A DNA stretch of 51,356 nucleotides. It comes from Xenococcaceae cyanobacterium MO_167.B52. GTDB lineage: Bacteria; Cyanobacteriota; Cyanobacteriia; Cyanobacteriales; Xenococcaceae. The notes beneath the pieces were generated by a model. That model was not told the origin of the DNA. It saw nothing but the letters and a program-made list of their open reading frames with translations, and did no database searches. The stretch lies in NCBI GenBank assembly GCA_030065315.1, contig JASJDB010000001.1:1-51356 (forward strand), in the 5' to 3' direction. Numbering within the stretch: the first letter of the stretch is position 1; each line of letters starts with the position of its first letter. Below are positions 1 to 51,356 of the stretch, in pieces. Both the position numbers and the translations under genes were made by a program.

Positions 1-696
1 GTAGCAGAAAATGCCAACCAAGCAGAACAGATTGTGGATGATACCTATCAGACTATTGTCAACAGTACTGACAATATGGATTTAACTGTAAACAGTATTC
101 TGAATCTGCGGACTACAGTAGGTGAGACAGCTAAAAAAATGAAGCGTTTAGGAGAATCTTCCCAGAAAATTTCCCAAGCTGTCTCTTTTATTGAAGAAAT
201 TGCCCTAAGAACTAATATATTAGCGATTAACGCTACTGTTGAGGCTGGACGCGCAGGGGAATACGGACAAGGTTTCACTATCGTTGCGGAACAAGTCGCT
301 GGTTTATCAGAACAATGTGCAGCAGCAACCAAAGAAATTGCCAGTATTGTCGCAGCAATTCAAGGGGAAACTCAGGAGGTCAACCAAGCTATGGAATCAG
401 GTACAGCCCAGGTGGTAGAAACTACCCGCCTAGTAGAATCTACCAAAGAAAGTTTAGGACTAGTTCTAGAAAAATCCCAAGAAATTAACCTACTGATGAG
501 TTCTATTTCTGAATCAACCGTATCTCAGGCAAAGACTTCCCAAAATGTTACTAACCTGATGCAAAAAATTGCCAACTTATCTGAAACCACATCGAAATCT
601 TCCAAGGAAGTAGCACAATCAATTGTTGAAACGGCTCAAGTAGCTGAAAAATTGGAGTCTGCTGTAGCTCAATTTAAAGTAGCTGAATCATACTAA
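1..696 (+). CDS. Methyl-accepting chemotaxis protein, C-terminal part (5' end outside window)
   Basis: The reading frame is open from base 1, so this is the 3' end of a longer gene. It encodes the cytoplasmic coiled-coil signalling hairpin of a chemoreceptor. The hairpin tip is readable (LAINATVEAGRAGEYGQGF, about codons 75-95) and is the part that contacts CheA and CheW in this family. The remainder is nearly identical, in DNA and protein, to the C-terminus of the next gene (2439-3128). The two genes are therefore a tandem duplication. The input domain lies outside the window. With the following receptor and CheA it forms a same-strand taxis cluster, likely controlling twitching motility or phototaxis (inferred from cyanobacterial tax operons). 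Confidence 0.93.
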   Translation, partial: VAENANQAEQIVDDTYQTIVNSTDNMDLTVNSILNLRTTVGETAKKMKRLGESSQKISQAVSFIEEIALRTNILAINATVEAGRAGEYGQGFTIVAEQVAGLSEQCAAATKEIASIVAAIQGETQEVNQAMESGTAQVVETTRLVESTKESLGLVLEKSQEINLLMSSISESTVSQAKTSQNVTNLMQKIANLSETTSKSSKEVAQSIVETAQVAEKLESAVAQFKVAESY

Positions 697-827
697 ATTA
701 TTTATTCCCCCCACTATTAATAATAGTAAAAAAATAAGTTAAACAGAATATTTTCTTGACCAAAACTTTTTTTACTTTAAATAGTTGTTATTAAATCAAT
801 ATATCCCCCTATAAACTCTGAATTATT

Positions 828-3128
828 ATGATTAACAAACAAAAAGCTACTAGGTTACAATTAAAAGCAAATCCTCAATATAAATATCATTTAATTTTTG
901 ACCTTATAGAATCAATCTTATTTAAATATACTGGGCGTTTTAGATCGAGGATATTGTTATTAAGTTTGAGTAGCTTAATTTTACCAACTTTAGTTGTTCC
1001 ATTACTTCCTAATTCTTGGGAGCAAAAAATTTTAACTCAAATATCGATAACTGCTCAAGCTCAACAATCTCAAGAACTAGCAACTCAAAAAACCGTTCTT
1101 AAAATTGGTGTTTTAGCAAAACGAGGAACAGAAAAAGCTTTGAGTCAATGGCAACCATTAGCAGAATATTTGTCTACTAATATTCCAGAATATACATTTC
1201 AAATAGTACCTCTGAATTTTGAGGAAATTTATCAAGCTGTTGAAGACAATGGCATAGATTTTATTATTGCCAACTCTGGGATGTATGTAGATTTTGAAGC
1301 CAATTATGGAGCAAATCGAATTGCTACTCTAAAAAACCTGAGATTGGGCAATCCCTATACTATTTTCGGGGGAGTAATTTTAGTAAAAGCCGACCGCCAA
1401 GATATTAACACTTTAAAAGATTTAAAAGGTAAAACTTTTATGGCGGTAAACGAAACCTCTTTGGGTGGTTGGCAAATGGCTTGGGGTGTTCTTCAAGAAG
1501 AAGGCATCGATCCTAAAAAACATTTTCAGGAGTTAAGTTTTGGTAATACACACGATACTGTAGTAACAGCAGTACTTAAAGGCGAGGTTGATGCGGGGAC
1601 AGTGAGAACTGACACCCTAGAACGTATGTCAGCAGAAGGCAAAATTAAACTAGCAGACTTTAAGATTATCAATAAGCAACAAGACCCCAGTGGTAAGTTC
1701 CCTTTTGTTCATAGTACTCCCTTGTATCCTGAGTGGCCCTTTGCTGTAGCCAAAGATGTTCCTATAGAAATATCAGAAAAAGTATCGGCTGCTTTACTCA
1801 GTATGCCGTCTGATAGTCCAGCAGCTATTGCTGCTAAATCTGAAGGTTGGACTATTCCCTTCAACTATCGACCCGTACATGACTTATTTCTCGATCTCAA
1901 TATTGGTCCTTATGAGGACTTAGGAGAAATTACTCTAACGCAGCTTATTCAAAAACTTTGGATTTTTATTGTAGGAGCTTTATTAGGTTTAGCTGCTCTA
2001 ACAATTTATTTCCAAAAACGCAGTTTGGCTCAACAAACACTAAACCAACAAGCCTTAAACGAACTAAATAAATCTCTAGAAAAAAATGCCGAAGAGCAGC
2101 GTCAACAAAAAGAACAACAACGCCGAGAAAAAGAACAGCTAGAAACAGCTATTTATACCCTCATAGATGAAGTTTCCGATGCCACAGACGGGGATTTAAC
2201 CGTTAGAGCTAACCTAGACTCGATGGAACTTAGTACTGTTGCCGATTTATTTAATGCCATTATTGATAACTTGCAAGAAATCGCCGTTGAAGCCAAACAG
2301 TCCACTAGCCAAGTTGGTTCTTCTTTAAAGCAAAATGAAGTAGCGATTCGGACTTTAGCAGAGCAGGCTATTGCTGAAGCTCAAGAAACTCGCGATACCT
2401 TGATGTCTGTCGAACAAATGTCCCAATCGATTCAGGCAGTAGCAGAAAATGCCAACCAAGCAGAACAGATTGTGGATGATACCTATCAGACTATTGTCAA
2501 CAGTACTGACAATATGGATTTAACTGTAAACAGTATTCTGAATCTGCGGACTACAGTAGGTGAGACAGCTAATAAAATGAAGCATTTAGGAGAATCTTCC
2601 CAGAAAATATCCCAAGCTGTCTCTTTTATTGAAGAAATTGCCCTAAAAACCAATGTATTGGCGATTAATGCTAGTGCTGAGGCAGATCGAGCAGGAGAAT
2701 ACGGACAAGGATTTGCGATCGTTGCCGAACAAGTTGGTGCATTAGCAAAACAATGTGCAGCAGCAACTAAAGAAATTGCCAGTATTGTCGCAGCAATTCA
2801 AGGGGAAACTCAGGAGGTCAACCAAGCTATGGAATCAGGTACAGCCCAGGTGGTAGAAACCACCCGCCTAGTAGAATCTACCAAAGAAAGTTTAGGACTA
2901 GTTCTAGAAAAATCCCAAGAAATTAACCTTCTGATGAGTTCTATTTCTGAATCAACCGTATCTCAGGCAAAGACTTCCCAAAATGTGACTAACCTGATGC
3001 AAAAAATTGCCAACTTATCTGAAACCACATCGAAATCTTCTAAGGAAGTAGCACAATCAATTGTTGAAACGGCTCAAGTAGCCCAAAAACTAGAATCTAC
3101 CGTAGCTCAGTTTAAAGTAGCTAATTAG
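828..3128 (+). CDS. Chemoreceptor with PhnD-like periplasmic binding domain
   Basis: This 766-residue receptor has an N-terminal membrane segment (about 41-60), then a PhnD/phosphonate-type substrate-binding domain (about 90-355, beginning LKIGVLAKRG). A second membrane helix (377-396) follows, then a charged coiled coil, a HAMP-like linker and a methyl-accepting signalling domain (about 500-766). The tip motif LAINASAEADRAGEYGQGF is present. PhnD-like domains bind phosphonates, phosphite or similar anions, but the ligand here is unknown. It presumably signals to the CheA that starts 38 bases downstream. Its 3' third duplicates the preceding gene, and its stop codon lies in a short ATTAGTC heptamer repeat. 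An alternative name is phosphate/phosphite/phosphonate-binding MCP. Confidence 0.92.
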   Translation: MINKQKATRLQLKANPQYKYHLIFDLIESILFKYTGRFRSRILLLSLSSLILPTLVVPLLPNSWEQKILTQISITAQAQQSQELATQKTVLKIGVLAKRGTEKALSQWQPLAEYLSTNIPEYTFQIVPLNFEEIYQAVEDNGIDFIIANSGMYVDFEANYGANRIATLKNLRLGNPYTIFGGVILVKADRQDINTLKDLKGKTFMAVNETSLGGWQMAWGVLQEEGIDPKKHFQELSFGNTHDTVVTAVLKGEVDAGTVRTDTLERMSAEGKIKLADFKIINKQQDPSGKFPFVHSTPLYPEWPFAVAKDVPIEISEKVSAALLSMPSDSPAAIAAKSEGWTIPFNYRPVHDLFLDLNIGPYEDLGEITLTQLIQKLWIFIVGALLGLAALTIYFQKRSLAQQTLNQQALNELNKSLEKNAEEQRQQKEQQRREKEQLETAIYTLIDEVSDATDGDLTVRANLDSMELSTVADLFNAIIDNLQEIAVEAKQSTSQVGSSLKQNEVAIRTLAEQAIAEAQETRDTLMSVEQMSQSIQAVAENANQAEQIVDDTYQTIVNSTDNMDLTVNSILNLRTTVGETANKMKHLGESSQKISQAVSFIEEIALKTNVLAINASAEADRAGEYGQGFAIVAEQVGALAKQCAAATKEIASIVAAIQGETQEVNQAMESGTAQVVETTRLVESTKESLGLVLEKSQEINLLMSSISESTVSQAKTSQNVTNLMQKIANLSETTSKSSKEVAQSIVETAQVAQKLESTVAQFKVAN

Positions 3129-3148
3129 TCATTAGTCATTAGTCATTC
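3123..3148 (+). repeat. ATTAGTC heptamer tandem repeat
   Basis: About three and a half copies of the heptamer ATTAGTC lie between the receptor and cheA. The receptor stop codon TAG is part of the first unit. This is a short tandemly repeated repetitive sequence of the kind common in cyanobacterial genomes. Confidence 0.85.
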
Positions 3149-3165
3149 AAAATTCGTAACTCAAA

Positions 3166-6099
3166 ATGGATACAGAACAACAAATTCGCCTGAATTTTCT
3201 CGATGAGGCTGAAGAATATTTTGATCGCATGGAATCTACCCTTTTAGGATTAGCTGATACTACCATTAATCTAGAAAAGGTAGACCTTGTCTTGCGTGCT
3301 GCTCATTCTATTAAAGGAGGGGCTGGGATGATGGGATTTGTTACTTTGAGCAAGGTTGCCCATCGTCTCGAAGATTTTTTCAAAATTTTGCGGGTTCGTT
3401 ATGCTTCTAGTCAAATTGCAACGGAAATAGAAACCCTTTTACTACAAAGTGTAGATTCCTTACGCCACATTGCAGAGTTGAATCGTCAAGGACTAGAGGT
3501 AATAGATTCTGATATTAGCGATCTTGATGAGATACTGGTAGTGGAGCGCACTCAACCCATTTTTGATAAGTTACAACAGCATCTGGGAGATTTAGAAGCT
3601 GAAGACGAAGATGCTTTAATGGCACAAAATGAAGATTTCGATCCAGCTTTACTTGTCTTTGAAGAAGGTGTCGATACGGTTTTAGACCGCTTTGAAACTC
3701 AGTTAAAAGAACTAAGAATTGGAGAACTAGCTGAAGAATTAGCTACCATTGCCGAGGAATTAATCGGTTTTGGCAAGATGGCAAATCTTCAACCCTTTAC
3801 CCAACTTTGTCAGTCGATCCAACAACAAGCTGAAACCCTATCGAATCAGGAGATTGAACCTTTAGCGGAGCAAGCTTTAAAAACTTGGAGGAGATCCCAC
3901 GCTTTAGTTTTAAGAGGAAGTATTGAGAAATTACCCTCTTGTCTGGAAGGTAGTAACTTGGGTAATACTGCTACTATTCAATCCAAAACTAAAGTAGATA
4001 TCGACCCGTTAGAGGATAGTTCTTTAGAACTGAGTGGCTTGCAATCAGCATTTGAAATAGCAGAAACTAAAGTAGATATCGACCCGTTAGAGGATAGTTC
4101 TTTAGAACTGAGTGGCTTGCAATCAGCATTTGAGATTGCTGAAGAAAGACAATCTACAATTCCACAAGAAGCCGAAAAGCCTTCACCATCTTTCTTACCA
4201 CAAAGAACTCCATCGGTAGACAAAATCGAAAAGATGGTAAGAGTACCTGCATCTCAAATCAAACAATTTAACACCTTGTTTGAACAACTGATTTTAAATC
4301 GCAACAGTATCAATGTGCGATTACAACAATTAGAAAAGGTCATTTCCTTGATGACTCAAAGAATGTCTCAAATGGAAAATTCTAATACTCAACTAAAACA
4401 ATGGTATGGTCGCGCCTCCCTAGAAGGGTTTCTGACTAACAAAGAACAAGCAATAACCAATGTAGTTAGTCCCTTGAGAGGTAATCGAGATCGCTTTGAT
4501 AGCTTAGAAATGGATACTTATAGTGACATTCATCTGATCTGTCAAGAACAAATAGAAACCATCGTTCAACTGCAAGAAGTCGCTACAGATATCAAGCTAG
4601 GAATACAAGACATTAATCAATCAGTTCGCGACCTTCATTACACTACCAAATCGATGCAAGGTAACGTTACTCGTACTCAAATGTTACCCTTTTCTGAAGT
4701 GGTCAAACGTTTTCCCAGAGTAATTCGTGATCTTAATCTTCAATTTAATAAACAGGTTAACCTGAAAATTATCGGTGAAAATACCCTTCTAGACCGGAGT
4801 GCAATTGAAGCTCTAAGCGATCCTTTAATGCATCTGTTACGTAATGCTTTTGACCACGGTATAGAAGACTCCGAAACTAGAATTAAGGCAGGTAAACCCC
4901 CATCAGGAACAATTACCATACAAGCCAAGAATCAAGTTACTTACACTGTAATTACCCTTAGCGACGATGGTGGTGGTATTTCTCTGGATAAAATACGCGA
5001 TCGCGTGGTAACTATGGGTATTCCTAAATCTGATATTAACAAGATACCAGAAGCCGAACTACTTGAATTTATCTTTGAGCCTGGATTTAGTACCGCCAAA
5101 CAAGTTACACAACTTTCGGGTAGAGGAGTGGGAATGGATGTGGTTAAGACTAATCTGCAAGAGATTCGTGGTGATGTCAAAGTAGCTACTAAACCAGGAA
5201 AAGGTACAACATTTACCCTGAGAATTCCTTTTACTTTATCGATTTTAAGGGTAGCAGTAATCGAACAAGCTGGTATTATTATTGCCATTCCTGCTAATAG
5301 TATTCGAGAGCTTGTACCTTTAAAGCCAGAACTAATAAAAACCTCAGAAAACACTAAAAATCTACTTTGGAATCAGACAGAAATTCCTTTAGTAGAAATC
5401 GAAAAAACTTTAGTTTATCGACGTTTACATCAAAATCTCAATTTAACTGGTAATCCGATTATAGATAAAACTATGGCTATAGTAATCGGAGATGAAAAAT
5501 TCTCGGCAGCACTACAAATTAGTCATTTTTGGTATGAGCAAGAATCTACCATTAGACCTATTGATAGCCCTATTCCTTTACCGCCAGGTGTTATTAGCTC
5601 CGTAGTTTTCGGTGATGGTAAAGTTATTCCTTTAGTTGATCCTACATTACTAGCCAATGAATGCTTAGAAAAACAATTTATTAATGATTCCTCGAATAAA
5701 AATCTTACAACAACTCACAATCTATCTGCCACTAAAACTATTTTGGTAGTAGATGATTCCATTAATGTTCGTCGCTATCTCAGTTTAACCCTAGAAAAAG
5801 CTGGGTATCGGGTAGAGCAAGCCAAAGATGGTCAAGAAGCTGTAGATAAATTGCTTGGTGGACTATCTGTACAAGCTGTTATTTGTGATATTGAAATGCC
5901 TCGACTAGATGGTTATGGGGTTCTCGAAGAAATCAAAGAAAAAGCAGAATTTGCCAAACTTCCCATAGCAATGTTAACTTCTCGTAGTAACGAAAAACAT
6001 CGCAAACTAGCAATTAATTTAGGAGCTTCAGCTTATTTTTCTAAGCCCTATAATGAACAAGAATTATTAAATAAACTAGCCACAATGGTAATGTCATAA
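3166..6099 (+). CDS. CheA-type hybrid histidine kinase with C-terminal receiver
   Basis: The 977-residue protein is a taxis kinase. An Hpt domain at the N-terminus contains the phospho-acceptor His47 in AAHSIKGGAGMMGF. A long linker follows, then the CheA dimerisation and HATPase domains (LRNAFDHGIED N-box; DDGGGI and GRGVGMDVV motifs), a CheW-like domain, and a receiver with phospho-acceptor Asp908 in CDIEMP. This architecture matches PixL/HmpE-type CheA proteins of cyanobacterial phototaxis and motility operons. The linker contains a perfect or near-perfect 78-base duplication (3988-4143; 26 residues twice). Expression with the upstream receptors is likely, since only 37 bases separate the genes. 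The stimulus is not deducible. Confidence 0.95.
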   Translation: MDTEQQIRLNFLDEAEEYFDRMESTLLGLADTTINLEKVDLVLRAAHSIKGGAGMMGFVTLSKVAHRLEDFFKILRVRYASSQIATEIETLLLQSVDSLRHIAELNRQGLEVIDSDISDLDEILVVERTQPIFDKLQQHLGDLEAEDEDALMAQNEDFDPALLVFEEGVDTVLDRFETQLKELRIGELAEELATIAEELIGFGKMANLQPFTQLCQSIQQQAETLSNQEIEPLAEQALKTWRRSHALVLRGSIEKLPSCLEGSNLGNTATIQSKTKVDIDPLEDSSLELSGLQSAFEIAETKVDIDPLEDSSLELSGLQSAFEIAEERQSTIPQEAEKPSPSFLPQRTPSVDKIEKMVRVPASQIKQFNTLFEQLILNRNSINVRLQQLEKVISLMTQRMSQMENSNTQLKQWYGRASLEGFLTNKEQAITNVVSPLRGNRDRFDSLEMDTYSDIHLICQEQIETIVQLQEVATDIKLGIQDINQSVRDLHYTTKSMQGNVTRTQMLPFSEVVKRFPRVIRDLNLQFNKQVNLKIIGENTLLDRSAIEALSDPLMHLLRNAFDHGIEDSETRIKAGKPPSGTITIQAKNQVTYTVITLSDDGGGISLDKIRDRVVTMGIPKSDINKIPEAELLEFIFEPGFSTAKQVTQLSGRGVGMDVVKTNLQEIRGDVKVATKPGKGTTFTLRIPFTLSILRVAVIEQAGIIIAIPANSIRELVPLKPELIKTSENTKNLLWNQTEIPLVEIEKTLVYRRLHQNLNLTGNPIIDKTMAIVIGDEKFSAALQISHFWYEQESTIRPIDSPIPLPPGVISSVVFGDGKVIPLVDPTLLANECLEKQFINDSSNKNLTTTHNLSATKTILVVDDSINVRRYLSLTLEKAGYRVEQAKDGQEAVDKLLGGLSVQAVICDIEMPRLDGYGVLEEIKEKAEFAKLPIAMLTSRSNEKHRKLAINLGASAYFSKPYNEQELLNKLATMVMS
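3988..4143 (+). repeat. 78-bp in-frame tandem duplication inside cheA
   Basis: Two adjacent copies (3988-4065 and 4066-4143) encode the same 26-residue acidic segment beginning TKVDIDPLEDSS. They differ at only a few third positions near the end. The duplication lengthens the linker between the Hpt domain and the kinase core without changing frame. Confidence 0.95.
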
Positions 6100-6253
6100 A
6101 GGTTTTGTTATGGCTTTAATCAATTGATAACTCAATACGATATTTCCAGGGAAATTACGATATTTCCCGAAGCAATGCTGCTTTATTCTCTTATTATACA
6201 GATTAAGGGATAATAGTTAGCTTAATAGGGTGGAATCATCCTGGTAGAATGTA

Positions 6254-8389
6254 ATGATGTCTAGTTTTAATTCTCTAGAAGCAGCTTTAAAACACTTTTT
6301 TGGCTATGATCGCTTTAGGGTAGGACAAAAGGAAATTATCGAAGATGCGATCGCAGGTAAAGATTTACTGATTATAATGCCTACAGGTGGGGGCAAGTCT
6401 CTTTGTTTCCAGCTACCAGCTTTGCTCAAATCGGGTTTAACTATTGTTGTCTCTCCTTTGATTGCTTTGATGCAAGATCAGGTAGATGCCCTACAAGATA
6501 ATGGTATAGGTGCAACTTTTCTTAATAGTACTCTATCCTATGAGGAAGAAAGATCGCGTCAACAAGCAATTCTTACAGGTAAAATTAAGTTACTTTATGT
6601 GGCTCCCGAAAGATTATTAAATTCTCGCTTTAGTGGGTTTCTTTGCCATATTTCGGAAAATATTGGAGTAAACGCGATCGCAATTGATGAAGCGCACTGT
6701 GTTTCAGAATGGGGACACGATTTTCGTCCTGAATACCGCAAACTGAAACAACTACGCCAACAATATTCCCAGATACCTATATTAGCCCTAACTGCTACTG
6801 CCACCAAAAGAGTCCAACAAGATATTATTCAACAGTTGGAATTACGCCAACCTACCACCCATCTTGCCAGTTTTAACCGTCCCAATCTCCATTACGAAGT
6901 CCAACCGAAAGAAAAAAACAGCTACTATCAATTACTAAAAGCGATTCGTCAAGAGTCAGGATCGGGCATAGTTTATTGTCTCAGTCGTCGTCGAGTAGAT
7001 GAAATTGCTTTTAAACTCAACAATGATGGCATAGAAGCTTTACCTTATCATGCGGGAATGGAACCAGAAGCGAGATCCCAGAATCAAACTCGTTTTCTCA
7101 GAGATGATATTAGGGTAATTGTGGCAACTATTGCTTTTGGGATGGGAATCAATAAACCCGATGTGCGGTTTGTCTTTCACTACGATATTCCTAAAAGTTT
7201 AGAAAGCTTTTATCAAGAGTCAGGAAGAGCGGGAAGAGATGGAGAAAATGCTAAATCTATTCTCTTTTTCAGCTTTGGAGATATCAAAAAAGTTGACTAT
7301 CTTATCGAACAAAAACCTGATGTTAGCGAACAAAGAATTGCCCGTCAACAACTCAATCAAGTAATCGATTATGCAGAAGGAACTGATTGTCGTCGTACCA
7401 TTATTTTGCGTTATTTTGGCGAAAGATTTTCAGGAAATTGTGGAAAGTGTGACAATTGTTTAAATCCTAAACCCATAGAAGATTGGACAATCGAAGCCCA
7501 AAAGTTTCTCTCTTGTGTTGCTCGTTGTCGAGAAAGATTCGGGATGACTCATGTTATAGATGTGCTGAGAGGTTCACGGAAAAAGAAAGTCGAACAATAT
7601 GGACATCATCTTCTATCTACCTACGGTATTGGTAAGGATAGAAGTATTGCAGAGTGGAAAATGTTAGGGCGTTCTCTGCTTCATCAAGGCTTATTAGGAG
7701 AAACTAATGATGGCTATCGCATTCTCAGATTAAATAAGCGTAGTTGGGAGATTCTTAAAAAGCAACGTTCGGTAGAAATTGCAGTTGATATTAAACATAA
7801 ATCTACTGGTGACAAAGCTTATAATCCTCGCCAAGCAGAAGCAGAAGTTCTCTACGACAAACTCAAAATCTTACGCAAACAAGTTGCTGATTTACAGTCT
7901 GTTCCACCCTATGTAATTTTTGCTGACTCTAGCTTGAAATTAATGGCACAACTCCAACCTCAAAATACTAAACAGTTTAGTAATATTTCTGGAGTTAATA
8001 GTTATAAATTACAACAGTATGGCGAAAAATTCTTATCTGTAATTCAAGATTTTGTGCGATCGCAAGAATTGCCTAAAAAATTACCAGGAAAAAGTAATAT
8101 GCAGACTTTACAGCTTCATCAACAAGGTTTGAGTATCGCAGAAATCGCAGAAGCAAGAGGTTTAACCGTAAGTACCATTTGTACTCATCTGGGAGAATTA
8201 TTAGAGATGAATCAACCAGTAGCTTTAAACAAATTAATCGATCCTAGTATTCAGAAAGTCATTTCAGAAGCTATTGAAAAACATGGAGATAAATCTCTTA
8301 AAACTCTCAAAGAAGCATTGGGAGAAAGTTACAGTTACAACGAAATTAAATTAGTAGTGGGATGGTGGCGCAGTCAGGGAAACATTTAA
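6254..8389 (+). CDS. recQ: ATP-dependent DNA helicase RecQ
   Basis: This 711-residue protein unwinds DNA 3' to 5' in recombination and replication repair. Visible motifs are Walker A (MPTGGGKSLC, about residue 43), the DEAH box in IDEAHCVSEWGHDFRPEY, helicase motif VI (QESGRAGRDG), and the RecQ-specific zinc site (cysteines in TDCRRTI and GNCGKCDNC). A winged helix and an HRDC domain (about 535-610) follow. The C-terminus adds a helix-turn-helix (GLSIAEIAEARGLTVSTI) seen in longer RecQ proteins. The length is close to that expected for RecQ with this extension. Translation may begin at either of two adjacent ATG codons (6254 or 6257). The gene is monocistronic, and heptamer repeats follow its stop codon. 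Confidence 0.96.
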   Translation: MMSSFNSLEAALKHFFGYDRFRVGQKEIIEDAIAGKDLLIIMPTGGGKSLCFQLPALLKSGLTIVVSPLIALMQDQVDALQDNGIGATFLNSTLSYEEERSRQQAILTGKIKLLYVAPERLLNSRFSGFLCHISENIGVNAIAIDEAHCVSEWGHDFRPEYRKLKQLRQQYSQIPILALTATATKRVQQDIIQQLELRQPTTHLASFNRPNLHYEVQPKEKNSYYQLLKAIRQESGSGIVYCLSRRRVDEIAFKLNNDGIEALPYHAGMEPEARSQNQTRFLRDDIRVIVATIAFGMGINKPDVRFVFHYDIPKSLESFYQESGRAGRDGENAKSILFFSFGDIKKVDYLIEQKPDVSEQRIARQQLNQVIDYAEGTDCRRTIILRYFGERFSGNCGKCDNCLNPKPIEDWTIEAQKFLSCVARCRERFGMTHVIDVLRGSRKKKVEQYGHHLLSTYGIGKDRSIAEWKMLGRSLLHQGLLGETNDGYRILRLNKRSWEILKKQRSVEIAVDIKHKSTGDKAYNPRQAEAEVLYDKLKILRKQVADLQSVPPYVIFADSSLKLMAQLQPQNTKQFSNISGVNSYKLQQYGEKFLSVIQDFVRSQELPKKLPGKSNMQTLQLHQQGLSIAEIAEARGLTVSTICTHLGELLEMNQPVALNKLIDPSIQKVISEAIEKHGDKSLKTLKEALGESYSYNEIKLVVGWWRSQGNI

Positions 8390-8463
8390 CATTTATCATT
8401 TATCATTTAACATTTATCATTTAACATTTATCATTTATCATTTATCATTTATCATTTATCATT
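8389..8463 (+). repeat. CATTTAT/CATTTAA heptamer tandem repeat
   Basis: About ten heptamers, CATTTAT interspersed with CATTTAA, fill the gap between convergent recQ and the sensor kinase. The last codons and stop of the kinase (residues NDK and stop) are read from this repeat on the opposite strand. Confidence 0.92.
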
Positions 8464-10652
8464 GCAGGAATAGTAAAGTAAAAAGTGCTTCCTTCTCCAT
8501 AGACACTATTTACCCAAATTGTTCCCTGATGCTGTTCTACTATATTGCGACAAATAGCCAGTCCTAAACCTGTACCTCCTTTACGTTTGGAGTCAGAAGG
8601 ATCGACTTGTTTGAACCTTTCAAAAATACTTTCTAACTTATCTGAGGGTATACCCCTACCATGATCTTCAACTGCGAAAAGAATGCTCTGATTTTCCTGA
8701 TCTTGCTTTACTGCACTTAAGGTAATATTGCTGCTGGGTGCAGAAAATTTGATTGCATTACTCAGAAGATTAGTTAATACTTGAATTATGCGATCGCTGT
8801 CCCCTTGAAAGTTAAGATCTGATTCAAGAATTTGAATGTCAATTTTGGCTTTATTTGCTAGGATTTGCACCCGATCCATAGCACGTAACATCAATTCTTT
8901 GCTATTTACCTGTTGCTGAATCAATTCAACTGTGCCAGATTCTAGATATTCTAGTTCCAACAAATCGTTAACTAGCTTTACTAAATGTTTGGCACTGCTG
9001 TTGCCAATATCTAGTAAATGTTTGCCTTTTTGACTTTTAGGATCAACTTTATCTTCAGCTAATAGGCTCAATACACCACGAATCGCAGTTAGAGGGGTAC
9101 GTAATTCATGACTTACCACAGAAACAAATTCATCTTTCTTCTTTTGAATTGCCTTTTGCTCGGTAATATCTTCCCCAATACATATTACCCCTGTAGATTG
9201 TCCTTGAGTATTACGTAATTGGGTTGAATTCCAAGCAATAATTTTTTCAGTTTTTGATTTGGGAAAAATTACTGTTTGTTGATGAGAAAGGGAGCTATTA
9301 AAACTAGGTTGAAGTATATTATTGTGTATGGCTTTTGCTTCTTCTTGCCCTTGAATAGGTAAAAAGTCAGTAAACCAGTTTTTTCCTGTTATTTCACTCA
9401 GATTGTAGTCAGCTAGTTTTAGTAGGAAAGGATTAGCGTAGTTTATGTTGCCTTGAGTATCAAGACTCATGACTAATAACCCCACATTTTCTAGTAAGCT
9501 ACGCCAGCGTCTTTCAGATTCTTTTAAACTTGCTTCACTCTTTTGCAGGGCAATTTGAGCCTTTTCTTTGCGAGTCAATTCTTTCTGCAACAAATTGTAA
9601 GCATTTTGCAACTCTTCTGTGCGTTGAAGTACTTTGACTTCTAGTTCACTTTTAGCCTGTTTCAGTTCAATTTCTGCTAGTTTGTAAGCGGTGATGTCTT
9701 CTGCAATACCCAAGATATGTTCGGGTTGATGGAGTTCATTATAAATGGGAATTTTAATGATTCTGATAATTTTATGTTCGGGTTGTCCTTCATAAATAGA
9801 CTCTTGAGGTATTTCTATTAAATTTCCTTTCCTGATAACTTCTTGATCTTGTTGGTTAAATCTTTCGGCTTGAGCTAGAGGAAAATAATCATAGACAGTT
9901 TTGCCTAAAGCTTCTTGAGCCTCCAAACCTAATAATTTTTCTGTAGCAGGATTCCATAACTGAAATTTACCAAAGTTTTCGGCATGAGCATCTTTAACAA
10001 ATACTGCCACAGGAAGATGCTCAATAATAGTTTGCAAAAATTGCCGAGTTTGCTGATTTTGTTGCTCTGCTAGTTTCCTTTGTCTCAGTTCTTGATAATT
10101 TCTATTAATTAGTTCTGCCTGTTGAATTGCGATCGCAACTTGGTTTCCAATCTGTTTGATGCAGTTAAAGTCAGATTTTTGCCACTGTCGAGGCTCTTGG
10201 CAATGATGAGCAATTAGCAATCCCCAGAGCTGATTATTTTCTTCTGGTTCAACTCGCTCACCTGATTTTGGCAGTAGAATAGGTGCTACTAAATTTGCCT
10301 TGATATCAAAGCTTTCTAAAAACTCTTGGTGACACTCATCGATATTACCACTACTCACATTTGCGATCGCTGTTACCTCACCCTGTCGATATTTAAGAGT
10401 CCAAGATTCTTCAAAACAAGGGTCTTTGATAATACTATTGATCAATGACCAGCGATCTTCACTAACTGATTCTACTGTAACGATACCACTCCAGTCTGGT
10501 TCAAAACGATAAACAATTACGCGATCGCACCTTAGTAGCTCTCTTAATCCATCAACTGTTGCTTGTAAGATATCCGACAAATTTAGGGATTGCCGAATCT
10601 TGAGAGCTACAGTAGCAATAAGACGATTAGTTTCTTGTTCTGATGAAGCCAT
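8445..10652 (-). CDS. Sensor histidine kinase with DXCF-type cyanobacteriochrome GAF domain
   Basis: 735 residues. Domain order: GAF (about 15-180), PAS (about 205-325), coiled coil, PAS (about 380-500), HisKA (phospho-His515 in SVVSHELRTP), HATPase (about 610-730, with VEDHGRGIP and GGTGLGL). The GAF domain has DPCF at 77-80 and a second Cys-His pair at 107-108 (DECHQEFLESF), followed by KANLVAPIL and LWGLLIAHHC. The 28-residue spacing of Cys79 and Cys107 is that of DXCF cyanobacteriochromes such as TePixJ, where both cysteines link the bilin. I infer a blue- or violet-absorbing photoreceptor kinase; its response regulator is not adjacent. The C-terminal tail lies in heptamer repeats. It could also be a non-bilin GAF kinase if the pigment is not bound. 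Confidence 0.93.
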   Translation of the reverse strand: MASSEQETNRLIATVALKIRQSLNLSDILQATVDGLRELLRCDRVIVYRFEPDWSGIVTVESVSEDRWSLINSIIKDPCFEESWTLKYRQGEVTAIANVSSGNIDECHQEFLESFDIKANLVAPILLPKSGERVEPEENNQLWGLLIAHHCQEPRQWQKSDFNCIKQIGNQVAIAIQQAELINRNYQELRQRKLAEQQNQQTRQFLQTIIEHLPVAVFVKDAHAENFGKFQLWNPATEKLLGLEAQEALGKTVYDYFPLAQAERFNQQDQEVIRKGNLIEIPQESIYEGQPEHKIIRIIKIPIYNELHQPEHILGIAEDITAYKLAEIELKQAKSELEVKVLQRTEELQNAYNLLQKELTRKEKAQIALQKSEASLKESERRWRSLLENVGLLVMSLDTQGNINYANPFLLKLADYNLSEITGKNWFTDFLPIQGQEEAKAIHNNILQPSFNSSLSHQQTVIFPKSKTEKIIAWNSTQLRNTQGQSTGVICIGEDITEQKAIQKKKDEFVSVVSHELRTPLTAIRGVLSLLAEDKVDPKSQKGKHLLDIGNSSAKHLVKLVNDLLELEYLESGTVELIQQQVNSKELMLRAMDRVQILANKAKIDIQILESDLNFQGDSDRIIQVLTNLLSNAIKFSAPSSNITLSAVKQDQENQSILFAVEDHGRGIPSDKLESIFERFKQVDPSDSKRKGGTGLGLAICRNIVEQHQGTIWVNSVYGEGSTFYFTIPAMINDK

Positions 10653-11010
10653 GACAATGGTTTTGCCTAAGAACTTTTCGGTTAATTACGGTGCTGCTAA
10701 GTTATTAGTTCCTCAACAATGCTAGAACTTTCCCAGTAAAACAATCAATTAAGGTTTAAGGGAACAGACAATAGAACATTACAAACGTTTTTTAGCTCTC
10801 GATGTTTTCTTGAGTTAATTGAATGTACCTCACCTATTTGACACAGGCTATATCTATCTATTTTTTAATGATAATTTGGATTCTATTTCTATCCCTTGGT
10901 TTTTATTTAGGTATATAATTCTCAGGATAAAGACTTTAATTAAGTTTTACTAATTTCAGAGATTATTGGTTATATATCGTAATATTTGTTCATTAAAAAT
11001 GAGTTTGTTC
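10653..11010. other. Intergenic region, no gene recognised
   Basis: AT-rich DNA upstream of the photoreceptor kinase and downstream of the 350-residue gene. I see no open frame of note, no tRNA and no strong hairpin. It should hold the promoter of the kinase (read leftwards), but no convincing -10/-35 pair stands out. Confidence 0.5.
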
Positions 11011-12063
11011 CTAATTTTCAGAAATAGTGTTTCCTTCACTCATGATTTTTAGCCTAACCATTTTCTCTCCGCCATCATCTAACTTCACTTCAATAGTTTC
11101 ATTGGTGAGACTTTCAAGGCAATTAAGCAGAGAGCGCAAGTGAGGATTAGAAGCACCAGTTTCCACGTATAAACGATCTGCTACATTACTCATCCGTTTC
11201 CAAGTAGTATAGAGTTTGCCCACAATTTGTTCGAGATTAGTGGCTTGCTTGACTAAATCCGCAGCAGTGTTAACACAGTCTAAGCGCATAGCCTCATCCA
11301 AAGCCAGTTCCATATCAACTTGACCATCTCTAATAGTTTGGACTTGAGCAGCAGAATCCAAGTATTTAGCCAAGTTTCGTGCTTCAGAAGTCATTAATTT
11401 AACCGTATCGATATCGGGACTCTCGGCAACTTCTTTAGTAATTCCTTCTAGATGGAGATCGGGTAATTTTTCTAATTCTTTGACCAAAGGTGCAAGATGA
11501 CGAGGTGGTAATGCTCCTGCTGCTGCTTTTTCTTTCACTTCTTCGGGTAACAATTCTGAAGTCATAGCTGTCCACTCATCAGACAGTTGTTTCACTTCCC
11601 TTCTAGTAATGCGATCGCCTTTTTGTGCAGCTTCACTGACTAATTTTTGCACTTCTGGATCGGCTTTCGCTGTTTCGACAAAAGCTCTCTTACTAAAATT
11701 ATTAATACTACCAGGGTCTAATTGTCCTTCCGCTAATAAAGTATCTGCACTATTAGCTAATTGAATCAGAGCATAAGCTTGAGACTTGGTAATTTCGCGA
11801 TTTTTCAGCCAATTGAGAAACCCTGAACCTCTACCTTCTCCACCTTTCTTTTCTCTGTCGCGAACTGCCCTGAGAATCCTACCACGCCAAATATCAGTTT
11901 GAAGATCAAAGCGATCGCATATTAACCATACCGCATCTAATTGTTGCTGAAAGTCCAACTCTTCTATAGCTTCATCTTCAGGATCGGGAAGATCGAAATT
12001 AAAATCAACAGGAGTTTCTAAGGCAGCAACTATTTCTTCTTGAGATACAGCAGAGTTATCCAT
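11011..12063 (-). CDS. Conserved hypothetical protein, possible ParB/KorB-like helical region
   Basis: I do not recognise a named function for this 350-residue protein. The N-terminal 50 residues are acidic. The middle (ITKSQAYALIQLANSADTL and the following KADPEVQKLVSEAAQKGDRITRREVKQLSDEW) reads like the helix-turn-helix middle domain of ParB/KorB-like proteins, with successive short helices. The C-terminal half is helical and ends with a small hydrophilic domain. No signal peptide or membrane segment is present, so it is probably cytoplasmic. It is monocistronic. The 'KadpevqklV...ITrrevkql' wording suggests nucleoid or DNA-binding behaviour, but this is inference from pattern only. Confidence 0.8.
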   Translation of the reverse strand: MDNSAVSQEEIVAALETPVDFNFDLPDPEDEAIEELDFQQQLDAVWLICDRFDLQTDIWRGRILRAVRDREKKGGEGRGSGFLNWLKNREITKSQAYALIQLANSADTLLAEGQLDPGSINNFSKRAFVETAKADPEVQKLVSEAAQKGDRITRREVKQLSDEWTAMTSELLPEEVKEKAAAGALPPRHLAPLVKELEKLPDLHLEGITKEVAESPDIDTVKLMTSEARNLAKYLDSAAQVQTIRDGQVDMELALDEAMRLDCVNTAADLVKQATNLEQIVGKLYTTWKRMSNVADRLYVETGASNPHLRSLLNCLESLTNETIEVKLDDGGEKMVRLKIMSEGNTISEN

Positions 12064-12290
12064 AAATGATCAGGCAGTAGTAAACAATCCGTTCTCTACC
12101 TTACCAGCAAAAGAACCTTTGATTATACGGATATGATTATTTTTAGAACGATATGCTATATGGCGATCGTTTATCTGTATATTGAGAGATATAGCAAAAA
12201 TATTATTAAGAAATTGCTAGTTTCGATCAGGAACTAAAAAACCTAGAGTCAGAGTTGATAATTAACAATTAAAAGTAGAGCTTAATTATA

Positions 12291-12548
12291 TCAAATATAA
12301 ATCAATCCTTAACAGCCAGAATTACGTTCAATCCTGAAATATTAGGAGGAAAACCGATTATTCGCGGGTTAAGAATTTCAGTAGCAATGATTTTAGAACT
12401 GTTAGCCAAAGGAGCGACAACACAAGAAATTTTAGAAGACTATCCAGATTTGGAATTAGCTGATATTCATGCAGCACTACTCTATGCTTATAGCCTAGTA
12501 GAAAATGAGGACGTATTTGAACGAGTCCCAGTTTCCCCCCAACCATGA
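12291..12548 (+). pseudogene. DUF433-family antitoxin remnant without a start codon
   Basis: The frame from 12291 encodes a clear DUF433 (VapB-like) antitoxin: TARITFNPEILGGKPIIRG, then LLAKGATTQEILEDYPDLE and ALLYAYSLVE. It ends at 12548 with an ATGA overlap to the next frame, the classic toxin-antitoxin arrangement. No ATG, GTG or TTG precedes the conserved start of the domain; the first in-frame ATG (12387) is well inside it. Together with the broken toxin that follows, the module looks inactivated. An unusual start codon cannot be excluded. Confidence 0.75.
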
Positions 12549-12664
12549 GATTTTTATTAGATGTAAACGCAAGTGGCTCTCTATCAAAATTACTGTTAAA
12601 CCTAGGTCATGATATTGTCTGCGTAGGTGATGTAGATGCAAAAATGACTAGGTTGCTAATTTAG
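12545..12664 (+). pseudogene. DUF5615 PIN-like toxin, truncated remnant
   Basis: The frame starts with MRFLLDVNASGSLSKLL and LGHDIVCVGDVD, the N-terminus of DUF5615 PIN-like toxins (the first Asp of the PIN active site is present). It reaches a stop after 39 codons, where about 110 are expected. The later acidic residues of the active site are absent. Downstream sequence (to about 12730) does not continue the domain, and a transposon-like repeat begins at 12730. It partners the DUF433 remnant immediately upstream. Confidence 0.75.
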
Positions 12665-12729
12665 ATGGAATTATAATTATAAACCCAGAAGAAGCAAAAA
12701 TTATTGCCAAAGTAGCAAAAAAAATTGCT

Positions 12730-12840
12730 AAGTACCTAAGCATAATTATTTACACATTAGATACCCTTCTATTACCTATTACCTATTGCCTATTGCCTGT
12801 TTTCTCTCCCAACTATGTAATTAATTTTGCACAACTACTT
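12730..12840 (+). mobile_element. MITE-like repeat, family R1, copy a
   Basis: One of four copies in the window sharing two conserved ends. The left end contains GCATAATTATTTACA and the right end (reverse complement) contains GCAAAATTAATTACA, so the ends are imperfect inverted repeats. The interior is made of heptamers (TATTACC, TATTGCC). There is no coding capacity, consistent with a non-autonomous element. This copy lies just past the dead toxin gene. Confidence 0.75.
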
Positions 12841-12857
12841 ATTGACTAAAAAAATTA

Positions 12858-13631
12858 TTAAAGACCAGGAGTGGTTTGAGCAAATAACTCTTTAAAATCA
12901 GAAGTAATAACTGCGGAAGGGTCATCTTCTAGTTTAGAAATTACATCAAAAGCTTTATTAATAGCTTCACTACAAGTTAAGGCTTTCACTACCAATTCTG
13001 CTACATCTGCTCTAGGAATACTAGTCTTAATTCCATTGGGTGGATTAGTGAAAAAATTATCATCCTTTCCTACTAAAAGTTCTCTTTTTCCTCCTGGCTC
13101 ATCTAAGAGTCCTCCTGCTCTAATTATGGTGTAATTAATACCAGAATCAATTAAATAAGCTTCTGCTTTCCGTTTCCAAATTAAAATATTACCATTACCC
13201 AAACTATTAAGAGGATGATTAGGATTTGTCCCTCCCATAGAACCTACTAATACTATTTGTTTAACTTGGGCTTTTTTTGCAGCATCAATCTGATTTTTTT
13301 GTCCCAACCAATCTATAACTTCTGGATAACTATCGGGAGCAAAGTCAAATTCTGGTCTTTTTCCTGGTTGGGGTGGTGCTTTCATCCTAGGAATAGCACT
13401 AGTTAGAATTACTAAACTATCACAACCTTTTAGAGCAGATTCTAAAATAGCTTGATCTTTAATATCTCCGATAACAAAATTTTCTGTTGAATCAAATAAT
13501 TCTTGAACTTTCTCTCTACTTCTAGCAAAACCAATTGGAGTAAATCGATCGCTGTGTTGACGGAGCTTTTTTAGTAGCAATGAACCTGTTTTTCCCGTTG
13601 CGCCGGTTACTAAAACTTTTTTAATAGCCAT
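12858..13631 (-). CDS. NAD(P)-binding SDR-type protein (atypical epimerase/reductase family)
   Basis: A Rossmann-fold protein of 257 residues when started at the ATG at 13631; a TTG start at 13664 would add eleven unlikely residues. The nucleotide-binding motif is VTGATGKTGSLLLKKL directly at the N-terminus. VIGDIKD and LVILTSAIPRM correspond to the second and fourth strands. Such NmrA/YwnB-like proteins bind NAD(P)H and act as reductases, assembly factors or redox sensors; in plants and cyanobacteria relatives help pigment or photosystem assembly. The substrate cannot be deduced here. It is a single gene facing no obvious partner. Confidence 0.88.
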   Translation of the reverse strand: MAIKKVLVTGATGKTGSLLLKKLRQHSDRFTPIGFARSREKVQELFDSTENFVIGDIKDQAILESALKGCDSLVILTSAIPRMKAPPQPGKRPEFDFAPDSYPEVIDWLGQKNQIDAAKKAQVKQIVLVGSMGGTNPNHPLNSLGNGNILIWKRKAEAYLIDSGINYTIIRAGGLLDEPGGKRELLVGKDDNFFTNPPNGIKTSIPRADVAELVVKALTCSEAINKAFDVISKLEDDPSAVITSDFKELFAQTTPGL

Positions 13632-13760
13632 TTTCTGAATCAATAATTCCAGATTAATCAGCAATAGTCTATCAAGATTTAAGAGTGAGTTTAGTTAAAG
13701 TTTTTTAAACTAATTAGTTTGATTTTAAGAACAAAATATTTAGCCAGATAATTCTTAAAA

Positions 13761-14390
13761 CTATGACAAATTCTGACAAGACCGAAAAGACATCCGATGA
13801 TGGATAGAAATACCGTACTTTTGTAAAGCCAGACGATGTTTTTTAGTAGGATAACCCTTGTTAGAAACTAAATCATATTCAGGATATTCTGAAGCCAAAC
13901 TAACAATTAAATCATCACGCCAAACCTTAGCCAAAATACTAGCAGCAGCGATCACAAAAGACTTTTGATCGCCTTTAATTATAGTTTTTTGAGGAATAGA
14001 TAAACCAGGAATTAAAAATTTACCATCTACTAAACAAATATCAGGAGATGGTTCAAGTTTTAATACCGATCTTTTCATTGCTAACAAGGAAGCTTGCAGA
14101 ATATTAAGCCGATCTATTTCTGCTACAGTTGCTTGAGCAATATACCAATGAGTAACCGTATTTTTTATAGGTTGGATTAAGTTTTTTCGCTTTTTGGGAG
14201 ACAATTTTTTACTATCTTGAACCCCAATTTCTCTGAGTTTTTCAATAGCAGATAGGGGAAGTACTACGGCAGCAGCTACCACTGAGCCAAATAATGCACC
14301 CCTACCTACCTCGTCTATTCCAGCTATCAAAGTATCTCTATTAGTCAGTTCTGAGAGCAAATGACTCTCAAAACTGAGATAATTACTCAT
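13761..14390 (-). CDS. rnhB: Ribonuclease HII
   Basis: This 209-residue enzyme removes RNA from RNA-DNA hybrids and ribonucleotides from DNA. The family signature IAGIDEVGRGALFGSVVAAAV (acidic Asp-Glu pair) lies at about residues 23-43. Further acidic residues follow in CLVDGKF and in the AKVWRDD region. The start is 3 bases beyond the stop codon of rne, so the two genes form an operon, an arrangement widespread in cyanobacteria. Length is normal. Translational coupling with rne is likely. Confidence 0.96.
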   Translation of the reverse strand: MSNYLSFESHLLSELTNRDTLIAGIDEVGRGALFGSVVAAAVVLPLSAIEKLREIGVQDSKKLSPKKRKNLIQPIKNTVTHWYIAQATVAEIDRLNILQASLLAMKRSVLKLEPSPDICLVDGKFLIPGLSIPQKTIIKGDQKSFVIAAASILAKVWRDDLIVSLASEYPEYDLVSNKGYPTKKHRLALQKYGISIHHRMSFRSCQNLS

Positions 14391-14393
14391 CAG

Positions 14394-16430
14394 CTATACG
14401 GGAACTTCTTTTTGAACAGAGGAACGACGACGACGACGACGACGACCATTAGTTGCTTCTTCACTTTCAGCACTAGCAGTATCAGCATTATCTACTGGTG
14501 TTTCCTCCACTGCTGTTGCTTCTACTACTGGTAATTTTGGTTCTACAGGTTCTTCTACAGATTTTGGTTCTACAGGTTCTTCTACAGATATAGATTCAGA
14601 TATGGGTTCTTCTACTGGTGTATCAGAGACAATGGTTTCTGATTCATTCTGTGATGATTCAACTTCTTCTACTTTCTCGACTGCTGGATCTTCTTCTCCT
14701 GGTGCTTTGACATAGAGAATAACTGATTTAGGGTCTTTAAATTCTTTATCTAACCGCACTAAAGGAGATATACCCATCAAAGCATACAATTCCTGCTCAA
14801 ATGAGGTCATTTCTACCGAGACTTTTTCTAAGGGGACTTCTTCTTTTCTAGGAGAGCGAGTAATAGTTCTAGATTTACGCTCATCGTTACCAGTAACGCG
14901 GTTGCGCTCTTTATCCAACTCCCTCGGAACATTAGCTATAGTTTCGGTTTCTGGTAAATCTTCCTTCAAAGATATTTCGTTGCGACGACGGCGACGGCGA
15001 TTGCTTTTACCAGCAAGACCACCCTGTTCCTGATAATTAGGATGATTCACTAATTCTAGGGCAGAAGAACTGCTATCAGAGTCTTTATCTACAGACAAGT
15101 CGATAATTTTGCGTTGTTCAACTTTTTCTGGTGCAGGAAGAGAAATAGCAGCAGGAGGAACAATAGGGGGACTTTCTAAAGATTCTCCTTGGGTTTTTCC
15201 TGGTAGATGAGCTAAATGACCCAAACCACCACAACTAGGACAAGTTTGACCAAATAGTTCGTAAAGATTTTTTCCTTGGCGTTTGCGGGTTAGTTCTACT
15301 AAACCCAATTCTGATAGTTGGGCAATTTGAGGTCTGGCTTTATCTGATCGTAAGGCTTGATTAAAATGTTCTAGTAATTTTAAACGGTCAGGGTTAGTAT
15401 CCATGTCAATGAAATCAACGACAATCACACCCCCGATATTTCGTAGCCGTAGTTGACGAGCGATTTCTGTAGCAGCTTCTCGATTTGTCCACAATACGGT
15501 TTCTCTTGCTGTTGCAGAACGGGTAAAAGACCCTGAGTTAACATCAATGACCGTAAGAGCTTCTGTCGGTTCCATAATAATATAACCACCAGAAGGTAGC
15601 TCTACTCTTGGCTTAAGAGCTTCACGAATCGCAGCATTTACTCGATAATATTCTAGAATTGGCTGAGGTTCTCGATGATAGTCAACAAATACCCCTTGAG
15701 GAGAATTTCCACCACTCCAATTAGAAATATGCTGTTTAACTCTTTTCATTCCTGGTTGTGAATCAACCACAATGGTATTCACTTCCGAAGAATACATATC
15801 TCTCAGTACTCGCTGAATAAAATCATCGTCCCGATTTAATAGGGCAGGAGGTTTAGCATAGCTGGCTTGATATTGGATAGATTCCCACTGCTTTTGCAAG
15901 TTTTCCAGGTCTTCCATAATAGCCTCTTCAGCCTTACCTTCTGCTTCGGTGCGGACTAGTAAACCCATTCCTGCTGGTTTAACCAAGATAGCTAAAGCAC
16001 GGAGGCGACTGCGTTCATTTTCATCTCTGATGCGTCGAGATAATTTTACTCCTTTTCCATAGGGCATTAATACTAAATATCTTCCTGGCAGAGTAATGTT
16101 ACCTGTAAGCCTTGGACCTTTATTGCCTGTTGGCTCTTTCATCACCTGGACTAGGGCTTTTTGGTCAGGAACTAGTAATTCTGTGATCGCTGCTGCGGTT
16201 TTTTTGAGTCGTAGGGGACCCAAATCGGTAACGTGAATAAAACCGTTGCGCTCTGCATCACCAATATTGACAAAAGCTGCATCAATTCCAGGAATGACAT
16301 TTTCCACAGAGCCAAGATATATATCACTTACTTGTTGTGTTCCTGTAGCAACAACTAATTCTTGAATTTGCTCTTCCCAAAAAACCGCAGCGATGTGATG
16401 CTGTTCCGCAATAATAATTTGTTTTGGCAT
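14394..16430 (-). CDS. rne: Ribonuclease E
   Basis: This 678-residue endoribonuclease starts mRNA decay and rRNA processing. It has the S1 RNA-binding region (about 35-120), the catalytic DNase-I-like subdomain with Asp residues in TVIDVNSGSF and VVDFIDMD, and the zinc-link motif CPSCGGLGH near residue 397. As in cyanobacteria generally, the non-catalytic C-terminal part is short. It holds an Arg-rich block (NRRRRRRNE), acidic repeats (SVEEPVEPK twice) and a terminal GRRRRRRRSSV. The latter matches the conserved nonapeptide reported to bind PNPase in cyanobacterial RNase E. A GAGG ribosome site lies 5' of the ATG. Its 5' leader is unusually long (see 16431-17350), suggesting autoregulation. 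Confidence 0.97.
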   Translation of the reverse strand: MPKQIIIAEQHHIAAVFWEEQIQELVVATGTQQVSDIYLGSVENVIPGIDAAFVNIGDAERNGFIHVTDLGPLRLKKTAAAITELLVPDQKALVQVMKEPTGNKGPRLTGNITLPGRYLVLMPYGKGVKLSRRIRDENERSRLRALAILVKPAGMGLLVRTEAEGKAEEAIMEDLENLQKQWESIQYQASYAKPPALLNRDDDFIQRVLRDMYSSEVNTIVVDSQPGMKRVKQHISNWSGGNSPQGVFVDYHREPQPILEYYRVNAAIREALKPRVELPSGGYIIMEPTEALTVIDVNSGSFTRSATARETVLWTNREAATEIARQLRLRNIGGVIVVDFIDMDTNPDRLKLLEHFNQALRSDKARPQIAQLSELGLVELTRKRQGKNLYELFGQTCPSCGGLGHLAHLPGKTQGESLESPPIVPPAAISLPAPEKVEQRKIIDLSVDKDSDSSSSALELVNHPNYQEQGGLAGKSNRRRRRRNEISLKEDLPETETIANVPRELDKERNRVTGNDERKSRTITRSPRKEEVPLEKVSVEMTSFEQELYALMGISPLVRLDKEFKDPKSVILYVKAPGEEDPAVEKVEEVESSQNESETIVSDTPVEEPISESISVEEPVEPKSVEEPVEPKLPVVEATAVEETPVDNADTASAESEEATNGRRRRRRRSSVQKEVPV

Positions 16431-17350
16431 TAATTTTCCTCAAAATCTTAATTGGTGGTGAAGACTTTCCATTCTCCTGTCTTCATATTTCTTGTTTGTC
16501 CTAAAAAAATTCAGTAAAGTCAGCAATTTCATCTATTTCAACCGATGAATGAGTCATAAAATCATCTAAATAAAAAGTTCTTTAGTCAGTTTCGACCTTC
16601 TAGAAATACTCGGAAACAATTATTTATTCTTCTTGGTTAGCTAATAACTTTTCTTGACGAAGTCGAAGCAGGGTCCGTCGTTTTACGGCAGAGTACCTTC
16701 GACTAGAGAAAATATAGTGGGACCCTCTGAAGCTTTTTTTGAGTTAGACAAACTACTGAAGCTGCTACTCACCGAAAAGCTATAAACTACAAGCCATAAG
16801 CTTTGATTCGTTTGTTCTCAGTGTAGAACTGGGGACTTGTAGCTAAATTTAGGTTGGCGTTACGCGCCGTCCTGGGGGATACACTTTCGGATAACACCTT
16901 CGTATATAAAATGAAGATGCCTGCGCTGAACGCTGAATGCGGTCAGAAGTCTTGCCTTTAAAGGGAGACTAATAGGGAGAGGTTTTGAGATTTCTACCTA
17001 TTGCCAAGCTATAAACATACAGTCTAAAGCTAATCAGCTTTCATTCCCCTTAAGCCAGTTAGTAACTATTAAAAAATAATAGCTCAGTTCAACAGCAGTC
17101 ACTCAGATCAAGCTGAGATTGTTCTGTGCTAACGGAAATTCTCTAAATCTCGCCTTATGGAATTTTAACCTGAATATAACCTTCGTGATCAATTTTTGCC
17201 AAGAAAATTCTTGAAGTAGTTAGACAAAATTAATGAAATAGGCTGTCCAAACCATATCCATTAGGTGGATTAAGTATGGAGATTATTCATATTTCTTATT
17301 AAAAAAATCTAGACTGGGAGTTGCACTCATAAAAAATTCCGATTAAAACC
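16431..17350 (-). promoter_or_regulatory. Long rne upstream region / probable 5' leader
   Basis: No gene of normal size lies in these 920 bases. On the rne strand it includes an 18-codon open frame (16500-16556, MTHSSVEIDEIADFTEFF) ending in a U-rich tract about 70 bases before the ATG. Further upstream is a structured block: AGGGTCC at 16670-16676 pairs with GGACCCT at 16720-16726, with an inner CCGT/ACGG hairpin. It also contains GGCG/CGCC inverted repeats near 16856. Leader-mediated feedback, in which RNase E cleaves its own U-rich leader, is known for rne genes. A small RNA on either strand is also possible. Confidence 0.45.
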
Positions 17351-18574
17351 CTAAATTGTGATTTCACTAGAGCCAAAATTCTGGGAAGTGTGGTTAGAGG
17401 ATAAACTGGAATCACTTATTCTTTGACTTTGTCTTAAAGCAGTGATAGTGGAAATTACAGCTTTTCCTACCGTCTCAATCTCCGCCATAGTATTAAATCT
17501 ACCAATACCAAAACGTACAGAAGCATAAGCTAGTTTCTTCGACCTTCCTAATCCAGTTAAAACATGGGAAGGAGCAATTTTAGTAGAAGAGCAGGCTGAA
17601 CCCGAAGATACGGCTACTGTGGATTTTAAACCCAATAGTAGTGCAGAGCCATCCACACTTTCTACACTAACATTGAGATTTCCCGATAATCTTTGGGTGG
17701 GATGTCCATTCAGCACTATTCCTTCTAGTTGCTGTAGTATTGACCAAAGTTTTGCTCTCAATTGCCCAATATTTTGATTTTCCTTAATCATGTTCTCAAT
17801 GCCTATTTCTACAGCTTTAGCAAAACCCACAATCTGGGGTGTATAAAGCGTTCCTGAACGTCTGTTCTTTTCTTGTCCTCCTCCATGTAATTGGGGAGCT
17901 AATTTAACTCTGGGGTTACGACGACGGACATACAAGGCACCAATTCCCTTTGGTCCATAGACTTTGTGAGCTGTTAAAGACATCAAGTCTATATTCATTT
18001 GTGCCACATCTAGAGGAATTTTTGCGATCGCCTGTGCCGCATCGGTATGAAACAAAACTTGATGATTATGACAAATTTCGCCGATTTCTTTTAGAGGTTG
18101 TAGGACTCCAATTTCATTATTGGCTGCCATGATCGAAACTAGAATAGTATCAGGGCGAATGGCTGCTTCTAATACCTCTAAATCAATTAATCCATCAGGC
18201 TTTACTGGTAAATAAGTAATCTCAAAACCTAGAGTTTGTAAATATTGACAAGGATCGAGAACTGCTCTATGTTCGGTCACTACAGTGATAATATGTTTTC
18301 CTTGGCTAAAATAAGCTTCTGCTACTCCTTTAATTGCTAAATTATTCGCTTCGGTTGCTCCACTGGTAAATACTATTTCTTCTGGTGTAGCATTGATCGC
18401 CTGAGCAATAATTTCTCGTCCTTGCTTGATTGCCATTTCTGCTTCCCAGCCATATTGATGAAGACTAGAAGGATTGCCAAAATACTCAGTAAAATAGGGC
18501 AGCATCGCTTCTAATACCCTTGGATCTACGGGAGTAGTAGCATGACAATCTAGATATATGGGACGGTGGGACAT
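17351..18574 (-). CDS. Cysteine desulfurase (IscS/NifS class)
   Basis: 407-residue PLP enzyme that releases sulfur from cysteine as a persulfide for Fe-S clusters and thiolated cofactors. The N-terminus YLDCHATTPVDPRV is characteristic. The PLP lysine sits in SLTAHKVYGPKG, and the persulfide cysteine in SSGSACSSTKIAPSHVL belongs to the class I active-site loop. The roughly 30 C-terminal residues are a Ser/Gln-rich extension of low similarity. It is likely the housekeeping IscS/NifS-type enzyme; no Fe-S scaffold gene is adjacent. Upstream DNA holds TTAGGTA heptamers shared with divergent folK. Confidence 0.94.
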   Translation of the reverse strand: MSHRPIYLDCHATTPVDPRVLEAMLPYFTEYFGNPSSLHQYGWEAEMAIKQGREIIAQAINATPEEIVFTSGATEANNLAIKGVAEAYFSQGKHIITVVTEHRAVLDPCQYLQTLGFEITYLPVKPDGLIDLEVLEAAIRPDTILVSIMAANNEIGVLQPLKEIGEICHNHQVLFHTDAAQAIAKIPLDVAQMNIDLMSLTAHKVYGPKGIGALYVRRRNPRVKLAPQLHGGGQEKNRRSGTLYTPQIVGFAKAVEIGIENMIKENQNIGQLRAKLWSILQQLEGIVLNGHPTQRLSGNLNVSVESVDGSALLLGLKSTVAVSSGSACSSTKIAPSHVLTGLGRSKKLAYASVRFGIGRFNTMAEIETVGKAVISTITALRQSQRISDSSLSSNHTSQNFGSSEITI

Positions 18575-18584
18575 GAGAGATTGT

Positions 18585-18632
18585 TAGTTAGGTATTAGGT
18601 ATTAGGTATTAGGTATTAGGTATTAGGTAGTG
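18585..18632 (+). repeat. TTAGGTA heptamer tandem repeat
   Basis: Six or so units of TTAGGTA lie between divergent cysteine desulfurase and folK, in the position where both promoters would be expected. A second degenerate block of the same heptamer follows folK (about 19170-19238), partly in inverted orientation. Confidence 0.9.
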
Positions 18633-18665
18633 GGTGATTGAGCGAGAACTGGTAAATGATGAATT

Positions 18666-19145
18666 ATGAATAAAGTAGTGATCGCGTTAGGTAGTAATTT
18701 GGGAGATTCTCGCCAAACCTTAGAAGATGCTTTAATTGCTCTGAATCAGATTCCAGGGATTAAGGTTCTTAAAACTTCTGGCTGGTATCAAACAAAACCA
18801 GTAGGACCTCCCCAAGCTGATTATCTTAATGGCTGTGCGATTCTAGAAGTGCAGCAAACTCCAGAAGAATTACTAAGCTTACTACAAGCTACAGAGTTGC
18901 AGTTTGGTAGAGTTAGGGGCGAAAAATGGGCGGCGAGAACCTTGGACTTAGATATTATTTTATATGAAGATTTAATACTAGATCATCCCCTGCTTAAGAT
19001 TCCCCATCCTCTTTTTACAGAACGCGCTTTTGTCCTAGTTCCTCTGGCAGAAATAGCAGGAGATTGGGTCGATCCTCGTTCTGAAAATGCGATCGCGAAA
19101 TTGGCTCAAAATGTCGATTGTTCGGGAGTCAAAAAAATTATTTAA
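18666..19145 (+). CDS. folK: 6-hydroxymethyl-7,8-dihydropterin pyrophosphokinase
   Basis: 159-residue HPPK transfers pyrophosphate from ATP to the pterin in folate synthesis. Seen: the N-terminal VIALGSNLGDS, the substrate loop SGWYQTKPVGPPQADYLNGC, and the metal/ATP motif WAARTLDLDIILY, followed by IPHPLFTERAFVLVPLAEIA. All are typical, and the length is that of a single-domain HPPK. No other folate gene is adjacent. Confidence 0.96.
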   Translation: MNKVVIALGSNLGDSRQTLEDALIALNQIPGIKVLKTSGWYQTKPVGPPQADYLNGCAILEVQQTPEELLSLLQATELQFGRVRGEKWAARTLDLDIILYEDLILDHPLLKIPHPLFTERAFVLVPLAEIAGDWVDPRSENAIAKLAQNVDCSGVKKII

Positions 19146-19169
19146 GTATTATCGTTCCTAGCTCTGAAG

Positions 19170-19240
19170 GGGTTAGGTATTAGTTATTAGATATTAGGTG
19201 TGATTAACCTAAAACCTAACTCCTAACCCCTAATACCTTC
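19170..19240 (+). repeat. Degenerate TTAGGTA-type heptamers with inverted copy
   Basis: A + strand block (TTAGGTATTAGTTATTAG) is followed by a reverse-oriented block (CCTAACTCCTAACCCCTAAT). It can fold back on itself between convergent folK and the carboxypeptidase gene and might serve as a bidirectional terminator. Confidence 0.6.
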
Positions 19241-19245
19241 CTCAA

Positions 19246-20139
19246 TTAACGAGACTTGGGACAAGAAGTAATAGTGCTAAGGCGTAACGCGATTTCATCT
19301 AAAGCACTAACTAAAGCTTGATCTGAGCTATTACGCGACTTATTTGCGATCGCACTAAAAACCACAGTACCATATCGAGGACTTTCTACATACCCAGATA
19401 AAGCCCTAACTCCCCTGAGAGTTCCTGTTTTGGCTCTTACTGTTCCTTCAGCAGAAGTATAGCGCAAGCGGTTTTTAAGGGTGCCTGTTTGTCCTGCTAC
19501 TGGTAAAGAAGCTAAAAATATTTCTTTACCCCTTGCTGAATACATCGCTCTTAAGGTATTTACTAAAGTTCTAGGGGTGGCTAAATTATTGCGAGATAGT
19601 CCAGAACCATCTGCCATTCTATAGCCCTTAGAATCAACTCCAATAGTACTGAGAAGACTTTTCACCGAACCATAGCCCCCAAGGTAGCGTAGCAAAACAT
19701 TAGCATAAGAATTATTACTCCGAAGATTGGTAGTTATAATCCAATCTCGGATTGAGAGAGAACGAATTTTTCCTTGAGGGTTGAGTTTTTGTAGTGCAGC
19801 AGCAGTGACTAATAGTTTAATATTAGAAGCAGGAATCATATACGAGTCAGGACTTCTGGTATATATAGTCGAACCATCCAAAGACTGTACCAAAATTGCC
19901 CATTTACTCCCTCTCAGTGTAGGACGTTCGAGAATCTTATTAATTACTGAGGGTATATCGCTGGAACAAATACCTGCTCGTGTAGTTTCTGGAGGAGGTA
20001 CAAAAATTTCGATAACTTGGTTTTTATTGCTGTTTTTTCCAACAGGATCAGCATCAACTTTTTTGACCCCCATAATAGAAGTCAGGCTTAGGCTGATAGT
20101 AAACACAGCGACAGAAAATCCGAAACGAAGGAAGTTCAT
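19246..20139 (-). CDS. D-alanyl-D-alanine carboxypeptidase, PBP4/DacB family
   Basis: 297 residues with an N-terminal signal peptide (about 1-30, hydrophobic core VAVFTISLSLTSI), so the enzyme is periplasmic. The three active-site motifs of penicillin-binding hydrolases are present: SNIK (Ser105, Lys108), SGLSRNN (SxN motif) and AKTGTLRG (KTG). It trims or cleaves peptidoglycan peptides. PBP4-type S13 peptidases are usually 450-500 residues, so the large inserted domain between the first two motifs is missing. Short versions of this kind are known in cyanobacteria. Confidence 0.92.
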   Translation of the reverse strand: MNFLRFGFSVAVFTISLSLTSIMGVKKVDADPVGKNSNKNQVIEIFVPPPETTRAGICSSDIPSVINKILERPTLRGSKWAILVQSLDGSTIYTRSPDSYMIPASNIKLLVTAAALQKLNPQGKIRSLSIRDWIITTNLRSNNSYANVLLRYLGGYGSVKSLLSTIGVDSKGYRMADGSGLSRNNLATPRTLVNTLRAMYSARGKEIFLASLPVAGQTGTLKNRLRYTSAEGTVRAKTGTLRGVRALSGYVESPRYGTVVFSAIANKSRNSSDQALVSALDEIALRLSTITSCPKSR

Positions 20140-20366
20140 TAATTGATGGCGAGTAGAGATTTACGAGGATGGCAAGTGTCTGGTTGGTAAATTCACCCTA
20201 AAGATAAATTTCTAGACAACAGCAAATTGAAATGGATTTTGTTATTACTCGACCCATCCAAAGAATAATCAGGCTGATTTACTTAGATATCTATAAGCTG
20301 TTAAACAAGCCAACCAATTTCTACACGATTTAACTTTTATAGTCAAGATAAATGTAATTTTTCTTT

Positions 20367-21659
20367 ATGATTCAATCACTCAACTCCCAATATTATGTTT
20401 TGCGGACTGTCTCAACTTTGCTTCTTACGTTGATTAGTGTTGGCTTATTATCTGGATGTGAATTTGCTTCTAAACAAGAATCCCTCTTAGCACGAGAATC
20501 CCAGTTTCAATTCTCAAACAGAAAATCCCTGACCAAGGTAGATGTAGCGATCGCATCTGCGACAAATTTAGGCACTACACTGGGATATATCGGAACAACT
20601 CAACCAATCACTGAATTATCCGTGCGATCGCAAGTTTCAGGGACTTTAGTGAGTTTATTCGTAGAAATAGGCGATCCAGTCACAAAAGGTCAAGTTGTAG
20701 GTCAAATTGACGATAGCTTATTACTCGCTGTAGTTAATCAAGAGCAAGCAGAATTAGCGAGTTTAGAATCAGAATTGACTAGAGCTAAAATCGAAGTTAA
20801 AAACGCCCAAATTAGAGTTGAATCCGCTCTTATTCAATTAGAGCAAGCTCGCAACGATCGAGAAAGATATCAAGACTTAGCTCAACAAGGTTTAATTCCT
20901 CAAAAAGAAGCAGAATCTTTTGCTACAGCAGCTAAAGTAGCCAAAAAAACCCTACTTTTAGCCCAAGAATCGGTTAATATCGCTCAACAAGCTGTTACTT
21001 CTGCAACTAGTAGAGTAGCAGTACAAAAATCTGTAGTAGCAGAGTCTATTCAAAGACAAGCTTATACGAATTTAATAGCTGAAACTCAAGGTATTGTGAC
21101 TCAAAAAGTCAATGAAAAAGGAAATTTGGTTAGAGAAGGGGAAGAAGTTCTTAAAATTGGTAATTTTGAGCAAATTAAAGTTGCAGTACTTGTGTCTGAA
21201 TTAGACTTAGCTAATGTAGCTGTAGGAAAAACTGTAGAAGTAAAATTAGACGCTTTTCCCAACAAAATCCTTATAGGTCAAGTGAGCCGTATTGCTCCAG
21301 TAGCAAACATCGCAACCAGACAAATTCCCCTCGAAATCCTAATTTCTAACCCTAATAACCTGATTAAAGGCGGTTTACTAGCAAGAGTCAATTTTATCCC
21401 TTCTGAAATTTCTCAGCTAACCATTCCTGAATTTGCCATCGTTCAAGAAGCAGGAAACAACTATGTTTTTGTAGTTTCTGAAGAAAATACTACAACTAGA
21501 GAAGCTAGAGTTACCAAGCGTGAGGTTCAGTTAGGCAATATTTCCAATCAACAAGTTATGATTGTCAAAGGCATTAAATCAGGAGAAAAAATAGTTATCC
21601 GTAGCAGTAAACCCCTAACTGATGGGGAAACAGTTGGCTTAAGCATCCTCTCGGAGTGA
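20367..21659 (+). CDS. RND-type efflux periplasmic adaptor (HlyD/AcrA family), lipoprotein
   Basis: 430 residues. A lipoprotein signal ends at GLLSGCE, making Cys31 the lipidated residue. The biotinyl-lipoyl half (QVSGTLVSLFVEIGDPVTKGQVVGQID) is followed by a long coiled-coil hairpin (about 125-225), then the second half-lipoyl and beta-barrel domains and a C-terminal barrel (VMIVKGIKSGEKIVIRSSKPLTDG). It bridges an inner-membrane transporter to an outer-membrane channel. No transporter gene is adjacent. HIP1 sites are present, and upstream DNA holds a plausible leader with no clear operator. Confidence 0.92.
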   Translation: MIQSLNSQYYVLRTVSTLLLTLISVGLLSGCEFASKQESLLARESQFQFSNRKSLTKVDVAIASATNLGTTLGYIGTTQPITELSVRSQVSGTLVSLFVEIGDPVTKGQVVGQIDDSLLLAVVNQEQAELASLESELTRAKIEVKNAQIRVESALIQLEQARNDRERYQDLAQQGLIPQKEAESFATAAKVAKKTLLLAQESVNIAQQAVTSATSRVAVQKSVVAESIQRQAYTNLIAETQGIVTQKVNEKGNLVREGEEVLKIGNFEQIKVAVLVSELDLANVAVGKTVEVKLDAFPNKILIGQVSRIAPVANIATRQIPLEILISNPNNLIKGGLLARVNFIPSEISQLTIPEFAIVQEAGNNYVFVVSEENTTTREARVTKREVQLGNISNQQVMIVKGIKSGEKIVIRSSKPLTDGETVGLSILSE

Positions 21660-21705
21660 CAAAACTAGTGCTTTGTCAAGGTTAATTTGAGGGCTAAGTT
21701 TTACG

Positions 21706-21782
21706 AAGTCAGAAGTCAGAAGTCAGAAGTCAGTCCTAAAGGATTAGCTGGCGCGTCAAGTCAGAAGTCAGAAGTCAGAAGG
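21706..21782 (+). repeat. AGTCAGA heptamers with an inserted 24-bp element
   Basis: Tandem AGTCAGA units are interrupted at 21734-21757 by a 24-base element beginning TCCTAAAGGATT. The flanks are AAGTCAG on both sides. The same arrangement recurs at 33038-33102. Confidence 0.85.
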
Positions 21783-21797
21783 ATGTGGTAACTAAAA

Positions 21798-21892
21798 TTT
21801 TCTCCCTTGTCTCCCTTGTTATCCGAAGGTGTCCCACAAGGGGATACCGCTTCGCATATATCCTTTAGGGCTTCCTTGTCCCCCTTGTCTAA
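21798..21892 (+). repeat. CCCTTGT-type repeats with nested CCTTTAGG element
   Basis: Short units of CTCCCTTGT and TTCCTTGTCC are interrupted by GGATACCGCTTCGCATATA followed by TCCTTTAGGGC (about 21841-21871), another copy of the dispersed small element. Open frames crossing this stretch are not conserved-looking. Confidence 0.7.
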
Positions 21893-21929
21893 TTTCTCCG
21901 TCAAAATCTCAAAACCATACACTTGTAAG

Positions 21930-22241
21930 CTATTCCCTTTCTCCTTCAGTGGATTTGGGTTGTATTTGCTCTGCTTCGGGGCAATCATCAGAGATAGGAA
22001 TTTCTGAATTGACTTTAGAAACAGAAGCGAGTTTCCTCATGACAGAGCCAATGCTATCGAGACGTACCATTTCTTCCCAGGAACTAATTTCGTCATCCTC
22101 TTCAGTTTCATAACGGATCGTCACTAGATCACCTTCAAAGTCAACGATTTGACCGTTATCAATCCACCTTTGTTGATCCCGCAAGAAAATGCAAACCTCA
22201 CGACCCTCTTGATAAAGTTGATAAATCTTGCGGTGTAGCAT
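21930..22241 (-). CDS. Conserved cyanobacterial protein, DUF6679-like
   Basis: 103 residues. The first 80 residues (MLHRKIYQLYQEGREVCIFL, then QQRWIDNGQIVDFEGDLV and EISSWEEMVRLDSIG) resemble a small protein conserved across cyanobacteria that I associate with DUF6679. It forms a beta-rich domain with alternating acidic residues and no membrane segment. Function is unknown. The tail (about 80-103) is Pro/Glu-rich and variable. The gene stands alone and ends next to a repeat block. Confidence 0.82.
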   Translation of the reverse strand: MLHRKIYQLYQEGREVCIFLRDQQRWIDNGQIVDFEGDLVTIRYETEEDDEISSWEEMVRLDSIGSVMRKLASVSKVNSEIPISDDCPEAEQIQPKSTEGERE

Positions 22242-22746
22242 CGCTTTCTCCTATACAAATAACCCCTATTTTAGTGATTACCTTGAATCTTATAACCTTA
22301 TTGTGACATAAACTGAAGGATGAAAGACAATTGTTTTTCTTGATTAATCATTAATTATCGATTTTAGGGGAATTGATTATTTATTTTTCATCTTTTATGG
22401 CTTGGTATAATCACTTAAATAAAATCTATCAGAAAATCACCTTAAGTATTTTCTGTGATGAAGACCAAAAATTCCCCTTTAAATTTACTCTTTAATAATA
22501 GTGAACTACAAGGTAAAGCAGAACTGGGAAATGACGCTGACTAAATAGTTTGGATACTTCCTCTCTAATTTATGGTCATTAATAACTTATTGCTATTAAT
22601 CCCAGCAGCTAAACATACAAGATATCGTCATTGATTCAACCCAATGTTAATTTTTCAACCGATGGCTTGGCATCGGAAAATTTAACTAAATTGGTAAGAG
22701 GATAATAATAAGTTTTGTCTTACCGAACCCAGGCTTTTAAATAGTT
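22242..22746. other. Intergenic region between divergent genes
   Basis: AT-rich region with no gene. It includes an inverted repeat CCGATG/CATCGG at about 22660-22677 flanked by A/T arms and a TATAAT-like motif near 22406. Either could belong to the promoter of the DUF6679-like gene or of the dehydrogenase, but a matching -35 is not evident. Confidence 0.4.
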
Positions 22747-22770
22747 ATGCAGAAAATAAAACAGTCACAT

Positions 22771-23916
22771 ATGAATCAGCCAAAAATTACAAATTATGCA
22801 CCATTATTAGTTGCTCCTGCTCAAGTTTTACGGGGTGAAAATATCTTGAGTCAATTGGGGGATGCAATCACGAACGCAAAATTGGGAAAAAGACCTCTCG
22901 TAGTAGGGGGAAATAAAACTTTAGAGATCATTCATCCCTATCTAGAACAAACAGTTAAGAAATATCAATTAAAAACTACTCAAGCTAGTTATCTGCCTGA
23001 TTGTACAGAATCTTCTTTAAGTAGGTTAAAAGAACTTGCTGCCAGTCATCAAGCAGATTTGATTATTGGTGTGGGTGGAGGAAAAGCTCTTGATACAGCT
23101 AAATTATTAGCTCACCAGTGTCATTTGCCAATTGTTACTATCCCTACTTCTGGTGCTACTTGTTCCGCTTGGACAGCACTATCAAATATTTATTCTGAAG
23201 CTTCTGCTTTCCAATATGATGTAGCTTTAAATCGTTGTCCTGATTTGCTTATCTTAGACTATAGTTTAGTCCGTACTGCGCCTCAAAGAACTTTAGTTGC
23301 TGGTATTGGAGATGCGATCGCAAAATGGTATGAAGCTTCGGTTAGTAGTGGTAACTCCACGGCAACTTTAACTATCGCAGCGGTACAACAAGCTAGAGTG
23401 TTACGAGATATTTTGTTCCAAAAAGCAGCAACAGCTTTAGAAAATAATCAGAGTGATGATTGGCGAGAAGTAGTAGATGCTACTGTGTTATTAGCTGGTG
23501 TGATCGGAGGGATTGGGGGAGCAAATTGTCGAACAGTCGCTGCTCATGCTGTTCACAATGGGTTAACTCATATTCCGTCAGCTCACCAAGCATTACATGG
23601 AGAAAAGGTAGCTTACGGAATTTTAGTTCAATTACGTCTAGAAGAAATGCTCCAAGGCAATCAACTCGCGGTTTCAGCTCGAAAACAGTTACTAGAATTT
23701 TATACGAGTATTGGTTTACCTAAGACCCTAGAAGATTTAGGATTAGGCAATATTAGTCTTTGCCAACTCCGTCAATCTGCGGAAGTTGCTTGTCAAGCTA
23801 ATTCTGATATTCACCGTCTACCTTTTGTGGTATCTCCTGAACAGCTGATGGCTGCAATGGTTTCAACTACGGAATTATCAGATTCCCTTTCAGCAAAAGC
23901 CATCCCAGAGTCATAA
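22771..23916 (+). CDS. GldA-like iron-containing alcohol/glycerol dehydrogenase
   Basis: About 381 residues from the second ATG; an upstream ATG at 22747 adds eight residues. The NAD-binding loop is VGGGKALDTAKLL, and metal ligands are expected at Asp in GDAIAKWYEAS and at His residues in HAVHNGLTHIP and ALHGEKVAYGIL. Fold and motifs are those of the dehydroquinate-synthase-like glycerol dehydrogenase family; many annotated members use other polyols or aldehydes. It is monocistronic. The 3' end overlaps a convergent protease gene by 50 bases. Confidence 0.9.
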   Translation: MNQPKITNYAPLLVAPAQVLRGENILSQLGDAITNAKLGKRPLVVGGNKTLEIIHPYLEQTVKKYQLKTTQASYLPDCTESSLSRLKELAASHQADLIIGVGGGKALDTAKLLAHQCHLPIVTIPTSGATCSAWTALSNIYSEASAFQYDVALNRCPDLLILDYSLVRTAPQRTLVAGIGDAIAKWYEASVSSGNSTATLTIAAVQQARVLRDILFQKAATALENNQSDDWREVVDATVLLAGVIGGIGGANCRTVAAHAVHNGLTHIPSAHQALHGEKVAYGILVQLRLEEMLQGNQLAVSARKQLLEFYTSIGLPKTLEDLGLGNISLCQLRQSAEVACQANSDIHRLPFVVSPEQLMAAMVSTTELSDSLSAKAIPES

Positions 23917-24679
23917 GTAAACATAGAATACCTGCTACACCTGCTAGAGGCTCCTGGTTAATTCCTGTAAGCCAGGGTTTTCCAGGCTGGGAGTAAGTTA
24001 GTATTTGAGCAGAATCAATACAAGATAAACCCCAAATCCAGCCTGTATGTAATCCCCAGGCTAAACCCAGGCTGCCATTATCTGCTAATACCGCACCTAC
24101 TAAAACTATTCCCATTAGCCATAAACCAGGTATTTGGGGCAGAGTAGTTTTTCTTTCCCAAACCAGATGTAATAGGGCAAAGATTAAGCTAGAAATTATT
24201 GCTGCTGACCAATAAGGATAATCTCTACCTAGTTCTTGAACAAGAAAACCGCGAAATACTATCTCTTCTACCATCGCTATTGCTAACCCCAAAACTAAAA
24301 TTGATGGAGCAACAGTTAATAGTTTTTGACTGTTTTCCCAATGCCAATCTACTAATCCCAAAATTGACTCTAAGAAAAATACAATCATTAATGTGATTAA
24401 CCCTAACACCAACCCCCTGAACAGAGAAATAAAAATTTCTCCAGTTAGACCAAGTTCGGCAAAAGACAGTCCTTGCTGCCTAATTAATAACCAGATAATT
24501 AGGGGAGCTAGGGGATAAAGGGAGACGATGAAAAGTATTTTTTGTTTTACAGTCAAAGGATTAACCATTTGATAGTTAATCAATTTGGCTAAAGGCAGAG
24601 CGATAGGTAGCCAAGCAATGACCCAAGCCACAAAAAAAATAACTATTGTAAGAGAGGGTGAAAACATCATCTGAGTCAT
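23867..24679 (-). CDS. CPBP-family intramembrane metalloprotease
   Basis: 270 residues with about eight membrane helices. The signature EEIVFRGFLVQEL (Glu138, Glu139, Arg143) and FALLHLVWERK with the conserved His identify the CAAX protease/bacteriocin-processing (CPBP) family, which cleaves or modifies proteins in the membrane. Members act in maturation, immunity or stress; the substrate is unknown here. The last 17 codons lie inside the convergent dehydrogenase gene. It is separated by 62 bases from cyAbrB, which reads the same way. Confidence 0.92.
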   Translation of the reverse strand: MTQMMFSPSLTIVIFFVAWVIAWLPIALPLAKLINYQMVNPLTVKQKILFIVSLYPLAPLIIWLLIRQQGLSFAELGLTGEIFISLFRGLVLGLITLMIVFFLESILGLVDWHWENSQKLLTVAPSILVLGLAIAMVEEIVFRGFLVQELGRDYPYWSAAIISSLIFALLHLVWERKTTLPQIPGLWLMGIVLVGAVLADNGSLGLAWGLHTGWIWGLSCIDSAQILTYSQPGKPWLTGINQEPLAGVAGILCLLMTLGWLLLKGNLIIP

Positions 24680-24741
24680 AAACCATAAATCACCTTTGCA
24701 TTCAAAGGCGATTTACTTGAACAAAAATCCTCGTTTAAGAA

Positions 24742-25134
24742 CTAGCTTTCATCATCAGGATCGTCATCACTATCAATCTGTTTGAGGTGAATATGTTTGT
24801 AACCTAATTTAATTTCAAACTTATCTCCTTCTTTCAATCCCATAGCTTGAGTATAGGTAGAACCTATAACAATTTGACCATTTTTATGAACACTGACTTT
24901 ATAAGTAGGTTCTCTACCTCGTCCATCTTTTGCTCCTTCTGGATCGAGAGGGACACCTTTTGCAGCTAGAACTGCATCGTAGAAATCAGTCAAATTGACT
25001 CTGGTTTGATTATCTTTTGTAGTAGTGTAATATCCGCAGCGTTTTGCTGTTTCTCGTCTGGGTAAGTGAGAAAGCTCTTTTACTTTTTGAAGTAATGCCT
25101 TTCCTGTTAAAGGACTAGTGGCGGTTTCGGTCAT
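24742..25134 (-). CDS. AbrB-like cyanobacterial transcriptional regulator
   Basis: 130 residues. The N-terminal half (LTGKALLQKVKELSHLPRR, GYYTTTKDNQTRVNLTDFYD) and C-terminal AbrB-type swapped-hairpin segment (VSVHKNGQIVIGSTYTQAMG, FEIKLGYKHIHLKQI) are those of cyAbrB proteins. In bacilli the AbrB fold is N-terminal, whereas cyanobacteria have it at the C-terminus as here. The sequence most resembles the clade containing Synechocystis Sll0822 (cyAbrB2), a global regulator of nitrogen and carbon uptake. That paralogue assignment is from memory. It has a 600-base upstream region before the next gene. Confidence 0.93.
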   Translation of the reverse strand: MTETATSPLTGKALLQKVKELSHLPRRETAKRCGYYTTTKDNQTRVNLTDFYDAVLAAKGVPLDPEGAKDGRGREPTYKVSVHKNGQIVIGSTYTQAMGLKEGDKFEIKLGYKHIHLKQIDSDDDPDDES

Positions 25135-25732
25135 AATTTTCTAAATATTTTCCTGACTTTTTCGTTTTTGTCAACTTAATAATTAAACCATAATTGACAT
25201 TATAAAAAATATACCTCTAAATATCTAAATTGTCACAATTTTTTTTGGGAATTAGGATTTTTTTAAGAATAGGGTGGGGTGAGATTTCATATTAGACTTA
25301 TGGTCAGCAAAATTAGCAAAGTTTTAAAATTTTATCTCTTTAGATCAGAAAATAAAAGAAGCAGGGGAAAATTTCTAGCGGGAACTTTGATCAGAAGATT
25401 AGGTATGATTGGCAAAAAATAAATATTTTGTAATAGGATTTAATACTGGCATCACTGATTAGCAAACTTATAAGTAGTAGAGTATGGTTTAGGCGAGAGT
25501 ATTAATCTGATGTCAGTATTCAGGTCAGAGTGACCTCCTTATACTAGTTTAAAGCTTAAAATTTACAAACTATAGCTGGTTAGATTAATTAATCAGTCTT
25601 ACGTAACACAAGAGAGCGTAATTATAATTGCCAAGTTAAACTAGCAACTAGACAGCTAAACTGTGTTTCTTACAAGATTATGTAGGTTAAATTGAGAGCT
25701 AATTATTTTTTTATACTTTAGTTTTATTTATA
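25135..25732. other. Long divergent intergenic region, nothing recognised
   Basis: About 600 bases between divergent cyAbrB and the REC-GGDEF-EAL gene. It is AT-rich, with no open frame above 30 codons that looks real, no tRNA and no long hairpin. It must carry both promoters. Confidence 0.45.
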
Positions 25733-27562
25733 ATGGCGCAGCATAAAGAACTAGCCAACAGCATTTTAATTGTTGATGATACAAAAGATAACTTAAATCT
25801 TTTATCGAAGATGCTAGAGGAGAAAGAATATAAAGTAAGGTTGGCAACCAAAGCCAAATTAGCTTTAAAATCTGCCTTGGCTTTTCCACCAGATTTAGTA
25901 CTTTTAGATATTCATATGCCAGAAATTGATGGTTATGAACTGTGTCGTCGCCTAAAACAAGATGCCAAAACCCAAGATATTCCCATTATCTTTATCAGTA
26001 CATCAGGAGAGACATTTAATAAGATAGAAGCTTTTGCAGTAGGAGGAGTAGATTATATTACTAAACCTTTTGATATTGATGAAGTAATCTTGAGAATTGA
26101 AAACCAACTACAATTGCAAGCTGCCAAGCTAGAAATTCAGAAACTTAATCAGGAACTAGAGCAAAGAGTCCAACAGAGGACTATTCAACTACAACAAGAA
26201 ATAGTCAAACGAGAAAAAGCACAAGAAAAACTGTTCCAAATTGCTCTGCAAGATTCTTTAACTAAGCTGCCGAATCGTAATTGGTTTATTGAAAGATTAA
26301 ATCAAGAAATTGAAAAATCCCATCTCCAGCCTGACTACAAGTATGCTGTCTTGTTTTTAGACTGTGATAATTTCAAGATGATCAATGACTCTTTGGGGCA
26401 TATTTTAGGCGATCGCATTTTACAAGAAATTCCCCTCCGTCTTAAACCTTGTCTGATAGAAAATAGTTTTTTAGGACGTTTAGGGGGAGATGAGTTTATT
26501 GTCTTGCTGGCTGAGTTGAAAGATCATCAAGAAGCCATAGCTATGACTACTAAGTTTCAGCAGTGTTTGGCGGATTCTTTTGCCATAGATCAAAGAGATA
26601 TTTTTCTCAATTTTAGTATTGGAATTGTTTTTGGTGATCAAGAGTATCAGCAACCAGAACAATTGTTACGTAATGCTGATCTAGCTATGTATCGCGCTAA
26701 AGAATTGGGCAAGGGTCAGTATCAAATTTATAATCAGCAGATGCACGATCATGCACTCGAAAGACTGCATTTGGAAACAGACCTCAGAATCGGCCTTAAA
26801 AAACAAGAATTTTTCTTAGAATATCAACCAATTATTAGTATCAAGCGATCGCAACTTCGGAGTTTTGAGGCTTTAATTCGTTGGCGACATCCTAAAAAAA
26901 GTCTGATTTCTCCTGGTAATTTTATTCCAGTGGCGGAAGAAACAGGTCTAATTATTCCTTTAGGTTTGTGGGTATTGGAGCAATCCTGTGAGCAACTAAA
27001 AACTTGGCAACAAAATAATACTCATCCTTTGCCAATTAAAATGAATATCAATGTTGCAGTACAGCAGTTTTATCAAAATAATTTGGTTTCAGAAATAGAT
27101 CGTATTTTGGCAAAAACAGAAATTACCCCTGATTGTCTTAACTTAGAAATTACCGAGAGTGCAATTATGCACAACACCGATTTAGCTAGTAAAACCCTGC
27201 AACAACTTAGAGAGCGTCAGATCAAGATTAGTATTGACGACTTTGGTACAGGTTATTCTTCTTTGAGTTATCTTCATCAATTTCCTGTAGATAATCTGAA
27301 AATAGACCGCTCTTTTATCAATCGTATTCAAAATACCAATGAAGAATGCAAAATTGTGGAAGCTATTGTTAATTTAGCTCATCATTTGGATATGACTGTG
27401 ACGGCAGAAGGAATCGAAACTGAGATTCAGCTCAAATATCTTCAGAATTTAGGTTGTGATTATGCCCAAGGATACTATTTTGCCAAACCTCTGGGTACTA
27501 GGGCGATTAATAATTTAGATTTTGTGGCTAATCACAATTTTGTTTTTTCTTGTGACTTATAA
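25733..27562 (+). CDS. Response regulator with GGDEF and EAL domains
   Basis: 609 residues. A receiver domain (1-125, phospho-acceptor Asp59 in LVLLDIHMP) is followed by a coiled coil, a GGDEF domain with intact active site (RLGGDEFIVLLAEL) and an EAL domain. The EAL domain retains FEALIRWRHP, LNLEITESAI, DDFGTGYSSLSYL, LKIDRSFI and AEGIETE, the catalytic residues. It can thus potentially make and break cyclic di-GMP under phosphorelay control. The RxxD feedback site before GGDEF appears absent. The partner kinase is not adjacent. The gene overlaps convergent cobM by 6 bases. Confidence 0.95.
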   Translation: MAQHKELANSILIVDDTKDNLNLLSKMLEEKEYKVRLATKAKLALKSALAFPPDLVLLDIHMPEIDGYELCRRLKQDAKTQDIPIIFISTSGETFNKIEAFAVGGVDYITKPFDIDEVILRIENQLQLQAAKLEIQKLNQELEQRVQQRTIQLQQEIVKREKAQEKLFQIALQDSLTKLPNRNWFIERLNQEIEKSHLQPDYKYAVLFLDCDNFKMINDSLGHILGDRILQEIPLRLKPCLIENSFLGRLGGDEFIVLLAELKDHQEAIAMTTKFQQCLADSFAIDQRDIFLNFSIGIVFGDQEYQQPEQLLRNADLAMYRAKELGKGQYQIYNQQMHDHALERLHLETDLRIGLKKQEFFLEYQPIISIKRSQLRSFEALIRWRHPKKSLISPGNFIPVAEETGLIIPLGLWVLEQSCEQLKTWQQNNTHPLPIKMNINVAVQQFYQNNLVSEIDRILAKTEITPDCLNLEITESAIMHNTDLASKTLQQLRERQIKISIDDFGTGYSSLSYLHQFPVDNLKIDRSFINRIQNTNEECKIVEAIVNLAHHLDMTVTAEGIETEIQLKYLQNLGCDYAQGYYFAKPLGTRAINNLDFVANHNFVFSCDL

Positions 27563-28330
27563 GCTTTTCATTGGTTTACGGAATAAATGGGAATGCTCTG
27601 GGTGATATAAACGAGAACGAGTGTTAGGGAGTTTTCGTAGAGCAGGACTAATAAGATATAAGGTGGTACGAATCAAATTATTTTCTTGGCTCACAGATGC
27701 CATATCTGCTAAATTTACCAGCCAAATTTGTTCGTCTTCCCATCCGATGCGAAAACAAATCGCTACTGGTGTATCTGGGGGATAGTGTTCTAGGAGTTTA
27801 GCTTGAGATTTTTCTACATGACGTGCAGCTAAATAAAGACAAAGACTAGCCTGATGTGCAGCTAAAGATGCTAAATCTTCGGTATCGGGAACACTAGAAG
27901 CTTGACCACTAACGCGGGTTAAGATGATAGTCTGGACAAGCTCTGGTACGGTTAATTCACTCTGTAGTTTGGCAGCAGCAGCTTGGAAAGCACTAATACC
28001 AGGAATTAACTCAAAGGGGATTTCGGCTTCTGAGAGTCGTTTTATTTGTTCTGCGATCGCACTATATAAGGTCAAATCACCAGAATGCAACCGCACTACT
28101 GTTAAATTTTGTCTTACGCGATCGATCATTAAGGGGACTATTTCTTCTAGAGTTTTGTCACCTGTCCGAATTAACTCAGCATCATCACGAACATCTTGTA
28201 AGATTTGCTTGGGTACAAGAGAATCAGCATAGAGAATTACATCGGCTTGACACAAAATACGATAGGCTTTGAGGGTCAGTAATTCAGGATCACCTGGTCC
28301 TGCACCAATAATATATACTTTTGATTTCAT
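27557..28330 (-). CDS. cobM: Precorrin-4 C11-methyltransferase
   Basis: 257 residues, SAM-dependent methyltransferase of cobalamin synthesis (CobM/CbiF). The N-terminal VYIIGAGPGDPELLTLKAYR and GDLTLYSAI with VRLHSGD are diagnostic of tetrapyrrole methylases, and ELIPGISAFQAAAAKL fits the C11 methylase. Length matches. Other cobalamin genes are not nearby. The stop codon is overlapped by the REC-GGDEF-EAL gene. SDR and heptamer repeats lie directly upstream. Confidence 0.93.
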   Translation of the reverse strand: MKSKVYIIGAGPGDPELLTLKAYRILCQADVILYADSLVPKQILQDVRDDAELIRTGDKTLEEIVPLMIDRVRQNLTVVRLHSGDLTLYSAIAEQIKRLSEAEIPFELIPGISAFQAAAAKLQSELTVPELVQTIILTRVSGQASSVPDTEDLASLAAHQASLCLYLAARHVEKSQAKLLEHYPPDTPVAICFRIGWEDEQIWLVNLADMASVSQENNLIRTTLYLISPALRKLPNTRSRLYHPEHSHLFRKPMKSL

Positions 28331-28430
28331 AGTTCATTGTTGATGGTTCATCGTTGATATGCGAAGCGGTATCCTTTAGGATTGTTCACTTTTAAATGTT
28401 CAATGATAAATGTTAAATGTTCAATGATTA
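28331..28430 (+). repeat. Heptamer block with nested small element
   Basis: GTTGATGGTTCATCGTTGA-type repeats are interrupted at 28356-28382 by a CGAAGCGGTATCCTTTAGGA element. CAATGAT/AAATGTT heptamers then run to about 28428. The last codons and stop of lgt are read from the heptamers. Confidence 0.8.
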
Positions 28431-29290
28431 ACGTCTGGTAAACGGCGTTTTAATACATAAAGCCAAATTAAGCCAAAAATGCCCAATGAGATCGCACCTA
28501 AACTAACCACTTGGGCAATTCTGAGAAAGCCCAACATAAGGCTGTCAGTACGTAAAGCCTCGATCCAAAAACGTCCTATGCTATAAGCAATTAAATAAAC
28601 AAAAGTAAGAGTTCCTACTTTCAATTTATTGGGATGTTTTAATCCCCAAAAAAATAGACTAATTAGTAAAATAAATACTCCAATATTCCAAACAGATTCA
28701 TATAAGAAAGTAGGATGAAAATAATCGTAATTCATATACTCTAAAGGTCGATTAGCTGGAGGAATAAAAAGTTTCCAAGGTAAATCAGTAGGTTTACCAA
28801 ATGCTTCAGAATTAAAGAAGTTTCCCCATCTACCGATCGCCTGTCCTAATATAAGAGAAGGTACTACTAAATCGATTAATTGCCAGACAGATACTTTCTT
28901 GATGCGGGCAAAGATAATTGTAGCAATAGTGCCACCAATTATTGCACCATGAATAGCAATTCCTCCTTGCCAAATTGCAATAATATCTTCAGGACGATTT
29001 GCGTATTCTTGCCATTGAAATAGAACATAATAAATTCTAGCGCAAGGAATTGCGCCTATTACTAACCAAATTGTCAAGTCTAGCAATAATTCAGGATCAA
29101 TGTTTCTTAATTTTGCTAAATTCTGAGAAATAGTAATACCAATTAATACAGCAGAAGCAATTAATAATCCATACCATCGTAGAGCGATAAAACCGAAATC
29201 AAAAATAATGGGACCTGGTGACTGAAACTGAAAAGCAAACAACATAGTTAGTTGAGAAATTAAATTTTCTAGTGATAAAAAATAATCCAT
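28421..29290 (-). CDS. lgt: Prolipoprotein diacylglyceryl transferase
   Basis: 289 residues, about seven membrane helices; it attaches diacylglycerol to lipoprotein cysteines. Characteristic segments: [15 protein letters not shown], the Lgt signature [20 protein letters not shown] (Arg/Asn-rich catalytic region) and [12 protein letters not shown] second start at 29245 ([12 protein letters not shown]) matches the usual N-terminus better. The 29290 start would overlap tilS by 22 bases. Neither start has a clear ribosome site. The C-terminal end lies in heptamer repeats. Confidence 0.94.
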
Positions 29291-30240
29291 TGTCCTGAAA
29301 CTTCTGCGATCGCTTTTCCTGGTAAAGTGGAAGTACGACTTTTGTTAGGAGCAAAAATTAAATTACAAACCGCTTCTACTTCGGCAAAAGTAGGATTTTT
29401 CTGGATAATTTGAGGGAGAAATTGTCTAATAATTCTTCTTTGCAGTGCTAAAGGAACATCTCTAAGAATATAGCGATCTAGTCGATTATCTTGTTGGGCT
29501 TTTACTTTTATTAATAACTCTTGAGCTTGTGTTTCTAAATATTCTACGTCAGCTTTTAATAACTCTGCGGTTTGGGCGATGGAGTTTTCGACTTGAGGAT
29601 TAAAATTATCTTGCAGATAGGGAATTAAATCACCTCTGATGCGATTGCGAGCATATTTCTTATTCTCATTAGCAACGTCTAACCAAATAGGTAACCCGAA
29701 TTGTTGACAAAATTCTAAAGTTTCTCGACGGGTAAAGTCTAAAATAGGACGAATTAATTGAATATCTGGAGTTAAGTCTCTTTGCCAACTCAAAGAACTT
29801 AAACCATCACTTCCCGCACCCCGAATTAAATTGTATAAAAAAGTTTCAGCGCGATCGCTTTTGGTATGACCAGTAACGATATATTTAAAGTTATGTTCTT
29901 TTGCAATTTCTACTAATGCTTGATACCGCCATTTTCTAGCTACTGCTTCTGTTTCTTTTAAATTTTGAGCTACTTTAAGATAAAAGGGTAAGTTGTGATT
30001 TATGGCTACTTCTTCTACATGAGCGGATATTCCAGCATCTGTTAACCAACCATGATCGCAATGAGCTATAGCTAAAGTCCATTGCCATTTAGGCTGTAAA
30101 TCTAATAGTAATTTTGTCAAACATAAAGAGTCTTGTCCTCCTGATAGAGCAATTAAAATTTTAGTTTTTTTAGGTAATAAACTTGTTTTTCTGAGAGTTT
30201 GATGTAATCTAGCGTGAAATATTGTCCATCGGTTTTTCAT
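29269..30240 (-). CDS. tilS: tRNA(Ile)-lysidine synthase
   Basis: 323 residues; it converts the wobble cytidine of tRNA-Ile2 to lysidine so that AUA is read as isoleucine. The ATP-pyrophosphatase P-loop SGGQDS is at residues 33-38, with [20 protein letters not shown] the substrate-binding region. The C-terminal extension is shorter than in E. coli, as in other cyanobacterial versions. It is co-oriented with and overlaps lgt. Confidence 0.95.
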
Positions 30241-30506
30241 ATTTAATTTAATATAATCAAATACTCTACCTAATCCTTTTTGTAGGATGTCTGAAAAGGA
30301 TTAAATCTTGTCATTATGTATCATTGTCCCAAAATACTGATGTTTTAGGAGGAGCAAGTTCACACCCTTGCCCTACCTCACATTGACAAGTTACTGTATC
30401 CGTATCCTTACTTTATCCCAAGGTGTATCCTTTTAGGACAAGGATCCATAGGGAGTAAGTTGGGGTAGTTGAAGATGCTTTGACTCTGGTAAATGATAAA
30501 TGAATA

Positions 30507-32540
30507 ATGAGTAAGATTCCCAATCAAAGATGGCATATTGCAGATTCTAAACCCGCAAAAGTAGGTGAAATTAGTTCTAGTACTGGATTATTGCCTATAG
30601 TAAGTCAGGTGCTAGTAAATAGGGGTATTGATAATTCTGATTTGGCGCGTATTCATGTCAATCCAGAATTGGCTGAATTATCCGATCCTTTGACAGAATT
30701 TCCTGACCTCAGTACTAGTGTAGAATTATTAAAAGAAGCGATCGCCATAGAGGATAAGATTGCGATCTGTGGGGATTATGATGCGGATGGTATGACCAGT
30801 ACCGCATTACTGATTAGAGCTTTGAGACATTTAGGCGCAGATGTTGATTATGCTATCCCTAGTCGGATGAAGGATGGTTATGGCATAAATAAGCGTATCG
30901 TTGAGGAATTTGCCAATACGGGAGTGGGTGTAGTTCTCACTGTGGATAATGGCATATCTGCTTATGAGCCGATTTTACACGCTGTAGAGTTGGGCTTGAC
31001 GGTTATTATTACCGATCATCACGATCTCCCCCCAAAACTTCCCCCAGCAGATGCCATACTCAATCCCAAGTTATTAGCAATTGAATCTCCCTATCGGGGT
31101 TTAGCAGGAGTGGGAGTTGCTTATATTTTGGCGATCGCATTAGCCGATAGTTTAGGCAAAATTGAAGGTATAACTAATCAGATTTTAGAACTATTTACTC
31201 TGGGAACGATCGCCGATCTTGCGCCATTAGTCGGAGTAAACCGTCGTTGGTTAAAAAAAGGCTTGCGCCAGCTACCCCATTCAGAATTAGCGGGAGTTAG
31301 AGCCTTGATGCAAGTTGCAGGAGTTAAAACCGAGGAAATTTCTTTATTTAAAAAACTAGATTCTACCCAATTACAACCCGATGATATTGGCTTTAAACTG
31401 GGTCCTAGAATCAATGCCATAGGAAGAATTGGCGACCCCCAATTAGTTATAGAATTACTAACTACAGACAATCCCGATATTGCTTTAGAACGAGCCAAAG
31501 AATGCGAACAAATTAATAGTAAAAGACAATTACTTTGCGAAGAAATCCAGGAAGAAGCCATAACCATAGTTGAAACTAAACCAATTCCCTGGAAAGAATT
31601 AAGGGTATTAGTTGTAATTGGTGAAAACTGGCATCACGGGGTCATTGGAATTGTCGCTTCTCGTTTAGTAGAGCGTTACGGTGTTCCTGTATTTATTGGC
31701 ACTTACGAAGACAAAAAAAAGAGTATTATTCGAGGTTCTGCTAGAGGAATTGAAGAATTTAATATCTTTGAGGCATTAGATTATTGTCGCGATTTATTAG
31801 GAAAATTTGGCGGACACAAAGCAGCAGGAGGATTTAGTTTTAAAGCCAAAAATTTATCAGCCCTAGAACAAAAACTTAGTGAATTTGCCCATCAATGTTT
31901 AAAAATAGAACATCTCAAACCATTAGTAAAAATAGATTCCCAAGCGAAACTCGAACAAATCAATCTCGATCTTTATCAACAAATCGATGATTTACAACCT
32001 TGGGGAATTGGTAATCCTTTTCCTGTTTTCTGGACTCCTAATGTCAGGGTTAAAGAGCAAAAAATGGTCGGGAAAAATCACATAAAACTTACTGTTCAAG
32101 AAATTGAAGCAGAAGTAGAAAAAAAAGCCATTGCATGGCGATGGGGAGAATATTTACCCTTACCTAGAACTCTTGATATTGCTTATAAACTAAAAGAAAA
32201 TACTTGGAATGGCAATACTAATATTGAACTAGAAATTATCGGAGTAAGACTTCCTAAAACTCCTGTTAATAATATGGTTAATAGAGTAAAATCTCAACCA
32301 ACTAATAATCTTAAAAAAGCCCGATTTAGTCATCAAGGTAGAATCTATGCTTGTGTTTTACAAGACTCTCCTGGTGAATTAAGAATACGTAATCAACAGG
32401 GAAAAGTTTTAGCAATTAGTAAAGGCAATAAGTTTGGTTTATTAGGAACAAAAAGGCATAATGCCAAGCAAGTTGATGTTACCCAACCTCATTACTATAA
32501 ATTAATTAAAGCAGCTTTATCAGCCTTGGAGATGAAATGA
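30507..32540 (+). CDS. recJ: Single-stranded-DNA-specific exonuclease RecJ
   Basis: 677 residues, 5'-3' exonuclease of recombination and mismatch repair. The DHH phosphoesterase motifs are GDYDADGMTSTAL (about 89-100) and TDHHDLPPKLP, followed by the DHHA1 domain (KFGGHKAAGGFSF) and an OB fold. The length suits RecJ, with about 90 extra C-terminal residues that look cyanobacteria-specific. It is monocistronic. Confidence 0.96.
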   Translation: MSKIPNQRWHIADSKPAKVGEISSSTGLLPIVSQVLVNRGIDNSDLARIHVNPELAELSDPLTEFPDLSTSVELLKEAIAIEDKIAICGDYDADGMTSTALLIRALRHLGADVDYAIPSRMKDGYGINKRIVEEFANTGVGVVLTVDNGISAYEPILHAVELGLTVIITDHHDLPPKLPPADAILNPKLLAIESPYRGLAGVGVAYILAIALADSLGKIEGITNQILELFTLGTIADLAPLVGVNRRWLKKGLRQLPHSELAGVRALMQVAGVKTEEISLFKKLDSTQLQPDDIGFKLGPRINAIGRIGDPQLVIELLTTDNPDIALERAKECEQINSKRQLLCEEIQEEAITIVETKPIPWKELRVLVVIGENWHHGVIGIVASRLVERYGVPVFIGTYEDKKKSIIRGSARGIEEFNIFEALDYCRDLLGKFGGHKAAGGFSFKAKNLSALEQKLSEFAHQCLKIEHLKPLVKIDSQAKLEQINLDLYQQIDDLQPWGIGNPFPVFWTPNVRVKEQKMVGKNHIKLTVQEIEAEVEKKAIAWRWGEYLPLPRTLDIAYKLKENTWNGNTNIELEIIGVRLPKTPVNNMVNRVKSQPTNNLKKARFSHQGRIYACVLQDSPGELRIRNQQGKVLAISKGNKFGLLGTKRHNAKQVDVTQPHYYKLIKAALSALEMK

Positions 32541-32550
32541 TTTTCATATA

Positions 32551-32677
32551 AGCAGTCGTGCAAAATTAATTACATAGTCAAGAAAGGCAATAGGCAACAG
32601 CCCTAAAGGATTCGCTTCGCATCGGAACAGGCAATCAGGAATTATCAATGTGTAAATAATTATGCCTAAGTAGTTAA
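32551..32677 (-). mobile_element. MITE-like repeat, family R1, copy b (inverted)
   Basis: Same ends as copies at 12730, 33365 and 34984, in opposite orientation to the first. It contains at 32601-32625 a 25-base CCCTAAAGGATTCGCTTCGC element flanked on each side by AACAG, so the smaller element appears inserted into the larger. Confidence 0.78.
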
Positions 32678-32999
32678 TAGATTAAGATTGTAATTAGTTC
32701 TAGTTTTGAGTAGTATTTGCTATGGAAGAAATATTAGAGTTAAAAGAAAAAATACTAAATCACAACTTTGAATCCGCTATCTTGTTGATCGATGAACTAG
32801 AAGCGATAGGAAGACAAGACAAAATTAATATTTTAGAAAGTTTTTTAGTAGTTTTATTAGTGCATTTGGTTAAAATTCAAATTGAACAAAGAATAACTAA
32901 AACTTGGTTAAATTCAATTAGTAATAGTTTATTAGAAATTCAAGATCGTAATAGATTAGGAAAAAAATCCTATTATATTAAGCAAGGAAGTTGGACTGA

Positions 33000-33157
33000 T
33001 ACTAAATCCTGTTTAGATACAACACTTTAAATTTGCGAGAAGTCAGAAGTCAGCCCTAAAGGATTCCCTTCGGTCAAGTCAGAAGTCAGAAGTCAGAAGG
33101 GTTTAAGCTAATTTTATGCTTTAAATTAAAAGTATACTTTGGTAAGCGGATTTAGTA
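33000..33157 (-). mobile_element. MITE-like repeat, family R2, copy c, inside DUF29 gene
   Basis: Ends are the inverted repeats CTAAATCC and GGATTTAG preceded and followed by TA, a pattern typical of IS630/Tc1-type elements. The interior shares AGTATACTTTGGTAAGC and TTTAAAGTGTTGTATCTAAA with two other copies (35189, 41149). AGTCAGA heptamers and a nested 22-base element (33054-33075) occupy its middle. Confidence 0.82.
33036..33102 (+). repeat. AGTCAGA heptamers with inserted 22-bp element
   Basis: Tandem AGTCAGA units are interrupted at 33054-33075 by CCCTAAAGGATTCCCTTCGG-type DNA with AAGTCAG on both sides. Confidence 0.85.
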
Positions 33158-33364
33158 TGAACACTTAATAGATCGGGAATCTAGAGCCTTATTAAAAGCT
33201 TCTAAGGAAATCTTTGGAGGAGTAGAAGTAAAACAATTAAGAAAGAAAATTGACTTCGATAAATTGCGTAATCAAGCAATACAGTTATTAGATTTGACTT
33301 ATTTCAAAGACGCTAAAGAGATTGATGCTATAGTCCAAAAGATAAATCCTGAAATATGATGAAT

Positions 33365-33459
33365 AAGTACTTAGGCATAATTATTTACCTATTGATAATT
33401 CCTGATTGCCTATTTCCTATTCCCTTTCGCGACTATCTAATTAATTTTGCACGACTGCT
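33365..33459 (+). mobile_element. MITE-like repeat, family R1, copy c
   Basis: Same orientation as copy a. It begins just past the end of the DUF29 remnant, so R1 copies bracket the split gene on both sides. Ends match; the interior is short and heptamer-derived. Confidence 0.75.
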
Positions 33460-33502
33460 CAATAGCCTATCATTTTTGAAAATATATCATTTAAGAATTC
33501 AG

Positions 33503-33550
33503 TAGAGTCCTTATATCCGTTAGGATTGGTCAATTGTCAATGATTTTGCG
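33503..33550 (+). repeat. Dispersed repeat R3, copy 1
   Basis: A 48-base stretch starting TAGAGTCCTTAT and including GGTCAATTGTCAAT recurs at 50129-50176 with about 90 percent identity. It lies before the glutaminase gene. Its role is unknown. Confidence 0.75.
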
Positions 33551-33645
33551 TTCGACGAAATGCCACAACAGATAAAACCATCAAAATTAATACTTTCATA
33601 CTTGAATATTGGTACGAAATTTTATGACAAGTAACATCCAAACTA

Positions 33646-34602
33646 ATGTCTAAACTGCAAACATTTCTAGAATTTCTTTATCAAAAATATCAACCTCTCA
33701 AATTTGGCAACTTAGCCAGTTACATTCCCCAGTTAGCTAAAGCTAATCCAGAATGGTTAGCAATTTCTATTGTCAGCACAGATGGAACAGTTGTTGAAAT
33801 TGGAGATTTCCAAGAAAATTTTACGATTCAATCTATTTCCAAAGTATTTCTTTATGGCATGGCATTAGAAGATTGTGGAAGAGAGGCATTATTAGGAAAA
33901 GTTGGGGTAGAACCAACAGGGGATCCTTTTGATTCTGTAATTCGTCTAGATGAAAACTCTAAACATCCTGATAATCCGATGGTAAATGCAGGAGCAATTG
34001 CTACTACCAGTTTGATTAGAGGAAAAGAAACTACAGATCGTCTCAATCGAATCTTAGAAATGTTTCGTCGCTATATGAATCGAGATGTCTTTGTCGATGT
34101 TTCTGTATTCATGTCAGAAAAAGCAACAGGGCATCGAAATCGAGCTTTAGCCAATTTACTACTTAATTTTGGCATCATTGACCATAACATTGAAGAAATT
34201 CTAGATCTTTATTTTCAACAATGTTCCATAGTAGTAAATTGTCATGATTTAGCTATGATGGCAGCGACTTTAGCAAATAGGGGAATTCATCCCATCTCAA
34301 AAGAGCAGGCAGTCCAACCCGATTATGTTAGAGATATTTTGAGTGTAATGTATACTTGTGGGATGTACAATTATGCTGGAGAATGGGCTTATAAAGTAGG
34401 TATTCCTGCTAAAAGTGGAGTTTCTGGTGGAATTATAGGTGTAGTTCCTGGAAAAGCTGGAATTGCAGTTTTTTCACCTTTAATAGATCCACGAGGTAAT
34501 AGCATTAGAGGAGTACGAATATTTGAAGATTTATCTCAAGAGTTTGGGTTTCATTTATTAGATGTATCTATGGGCAGATGCAAATTCCTTGATTGTCTTT
34601 AG
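33646..34602 (+). CDS. glsA: Glutaminase (GlsA type)
   Basis: 318 residues, hydrolyses glutamine to glutamate and ammonia. Beta-lactamase-like fold with active-site SISK (Ser63, Lys66). The conserved stretches [32 protein letters not shown] and [18 protein letters not shown] confirm the family. Length is normal for bacterial glutaminase. Upstream is a repeat-rich stretch with no obvious NtcA site that I can assert. Confidence 0.95.
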
Positions 34603-34688
34603 TCTGAAAATCAAAGAAATCCTTTAGGGCTAATTCCTCATACCTAAACTGCTTCAGCATTTGATGTTTAATAAAGTGTAGCTACTTA

Positions 34689-34871
34689 CTATCTACCAGA
34701 ATTAGTATTATTTCCTAAACACCAACCTAAAAAAGCTAATCCCAGATACCCGATAATAACCCAACTCAAAGTCCCCACAGATTCAACAATACGAATCGGG
34801 ATAAAAACCAAAATGGAAGTTAATATCTGATTACCCAATAAGAGAAATATTGAAATAAAGAAAAAAAGCAT
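34689..34871 (-). CDS. Small membrane protein of unknown function
   Basis: 60 residues with two hydrophobic helices (about 2-24 and 32-53) and a polar tail. A GGAGAT ribosome site precedes the ATG by about 12 bases. The pattern of an N-terminal helix, a proline-bearing IPIRIVESVG loop and a WCLG ending resembles small integral membrane proteins widespread in cyanobacteria. Function is not known. It is isolated, so the call rests on composition and the ribosome site. Confidence 0.6.
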   Translation of the reverse strand: MLFFFISIFLLLGNQILTSILVFIPIRIVESVGTLSWVIIGYLGLAFLGWCLGNNTNSGR

Positions 34872-34983
34872 CTAATTTTAAATATCTCCTGTTAAATGTG
34901 TTGCTAATATAGTTGTTGATTCTACCACTGTTAGCTTAATCGTTGGTCAAGGGTTGCTGCTCCGCAGGCTATTGGCTCTCTTA

Positions 34984-35150
34984 AGTAGTTGTGCAACACG
35001 GCGATTAGAGATGCTCCCTAGCCGGGAGCCTCTCTCGCCATCAAAATTAATTACATAGTTGGGAGAGGGAACAAGCAATAGCCCTAAAGGATTCGCTTCG
35101 CATCGCAATAGAAGGGTATCTAATGTGTAAATAATTATGCTTAGGTACTT
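34984..35150 (-). mobile_element. MITE-like repeat, family R1, copy d, with two nested insertions
   Basis: Inverted relative to copy a and sharing with it a unique interior (TTAGATACCCTTCTATT). The right end is broken by a 46-base hairpin-forming insertion at 34997-35042. A 25-base element (35081-35105) with CAATA on both sides lies in the interior. Confidence 0.78.
34997..35042. repeat. 46-bp hairpin insertion in R1 copy d
   Basis: GGCGATTAGAGATGCTCCC-loop-GGGAGCCTCTCTCGCC folds into a long hairpin. It interrupts the conserved GTGCAAAATTAATT end of R1 copy d, leaving AA at both borders. Confidence 0.75.
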
Positions 35151-35188
35151 AGCCCATTATTTTAGTCAGCGGGGAAATTCTCAGTTTA

Positions 35189-35317
35189 TACTAAATCCGC
35201 TTACCAAAGTATACTTTTAGTTTAAAGCGTAGAATTAGCTTAAACCTTTCTGAATTGTAAATTCTGCATTCTAAATTCCCACAAATTTAAAGTGTTGTAT
35301 CTAAACAGGATTTAGTA
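35189..35317 (+). mobile_element. MITE-like repeat, family R2, copy a
   Basis: 129 bases bounded by TA-CTAAATCC and GGATTTAG-TA. It shares CGCTTACCAAAGTATAC and GTGTTGTATCTAAACAG with copies b and c. It is located downstream of the ATP-grasp gene, ending 25 bases from its stop codon. Confidence 0.82.
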
Positions 35318-35342
35318 TTATTTGTGGTTTCTTTACTGGGCA

Positions 35343-36452
35343 TTAATTTGTGAGTCTTTGTTTGAGCAATTGTCGCAGTTGATTTTGTTGAGTGATCGAA
35401 CCAGCGATTAAAACACCTAATCTACCAGCTAATACACTACCCCAGTTAACTACAATTACTCCTACCCCAGTACTGGAATCGTATTCTAGACCACTTAGAT
35501 CGATTTCATCCAGGGACTGATATTTAGTTGAAAAATTGTCACTCGACCAACTCTTAATATTTAGTTTTTGAGCAACTCCCGTAGGATAAGAAGCTCCATT
35601 AAACCTGGGATTACATTCAATAGCAAAGTAATCGACTCCGTTGTTTGTCTTAACTGTTGCCACATCAAAAGCAAAAATACCTTTCATACCTTTGTTGGTA
35701 ATCCATTGCGCCATTGGCTCAACCAATTCCCAAGGCTGGTAGACTGTAGGGAAGCGATTACCTTGGTGGGCAAAACCATCTAATATTTGTTCCGTAGCTG
35801 CTAGGGGTTGGCAATTTTCCCCTTGTACCTCGTATTGCAAATTGAGAAACTTGTGGGCGATGATTTCTTGTTGTAATTGTATAGGTGTGCACTCGTCTAA
35901 ACTTGCTAGTGCATTATCTAATTCTTCTGGCTCTTGGCAGCGAACAATCCCCGCCCCATCTACTGAAATCGCAGGTTTGACATAGCAGGGATAGGGAATA
36001 TCGTGAGACTTTTGCAGTTTTGTCTTATTTTCGGCACAAAAAGTTAGGGGAATCTTGATTTCTAGTTCTTTTGCTAACTGAATAAAATTGTTTTTCGAGT
36101 TGATAAATTCAACTACGTCCTGCCAATCTTGGTTGCGATCTCGAAACCAGTGATCATCTTCGCTGTTGATATGAAGAGCGTCACTAAAAATATATACTGA
36201 TGGTTCATAATCCGGATAATTTCTTAATTGGTGGAAAGAAACATCCCAAAGTGGATTCTGGCTATGGCTCAATCCAATATTACGATAATGACTGGTAATT
36301 TCTGTCCACTGAGTTTTTAAATCGGGATGCAATTGAATCAGATCGTCAGAGTTGGTCATCCCCAAGACTCTACCCGAATATAAGTAATTGCCAACTATGT
36401 TATCAGTGGTGCAATGCATAATGTCGTGATTAAAAATTCTTGGTTCAGTCAT
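35343..36452 (-). CDS. ATP-grasp superfamily protein, substrate unknown
   Basis: 369 residues. The central part (IPYPCYVKPAISVDGAGIVR) has the ATP-grasp nucleotide-binding lysine and Gly-rich loop. The Mg-binding motif is ECNPRFNGASYP near residue 285. Preceding FAFDVATVKTNNGVDYFAIE fits the same fold. The N-terminal 130 residues are not recognised. ATP-grasp enzymes ligate carboxylates to amines or thiols; peptide, amino-acid or cofactor ligation is possible. No neighbouring gene suggests a pathway. The start has a plausible position but no strong ribosome site. Confidence 0.85.
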   Translation of the reverse strand: MTEPRIFNHDIMHCTTDNIVGNYLYSGRVLGMTNSDDLIQLHPDLKTQWTEITSHYRNIGLSHSQNPLWDVSFHQLRNYPDYEPSVYIFSDALHINSEDDHWFRDRNQDWQDVVEFINSKNNFIQLAKELEIKIPLTFCAENKTKLQKSHDIPYPCYVKPAISVDGAGIVRCQEPEELDNALASLDECTPIQLQQEIIAHKFLNLQYEVQGENCQPLAATEQILDGFAHQGNRFPTVYQPWELVEPMAQWITNKGMKGIFAFDVATVKTNNGVDYFAIECNPRFNGASYPTGVAQKLNIKSWSSDNFSTKYQSLDEIDLSGLEYDSSTGVGVIVVNWGSVLAGRLGVLIAGSITQQNQLRQLLKQRLTN

Positions 36453-36792
36453 GTTTGATAGAGGGTCAAAACAGTAAGCTCATTCTTAAAATTCCCTCGG
36501 ATAGTTATTTTTCACAGTAGCTAAATCAACAATTTTTCAAGATAGGCTCTAGTTTTTTTTAGTGATAGACGAGGATTAAGGAAGATAAAATTTTGAACAC
36601 ATTTACTATGATCCATTGAGCAAATATTGTTTATCAGAGCAATACTAAATACTATTACTTATTTATCTTCATAAACTTAGAGCATATCAGCCGTCTCTCA
36701 AGGCTTGTACCCTATTTAATTCCGAATTCCGAATTCTGAATTCTGAATTCGGTCATGCCCTGACTTTTGGGTTTGATCGGCTGGATTTTGAG
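36453..36792. other. Intergenic region with GAATTCC heptamers
   Basis: No gene. At 36718-36752 the heptamers GAATTCC/GAATTCT are repeated about five times. The rest is AT-rich upstream DNA of the ATP-grasp gene and downstream DNA of sbtB; the GC-rich segment starts abruptly near 36780. Confidence 0.6.
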
Positions 36793-37122
<330 letters not shown>

Positions 37123-37235
37123 CTAATGTATGTAGTCATTGAACTTAGTGGAAGTGTTTGTTACCTGCGGGACGCTGAAGCGGGCGAAGAAGTCATTGTC
37201 CCAGACCTTGACATAGGTGCCGTACTGGTCGCTGG

Positions 37236-37252
37236 GTCAGGGGAAACCTGAC
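37236..37252 (-). other. Small hairpin in the sbtA-sbtB gap
   Basis: GTCAGG and CCTGAC form a six-base stem around a GGAAA loop, in the 162-base spacer between sbtA and sbtB. No T-tract follows, so it is not a classic terminator; it could affect the relative mRNA stability of the two cistrons. Confidence 0.35.
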
Positions 37253-37272
37253 AGACCTCTACCCGTCGAGGA

Positions 37273-38376
37273 TCAGCTGCCCATCAGCGCCTGGGCGAGC
37301 CCGATGTAGAGCGGTATTCCTAAAGCAAGTGCAACCGGGGTGCCGACGGCTGTGGAGGAGCCGATATAGGCTGAAGGATTAGCCGACGGGATACCAGCTC
37401 GCAAAGTGGGGGGACCTGAGATGTCTGAACTGGAGGAGGCAATGACAGCCAAGATCACGACACCGCCAAGGCTGAATCCTGTAGTAACGTGGGCAATCAT
37501 ACCAAAACCGAAGGCAATCAGCCCATGCAGGAGCGGTCCTATAAAAGCATATAGAGCGTACCACTGACCTACCTTGCGCAGCTCACTGATTCTTGCTGAT
37601 GCCTCCATCCCCATTACCAGCATCAGTATCGAAAGCAGACCGCGGAAGAGGGGATTGAAGAAGCTATCATAAATACTTTCGGGTCGGGTTAGCACACCTA
37701 GAGCGAGACCGAGCAGCAGTGCTGATAGAGCGGAACCCTGGAGGCTTTCCTTAACGATGGGCCATATCTTGACTCGCTTGGCTGCGTTATCGCGCTTGGG
37801 ATACCCCCGTGCGATAATACCTTGCTTGCCGTAATACTCCTGCTTGCTGAGAAACTCCTCCTTGCTGAGTTCCTCTTCTGCGCTACTACGCTGCTTGCTA
37901 GTATAAAGGCTAGCCAATACAATCGCAGTAACGAGTGCTGGGATGTCCATAAAGGGATAGAGTGCAGCAGCCCAGGCTTCGTATTGGATGCCCTCCGTTT
38001 CCATTAGAGTCAGGGCAGCAGCGAGGGTAGAGCCACTTACAGCACCGAACAAGCCCGCGGTAGCAATGGCATCGAGGGTTTTAACCTTCGGCAGCTTAGC
38101 CAAAGTGTAGCACCCGATGAATACGATAAGCATCCCTACTATCATGGCAAACACCGCCGGCAATAGCATCGCTGCCAGATTGGCATTGCGGATCGCAATA
38201 CCACCGCTCAGTCCGACTTTTATGAGCAGCATGAAGACAATGAATTTATAGATCGCATCTGGAATTTGCAGTCGGCTATTGACGGCAGCAACAACCATAC
38301 CACCAATCAGAAAGCCTAGTGTGGGGGACTGCAACTTCCCCAAGAAGAGCGTCAAGAAATCGGACAGGAAATCCAT
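37273..38376 (-). CDS. sbtA: Sodium-dependent bicarbonate transporter SbtA
   Basis: 367 residues with about ten membrane helices, close to the usual 370-375. Sequence features typical of SbtA are LGFLIGGMVVAAVNSRLQIP, IGCYTLAKLPKVKTLDAIAT, LTLMETEGIQYEAWAAALYP and the C-terminal GIPSANPSAYIGSSTAVGTP. It imports bicarbonate with sodium as part of the carbon-concentrating mechanism. A hydrophilic loop (about 168-205, KQEYYGKQ) holds the region SbtB is known to touch. An AAAAGGAGG ribosome site lies 8-9 bases before the ATG. GC content is raised (many lines above 50 percent) compared with flanking genes. Confidence 0.96.
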   Translation of the reverse strand: MDFLSDFLTLFLGKLQSPTLGFLIGGMVVAAVNSRLQIPDAIYKFIVFMLLIKVGLSGGIAIRNANLAAMLLPAVFAMIVGMLIVFIGCYTLAKLPKVKTLDAIATAGLFGAVSGSTLAAALTLMETEGIQYEAWAAALYPFMDIPALVTAIVLASLYTSKQRSSAEEELSKEEFLSKQEYYGKQGIIARGYPKRDNAAKRVKIWPIVKESLQGSALSALLLGLALGVLTRPESIYDSFFNPLFRGLLSILMLVMGMEASARISELRKVGQWYALYAFIGPLLHGLIAFGFGMIAHVTTGFSLGGVVILAVIASSSSDISGPPTLRAGIPSANPSAYIGSSTAVGTPVALALGIPLYIGLAQALMGS

Positions 38377-38838
38377 GTTGTAAATCCTCCTTTTAAAAAC
38401 TTAAGACCAGAAAATTGGGAAAAATTAGACATAAATCCTCTAGACAATTGACCCTGTTTGCTCGCAAATTCAACTTGTTGAATAGATGATGAAAAGCACA
38501 ATAGCTGTCAATTAGCCGTAACCAAAAACTATAGTTAAAAATCAATGATTTTTGTTTTTCGATAGCTTTTAAGCTATAAAACTATAATACATTAATTTCT
38601 CCTTTTATTTATTTTTTTTAGATAACTTTTTTTTATATAAACTGAATTTTTACTTTATATTTGTTAAATGGTCAAGTATAAATTCTGTCAATTAGTTTTG
38701 CTGGATTATGCTTTTGCCCTGGAAGGAAATTTAACAAATGTTTAGATTAGAGAGCTTTTGGCGGTAGTAATAATATTTTGGGTAAAGAAAGCTTATTCTG
38801 TTATATATAGAACAATACTCATCCCAAAGGAGGCAAGT
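38377..38838. promoter_or_regulatory. Divergent sbtA/ycf23 regulatory region with palindromes
   Basis: The AT-rich spacer holds three neat palindromes: AACTATAGTT near 38528-38537, AAAAATCA-A-TGATTTTT at 38537-38553 and ATAGCTT-TT-AAGCTAT at 38562-38577. In Synechocystis sbtA is repressed by the LysR-type regulator CcmR/NdhR, whose sites contain TCAATG-like half-sites; TCAATG occurs here inside the second palindrome. This is a candidate operator cluster. Boundaries and regulator are inferred. Confidence 0.45.
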
Positions 38839-39585
38839 ATGACCATGCATCCTAGACTAGACAGAGCTTTTAGCAGTAAAAATGCTCTCAAAGTAATCAG
38901 TGGTTTAAACAATTTCAATCGTGATCGCGTTGCTCAGGTAGTCAAAGCAGCAGAAGCAGGAGGAGCAACCTTCGTTGATATTGCAGCAGAACCTGAATTA
39001 GTCCAGCATATTCGTAGCATCACTAATTTACCGATCTGTGTATCTGCCGTAGAACCTGAACTTTTTGTTAATGCCCTCAAGGCTGGTGCTGACTTAATTG
39101 AGATTGGTAACTTCGATAGCTTTTATGCTCAAGGAAGAAAGTTTGAAGCCCCAGAAGTTCTTAGTTTAACTAGACAGACTCGCGCTTTACTTCCTGATGT
39201 TACTCTCTCTGTAACAGTTCCTCATATTCTATCCCTTGATGAACAAGTAGAATTAGCATTGAGGTTAGTTGATGCTGGAGCAAATATTATTCAAACTGAA
39301 GGGGGTGCTAGTATTCATCCCGTACATCCAGGAGTACTAGGCTTGATTGAAAAAGCTGCTCCCACTCTTGCTGCTGCCCATAGTATTGCCCAAGAAGTTG
39401 AGGTTCCTGTATTGTGTGCTTCTGGTTTATCCAATGTAACCGCTCCTATGGCGATCGCTGCTGGAGCATCAGGAGTTGGTGTTGGCTCTGCAATTAATCA
39501 ACTAGATAATGAAGTAGCTATGGTTGCTCAGGTACGTAGTTTGGTAGAAGCCCTAGTCAATAACCCTGCAAAAGCAATAGTTTAG
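38839..39585 (+). CDS. ycf23: Ycf23-like protein (DUF561)
   Basis: About 248 residues from the ATG at 38839, chosen because AAGGAGG lies at 38827-38833; an upstream TTG start would add 27 residues with no support. Sequence such as GGATFVDIAAEPELV, CVSAVEPELFV, GADLIEIGNFDSFYAQG and ASGVGVGSAINQLDNE is that of Ycf23, a TIM-barrel-like protein encoded by red-algal plastids and nearly all cyanobacteria. Function is unresolved. An intrinsic terminator follows at 39607-39642. Confidence 0.92.
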   Translation: MTMHPRLDRAFSSKNALKVISGLNNFNRDRVAQVVKAAEAGGATFVDIAAEPELVQHIRSITNLPICVSAVEPELFVNALKAGADLIEIGNFDSFYAQGRKFEAPEVLSLTRQTRALLPDVTLSVTVPHILSLDEQVELALRLVDAGANIIQTEGGASIHPVHPGVLGLIEKAAPTLAAAHSIAQEVEVPVLCASGLSNVTAPMAIAAGASGVGVGSAINQLDNEVAMVAQVRSLVEALVNNPAKAIV

Positions 39586-39606
39586 ATAAATCAATACAAT
39601 AAAACA

Positions 39607-39642
39607 AATCCCATATTTGGCAAGGAATATGGGATTATTTAT
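39607..39642 (+). terminator. Rho-independent-type terminator after ycf23
   Basis: An 11-base stem (AATCCCATATT with AATATGGGATT, loop TGGCAAGG, 39607-39636) is followed by ATTTAT. It separates ycf23 from the mrp ATPase gene. Confidence 0.7.
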
Positions 39643-39678
39643 CAAAAATTCGATTCCTCACACACAAACTTTATAACA

Positions 39679-40740
39679 ATGCTTGATACTCAATCTATCC
39701 TAGATGTCTTGCGCCCTGTTCAAGACCCAGAATTACAAAAAAGCTTAGTAGAATTGAACATGATCCGCAATGTGCAGGTAGATGGAGGGAAAGTTAGTTT
39801 TACACTAGTCCTGACCACTCCTGCTTGCCCTCTTCGAGAATTTATTGTTGAGGATTGCCAAAATGCCGTGAAAAAGCTCCCAGGGGTAGAAACAGTAGAA
39901 GTAGAAGTAACCGCAGAAACTCCTCAACAAAAGTCTTTACCAGATCGCCAGTCTGTACCAGGGATTAAAAATATTATCGCTATTTCCAGTGGGAAAGGTG
40001 GAGTAGGTAAAAGTTCAGTTTCAGTTAATGTAGCAGTAGCTTTAGCTCAAACAGGAGCCAAAGTTGGTTTATTAGACGCTGATATTTATGGTCCTAATGC
40101 TCCCAATATGTTGGGTTTGGCAGATTCCAAAGTCATGGTTAAACAAGACAGTAAAGGAGAAATTCTGGAACCTGCTTTTAACTATGGAGTGAAACTAGTT
40201 TCCATGGCATTTTTAATTGACCCAGATCAACCAGTGATTTGGCGTGGTCCCATGCTCAATGGAATCATTCGGCAGTTTCTTTATCAAGTAGATTGGGGAG
40301 AGCTAGACTATTTAATCGTAGATATGCCTCCAGGTACAGGAGATGCCCAGTTAACTCTAGCCCAAGCTGTACCGATGGCTGGTGCAGTAATTGTCACTAC
40401 ACCCCAAACCGTATCTTTACTAGATGCTCGTCGAGGCTTAAAAATGTTCCAACAGTTAGGGGTTAATATCTTAGGCATTGTGGAAAATATGAGCTATTTT
40501 ATTCCTCCTGATATGCCAGACAAAAGTTATGACCTTTTCGGTTCTGGTGGTGGAGAAAATACTGCCAGGGAATTGCAGGTGCCTTTACTCGGTTGTGTGC
40601 CTCTGGAGATTGCTCTTAGAGAGGGAGGAGATCAGGGTTGTCCCATTGTTATGAGTTCAGCAGAATCTTCCTCAGCTAAAGCTTTGACAGAAATTGCTGG
40701 TCAAATAGCAGCTAAAGTTTCTATAGCTGCTTTCGCCTAA
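39679..40740 (+). CDS. mrp: Mrp/NBP35-type Fe-S carrier ATPase
   Basis: 353 residues. An N-terminal MIP18/DUF59 domain (1-90, RPVQDPELQKSLVEL and TTPACPLREFI) is joined to a P-loop ATPase with a deviant Walker A (SSGKGGVGKSSVSVNVA). VIVDMPPGTGDAQLTLAQ is also typical. Such ApbC/Mrp proteins bind and deliver iron-sulfur clusters. The standard C-x-x-C of NBP35 is not obvious in what I can see. The neighbours do not suggest a partner. Confidence 0.94.
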   Translation: MLDTQSILDVLRPVQDPELQKSLVELNMIRNVQVDGGKVSFTLVLTTPACPLREFIVEDCQNAVKKLPGVETVEVEVTAETPQQKSLPDRQSVPGIKNIIAISSGKGGVGKSSVSVNVAVALAQTGAKVGLLDADIYGPNAPNMLGLADSKVMVKQDSKGEILEPAFNYGVKLVSMAFLIDPDQPVIWRGPMLNGIIRQFLYQVDWGELDYLIVDMPPGTGDAQLTLAQAVPMAGAVIVTTPQTVSLLDARRGLKMFQQLGVNILGIVENMSYFIPPDMPDKSYDLFGSGGGENTARELQVPLLGCVPLEIALREGGDQGCPIVMSSAESSSAKALTEIAGQIAAKVSIAAFA

Positions 40741-41358
40741 TAAAGGTATTTGGGTTTTATGAGTCGCCTGGGAACACAACCAAGAAGCTCTAGAACGTCG
40801 ATTCAGTAACCAGAAATTATTTGTGGGGTGAGACAAGGAAGAGGGGGGAGAGGGGGAAGACAAGGGAGTTAGAGGTGATTTTCTTCCTTGTCCTCCTTGT
40901 TATGCGCTTGCGCTTGCGCTTGCGAAGCTCTACCCGTAGGGGCAGCTCTACCCGCAGGGGCAGCGGTATCCTTTAGGACTCCCTTGTCTCTCTCAACTAG
41001 GGTTTTTGAGATTACTGAATTGGTATTCTAGTACAATATAAGTAACTAGATTACCTCAAATGCTCGCTCACTATACTGTCTAGCCAAAGTGAGCTAACAA
41101 GATTAAATAGCAGTAAATCTCACAAAATTGGCAAGAGATTGTTAACTATACTAAATCCGCTTACCAAAGTATACTTTTAGTTTAAAGCATAAAATTAGCT
41201 TAAACTTTTCTGAATTGACCGATAGGGAATGACCGAAGGGAATACTTTAGTGCCTTTAGGGCTAAATTCTGAATTCTAAATTCTGAATTCTAAATTCTGC
41301 ATTCTAAATTCCCACAAATTTAAAGTGTTGTATCTAAACAGGATTTAGTATTTTACTT
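40741..41358. other. Intergenic region full of repeats
   Basis: No gene. In order: purine-rich stretch (about 40826-40865), nested GCGCTT triple repeat and two GCTCTACCCG-type units (about 40905-40965) ending in a CCTTTAGGA element (40966-40978), then R2 copy b (41149-41350) containing heptamers. Confidence 0.75.
41149..41350 (+). mobile_element. MITE-like repeat, family R2, copy b
   Basis: 202 bases bounded by TA-CTAAATCC and GGATTTAG-TA. The same interior blocks as copies a and c are present, plus an expanded heptamer array (AAATTCT/GAATTCT) at about 41268-41305 and a CCTTTAGGGCT core near 41260. It ends nine bases before the cysS stop codon. Confidence 0.84.
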
Positions 41359-42795
41359 TTATCCCCGATGCCAAGTTGTGCCTTCTTTGGTATCTATTAG
41401 GGCAATACCTTGTGCCTTTAATTCATCTCTAATGCGATCGCTTTTTGCCCAGTTTTTAGACTGTCTAGCTTCTTTACGTTGTTGAATCAAAGCTTCAATG
41501 TCTGCATCACTCAAACCATCGTTATTGCTATCTGTCTCTGCTTCTAATTGAGCAGAAAAGCCTAAGACTGCTGCTAACTCTACTAAAGTACGCCATTGAC
41601 TTTCTAGCTGTTTGGAATCAGCGTCTGTTTTTCCCTGATGGACTAAGATGTTACCTTCTTTGCGTAATTCTTTAGCCACTTCAAACAACACTGCTAACCC
41701 TCCTGCAAAGTTAAAGTCATCGTCTATGGCATCTTTAAATTTCTGAATTAAAGACTTGTCTTTGCCTGTATTAGTAAATCCTAACTGATCGCTAAAGCGA
41801 TCGCCGAATAATAGCCCTTCTTGCAAGGTTTCCCAACCATTAGTAGCTGCTTCAATTGCTTCATCAGTAAAGTCAACAGGCTTGCGGTAATGAGCTTGAA
41901 GAATAAATAATCGCATTGCCATTGGATCGACTGGGTGATCTAGCAAGTCCCTAATTGTAGTAAAGTTGCCTAGAGATTTAGACATCTTTTCTCCGTCAAC
42001 TTTCACCATGCCATTGTGCATCCAGTAGTTAGCCAAAGGTTTGCCTGTTGCTGCTTCAGATTGGGCGATTTCATTTTCGTGGTGGGGAAAAGTCAGATCG
42101 CTACCACCGACGTGAAGATCAATAGTTTCTCCTAGTCGCTCTCTTACCATGGCAGAACATTCTATATGCCAACCAGGACGACCAGCACCCCAAGGAGAAT
42201 CCCAAGAAGGCTCACTTTCTTTCGCTCCTTTCCACAAAGCAAAATCAAAGGGATCTTTTTTCTTGGTTACTTCTGGTGTTTGTACCCTCCCACTAGCTCC
42301 CGCTTGCATATCTTCTAATTTTCTCCCCGACAATTTACCATATTCAGCAAACTCTCTCACGGAGTAATAAACATCTCCTGCTGCCGGATAGGCAAAGCCT
42401 TTTGCTTCCAATTCTGCTACTAGTCTCTTAATTCCATCTAGGGTATGGGTAGCGCGGGGATAAGCATCTGCTTTACCAATGCCTAATCTTTCCATATCCT
42501 CAAAATAGGCTTTGATGAAGCGTTCTGAAACATCTTCCATAGATGTTCCTTCTTTTTTGGCACGGTTCAATATTTTATCGTCAATATCAGTAAAATTCTG
42601 AATATAGTTAACTTCATAACCAGACCACTGCAAATAATTCCTTACGACATCCCATACTAAACAAGTTCGAGCATGACCCAAATGGCAATAGTCATAAACT
42701 GTAATGCCACAGCAATACATCCGCACCTTCTTGGGTTCTATAGTTTTAAAAGGTTCTTTGCGACGAGTGAGAGTATTATATACAGTTAAGGTCAT
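41359..42795 (-). CDS. cysS: Cysteinyl-tRNA synthetase
   Basis: 478 residues, class I synthetase charging tRNA-Cys. HIGH-type motif is CHLGHARTCLVWD, with the zinc-binding Cys in YCCGITVYD and HIECSAMV. KMSKS is intact (VDGEKMSKSLGNF). Length and C-terminal helical domain (QQRKEARQSKNWAKSDRIRD) are standard. R2 copy b abuts its 3' end. Confidence 0.97.
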   Translation of the reverse strand: MTLTVYNTLTRRKEPFKTIEPKKVRMYCCGITVYDYCHLGHARTCLVWDVVRNYLQWSGYEVNYIQNFTDIDDKILNRAKKEGTSMEDVSERFIKAYFEDMERLGIGKADAYPRATHTLDGIKRLVAELEAKGFAYPAAGDVYYSVREFAEYGKLSGRKLEDMQAGASGRVQTPEVTKKKDPFDFALWKGAKESEPSWDSPWGAGRPGWHIECSAMVRERLGETIDLHVGGSDLTFPHHENEIAQSEAATGKPLANYWMHNGMVKVDGEKMSKSLGNFTTIRDLLDHPVDPMAMRLFILQAHYRKPVDFTDEAIEAATNGWETLQEGLLFGDRFSDQLGFTNTGKDKSLIQKFKDAIDDDFNFAGGLAVLFEVAKELRKEGNILVHQGKTDADSKQLESQWRTLVELAAVLGFSAQLEAETDSNNDGLSDADIEALIQQRKEARQSKNWAKSDRIRDELKAQGIALIDTKEGTTWHRG

Positions 42796-42927
42796 GACAA
42801 TTTTGTGAAAGCAGGGATTTGACTCCAGACTTCAATGTAGAGAATCCAAGGCATAGAGTCAAGAGTTGAATCTGACAAATTGGATTGGGACTTTGACAAG
42901 CACCATAAGCAAGCTCTGACTTAACAA

Positions 42928-43310
42928 GTGACTACTCCCACAGGCTAAAGCCATGTGGGCTTCTAACCTCGCGATTAGAACCTTACTGCCCTACGCCACT
43001 TATCTAGATACATAGCAGCTACCATGCACCCCCGACAGTACGACATCGAAGCGCTTTCCTTGGCTGACGTTTGGTCAGCAGGGTCGCTTCTCAACTTGAC
43101 AGTCAATTTCTTTCCCCGAAAGTCCTTCGGTACTAACGTATTAGAGAAATACTCATACATCTAATTACGCCTGGTATTTTACCGATACAACTCTTGTATC
43201 GAACCCCATATTCCAAATTGTCTAGGTGCGCTACTTGTACGAGGTTACAGCAATTTATAGCTAGATTTTACGTACAAAGATATTATACAGTGACCGAAAC
43301 CTTTACTATA
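42928..43310 (-). mobile_element. Possible IS200/IS605-type non-autonomous remnant
   Basis: Read on the - strand, the segment ends with GGTTAGAAGCCCACA, a hairpin (GCCCACA-loop-TGTGGG, 42937-42959) and GTAGTCAC. This resembles the right ends of cyanobacterial IS605/TnpB elements, where the same RNA forms the TnpB guide scaffold. No tnpA or tnpB is present, and the only open frame (42975-43160) shows no transposase motif. The outer left boundary is a guess. The assignment is from memory of the end pattern. Confidence 0.4.
43183..43201. other. Hairpin CGATACAA/TTGTATCG
   Basis: An eight-base perfect stem with a three-base CTC loop, inside the candidate IS605-like remnant. It may be a subterminal hairpin of that element or an independent structure. 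Confidence 0.5.
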
Positions 43311-43371
43311 TAAAAATTTTGTATCAGGAGTGTAAACCTATGTCCGAAAAGTTATCGTCCTCGCTTTCATC

Positions 43372-43416
43372 CCTATCCCGTGAACGCACAGCGACTAACG
43401 AAGGTCACGGGATAGG
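43372..43416 (+). other. 12-bp inverted repeat upstream of terD pair
   Basis: CCTATCCCGTGA (43372-43383) pairs perfectly with TCACGGGATAGG (43405-43416) around a 21-base loop. It lies about 160 bases before the first terD gene. It could be part of a structured leader, a small RNA, or another mobile-element end; no T-tract follows immediately. Confidence 0.6.
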
Positions 43417-43578
43417 AATTCTCGCTCGGATTTTAAATCAACTTCTCTAAATCTTTTTCTGATTTCAGAGGAATGACAAAGATCTTGAGTTTGTCAAAAA
43501 TACTGATCGACGAATGAACAACAGTTTGCTTTCTTAATATAATATAAGCAGTCTAAATCAACCTTAAAGAAGTAAAAA

Positions 43579-44157
43579 ATGCCTATTTCATTAACAAAAG
43601 GACAGCGAGTTTCCTTAGAAAAAGTTGCTCCTGGTTTGGAAGCAATTTTAGTAGGGTTAGGATGGGATGTAAATGTAACAGATTCAGGTCATGATTTCGA
43701 TTTAGATGCTTCTGTCTTCATGTTGGGGAGCAATGACAAAATACCATCGGATAAGCATTTCGTATTTTACAATAACCCCAAAAGTCCCGATCAATCTGCT
43801 TCTGTAGAATATATGGGAGATAATCGCACAGGAGCAGGAGAAGGAGATGATGAAGTAATTTTAGTTAATCTGACAAAAGTACCAAATGATGTTCAGAAGC
43901 TAGTCTTTACCGTTACGATTTATGAAGCTGATCAAAGACGCCAGAATTTTGGACAAGTAGATAATGCTTTTGTCAGACTTGTGGACGTAAAAACCAAGCA
44001 AGAAATTTTACGTTATGACCTAGCAGAAGACTACTCTATAGAAACTGCTCTGATCATGGCAGAGCTTTATCGCAAGGATGGAACCTGGCGTATGAGTGCG
44101 GTAGGTTCGGGCTATCAAGGAGGATTACAAGCTTTACTAAATCGCTACCAGAGTTAA
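43579..44157 (+). CDS. TerD-family stress protein 1
   Basis: 192 residues. TerD family features: N-terminal SLTKGQRVSLEKVAPGL, the calcium-binding acidic pattern FDLDASVFML, and GDNRTGAGEGDDEVI, plus VFTVTIYEA and NAFVRLVD. TerD proteins are linked to tellurite, phage and DNA-damage tolerance and bind calcium. The gene starts just three bases before the end-adjacent paralogue's ATG, so the pair is one transcription unit. No TerB, TerC or kinase gene is adjacent here. Confidence 0.95.
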   Translation: MPISLTKGQRVSLEKVAPGLEAILVGLGWDVNVTDSGHDFDLDASVFMLGSNDKIPSDKHFVFYNNPKSPDQSASVEYMGDNRTGAGEGDDEVILVNLTKVPNDVQKLVFTVTIYEADQRRQNFGQVDNAFVRLVDVKTKQEILRYDLAEDYSIETALIMAELYRKDGTWRMSAVGSGYQGGLQALLNRYQS

Positions 44158-44160
44158 AAT

Positions 44161-44754
44161 ATGAGCATTAATTTACAAAAAGGACAGCGCATTTCTCTAA
44201 AAAAAGAAGCTCCTAATCTTACTAGAGTAATGTGTGGTTTAGGGTGGGATGTAGCCAAAAAAGATGGTGGTTTCTTTAGTAGTTTCTCTCCTGATTTTGA
44301 TTTAGATGCTTTTGTTATATGTCTCAATGACCAGCAAAAATTAAATAGTAAATCGGATATTATTTATTTTGCTAACTTAAGACATTCTTCAGGAGCTATT
44401 ACTCATTTGGGAGATAACCTAACTGGAGAAGGTGCGGGAGATGATGAGCAAATTATTGTCGATTTACCTACAATTCCCGCCAAGATTAGTAAGCTACTTT
44501 TTATGGTCAATATTTATGACTCGAAGAAGCGCAAGCAAGAATTTTCTCAAGTACAAAATGCTTTTGTGAGATTAGTTGATTTGAGTAATAATAAGGAAAT
44601 TGCTCGTTATCAACTTTCTGGAAATGAGTATGAAAATAAAACAGGATTGGTTTTAGGAGAAGTTTATCGACATAACGATGAGTGGAAAATGGCAGCTATA
44701 GGAAATGGATTCAATGCCAATGGAATCGGGGAAATAGCTCAACGGTATATCTAA
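44161..44754 (+). CDS. TerD-family stress protein 2
   Basis: 197 residues, paralogue of the preceding gene (LQKGQRISLKKEAPNLTRV, FDLDAFVICL, GDNLTGEGAGDDEQI, NAFVRLVDL). A small insertion after residue 35 (KKDGGFFSSFSP) is unique to this copy. The ATG follows the previous stop by three bases, implying translational coupling. The stop codon is overlapped by four bases by the convergent hypothetical gene. Confidence 0.95.
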   Translation: MSINLQKGQRISLKKEAPNLTRVMCGLGWDVAKKDGGFFSSFSPDFDLDAFVICLNDQQKLNSKSDIIYFANLRHSSGAITHLGDNLTGEGAGDDEQIIVDLPTIPAKISKLLFMVNIYDSKKRKQEFSQVQNAFVRLVDLSNNKEIARYQLSGNEYENKTGLVLGEVYRHNDEWKMAAIGNGFNANGIGEIAQRYI

Positions 44755-45383
44755 GAATTAGACTGATTTAATGTTCCTAAGTAGCTAATAGCTGCCTCTA
44801 ATTTTGAAGGATAAGATTCGGCAAGTTGATTAAACCAGATTCCTTCTTCAGAAGTAGGATCAAGGTTTGATAACCATTTTTCTGCTTGTCGAGTTAATGC
44901 CTTTCGCTTTAATTGTTTTTGTTGTTCTTGATTAATAATTTCTTGTTTGTTTCGATTATAAGTTAATTCAGCTCGTCTTTTTTGTTCGTCTTTATTACTT
45001 CTGTATTTGGATCTAATTGATGCTATATCTTGATTAATTTCAGAATAGTTATTAATACTATTACTAGCCTGATTGGAAGTTTTATTACTTTTTATTTCTG
45101 ATTTAAATCCTTCTAACAAGCTATTTACTTTATTATCAGATTTTCTTTTTTTTTGATCAGCTTTAATTGATGCTATATCCTGATTAATTTCAGAATAGTT
45201 GTTAATACTATTATTAGGCTGGTTGGAAGTTTTATTGCTCTTTATTTCTGATTTTGCTTCCTCTAGCAAGCTATTTATTCTGTTATCTGAACTTTGACTT
45301 TTTTGGTCTTTATTAGATGTTTTGTATTCAGATTTTAGATCGCTCAATAATTTATCTAAATCATTATCTTGCTCTGGTTTCAT
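44751..45383 (-). CDS. Hydrophilic repeat-containing protein of unknown function
   Basis: 210 residues, highly charged and Asn/Ser/Lys-rich, no membrane segment. Residues 32-81 and 82-131 are two copies of a 50-residue repeat (RINSLLEEAKSEIK, SINNYSEINQDIASI), nearly identical in DNA, and a third degenerate copy starts at 10. A C-terminal domain (RKALTRQAEKWLSNLDPTSE, EAAISYLGTL) looks conserved and distinct. I do not recognise a family for the repeat. Its position tail-to-tail with the terD pair hints at a joint role but proves nothing. Confidence 0.82.
   Translation of the reverse strand: MKPEQDNDLDKLLSDLKSEYKTSNKDQKSQSSDNRINSLLEEAKSEIKSNKTSNQPNNSINNYSEINQDIASIKADQKKRKSDNKVNSLLEGFKSEIKSNKTSNQASNSINNYSEINQDIASIRSKYRSNKDEQKRRAELTYNRNKQEIINQEQQKQLKRKALTRQAEKWLSNLDPTSEEGIWFNQLAESYPSKLEAAISYLGTLNQSNS
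44991..45290 (-). repeat. 150-bp tandem duplication in hypothetical gene
   Basis: Two adjacent 150-base units (45141-45290 and 44991-45140) encode residues 32-81 and 82-131. DNA identity is high including silent sites, so the duplication is recent. Confidence 0.88.
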
Positions 45384-45586
45384 AATTGTTAATTCTATTG
45401 CAAAAATAGTAAATAATAAATAGGCAAAATTGGAGATAGAAGTTGGAACAATTTATCCTTAGTTTATCGTTTTCTACAATTTACTGGAAAGTTTGTACTC
45501 CTGGTCTGCTTTCGCAGACGCTGCGCGAGATCGCGTTAATAAAATTATTGTTTAACCCTATCAAATACCTGAATACCTGAGACTTA
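45384..45586. other. Short intergenic region with GC-rich hairpin
   Basis: AT-rich except for TCTGCTTTCGCAGA and GCGCGAGATCGCG near 45504-45536, small hairpin-forming dispersed sequences of cyanobacterial type. No gene. Confidence 0.5.
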
Positions 45587-48500
45587 TTATCCTAAAACTT
45601 GGATTGGATGGAGAGGTTTCCATCCTTCTAATCTTTGAACCTGTGAGCGACAAGAATAACCCGTAGCTAAATAATATTGTCTCTGTTCTGATAGGAGCGG
45701 TAAATGTTGCCCCCAACTTAATTGATAAATGTCTTGAGAAGATTGATAGTGTTCAACTTGATGTCCATAAATACCTGCCATGCCACAACAACCAGTAGAG
45801 ATAGGTTTTAAAGATAGTCCCATGGCTTGAAAAACCTGTTGCCATTGTTGCACAGAAGCTAAAGCCAAAGTTTGCTCGCTACAGTGTCCTAAAAGATAGT
45901 AGGTTTGATTAGTATCAATTGAGGGCAGCCGTTGTAGTTGAGTTACTAAAAATTCTTGTAATAATTGAACTTTGGGTAAGGATTGTGAAGATTTAATAGT
46001 TTTAAGATATTCATCTCGATAAGTAAGAGTAATACTGGGTTCAATACCGAGAATAGGAATATCTAGATCTCCCAAATGTCTTAAAAACTCGGCATTTTTT
46101 TGCACGAGCAAGTTAAATTCTTGGCAAAACCCTAATACCTGCAATGGTTTACCACTACTAAAAAAGGGAGGAACATAGACTTTATATCCTAACCTAGTAA
46201 GAAAATCATAGATATCCAGAACTATTGATGATTCGTAGAAACTAGTAAAAGCATCTTGTAGTAAAATAACGCTATTGGCTTTCTCTTCCTCTCTTAAGCT
46301 GGATAATGCTTCTAAATTAAATTCTGGTGCGTTTCTATTACTTAATCCCTGTCTGACTGTTGCGGTACTAACTAAAGGGGGATCAACCAAACCGAAAAAC
46401 TGCTCGATAAACCAGCGTATTACTTGATTTTGCAGAGTAATATTATTAATTGAAGCTATATAAGATTGCCAACTAGCTAATCGTTCACTATTTCCGACTA
46501 AATAATCCCTTGGCGATCGCAAATAACGAGTATAGTAAAGATTAAGAAATTTTGCCTTGAGGCTGGGAATATCTACATGAATCGGGCATTGAGTAGCACA
46601 AGCTTTACAGGAAAGACAACCGTGCATTGCTTGGGCAACTTCATGGGAATAATCATAAACACCGAAGAACTTACCCAATGTATTCCAAATTTTAACCGTA
46701 AGGGGCAACTGCTGTTCGCCCTTACCAGGTGTCGCCAATATTTCCCGCTCTGATACAACAGATAATTGTCTTAGCCATTCTCTCAACAAACTAGCTCTAC
46801 CTTTAGGAGAATGAATTCTATTATTCATTCCCTTGTAAGAAGGACACATGACACTGTCAGGCTCAAAATTAAAACACATTCCATTGCCATTACAGCTAAA
46901 TGCTAATTCATACTCAGATTGCATAGCTGAATTTACTTGTCGGTCAAAATGTCCTCGAAGTGGTGATTCAATAGCTACAACTTCCTTCTTACTGTCGTAA
47001 GGAGTGACTATTTTTCCTGGATTTAAACGATTATCTGGATCAAAGGCAGCCTTTATTTTACGTAAATCTTGATATAACTCTTCACCAAAAAAGACGGGAG
47101 TGTATTCACTGCGGAATCCTTTGCCATGTTCTCCCCACATCACACCGCCGTATTTTCTAACTAGGGCAACTACTTGATCTGATAATTGCCGAATTAATGT
47201 TTCATCTTCTGATAGTTTTAAATCTAATGCAGGTCGAACATGGACGCAACCAACATCTACATGACCATACATGGCATAATCTAGTTGATATCCATCTAGT
47301 AAAGCTTTAAATTCTCGAATATAGCTGAATAGACAGGAAGGAGGAACAGCCGTATCTTCAATAAAAGCGATCGGTTTGCGGGTTCCTGGGCGATTTCCTA
47401 GTAAGCCAGCCCCTTTTTTACGTAATTGCCAGATATTTAGACTCTCTTGTTCATTTTGTGCCAAATAATACCCTTTAGCTTGTTGAGATTCTAGATTGCT
47501 AATAAGGTTATTAACCTTGGTTTCTAATTGACTGAGATTGTCTCCTGCCAACTCAACCAAATTAATTGCCTTAGCATCACCGATAAAATCTTTAACGCGA
47601 TAGTATATTTCATCTCCTTTTGCCAAGGCTAATATTTTCTCATCAATAGTTTCAATCGCGCTTGGTTTAAAGTGTAATAAATTTTCTGCTGCTGCAAGGG
47701 CATGGTCAAAACAACTATAGTGAATTGCTACTAACTTTTTATAGTTGGGAATTTTAGTGAGTTTTAGTTTCGCTTCTGTAATAATCGCTAGTGTGCCTTC
47801 CGAACCTGCAATAATACGGTTGAGATCGAAAGTAGCTCTATCTACCGTATAAACTTTAGCCAAGTTATAGCCTGTCATAAACCTGGGCATTTTCGGGAAA
47901 GTCTGTTCGATGAGTTCTTGTTTAGAAGAGACAATTTGATCAACTTGACGATAAATATTACCTAAACTTCCCGAATCTTGTTTGAATTCCCATAAAGTAT
48001 TGCTATTAATAGGACGCGATTGCGCTACTGTGCCATCAACTAAAATCCAGTTCAGTTCTAAAATATGATCGCTAGTACGTCCATAAATCCTTGAGCCTTT
48101 ACCACAAGCATCAGTGTTGATCATTCCTCCTAAAGTAGCGCGACTGCTAGGGGCAACAGAAGGAGCAAAGAATACTCCATAAGGCTGCAAATAACTATTA
48201 AGTTGGTCGAGAATTACTCCTGGTTGCACCCTTACCCAACCCTCTTCGAGATTCATCTCTAGAATCTGTTTCATATATTTAGAGCAATCTATAACAATCC
48301 CCATTGCAAGAGATTGACCATTTGTTCCTGTACCCCCACCTCTGGGAGAAAAAGTGATTTCTCGATAAGATTCTTGACTAGCTAAACGAAATAAATGCAC
48401 CAAGTCATCGCTAGTTCGAGGAAAGACAACTCCTTGAGGCAGAATCTGATAAATACTATTATCTGTAGATAAGATTAAACGATTAGCAAAGTCAGCCCTA

Positions 48501-48592
48501 ATTTCTCCTGTAAAGGGAGTTTTAGCCAATTCTGTAAGAAAGGTAGCGTATTTTTCAGTTAACTTCAACTGAAGATTTAGTCTGGGAATCAT
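45587..48592 (-). CDS. FAD-linked oxidase fused to Fe-S domain (GlcD/YdiJ-like dehydrogenase)
   Basis: 1001 residues. The N-terminal PCMH/FAD-binding domain (SPRGGGTGTNGQSLAMGIVID, VQPGVILDQLN, DACGKGSRIYGRTSDHILEL) and the FAD C-terminal domain (YGHVDVGCVHVRPALDL, WGEHGKGFRSEY, NPGKIV) give a GlcD-like half. The second half has CNGNGMCFNFEP, a 4Fe-4S ferredoxin motif CLSCKACATQCPIHVD, and a CCG-type domain (TGCCGMAGIYG). This matches the YdiJ/D-2-hydroxyacid dehydrogenase class; the acceptor and exact substrate (D-2-hydroxyglutarate or D-lactate are candidates) are not deducible. Start ATG has no strong ribosome site. It is monocistronic. Confidence 0.94.
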   Translation of the reverse strand: MIPRLNLQLKLTEKYATFLTELAKTPFTGEIRADFANRLILSTDNSIYQILPQGVVFPRTSDDLVHLFRLASQESYREITFSPRGGGTGTNGQSLAMGIVIDCSKYMKQILEMNLEEGWVRVQPGVILDQLNSYLQPYGVFFAPSVAPSSRATLGGMINTDACGKGSRIYGRTSDHILELNWILVDGTVAQSRPINSNTLWEFKQDSGSLGNIYRQVDQIVSSKQELIEQTFPKMPRFMTGYNLAKVYTVDRATFDLNRIIAGSEGTLAIITEAKLKLTKIPNYKKLVAIHYSCFDHALAAAENLLHFKPSAIETIDEKILALAKGDEIYYRVKDFIGDAKAINLVELAGDNLSQLETKVNNLISNLESQQAKGYYLAQNEQESLNIWQLRKKGAGLLGNRPGTRKPIAFIEDTAVPPSCLFSYIREFKALLDGYQLDYAMYGHVDVGCVHVRPALDLKLSEDETLIRQLSDQVVALVRKYGGVMWGEHGKGFRSEYTPVFFGEELYQDLRKIKAAFDPDNRLNPGKIVTPYDSKKEVVAIESPLRGHFDRQVNSAMQSEYELAFSCNGNGMCFNFEPDSVMCPSYKGMNNRIHSPKGRASLLREWLRQLSVVSEREILATPGKGEQQLPLTVKIWNTLGKFFGVYDYSHEVAQAMHGCLSCKACATQCPIHVDIPSLKAKFLNLYYTRYLRSPRDYLVGNSERLASWQSYIASINNITLQNQVIRWFIEQFFGLVDPPLVSTATVRQGLSNRNAPEFNLEALSSLREEEKANSVILLQDAFTSFYESSIVLDIYDFLTRLGYKVYVPPFFSSGKPLQVLGFCQEFNLLVQKNAEFLRHLGDLDIPILGIEPSITLTYRDEYLKTIKSSQSLPKVQLLQEFLVTQLQRLPSIDTNQTYYLLGHCSEQTLALASVQQWQQVFQAMGLSLKPISTGCCGMAGIYGHQVEHYQSSQDIYQLSWGQHLPLLSEQRQYYLATGYSCRSQVQRLEGWKPLHPIQVLG

Positions 48593-49134
48593 TATGATAG
48601 TTCATTTTTGAGGTTATTCTACAACGACTTAAACACAATTTTATTCTCCATAATTTCCCTCAATCTTTTCTTTATAGTTTCCTTCTTTTGCTAAATTTTC
48701 TTTTTGATTCGCAGTCCCTTTTTCTCTCAAAGTAATAATCGCTCTGGCTAATTAAAATTCAGGCTTAAAAGCATCATATTCTGCTTTAACTTATGGAGCA
48801 GATAATATTTCCTCCGAAAATCTGCTCCAAATCATCCAAGCGTAGAGACAACCGTGATCGCTATCCCGTTACGACAAAAAAGAGATTCAAGACCGCATTT
48901 CCTTACACAGCCTTTTTCTCACAACTTTAGGGCAATGCAGCAGAGGCGATCGCCTGCCTTAAAATTCTACTTAAATCAATCAACTAAAGTAGGGACATAA
49001 GTAGGTCGGGATAATTAAACTCGACTAAGTTTACTTTTGTAAAGTAGATTTAACCTATTGATTTATATCAAGTTGAGGCAAGTTTACATTTTGTTACATA
49101 CTTCAGGTTATTTATGTCTGTCTACTTAAACAAT
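48593..49134. other. Intergenic region with decayed gene and IS-end-like repeats
   Basis: No intact gene. A decayed XRE-like antitoxin fragment is readable on the - strand (about 48690-48800). ATCCC-n-GACAAAAAAGAGA at 48861-48884 matches ends at 50007 and 50266. Confidence 0.55.
48690..48800 (-). pseudogene. Possible remnant of XRE/HigA-like antitoxin
   Basis: The - strand frame reads VKAEYDAFKPEF, stop, LARAIITLREKGTANQKENLAKE. The pattern of KAEYDA..PEF..LARAII.LRE is that of HTH XRE antitoxins such as HigA, but with an in-frame stop and a decayed helix-turn-helix. No full gene can be recovered. Assignment is tentative. Confidence 0.4.
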
Positions 49135-49530
49135 TTACCAATTAACAACTTTTAAACTTTTCACTTCATTAAAATGAGCATCACGGGTTACTAAAATTAA
49201 ATCATATTGAATGGTAATTGCTGCAATCCAGATATCATTTTCTGGTAAAGGACGACCTTTAATACGTAAACTATTTTTAACTTCTCCATAATAGCGAGAT
49301 GTTTGAGCATCACAGCTTAAAATCACATTATTAAGCACAAAATTTTCTATTTTAGCTAAATTTTCTGTTACTCTTTGAGACTTATTTGCTCCATAATATA
49401 ACTCTCCCACGGCAATACTAGGAATAAAAACCTCTTCAGTTTTAGCTAAATGGGTTTTAATATTAGCTTCATCTGCGAAAAGAGCAATGATAATATTAGT
49501 ATCTAACAAATATTTACCATTCTTGAGCAT
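49135..49530 (-). CDS. VapC-like PIN-domain toxin
   Basis: About 131 residues from the ATG at 49530; a GTG at 49542 is the alternative. PIN-domain acidic residues are in place: LLDTNIIIALF (first Asp), AVGELYYGAN (Glu), and ENDIWIAA and VTRDAHF (later Asp residues). VapC toxins are RNases, often cleaving tRNA or rRNA. The start lies inside the preceding antitoxin gene, so the two form an overlapping toxin-antitoxin module. Intact, unlike the dead module near 12.3 kb. Confidence 0.92.
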   Translation of the reverse strand: MLKNGKYLLDTNIIIALFADEANIKTHLAKTEEVFIPSIAVGELYYGANKSQRVTENLAKIENFVLNNVILSCDAQTSRYYGEVKNSLRIKGRPLPENDIWIAAITIQYDLILVTRDAHFNEVKSLKVVNW

Positions 49531-49747
49531 CAACGACTTCACATCCTTCTAAAATAGCCTTATTCATTAACTGTAAATCTTCTTTATTAATTATTCCGGC
49601 AAAGCGATTTAATTGTTCTCCTTTGACTCCTTGAGGTAAAGGATTTAAGTTTTCGATTTCTTTTAAAATTATCTGAGCAATATTATCTTGTTCAGATTCA
49701 GGTAGTTTTTTGATTTTAGCAATGGCTTGCTCTAATAAATTTGTCAT
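49514..49747 (-). CDS. Antitoxin partner of VapC
   Basis: 77 residues from the ATG at 49747, preceded by GGGGGAATA; a longer frame from 49822 would add 25 residues with no support. The sequence (EQAIAKIKKLPESEQDNIAQ, LQLMNKAILEGCEVVDAQEW) is a short hydrophilic helical antitoxin of VapB-like type. The C-terminal Glu/Asp-rich tail could fill the toxin active site. It overlaps the toxin start by 17 bases. Confidence 0.85.
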   Translation of the reverse strand: MTNLLEQAIAKIKKLPESEQDNIAQIILKEIENLNPLPQGVKGEQLNRFAGIINKEDLQLMNKAILEGCEVVDAQEW

Positions 49748-50256
49748 TATTCCCCCCATTTGGCAGCTCATAATAGCAAATATCTCTACTTTATCGCAGA
49801 GGAAAGGATGAGCTATATTCACTCTTTTAATCTAACCTTTTCAACCGATTGGTTCAGTTACGTAGAACGCAACAGAAGCGTTATTTTTGCGTTACGTCCA
49901 CCGATAATAGCTTTTTCGATTATACAGAAAGCATCGTCTGTGTATCAGTCAACATCTTGTTGTAAGTTAATAGCGATCGCCGAGATAAACCCTTAGAGCA
50001 TCGCCATCCCATCATGACAAAAAAGAGAATCACGATCTCCTAAAGTGCCAAGTGTCAGAATCGTGAATCTCTAAGGTTAGGTTATCCCTCTTTTGTTACT
50101 TTAGGATTAACTTTTGTAAAGCCTTTTTTAGAGTCCTTATTTCCATTGAGATTGGTCAATTGTCAATAGTTTTGCGGTCGCAAAACTAAAAAAGCAAATA
50201 AATAATAGAAAAAAACGCTGAGATTCTTATATCGTAGATTTTTCAAGATTAAATTT
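49748..50256. other. Intergenic region with IS-end-like inverted repeats
   Basis: No gene seen. Contains a 12-base-class inverted repeat (50025-50071), inverted ends at 50007-50029 and 50086-50107, repeat R3 copy 2 (50129-50176) and a AGTTTTGCG/CGCAAAACT hairpin (50168-50187). Confidence 0.6.
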
Positions 50257-50287
50257 TTATTTTTTATCCCATAGTGACAAAAGAGGG
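50086..50287. mobile_element. Transposon-like element with inverted ends (family R5)
   Basis: CCCTCTTTTGTTACT at 50086 and its near reverse complement AGTGACAAAAGAGGG ending at 50287 form inverted ends matching at 19 of 22 positions. The 202-base interior has no gene. Related ends occur at 48861 and 50007. The right end abuts a truncated ferritin-like gene, indicating insertion or deletion there. Confidence 0.65.
50129..50176 (+). repeat. Dispersed repeat R3, copy 2
   Basis: 48-base stretch matching 33503-33550, ending in TTTTGCG. Here it lies inside the inverted-end element. Confidence 0.75.
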
Positions 50288-50400
50288 TTGATAAAGGGTC
50301 GAATTTGACCGAATTTATTAATGACTAGCCTATAGGTTGCACGGGCTTTATATTCATCTTCGAGAGCTTCAAGCAAGGCTGATTCTAAATTTTCTAGCAT
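50257..50400 (-). pseudogene. N-terminal fragment of ferritin-like DUF2202 protein
   Basis: 47 codons. The frame MLENLESALLEALEDEYKAR, then ATYRLVINKFGQIRPFIN, is the first helix of a DUF2202-type ferritin-like protein, including the Glu residue expected to bind metal. The family sequence stops exactly where the inverted-end element begins; the remaining codons (PLLSLWDKK) derive from the element. The expected downstream iron-binding helices are absent. A truncated gene, likely inactive. Confidence 0.7.
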
Positions 50401-50485
50401 GGTAGATATCTTTTTCCTCTGCGAAGTTGGTCGATTATTGGTGCAGTACCTCTCTTGTTGATCAAGAAGCGTCTAATAGTTCACT

Positions 50486-51356
50486 TTAACTACCTAGTAA
50501 AAATTTAAGCCAAGAGGATAATTGATGATGCCGTTTATATCTTCTAATAGTTAATCCGATTCCAAGGAGGGCAACTATTAATATAATATATATTGATAGA
50601 GTTAAAAATAAAGATATATCTGACCAAATTTTAAAAATAATCCACCCTAAAATTACCGAGTGCAAAATATACATAAATAAAGAACACTCTCCCAGAACTT
50701 GAAAATATTTATACAAGGGAATATTCTTGGTTAGATCTACTAAAAATAATAAACCTAAAAATAATCCTAAAGCAGTCAGGTTAAAACCAATAACAGGTGG
50801 ATAAAATAGCTCGCTATATCCTTCTCTTTCATATAAAGCACCAGGATAATAAACCCATAGGCTTAATCCTAAAGCTAATAAAAATAATCCCCAATATAAA
50901 AATTCTTTCTGATAATTTAGTTGCCATCTTAATCGACTAACTAAAATACCAAAAAAGGCATATCCTAACCAAGGAAAAATGGGAAACCACCCATCAATTA
51001 GCCAATGTCTCAAACTTAATAAGAACCAGGCTAAGTTAATCGTGTTTAAGGCAGATAAATATTTTTCAGCATCAGGATAGGCTGAATATCCTAGGAAATT
51101 TTGTAAAATAATCGTCCCCAAAAATATTCCCATTATTAGGATTATACTTTGCCAAGTTTTTAATTGATGTACTCCATAACTTAAAGGGATAGCTAAACCT
51201 ATTAAATAGAGTACATCTATCGTAGAAAAAGGAATTATATTCCAAATTAGAAGATCAATCAAAGCTCCAATTATGATTAAGATTAATCCTCTTCTTAGGT
51301 AATAATTAAAATTATGTTTTTTCTTAAGTCTCGTCAAAGCGACCATCATTCCTGAC
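50486..51356 (-). CDS. Multi-pass membrane protein, DUF1624/HGSNAT-like (5' end outside window)
   Basis: At least 287 codons are visible and the frame stays open to the window edge, so the N-terminus lies beyond it; the first ATG in the window is not the true start. About nine hydrophobic helices are present. The sequence (RRGLILIIIGALIDLLIWNI, FPWLGYAFFGILVSRL, LGECSLFMYILHSVILGWI) resembles the heparan-alpha-glucosaminide N-acetyltransferase-like DUF1624 family, which transfers acyl groups across membranes; the catalytic His in that family would lie in the missing part. Substrate unknown. Confidence 0.8.
   Translation of the reverse strand, partial: SGMMVALTRLKKKHNFNYYLRRGLILIIIGALIDLLIWNIIPFSTIDVLYLIGLAIPLSYGVHQLKTWQSIILIMGIFLGTIILQNFLGYSAYPDAEKYLSALNTINLAWFLLSLRHWLIDGWFPIFPWLGYAFFGILVSRLRWQLNYQKEFLYWGLFLLALGLSLWVYYPGALYEREGYSELFYPPVIGFNLTALGLFLGLLFLVDLTKNIPLYKYFQVLGECSLFMYILHSVILGWIIFKIWSDISLFLTLSIYIILIVALLGIGLTIRRYKRHHQLSSWLKFLLGS

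What the first reader, a model, noticed from the sequence alone, without database searches (positions are those of the whole stretch)
1..3128. Tandem chemoreceptors differing almost only at the kinase-contacting tip
The 3' parts of the two receptors (1-696 and 2439-3134) are almost identical, except for a block around 207-320 (2645-2758) which covers the hairpin tip that binds CheA/CheW. Such a pattern is the reverse of usual conservation: the tip is normally the most conserved part.
Basis: partly seen in the sequence, partly recalled or inferred. Interest (0 to 1): 0.5.

Follow-up and report, generated by a model that had tools for sequence, protein, structure and literature searches.

The report
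Twin chemoreceptors told apart by tips
Two neighbouring chemoreceptor genes in a marine cyanobacterium have exchanged DNA until their signalling rods became almost the same, except at the tip that should touch the kinase, and related species keep the same two kinds of tip apart.

Summary
Copy 1 (1-696) and copy 2 (2439-3128) are 96-98% identical in the flanks and 82% in 199-330, the hairpin tip. The reading needs changing: the tip is not evolving faster, the flanks have been homogenised. A sister genome holds both receptors on one contig, differing 16-25% all along the domain. Against it, copy 2 here carries copy-1 sequence in two tracts (2127-2645, 2769-3082) but its own tip and 3' end: a gene-conversion mosaic, copy 1 to copy 2. 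The contig starts inside the repeat; the rest of receptor 1 is on another contig, in a Pil-type operon (PatA/PilG-PilH-CheW-MCP1-MCP2-CheA).

It generalises. Ten genomes of the family have this two-receptor arrangement. In the eight besides this genome and its sister, between-genome receptor-1/receptor-2 identity sits in the same tip block (nucleotides, amino acids, silent codons: 1 of 128 label swaps each) and is absent from the outer domain (63 of 128). Second receptors lose Val at Tsr-384 (9 of 10; first receptors 0 of 10) and gain Asp/Glu/His at Tsr-387 (9 of 10; 0 of 10). I propose that the tip is the protected, identity-giving part of a freely recombining domain. The functional step (trimer sorting or kinase coupling) is inferred.

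The parts
1..696 (+). 3' part (231 codons) of receptor 1 (first receptor of the operon; 818 aa in all, the rest on contig C292). Tip IALRTNILAINATVEAGRAGEYGQGFTIVAEQVAGLSEQ
   Evidence: Pfam MCPsignal E 2.2e-33; C292:8961-9040 overlaps window 1-80 exactly; sister genome has the whole gene on one contig
828..3128 (+). receptor 2 (766 aa): periplasmic phosphonate-binding-type (PhnD-like) domain, membrane helix, MCP signalling domain. Tip IALKTNVLAINASAEADRAGEYGQGFAIVAEQVGALAKQ
   Evidence: Pfam Phosphonate-bd E 1e-48 (residues 93-329) and MCPsignal E 4e-33; the membrane helix is read by eye from the translation
2127..2645 (+). converted tract A in receptor 2: receptor-1 sequence with few leftovers (type 2 at -246, -219, -183, -60 in copy-1 coordinates)
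   Evidence: informative sites against the sister genome
2646..2768 (+). unconverted tip block in receptor 2 (copy-1 coordinates 208-330): receptor-2 type mostly kept
   Evidence: Tsr alignment
2769..3082 (+). converted tract B in receptor 2: receptor-1 sequence
3083..3128 (+). 3' end of receptor 2, receptor-2 type mostly kept
3166..6099 (+). CheA of the operon with a C-terminal receiver (977 aa); the one kinase gene next to both receptors
   Evidence: Pfam Hpt, HATPase_c, CheW, Response_reg; same gene order in relatives

Best explanation
Receptors 1 and 2 are tandem MCPs of one Pil-type chemosensory operon (PatA/PilG-like, PilH-like, CheW, MCP1, MCP2, CheA) in a Xenococcaceae cyanobacterium. 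SHOWN: gene conversion from a receptor-1-type allele overwrote the signalling domain of receptor 2 on both sides of the tip, leaving the old receptor-2 tip (and 3' end) in place. SHOWN: in the family, the tip is where the first and second receptors of this operon keep separate identities across genomes, also in silent codon positions, while the outer parts carry no such identity. INFERRED: recombination between the two genes is frequent, and conversions running through the tip are removed by selection because the two tips do different work. The proposed work is to set which receptor dimers pack together in trimers of dimers, or how each couples to the shared CheA/CheW. The second tip changes residues at or next to the trimer interface (Tsr 384 Val to Ala, 387 Gly to Asp/Glu/His, often 408 Glu to Lys) but keeps Glu385, Arg388 and Glu391.
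For: Mosaic: at 178 sites where the sister genome's two receptors differ and own receptor 1 has the receptor-1 base, own receptor 2 is type 1 at 136, type 2 at 35, neither at 7, in 35 runs with one run of 52 type-1 sites; 0 of 20,000 shuffles have so few runs or so long a run. Own-1/own-2 identity by region is 0.963, 0.985, 0.821 (tip), 0.987, 0.787, against 0.840, 0.823, 0.754, 0.825, 0.766 in the sister. Layout: same gene order in ten genomes (in the sister the contig ends before CheA). Class test (only between-genome comparisons; labels swapped within genomes; 8 genomes, own and sister left out): excess between-class divergence at the tip nt 0.030, aa 0.058, silent 0.030, each 1 of 128; outer domain nt -0.0001, 63 of 128. 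The best 44-codon block of a whole-domain scan starts at codon 172; the a-priori block from the window starts at 170. Same result with own, sister, a third copy or G001 added. Tsr384 not Val: second receptors 9 of 10, first 0 of 10; Tsr387 D/E/H: 9 of 10 against 0 of 10; 8 of 8 receptors outside a tandem pair have Val384. AEADRAGEYG at DNA level with up to 1 mismatch: 7 of 388 genomes of the order, all in this family and all second receptors. Not saturation: flank codon identity at aa-identical sites (0.595) exceeds the tip's (0.506) between first receptors.
Against: The dip of within-genome identity at the tip is strong only here. In the normalised within-genome test the tip is less homogenised than the rest in 7 of 9 genomes by nt (sign p 0.18) but only 5 of 9 at silent sites. 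Forcing the eight second-type tips into one clade is not rejected by the tip data (p-AU 0.434), but forcing same-genome tips together is not rejected either (p-AU 0.053 to 0.27): 44 codons are few. All 8 of 8 tested blocks of the domain reject the tree of the remainder, so mosaicism is everywhere, not a property of the tip. Exceptions: the second receptor of G007 has Gly387, that of G009 has Val384. In one genome an unconverted island of about 120 bp in about 940 bp would fall on the tip by chance roughly one time in eight (my arithmetic). No functional data exist.
Confidence: 0.72

Rival explanations
1. Neutral patchwork: gene conversion is frequent and random along the domain, and the tip of this pair was left out by luck; nothing protects it.
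For: Mosaicism is pervasive, all 8 of 8 blocks are incongruent with the rest; only this genome shows strong homogenisation with a spared tip; a chance of about one in eight for a single island.
Against: In eight other genomes class identity is confined to the same block, also silently; the class residues recur in second receptors whose sensor domains differ.
Confidence: 0.2
2. Convergence: second receptors arose repeatedly by fresh tandem duplication and each evolved the same altered tip under selection, with no old shared tip.
For: Flank trees group receptors of one genome (G001, G004, G009, G018); seven tips with the AEA(D/E)R motif need 7 changes on the flank tree.
Against: Silent codon positions of the tip carry the class signal too (1 of 128), which amino-acid convergence alone would not give; sister-genome receptors differ 16-25% along the whole domain.
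Confidence: 0.15
3. Assembly artefact: a metagenome assembler mixed reads of the two copies, or of two strains.
For: The genome is fragmented (449 contigs, 78.93% complete) and the contig breaks inside the repeat; blocks of the operon are 100% identical to the sister genome and others 67-95%.
Confidence: 0.08
4. Ordinary MCP variability: two receptors with a slightly different tip and no functional meaning.
For: The core E-A-x-R-A-G-E-Y-G-x-G-F is intact in both copies.
Against: Val384 is lost in 9 of 10 second and 0 of 10 first receptors (Fisher p 0.00012), and 15 of 16 receptors whose tips were read outside the family keep V-E-A.
Confidence: 0.15

Closest known systems
Pil-type (type IV pilus) chemosensory operons of cyanobacteria, pilG-pilH-pilI-pilJ-pilL / hmp loci (names and gene order recalled; HmpD and PilJ seen only as search terms in a listing)
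   Same: PatA/PilG-like regulator, PilH-like regulator, CheW, MCP, CheA-receiver in the same order
   Different: A second MCP, sometimes a third, between MCP1 and CheA, with its own tip class; here its sensor is PhnD-like
PctA/PctB/PctC paralogous chemoreceptors of Pseudomonas (PMC6974571, abstract start and passages read)
   Same: Neighbouring paralogous receptors with near-identical signalling domains and divergent sensor domains
   Different: There the signalling domain is reported as essentially intact after duplication; here the tip is the part that diverges and the rest was homogenised
CheV-linked receptors of Enterobacteriales, McpC group (PMC4742279, passages read)
   Same: A receptor subset told apart by residues of the signalling domain, proposed to fit another adaptor
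   Different: There one position within the adaptor-binding region (406) stands out; here 384, 387 and partly 408 do, in tandem genes of one operon
Gene conversion between tandem paralogues (general process; my knowledge)
   Same: Mosaic with sharp borders and low silent divergence in the tracts
   Different: The unconverted island coincides with the protein-protein contact site, and the same site carries paralogue identity in other genomes

Membership tests
MCP signalling-domain chemoreceptors | MCPsignal domain over the curated cut-off | tested here: met
   PF00015 115-116 bits, cut-off 34.6, both copies
MCP signalling-domain chemoreceptors | Conserved hairpin tip with Glu385, Arg388, Glu391 (Tsr numbering) | tested here: met
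   ungapped alignment to Tsr chains; residue roles: 385/388 ionic lock from PMC8144572, the rest recalled
Pil-type chemosensory operon | gene order PilG/PatA, PilH, CheW, MCP, CheA-receiver | tested here: met
   own C292 plus window, and the listed relatives
Pil-type chemosensory operon | control of type IV pilus motility | not testable with these tools
   no functional data
Gene-conversion mosaic | blocks of one paralogue's sequence inside the other, against an unconverted relative | tested here: met
Gene-conversion mosaic | same mosaic in reads or an independent isolate of the same species | not testable with these tools
   no reads; no second genome of the species found
Receptors segregated by length (heptad) class | different length of the signalling domain | tested here: not met
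   333 codons align without any gap in all 38 receptors
CheV-linked receptor class | a dedicated CheV or second adaptor for the odd receptor | tested here: inconclusive
   19 CheW-like matches in the genome, none next to receptor 2 except its CheA; CheV architecture not checked one by one

The most novel reading that the evidence does not exclude
The hairpin tip acts as an identity tag for receptors that share one operon and one kinase gene. Paralogous receptors recombine freely along the rest of the signalling domain, but selection removes conversions through the tip, because tip class decides which dimers form trimers together or how they drive the kinase. Concerted evolution with a protected contact site would make the receptor's partner-choice residues readable from sequence.
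Probability: 0.4. Interest if true: 0.75.

Novelty: new variant of a known kind. Interest (0 to 1): 0.55.

Why it matters
The tip is taken to be nearly invariant so that receptors of all kinds can mix in one array. One study of paralogous receptors (PMC6974571, passages read) reports that the signalling domain stays essentially intact after duplication. Here is a family in which the tip is the part that keeps two paralogues apart while the rest is homogenised or has lost its identity. If selection maintains this, a handful of residues (Tsr 384, 387, 408) become direct candidates for receptor sorting or kinase-coupling specificity, testable by small swaps in a culturable cyanobacterium or in E. 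coli Tsr.

Tried and rejected
Second CheA for receptor 1: not found between the receptors. Upstream of receptor 1 come CheW, PilH-like and PatA-like genes; a separate paralogous operon with its own CheA lies on C183. Positive selection on the tip: rejected, dN/dS about 0.2 in the block. Saturation of the flanks as the reason for missing class signal: rejected. A general excess of within-genome homogenisation outside the tip: not significant. Tip trees and AU tests: too little signal in 44 codons. Block-by-block incongruence: found in all 8 blocks, so not tip-specific; a block's own best tree is favoured in such a test. Sorting by receptor length: rejected, no gaps. Literature: searches for chemoreceptors with gene conversion, concerted evolution, homologous recombination with hairpin tip and pathway specificity with cytoplasmic tip listed no paper whose title or abstract start describes this pattern; only open-licence papers are held. 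No structure was predicted; the tip was placed by sequence alignment to solved Tsr structures.

Rows dropped before counts: the P1/P2 tests use the genomes with the layout CheW-MCP-MCP-CheA. G001_C459 was left out at first and, because its layout differs (MCP-PilH-CheW-MCP-CheA), also from the final test; with it added the tip result stays (1 to 2 of 256 swaps; 1 to 2 of 512). G022's first receptor was dropped as a fragment and added back. For G004, with three receptors, the middle one was used as second; the third gives the same result. Eight PhnD-MCPs of another operon were left out of the 30-row and 31-row trees. Tips outside the family were read only where my pattern caught them: 16 receptors there; the pattern missed the tip in G013, G016, G017 (family) and G044. 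In G121, outside the family, residue 387 is His beside Val384.

Full report
WHAT IS THERE. Its nearest relative in the searches, G002, has a contig (C384) of the same length and match position as JASJDF010000190.1, MAG Xenococcaceae cyanobacterium MO_188.B19. Position 1 lies inside an MCP gene. The last 80 bases of contig C292 equal window 1-80, and joining them gives receptor 1: 818 aa, with a HAMP domain and an MCP signalling domain. Receptor 2 (828-3128) has a phosphonate-binding-type periplasmic domain and an MCP signalling domain. CheA with receiver follows at 3166-6099. Upstream on C292 come PatA/PilG-like, PilH-like and CheW genes.

THE OBSERVATION. Confirmed: 43 mismatches in 690, 24 of them in 199-330; 0 of 20,000 random placements pack as many into 124 bp. 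The block has 10 amino-acid and 11 silent codon differences, dN 0.115, dS 0.578. The flanks have dN 0.006, dS 0.079. High silent divergence in the block means the block is old, not fast. The last 46 bases form a second unlike patch.

HOW IT AROSE. In G002 both receptors lie on one contig and differ along the whole domain: identities 0.840, 0.823, 0.754 (tip), 0.825, 0.766 by region. At the 178 sites that tell G002's two receptors apart and where own receptor 1 is of type 1, own receptor 2 is type 1 at 136, type 2 at 35, neither at 7. Type 2 is concentrated in the tip (209-310, 330) and the 3' end (646-687), with a few leftovers in the first tract and a few type-1 bases inside the tip (240, 243, 301, 306, 312; at four of these five the type-1 base is also the commonest in the other receptors, so the sister may be the one that changed). 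0 of 20,000 shuffles have so few runs. So sequence of receptor-1 type overwrote receptor 2 on either side of the tip. The tracts differ from present receptor 1 by about 2%, with some bases found in neither sister copy, so this is not an assembler's copy and not a very recent event. Whether the donor was the neighbour gene or a receptor-1 allele from another cell cannot be told: stretches of this operon are 100% identical between the two species while other stretches are 67-95%, and the next genes (window 6200-10700) are 91%, which points to exchange between the species as well.

DOES IT GENERALISE? Among 27 family genomes searched, ten have CheW followed by tandem MCPs in the stretches I fetched (G000, G002, G004 with three MCPs, G005, G007, G009, G012, G014, G018, G022); CheA follows in nine and the G002 contig ends before it. 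Sensors of the second receptor differ: Phosphonate-bd in G000, G002, G005, G007, G012 (by BLAST; Pfam for G000, G007, G012), Cache-like or no Pfam sensor in the others scanned. The signalling domains of all 38 receptors collected align without a gap over 333 codons. I then asked where in the domain the position class (first or second) shows between genomes, never comparing within one genome, and swapped the labels within genomes as control. With own and sister genomes left out (8 genomes): tip block, defined beforehand from the window, excess between-class divergence nt 0.030, aa 0.058, silent codon differences 0.030, each the highest of 128 swaps. Adjoining parts: nt 0.0097 (1 of 128), aa 0.019 (1 of 128), silent 0.007 (22 of 128). 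Outer domain: nt -0.0001 (63 of 128), aa 0.0036 (14 of 128), silent -0.0028 (92 of 128). A scan of all 44-codon blocks peaks at codon 172 by nt and 176 by silent sites; the window's block starts at 170 (all). Adding own, sister, G001 or the third G004 copy leaves this in place.

THE TIP CLASSES. Alignment to Tsr (query residue + 351) places the class residues at Tsr 374, 377, 383, 384, 387, 397 and 408. Residue 384 is not Val in 9 of 10 second and 0 of 10 first receptors; 387 is Asp/Glu/His in 9 of 10 against 0 of 10; 8 of 8 receptors outside a tandem pair have Val384, five of them Gly387 and three Arg387. A DNA pattern for AEADRAGEYG, one mismatch allowed, hits 7 of 388 genomes of the order, each a second receptor of this family. 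Outside the family 15 of 16 receptors whose tips were read have V-E-A at 384-386. Positions homologous to Tsr 374, 377, 385 and 388 are inter-dimer contacts of the trimer in a published model (PMC8144572, figure legend passage; the offset of 30 is taken from the two pairs the legend equates). That 384 belongs to the same set is recalled. Trimer contacts and CheA/CheW determinants both lie near the hairpin tip (PMC4692393, passages).

WHAT SPEAKS AGAINST. Within-genome homogenisation sparing the tip is strong only here; across nine genomes it is 7 of 9 by nt (p 0.18), 5 of 9 at silent sites. Tip trees are poorly resolved and AU tests do not reject alternatives (p 0.053 to 0.43). All 8 of 8 blocks of the domain reject the tree of the rest, so recombination is everywhere; the tip is special for carrying class identity, not for being mosaic. 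Two second receptors break the residue rule at one position each (G007, G009), and in G007 the two tips are each other's nearest, as if converted.

MECHANISM. Shown: mosaic in this genome; class identity concentrated at the tip in the family. Inferred: frequent conversion, with selection against conversions through the tip. Proposed function, not shown: the second tip alters trimer packing or coupling to the shared CheA/CheW while keeping Glu385, Arg388 and Glu391. Both receptors have the same signalling-domain length, so sorting by array height (as described for other bacteria in PMC6759762, passages) cannot easily separate them; the tip could.

RELATION TO KNOWN SYSTEMS. As receptors and operon these are members of known kinds. 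The evolutionary pattern departs from the statement that the signalling domain remains essentially intact upon duplication, made for Pseudomonas paralogues (PMC6974571, passages). The nearest parallel is the CheV-linked receptor group of Enterobacteriales, with one distinguishing position in the adaptor-binding region (PMC4742279, passages).

Noticed in passing
window 8384-8463: AT-rich array of 7-base units (CATTTAT/CATTTAA) between recQ and a histidine kinase; the search gave 42 matches in the own genome and many in three relatives, with no fold. It resembles the heptamer repeats of cyanobacteria (recalled).
   Followed up: partly
window 3124-3146: Three copies of a TCATTAG-like heptamer directly at and after the stop of receptor 2, before CheA.
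   Followed up: no
L158 (G165:C94) 1066-5626: The one tandem pair seen outside the family: the first receptor has a tip that lacks four residues including the Glu385 equivalent, the second a standard tip. Again tandem receptors differ at the tip, but in the other position.
   Followed up: no
L056 (G002:C213) 1486-3795 and relatives in L139-L145: PhnD-like sensors also occur on MCPs of another, more distant class (tip VEAARAGELG), suggesting that this sensor domain moves between receptor classes.
   Followed up: partly
C292 (L023) and L055: The operon is a patchwork between two species: blocks of 100% identity next to the CheW region at 67-79% identity, suggesting recent exchange of receptor 1 between species.
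   Followed up: partly
L024 135-8089: A second, paralogous PatA-PilH-CheW-MCP-CheA operon in the same genome with tip VEARRAGQYG.
   Followed up: partly
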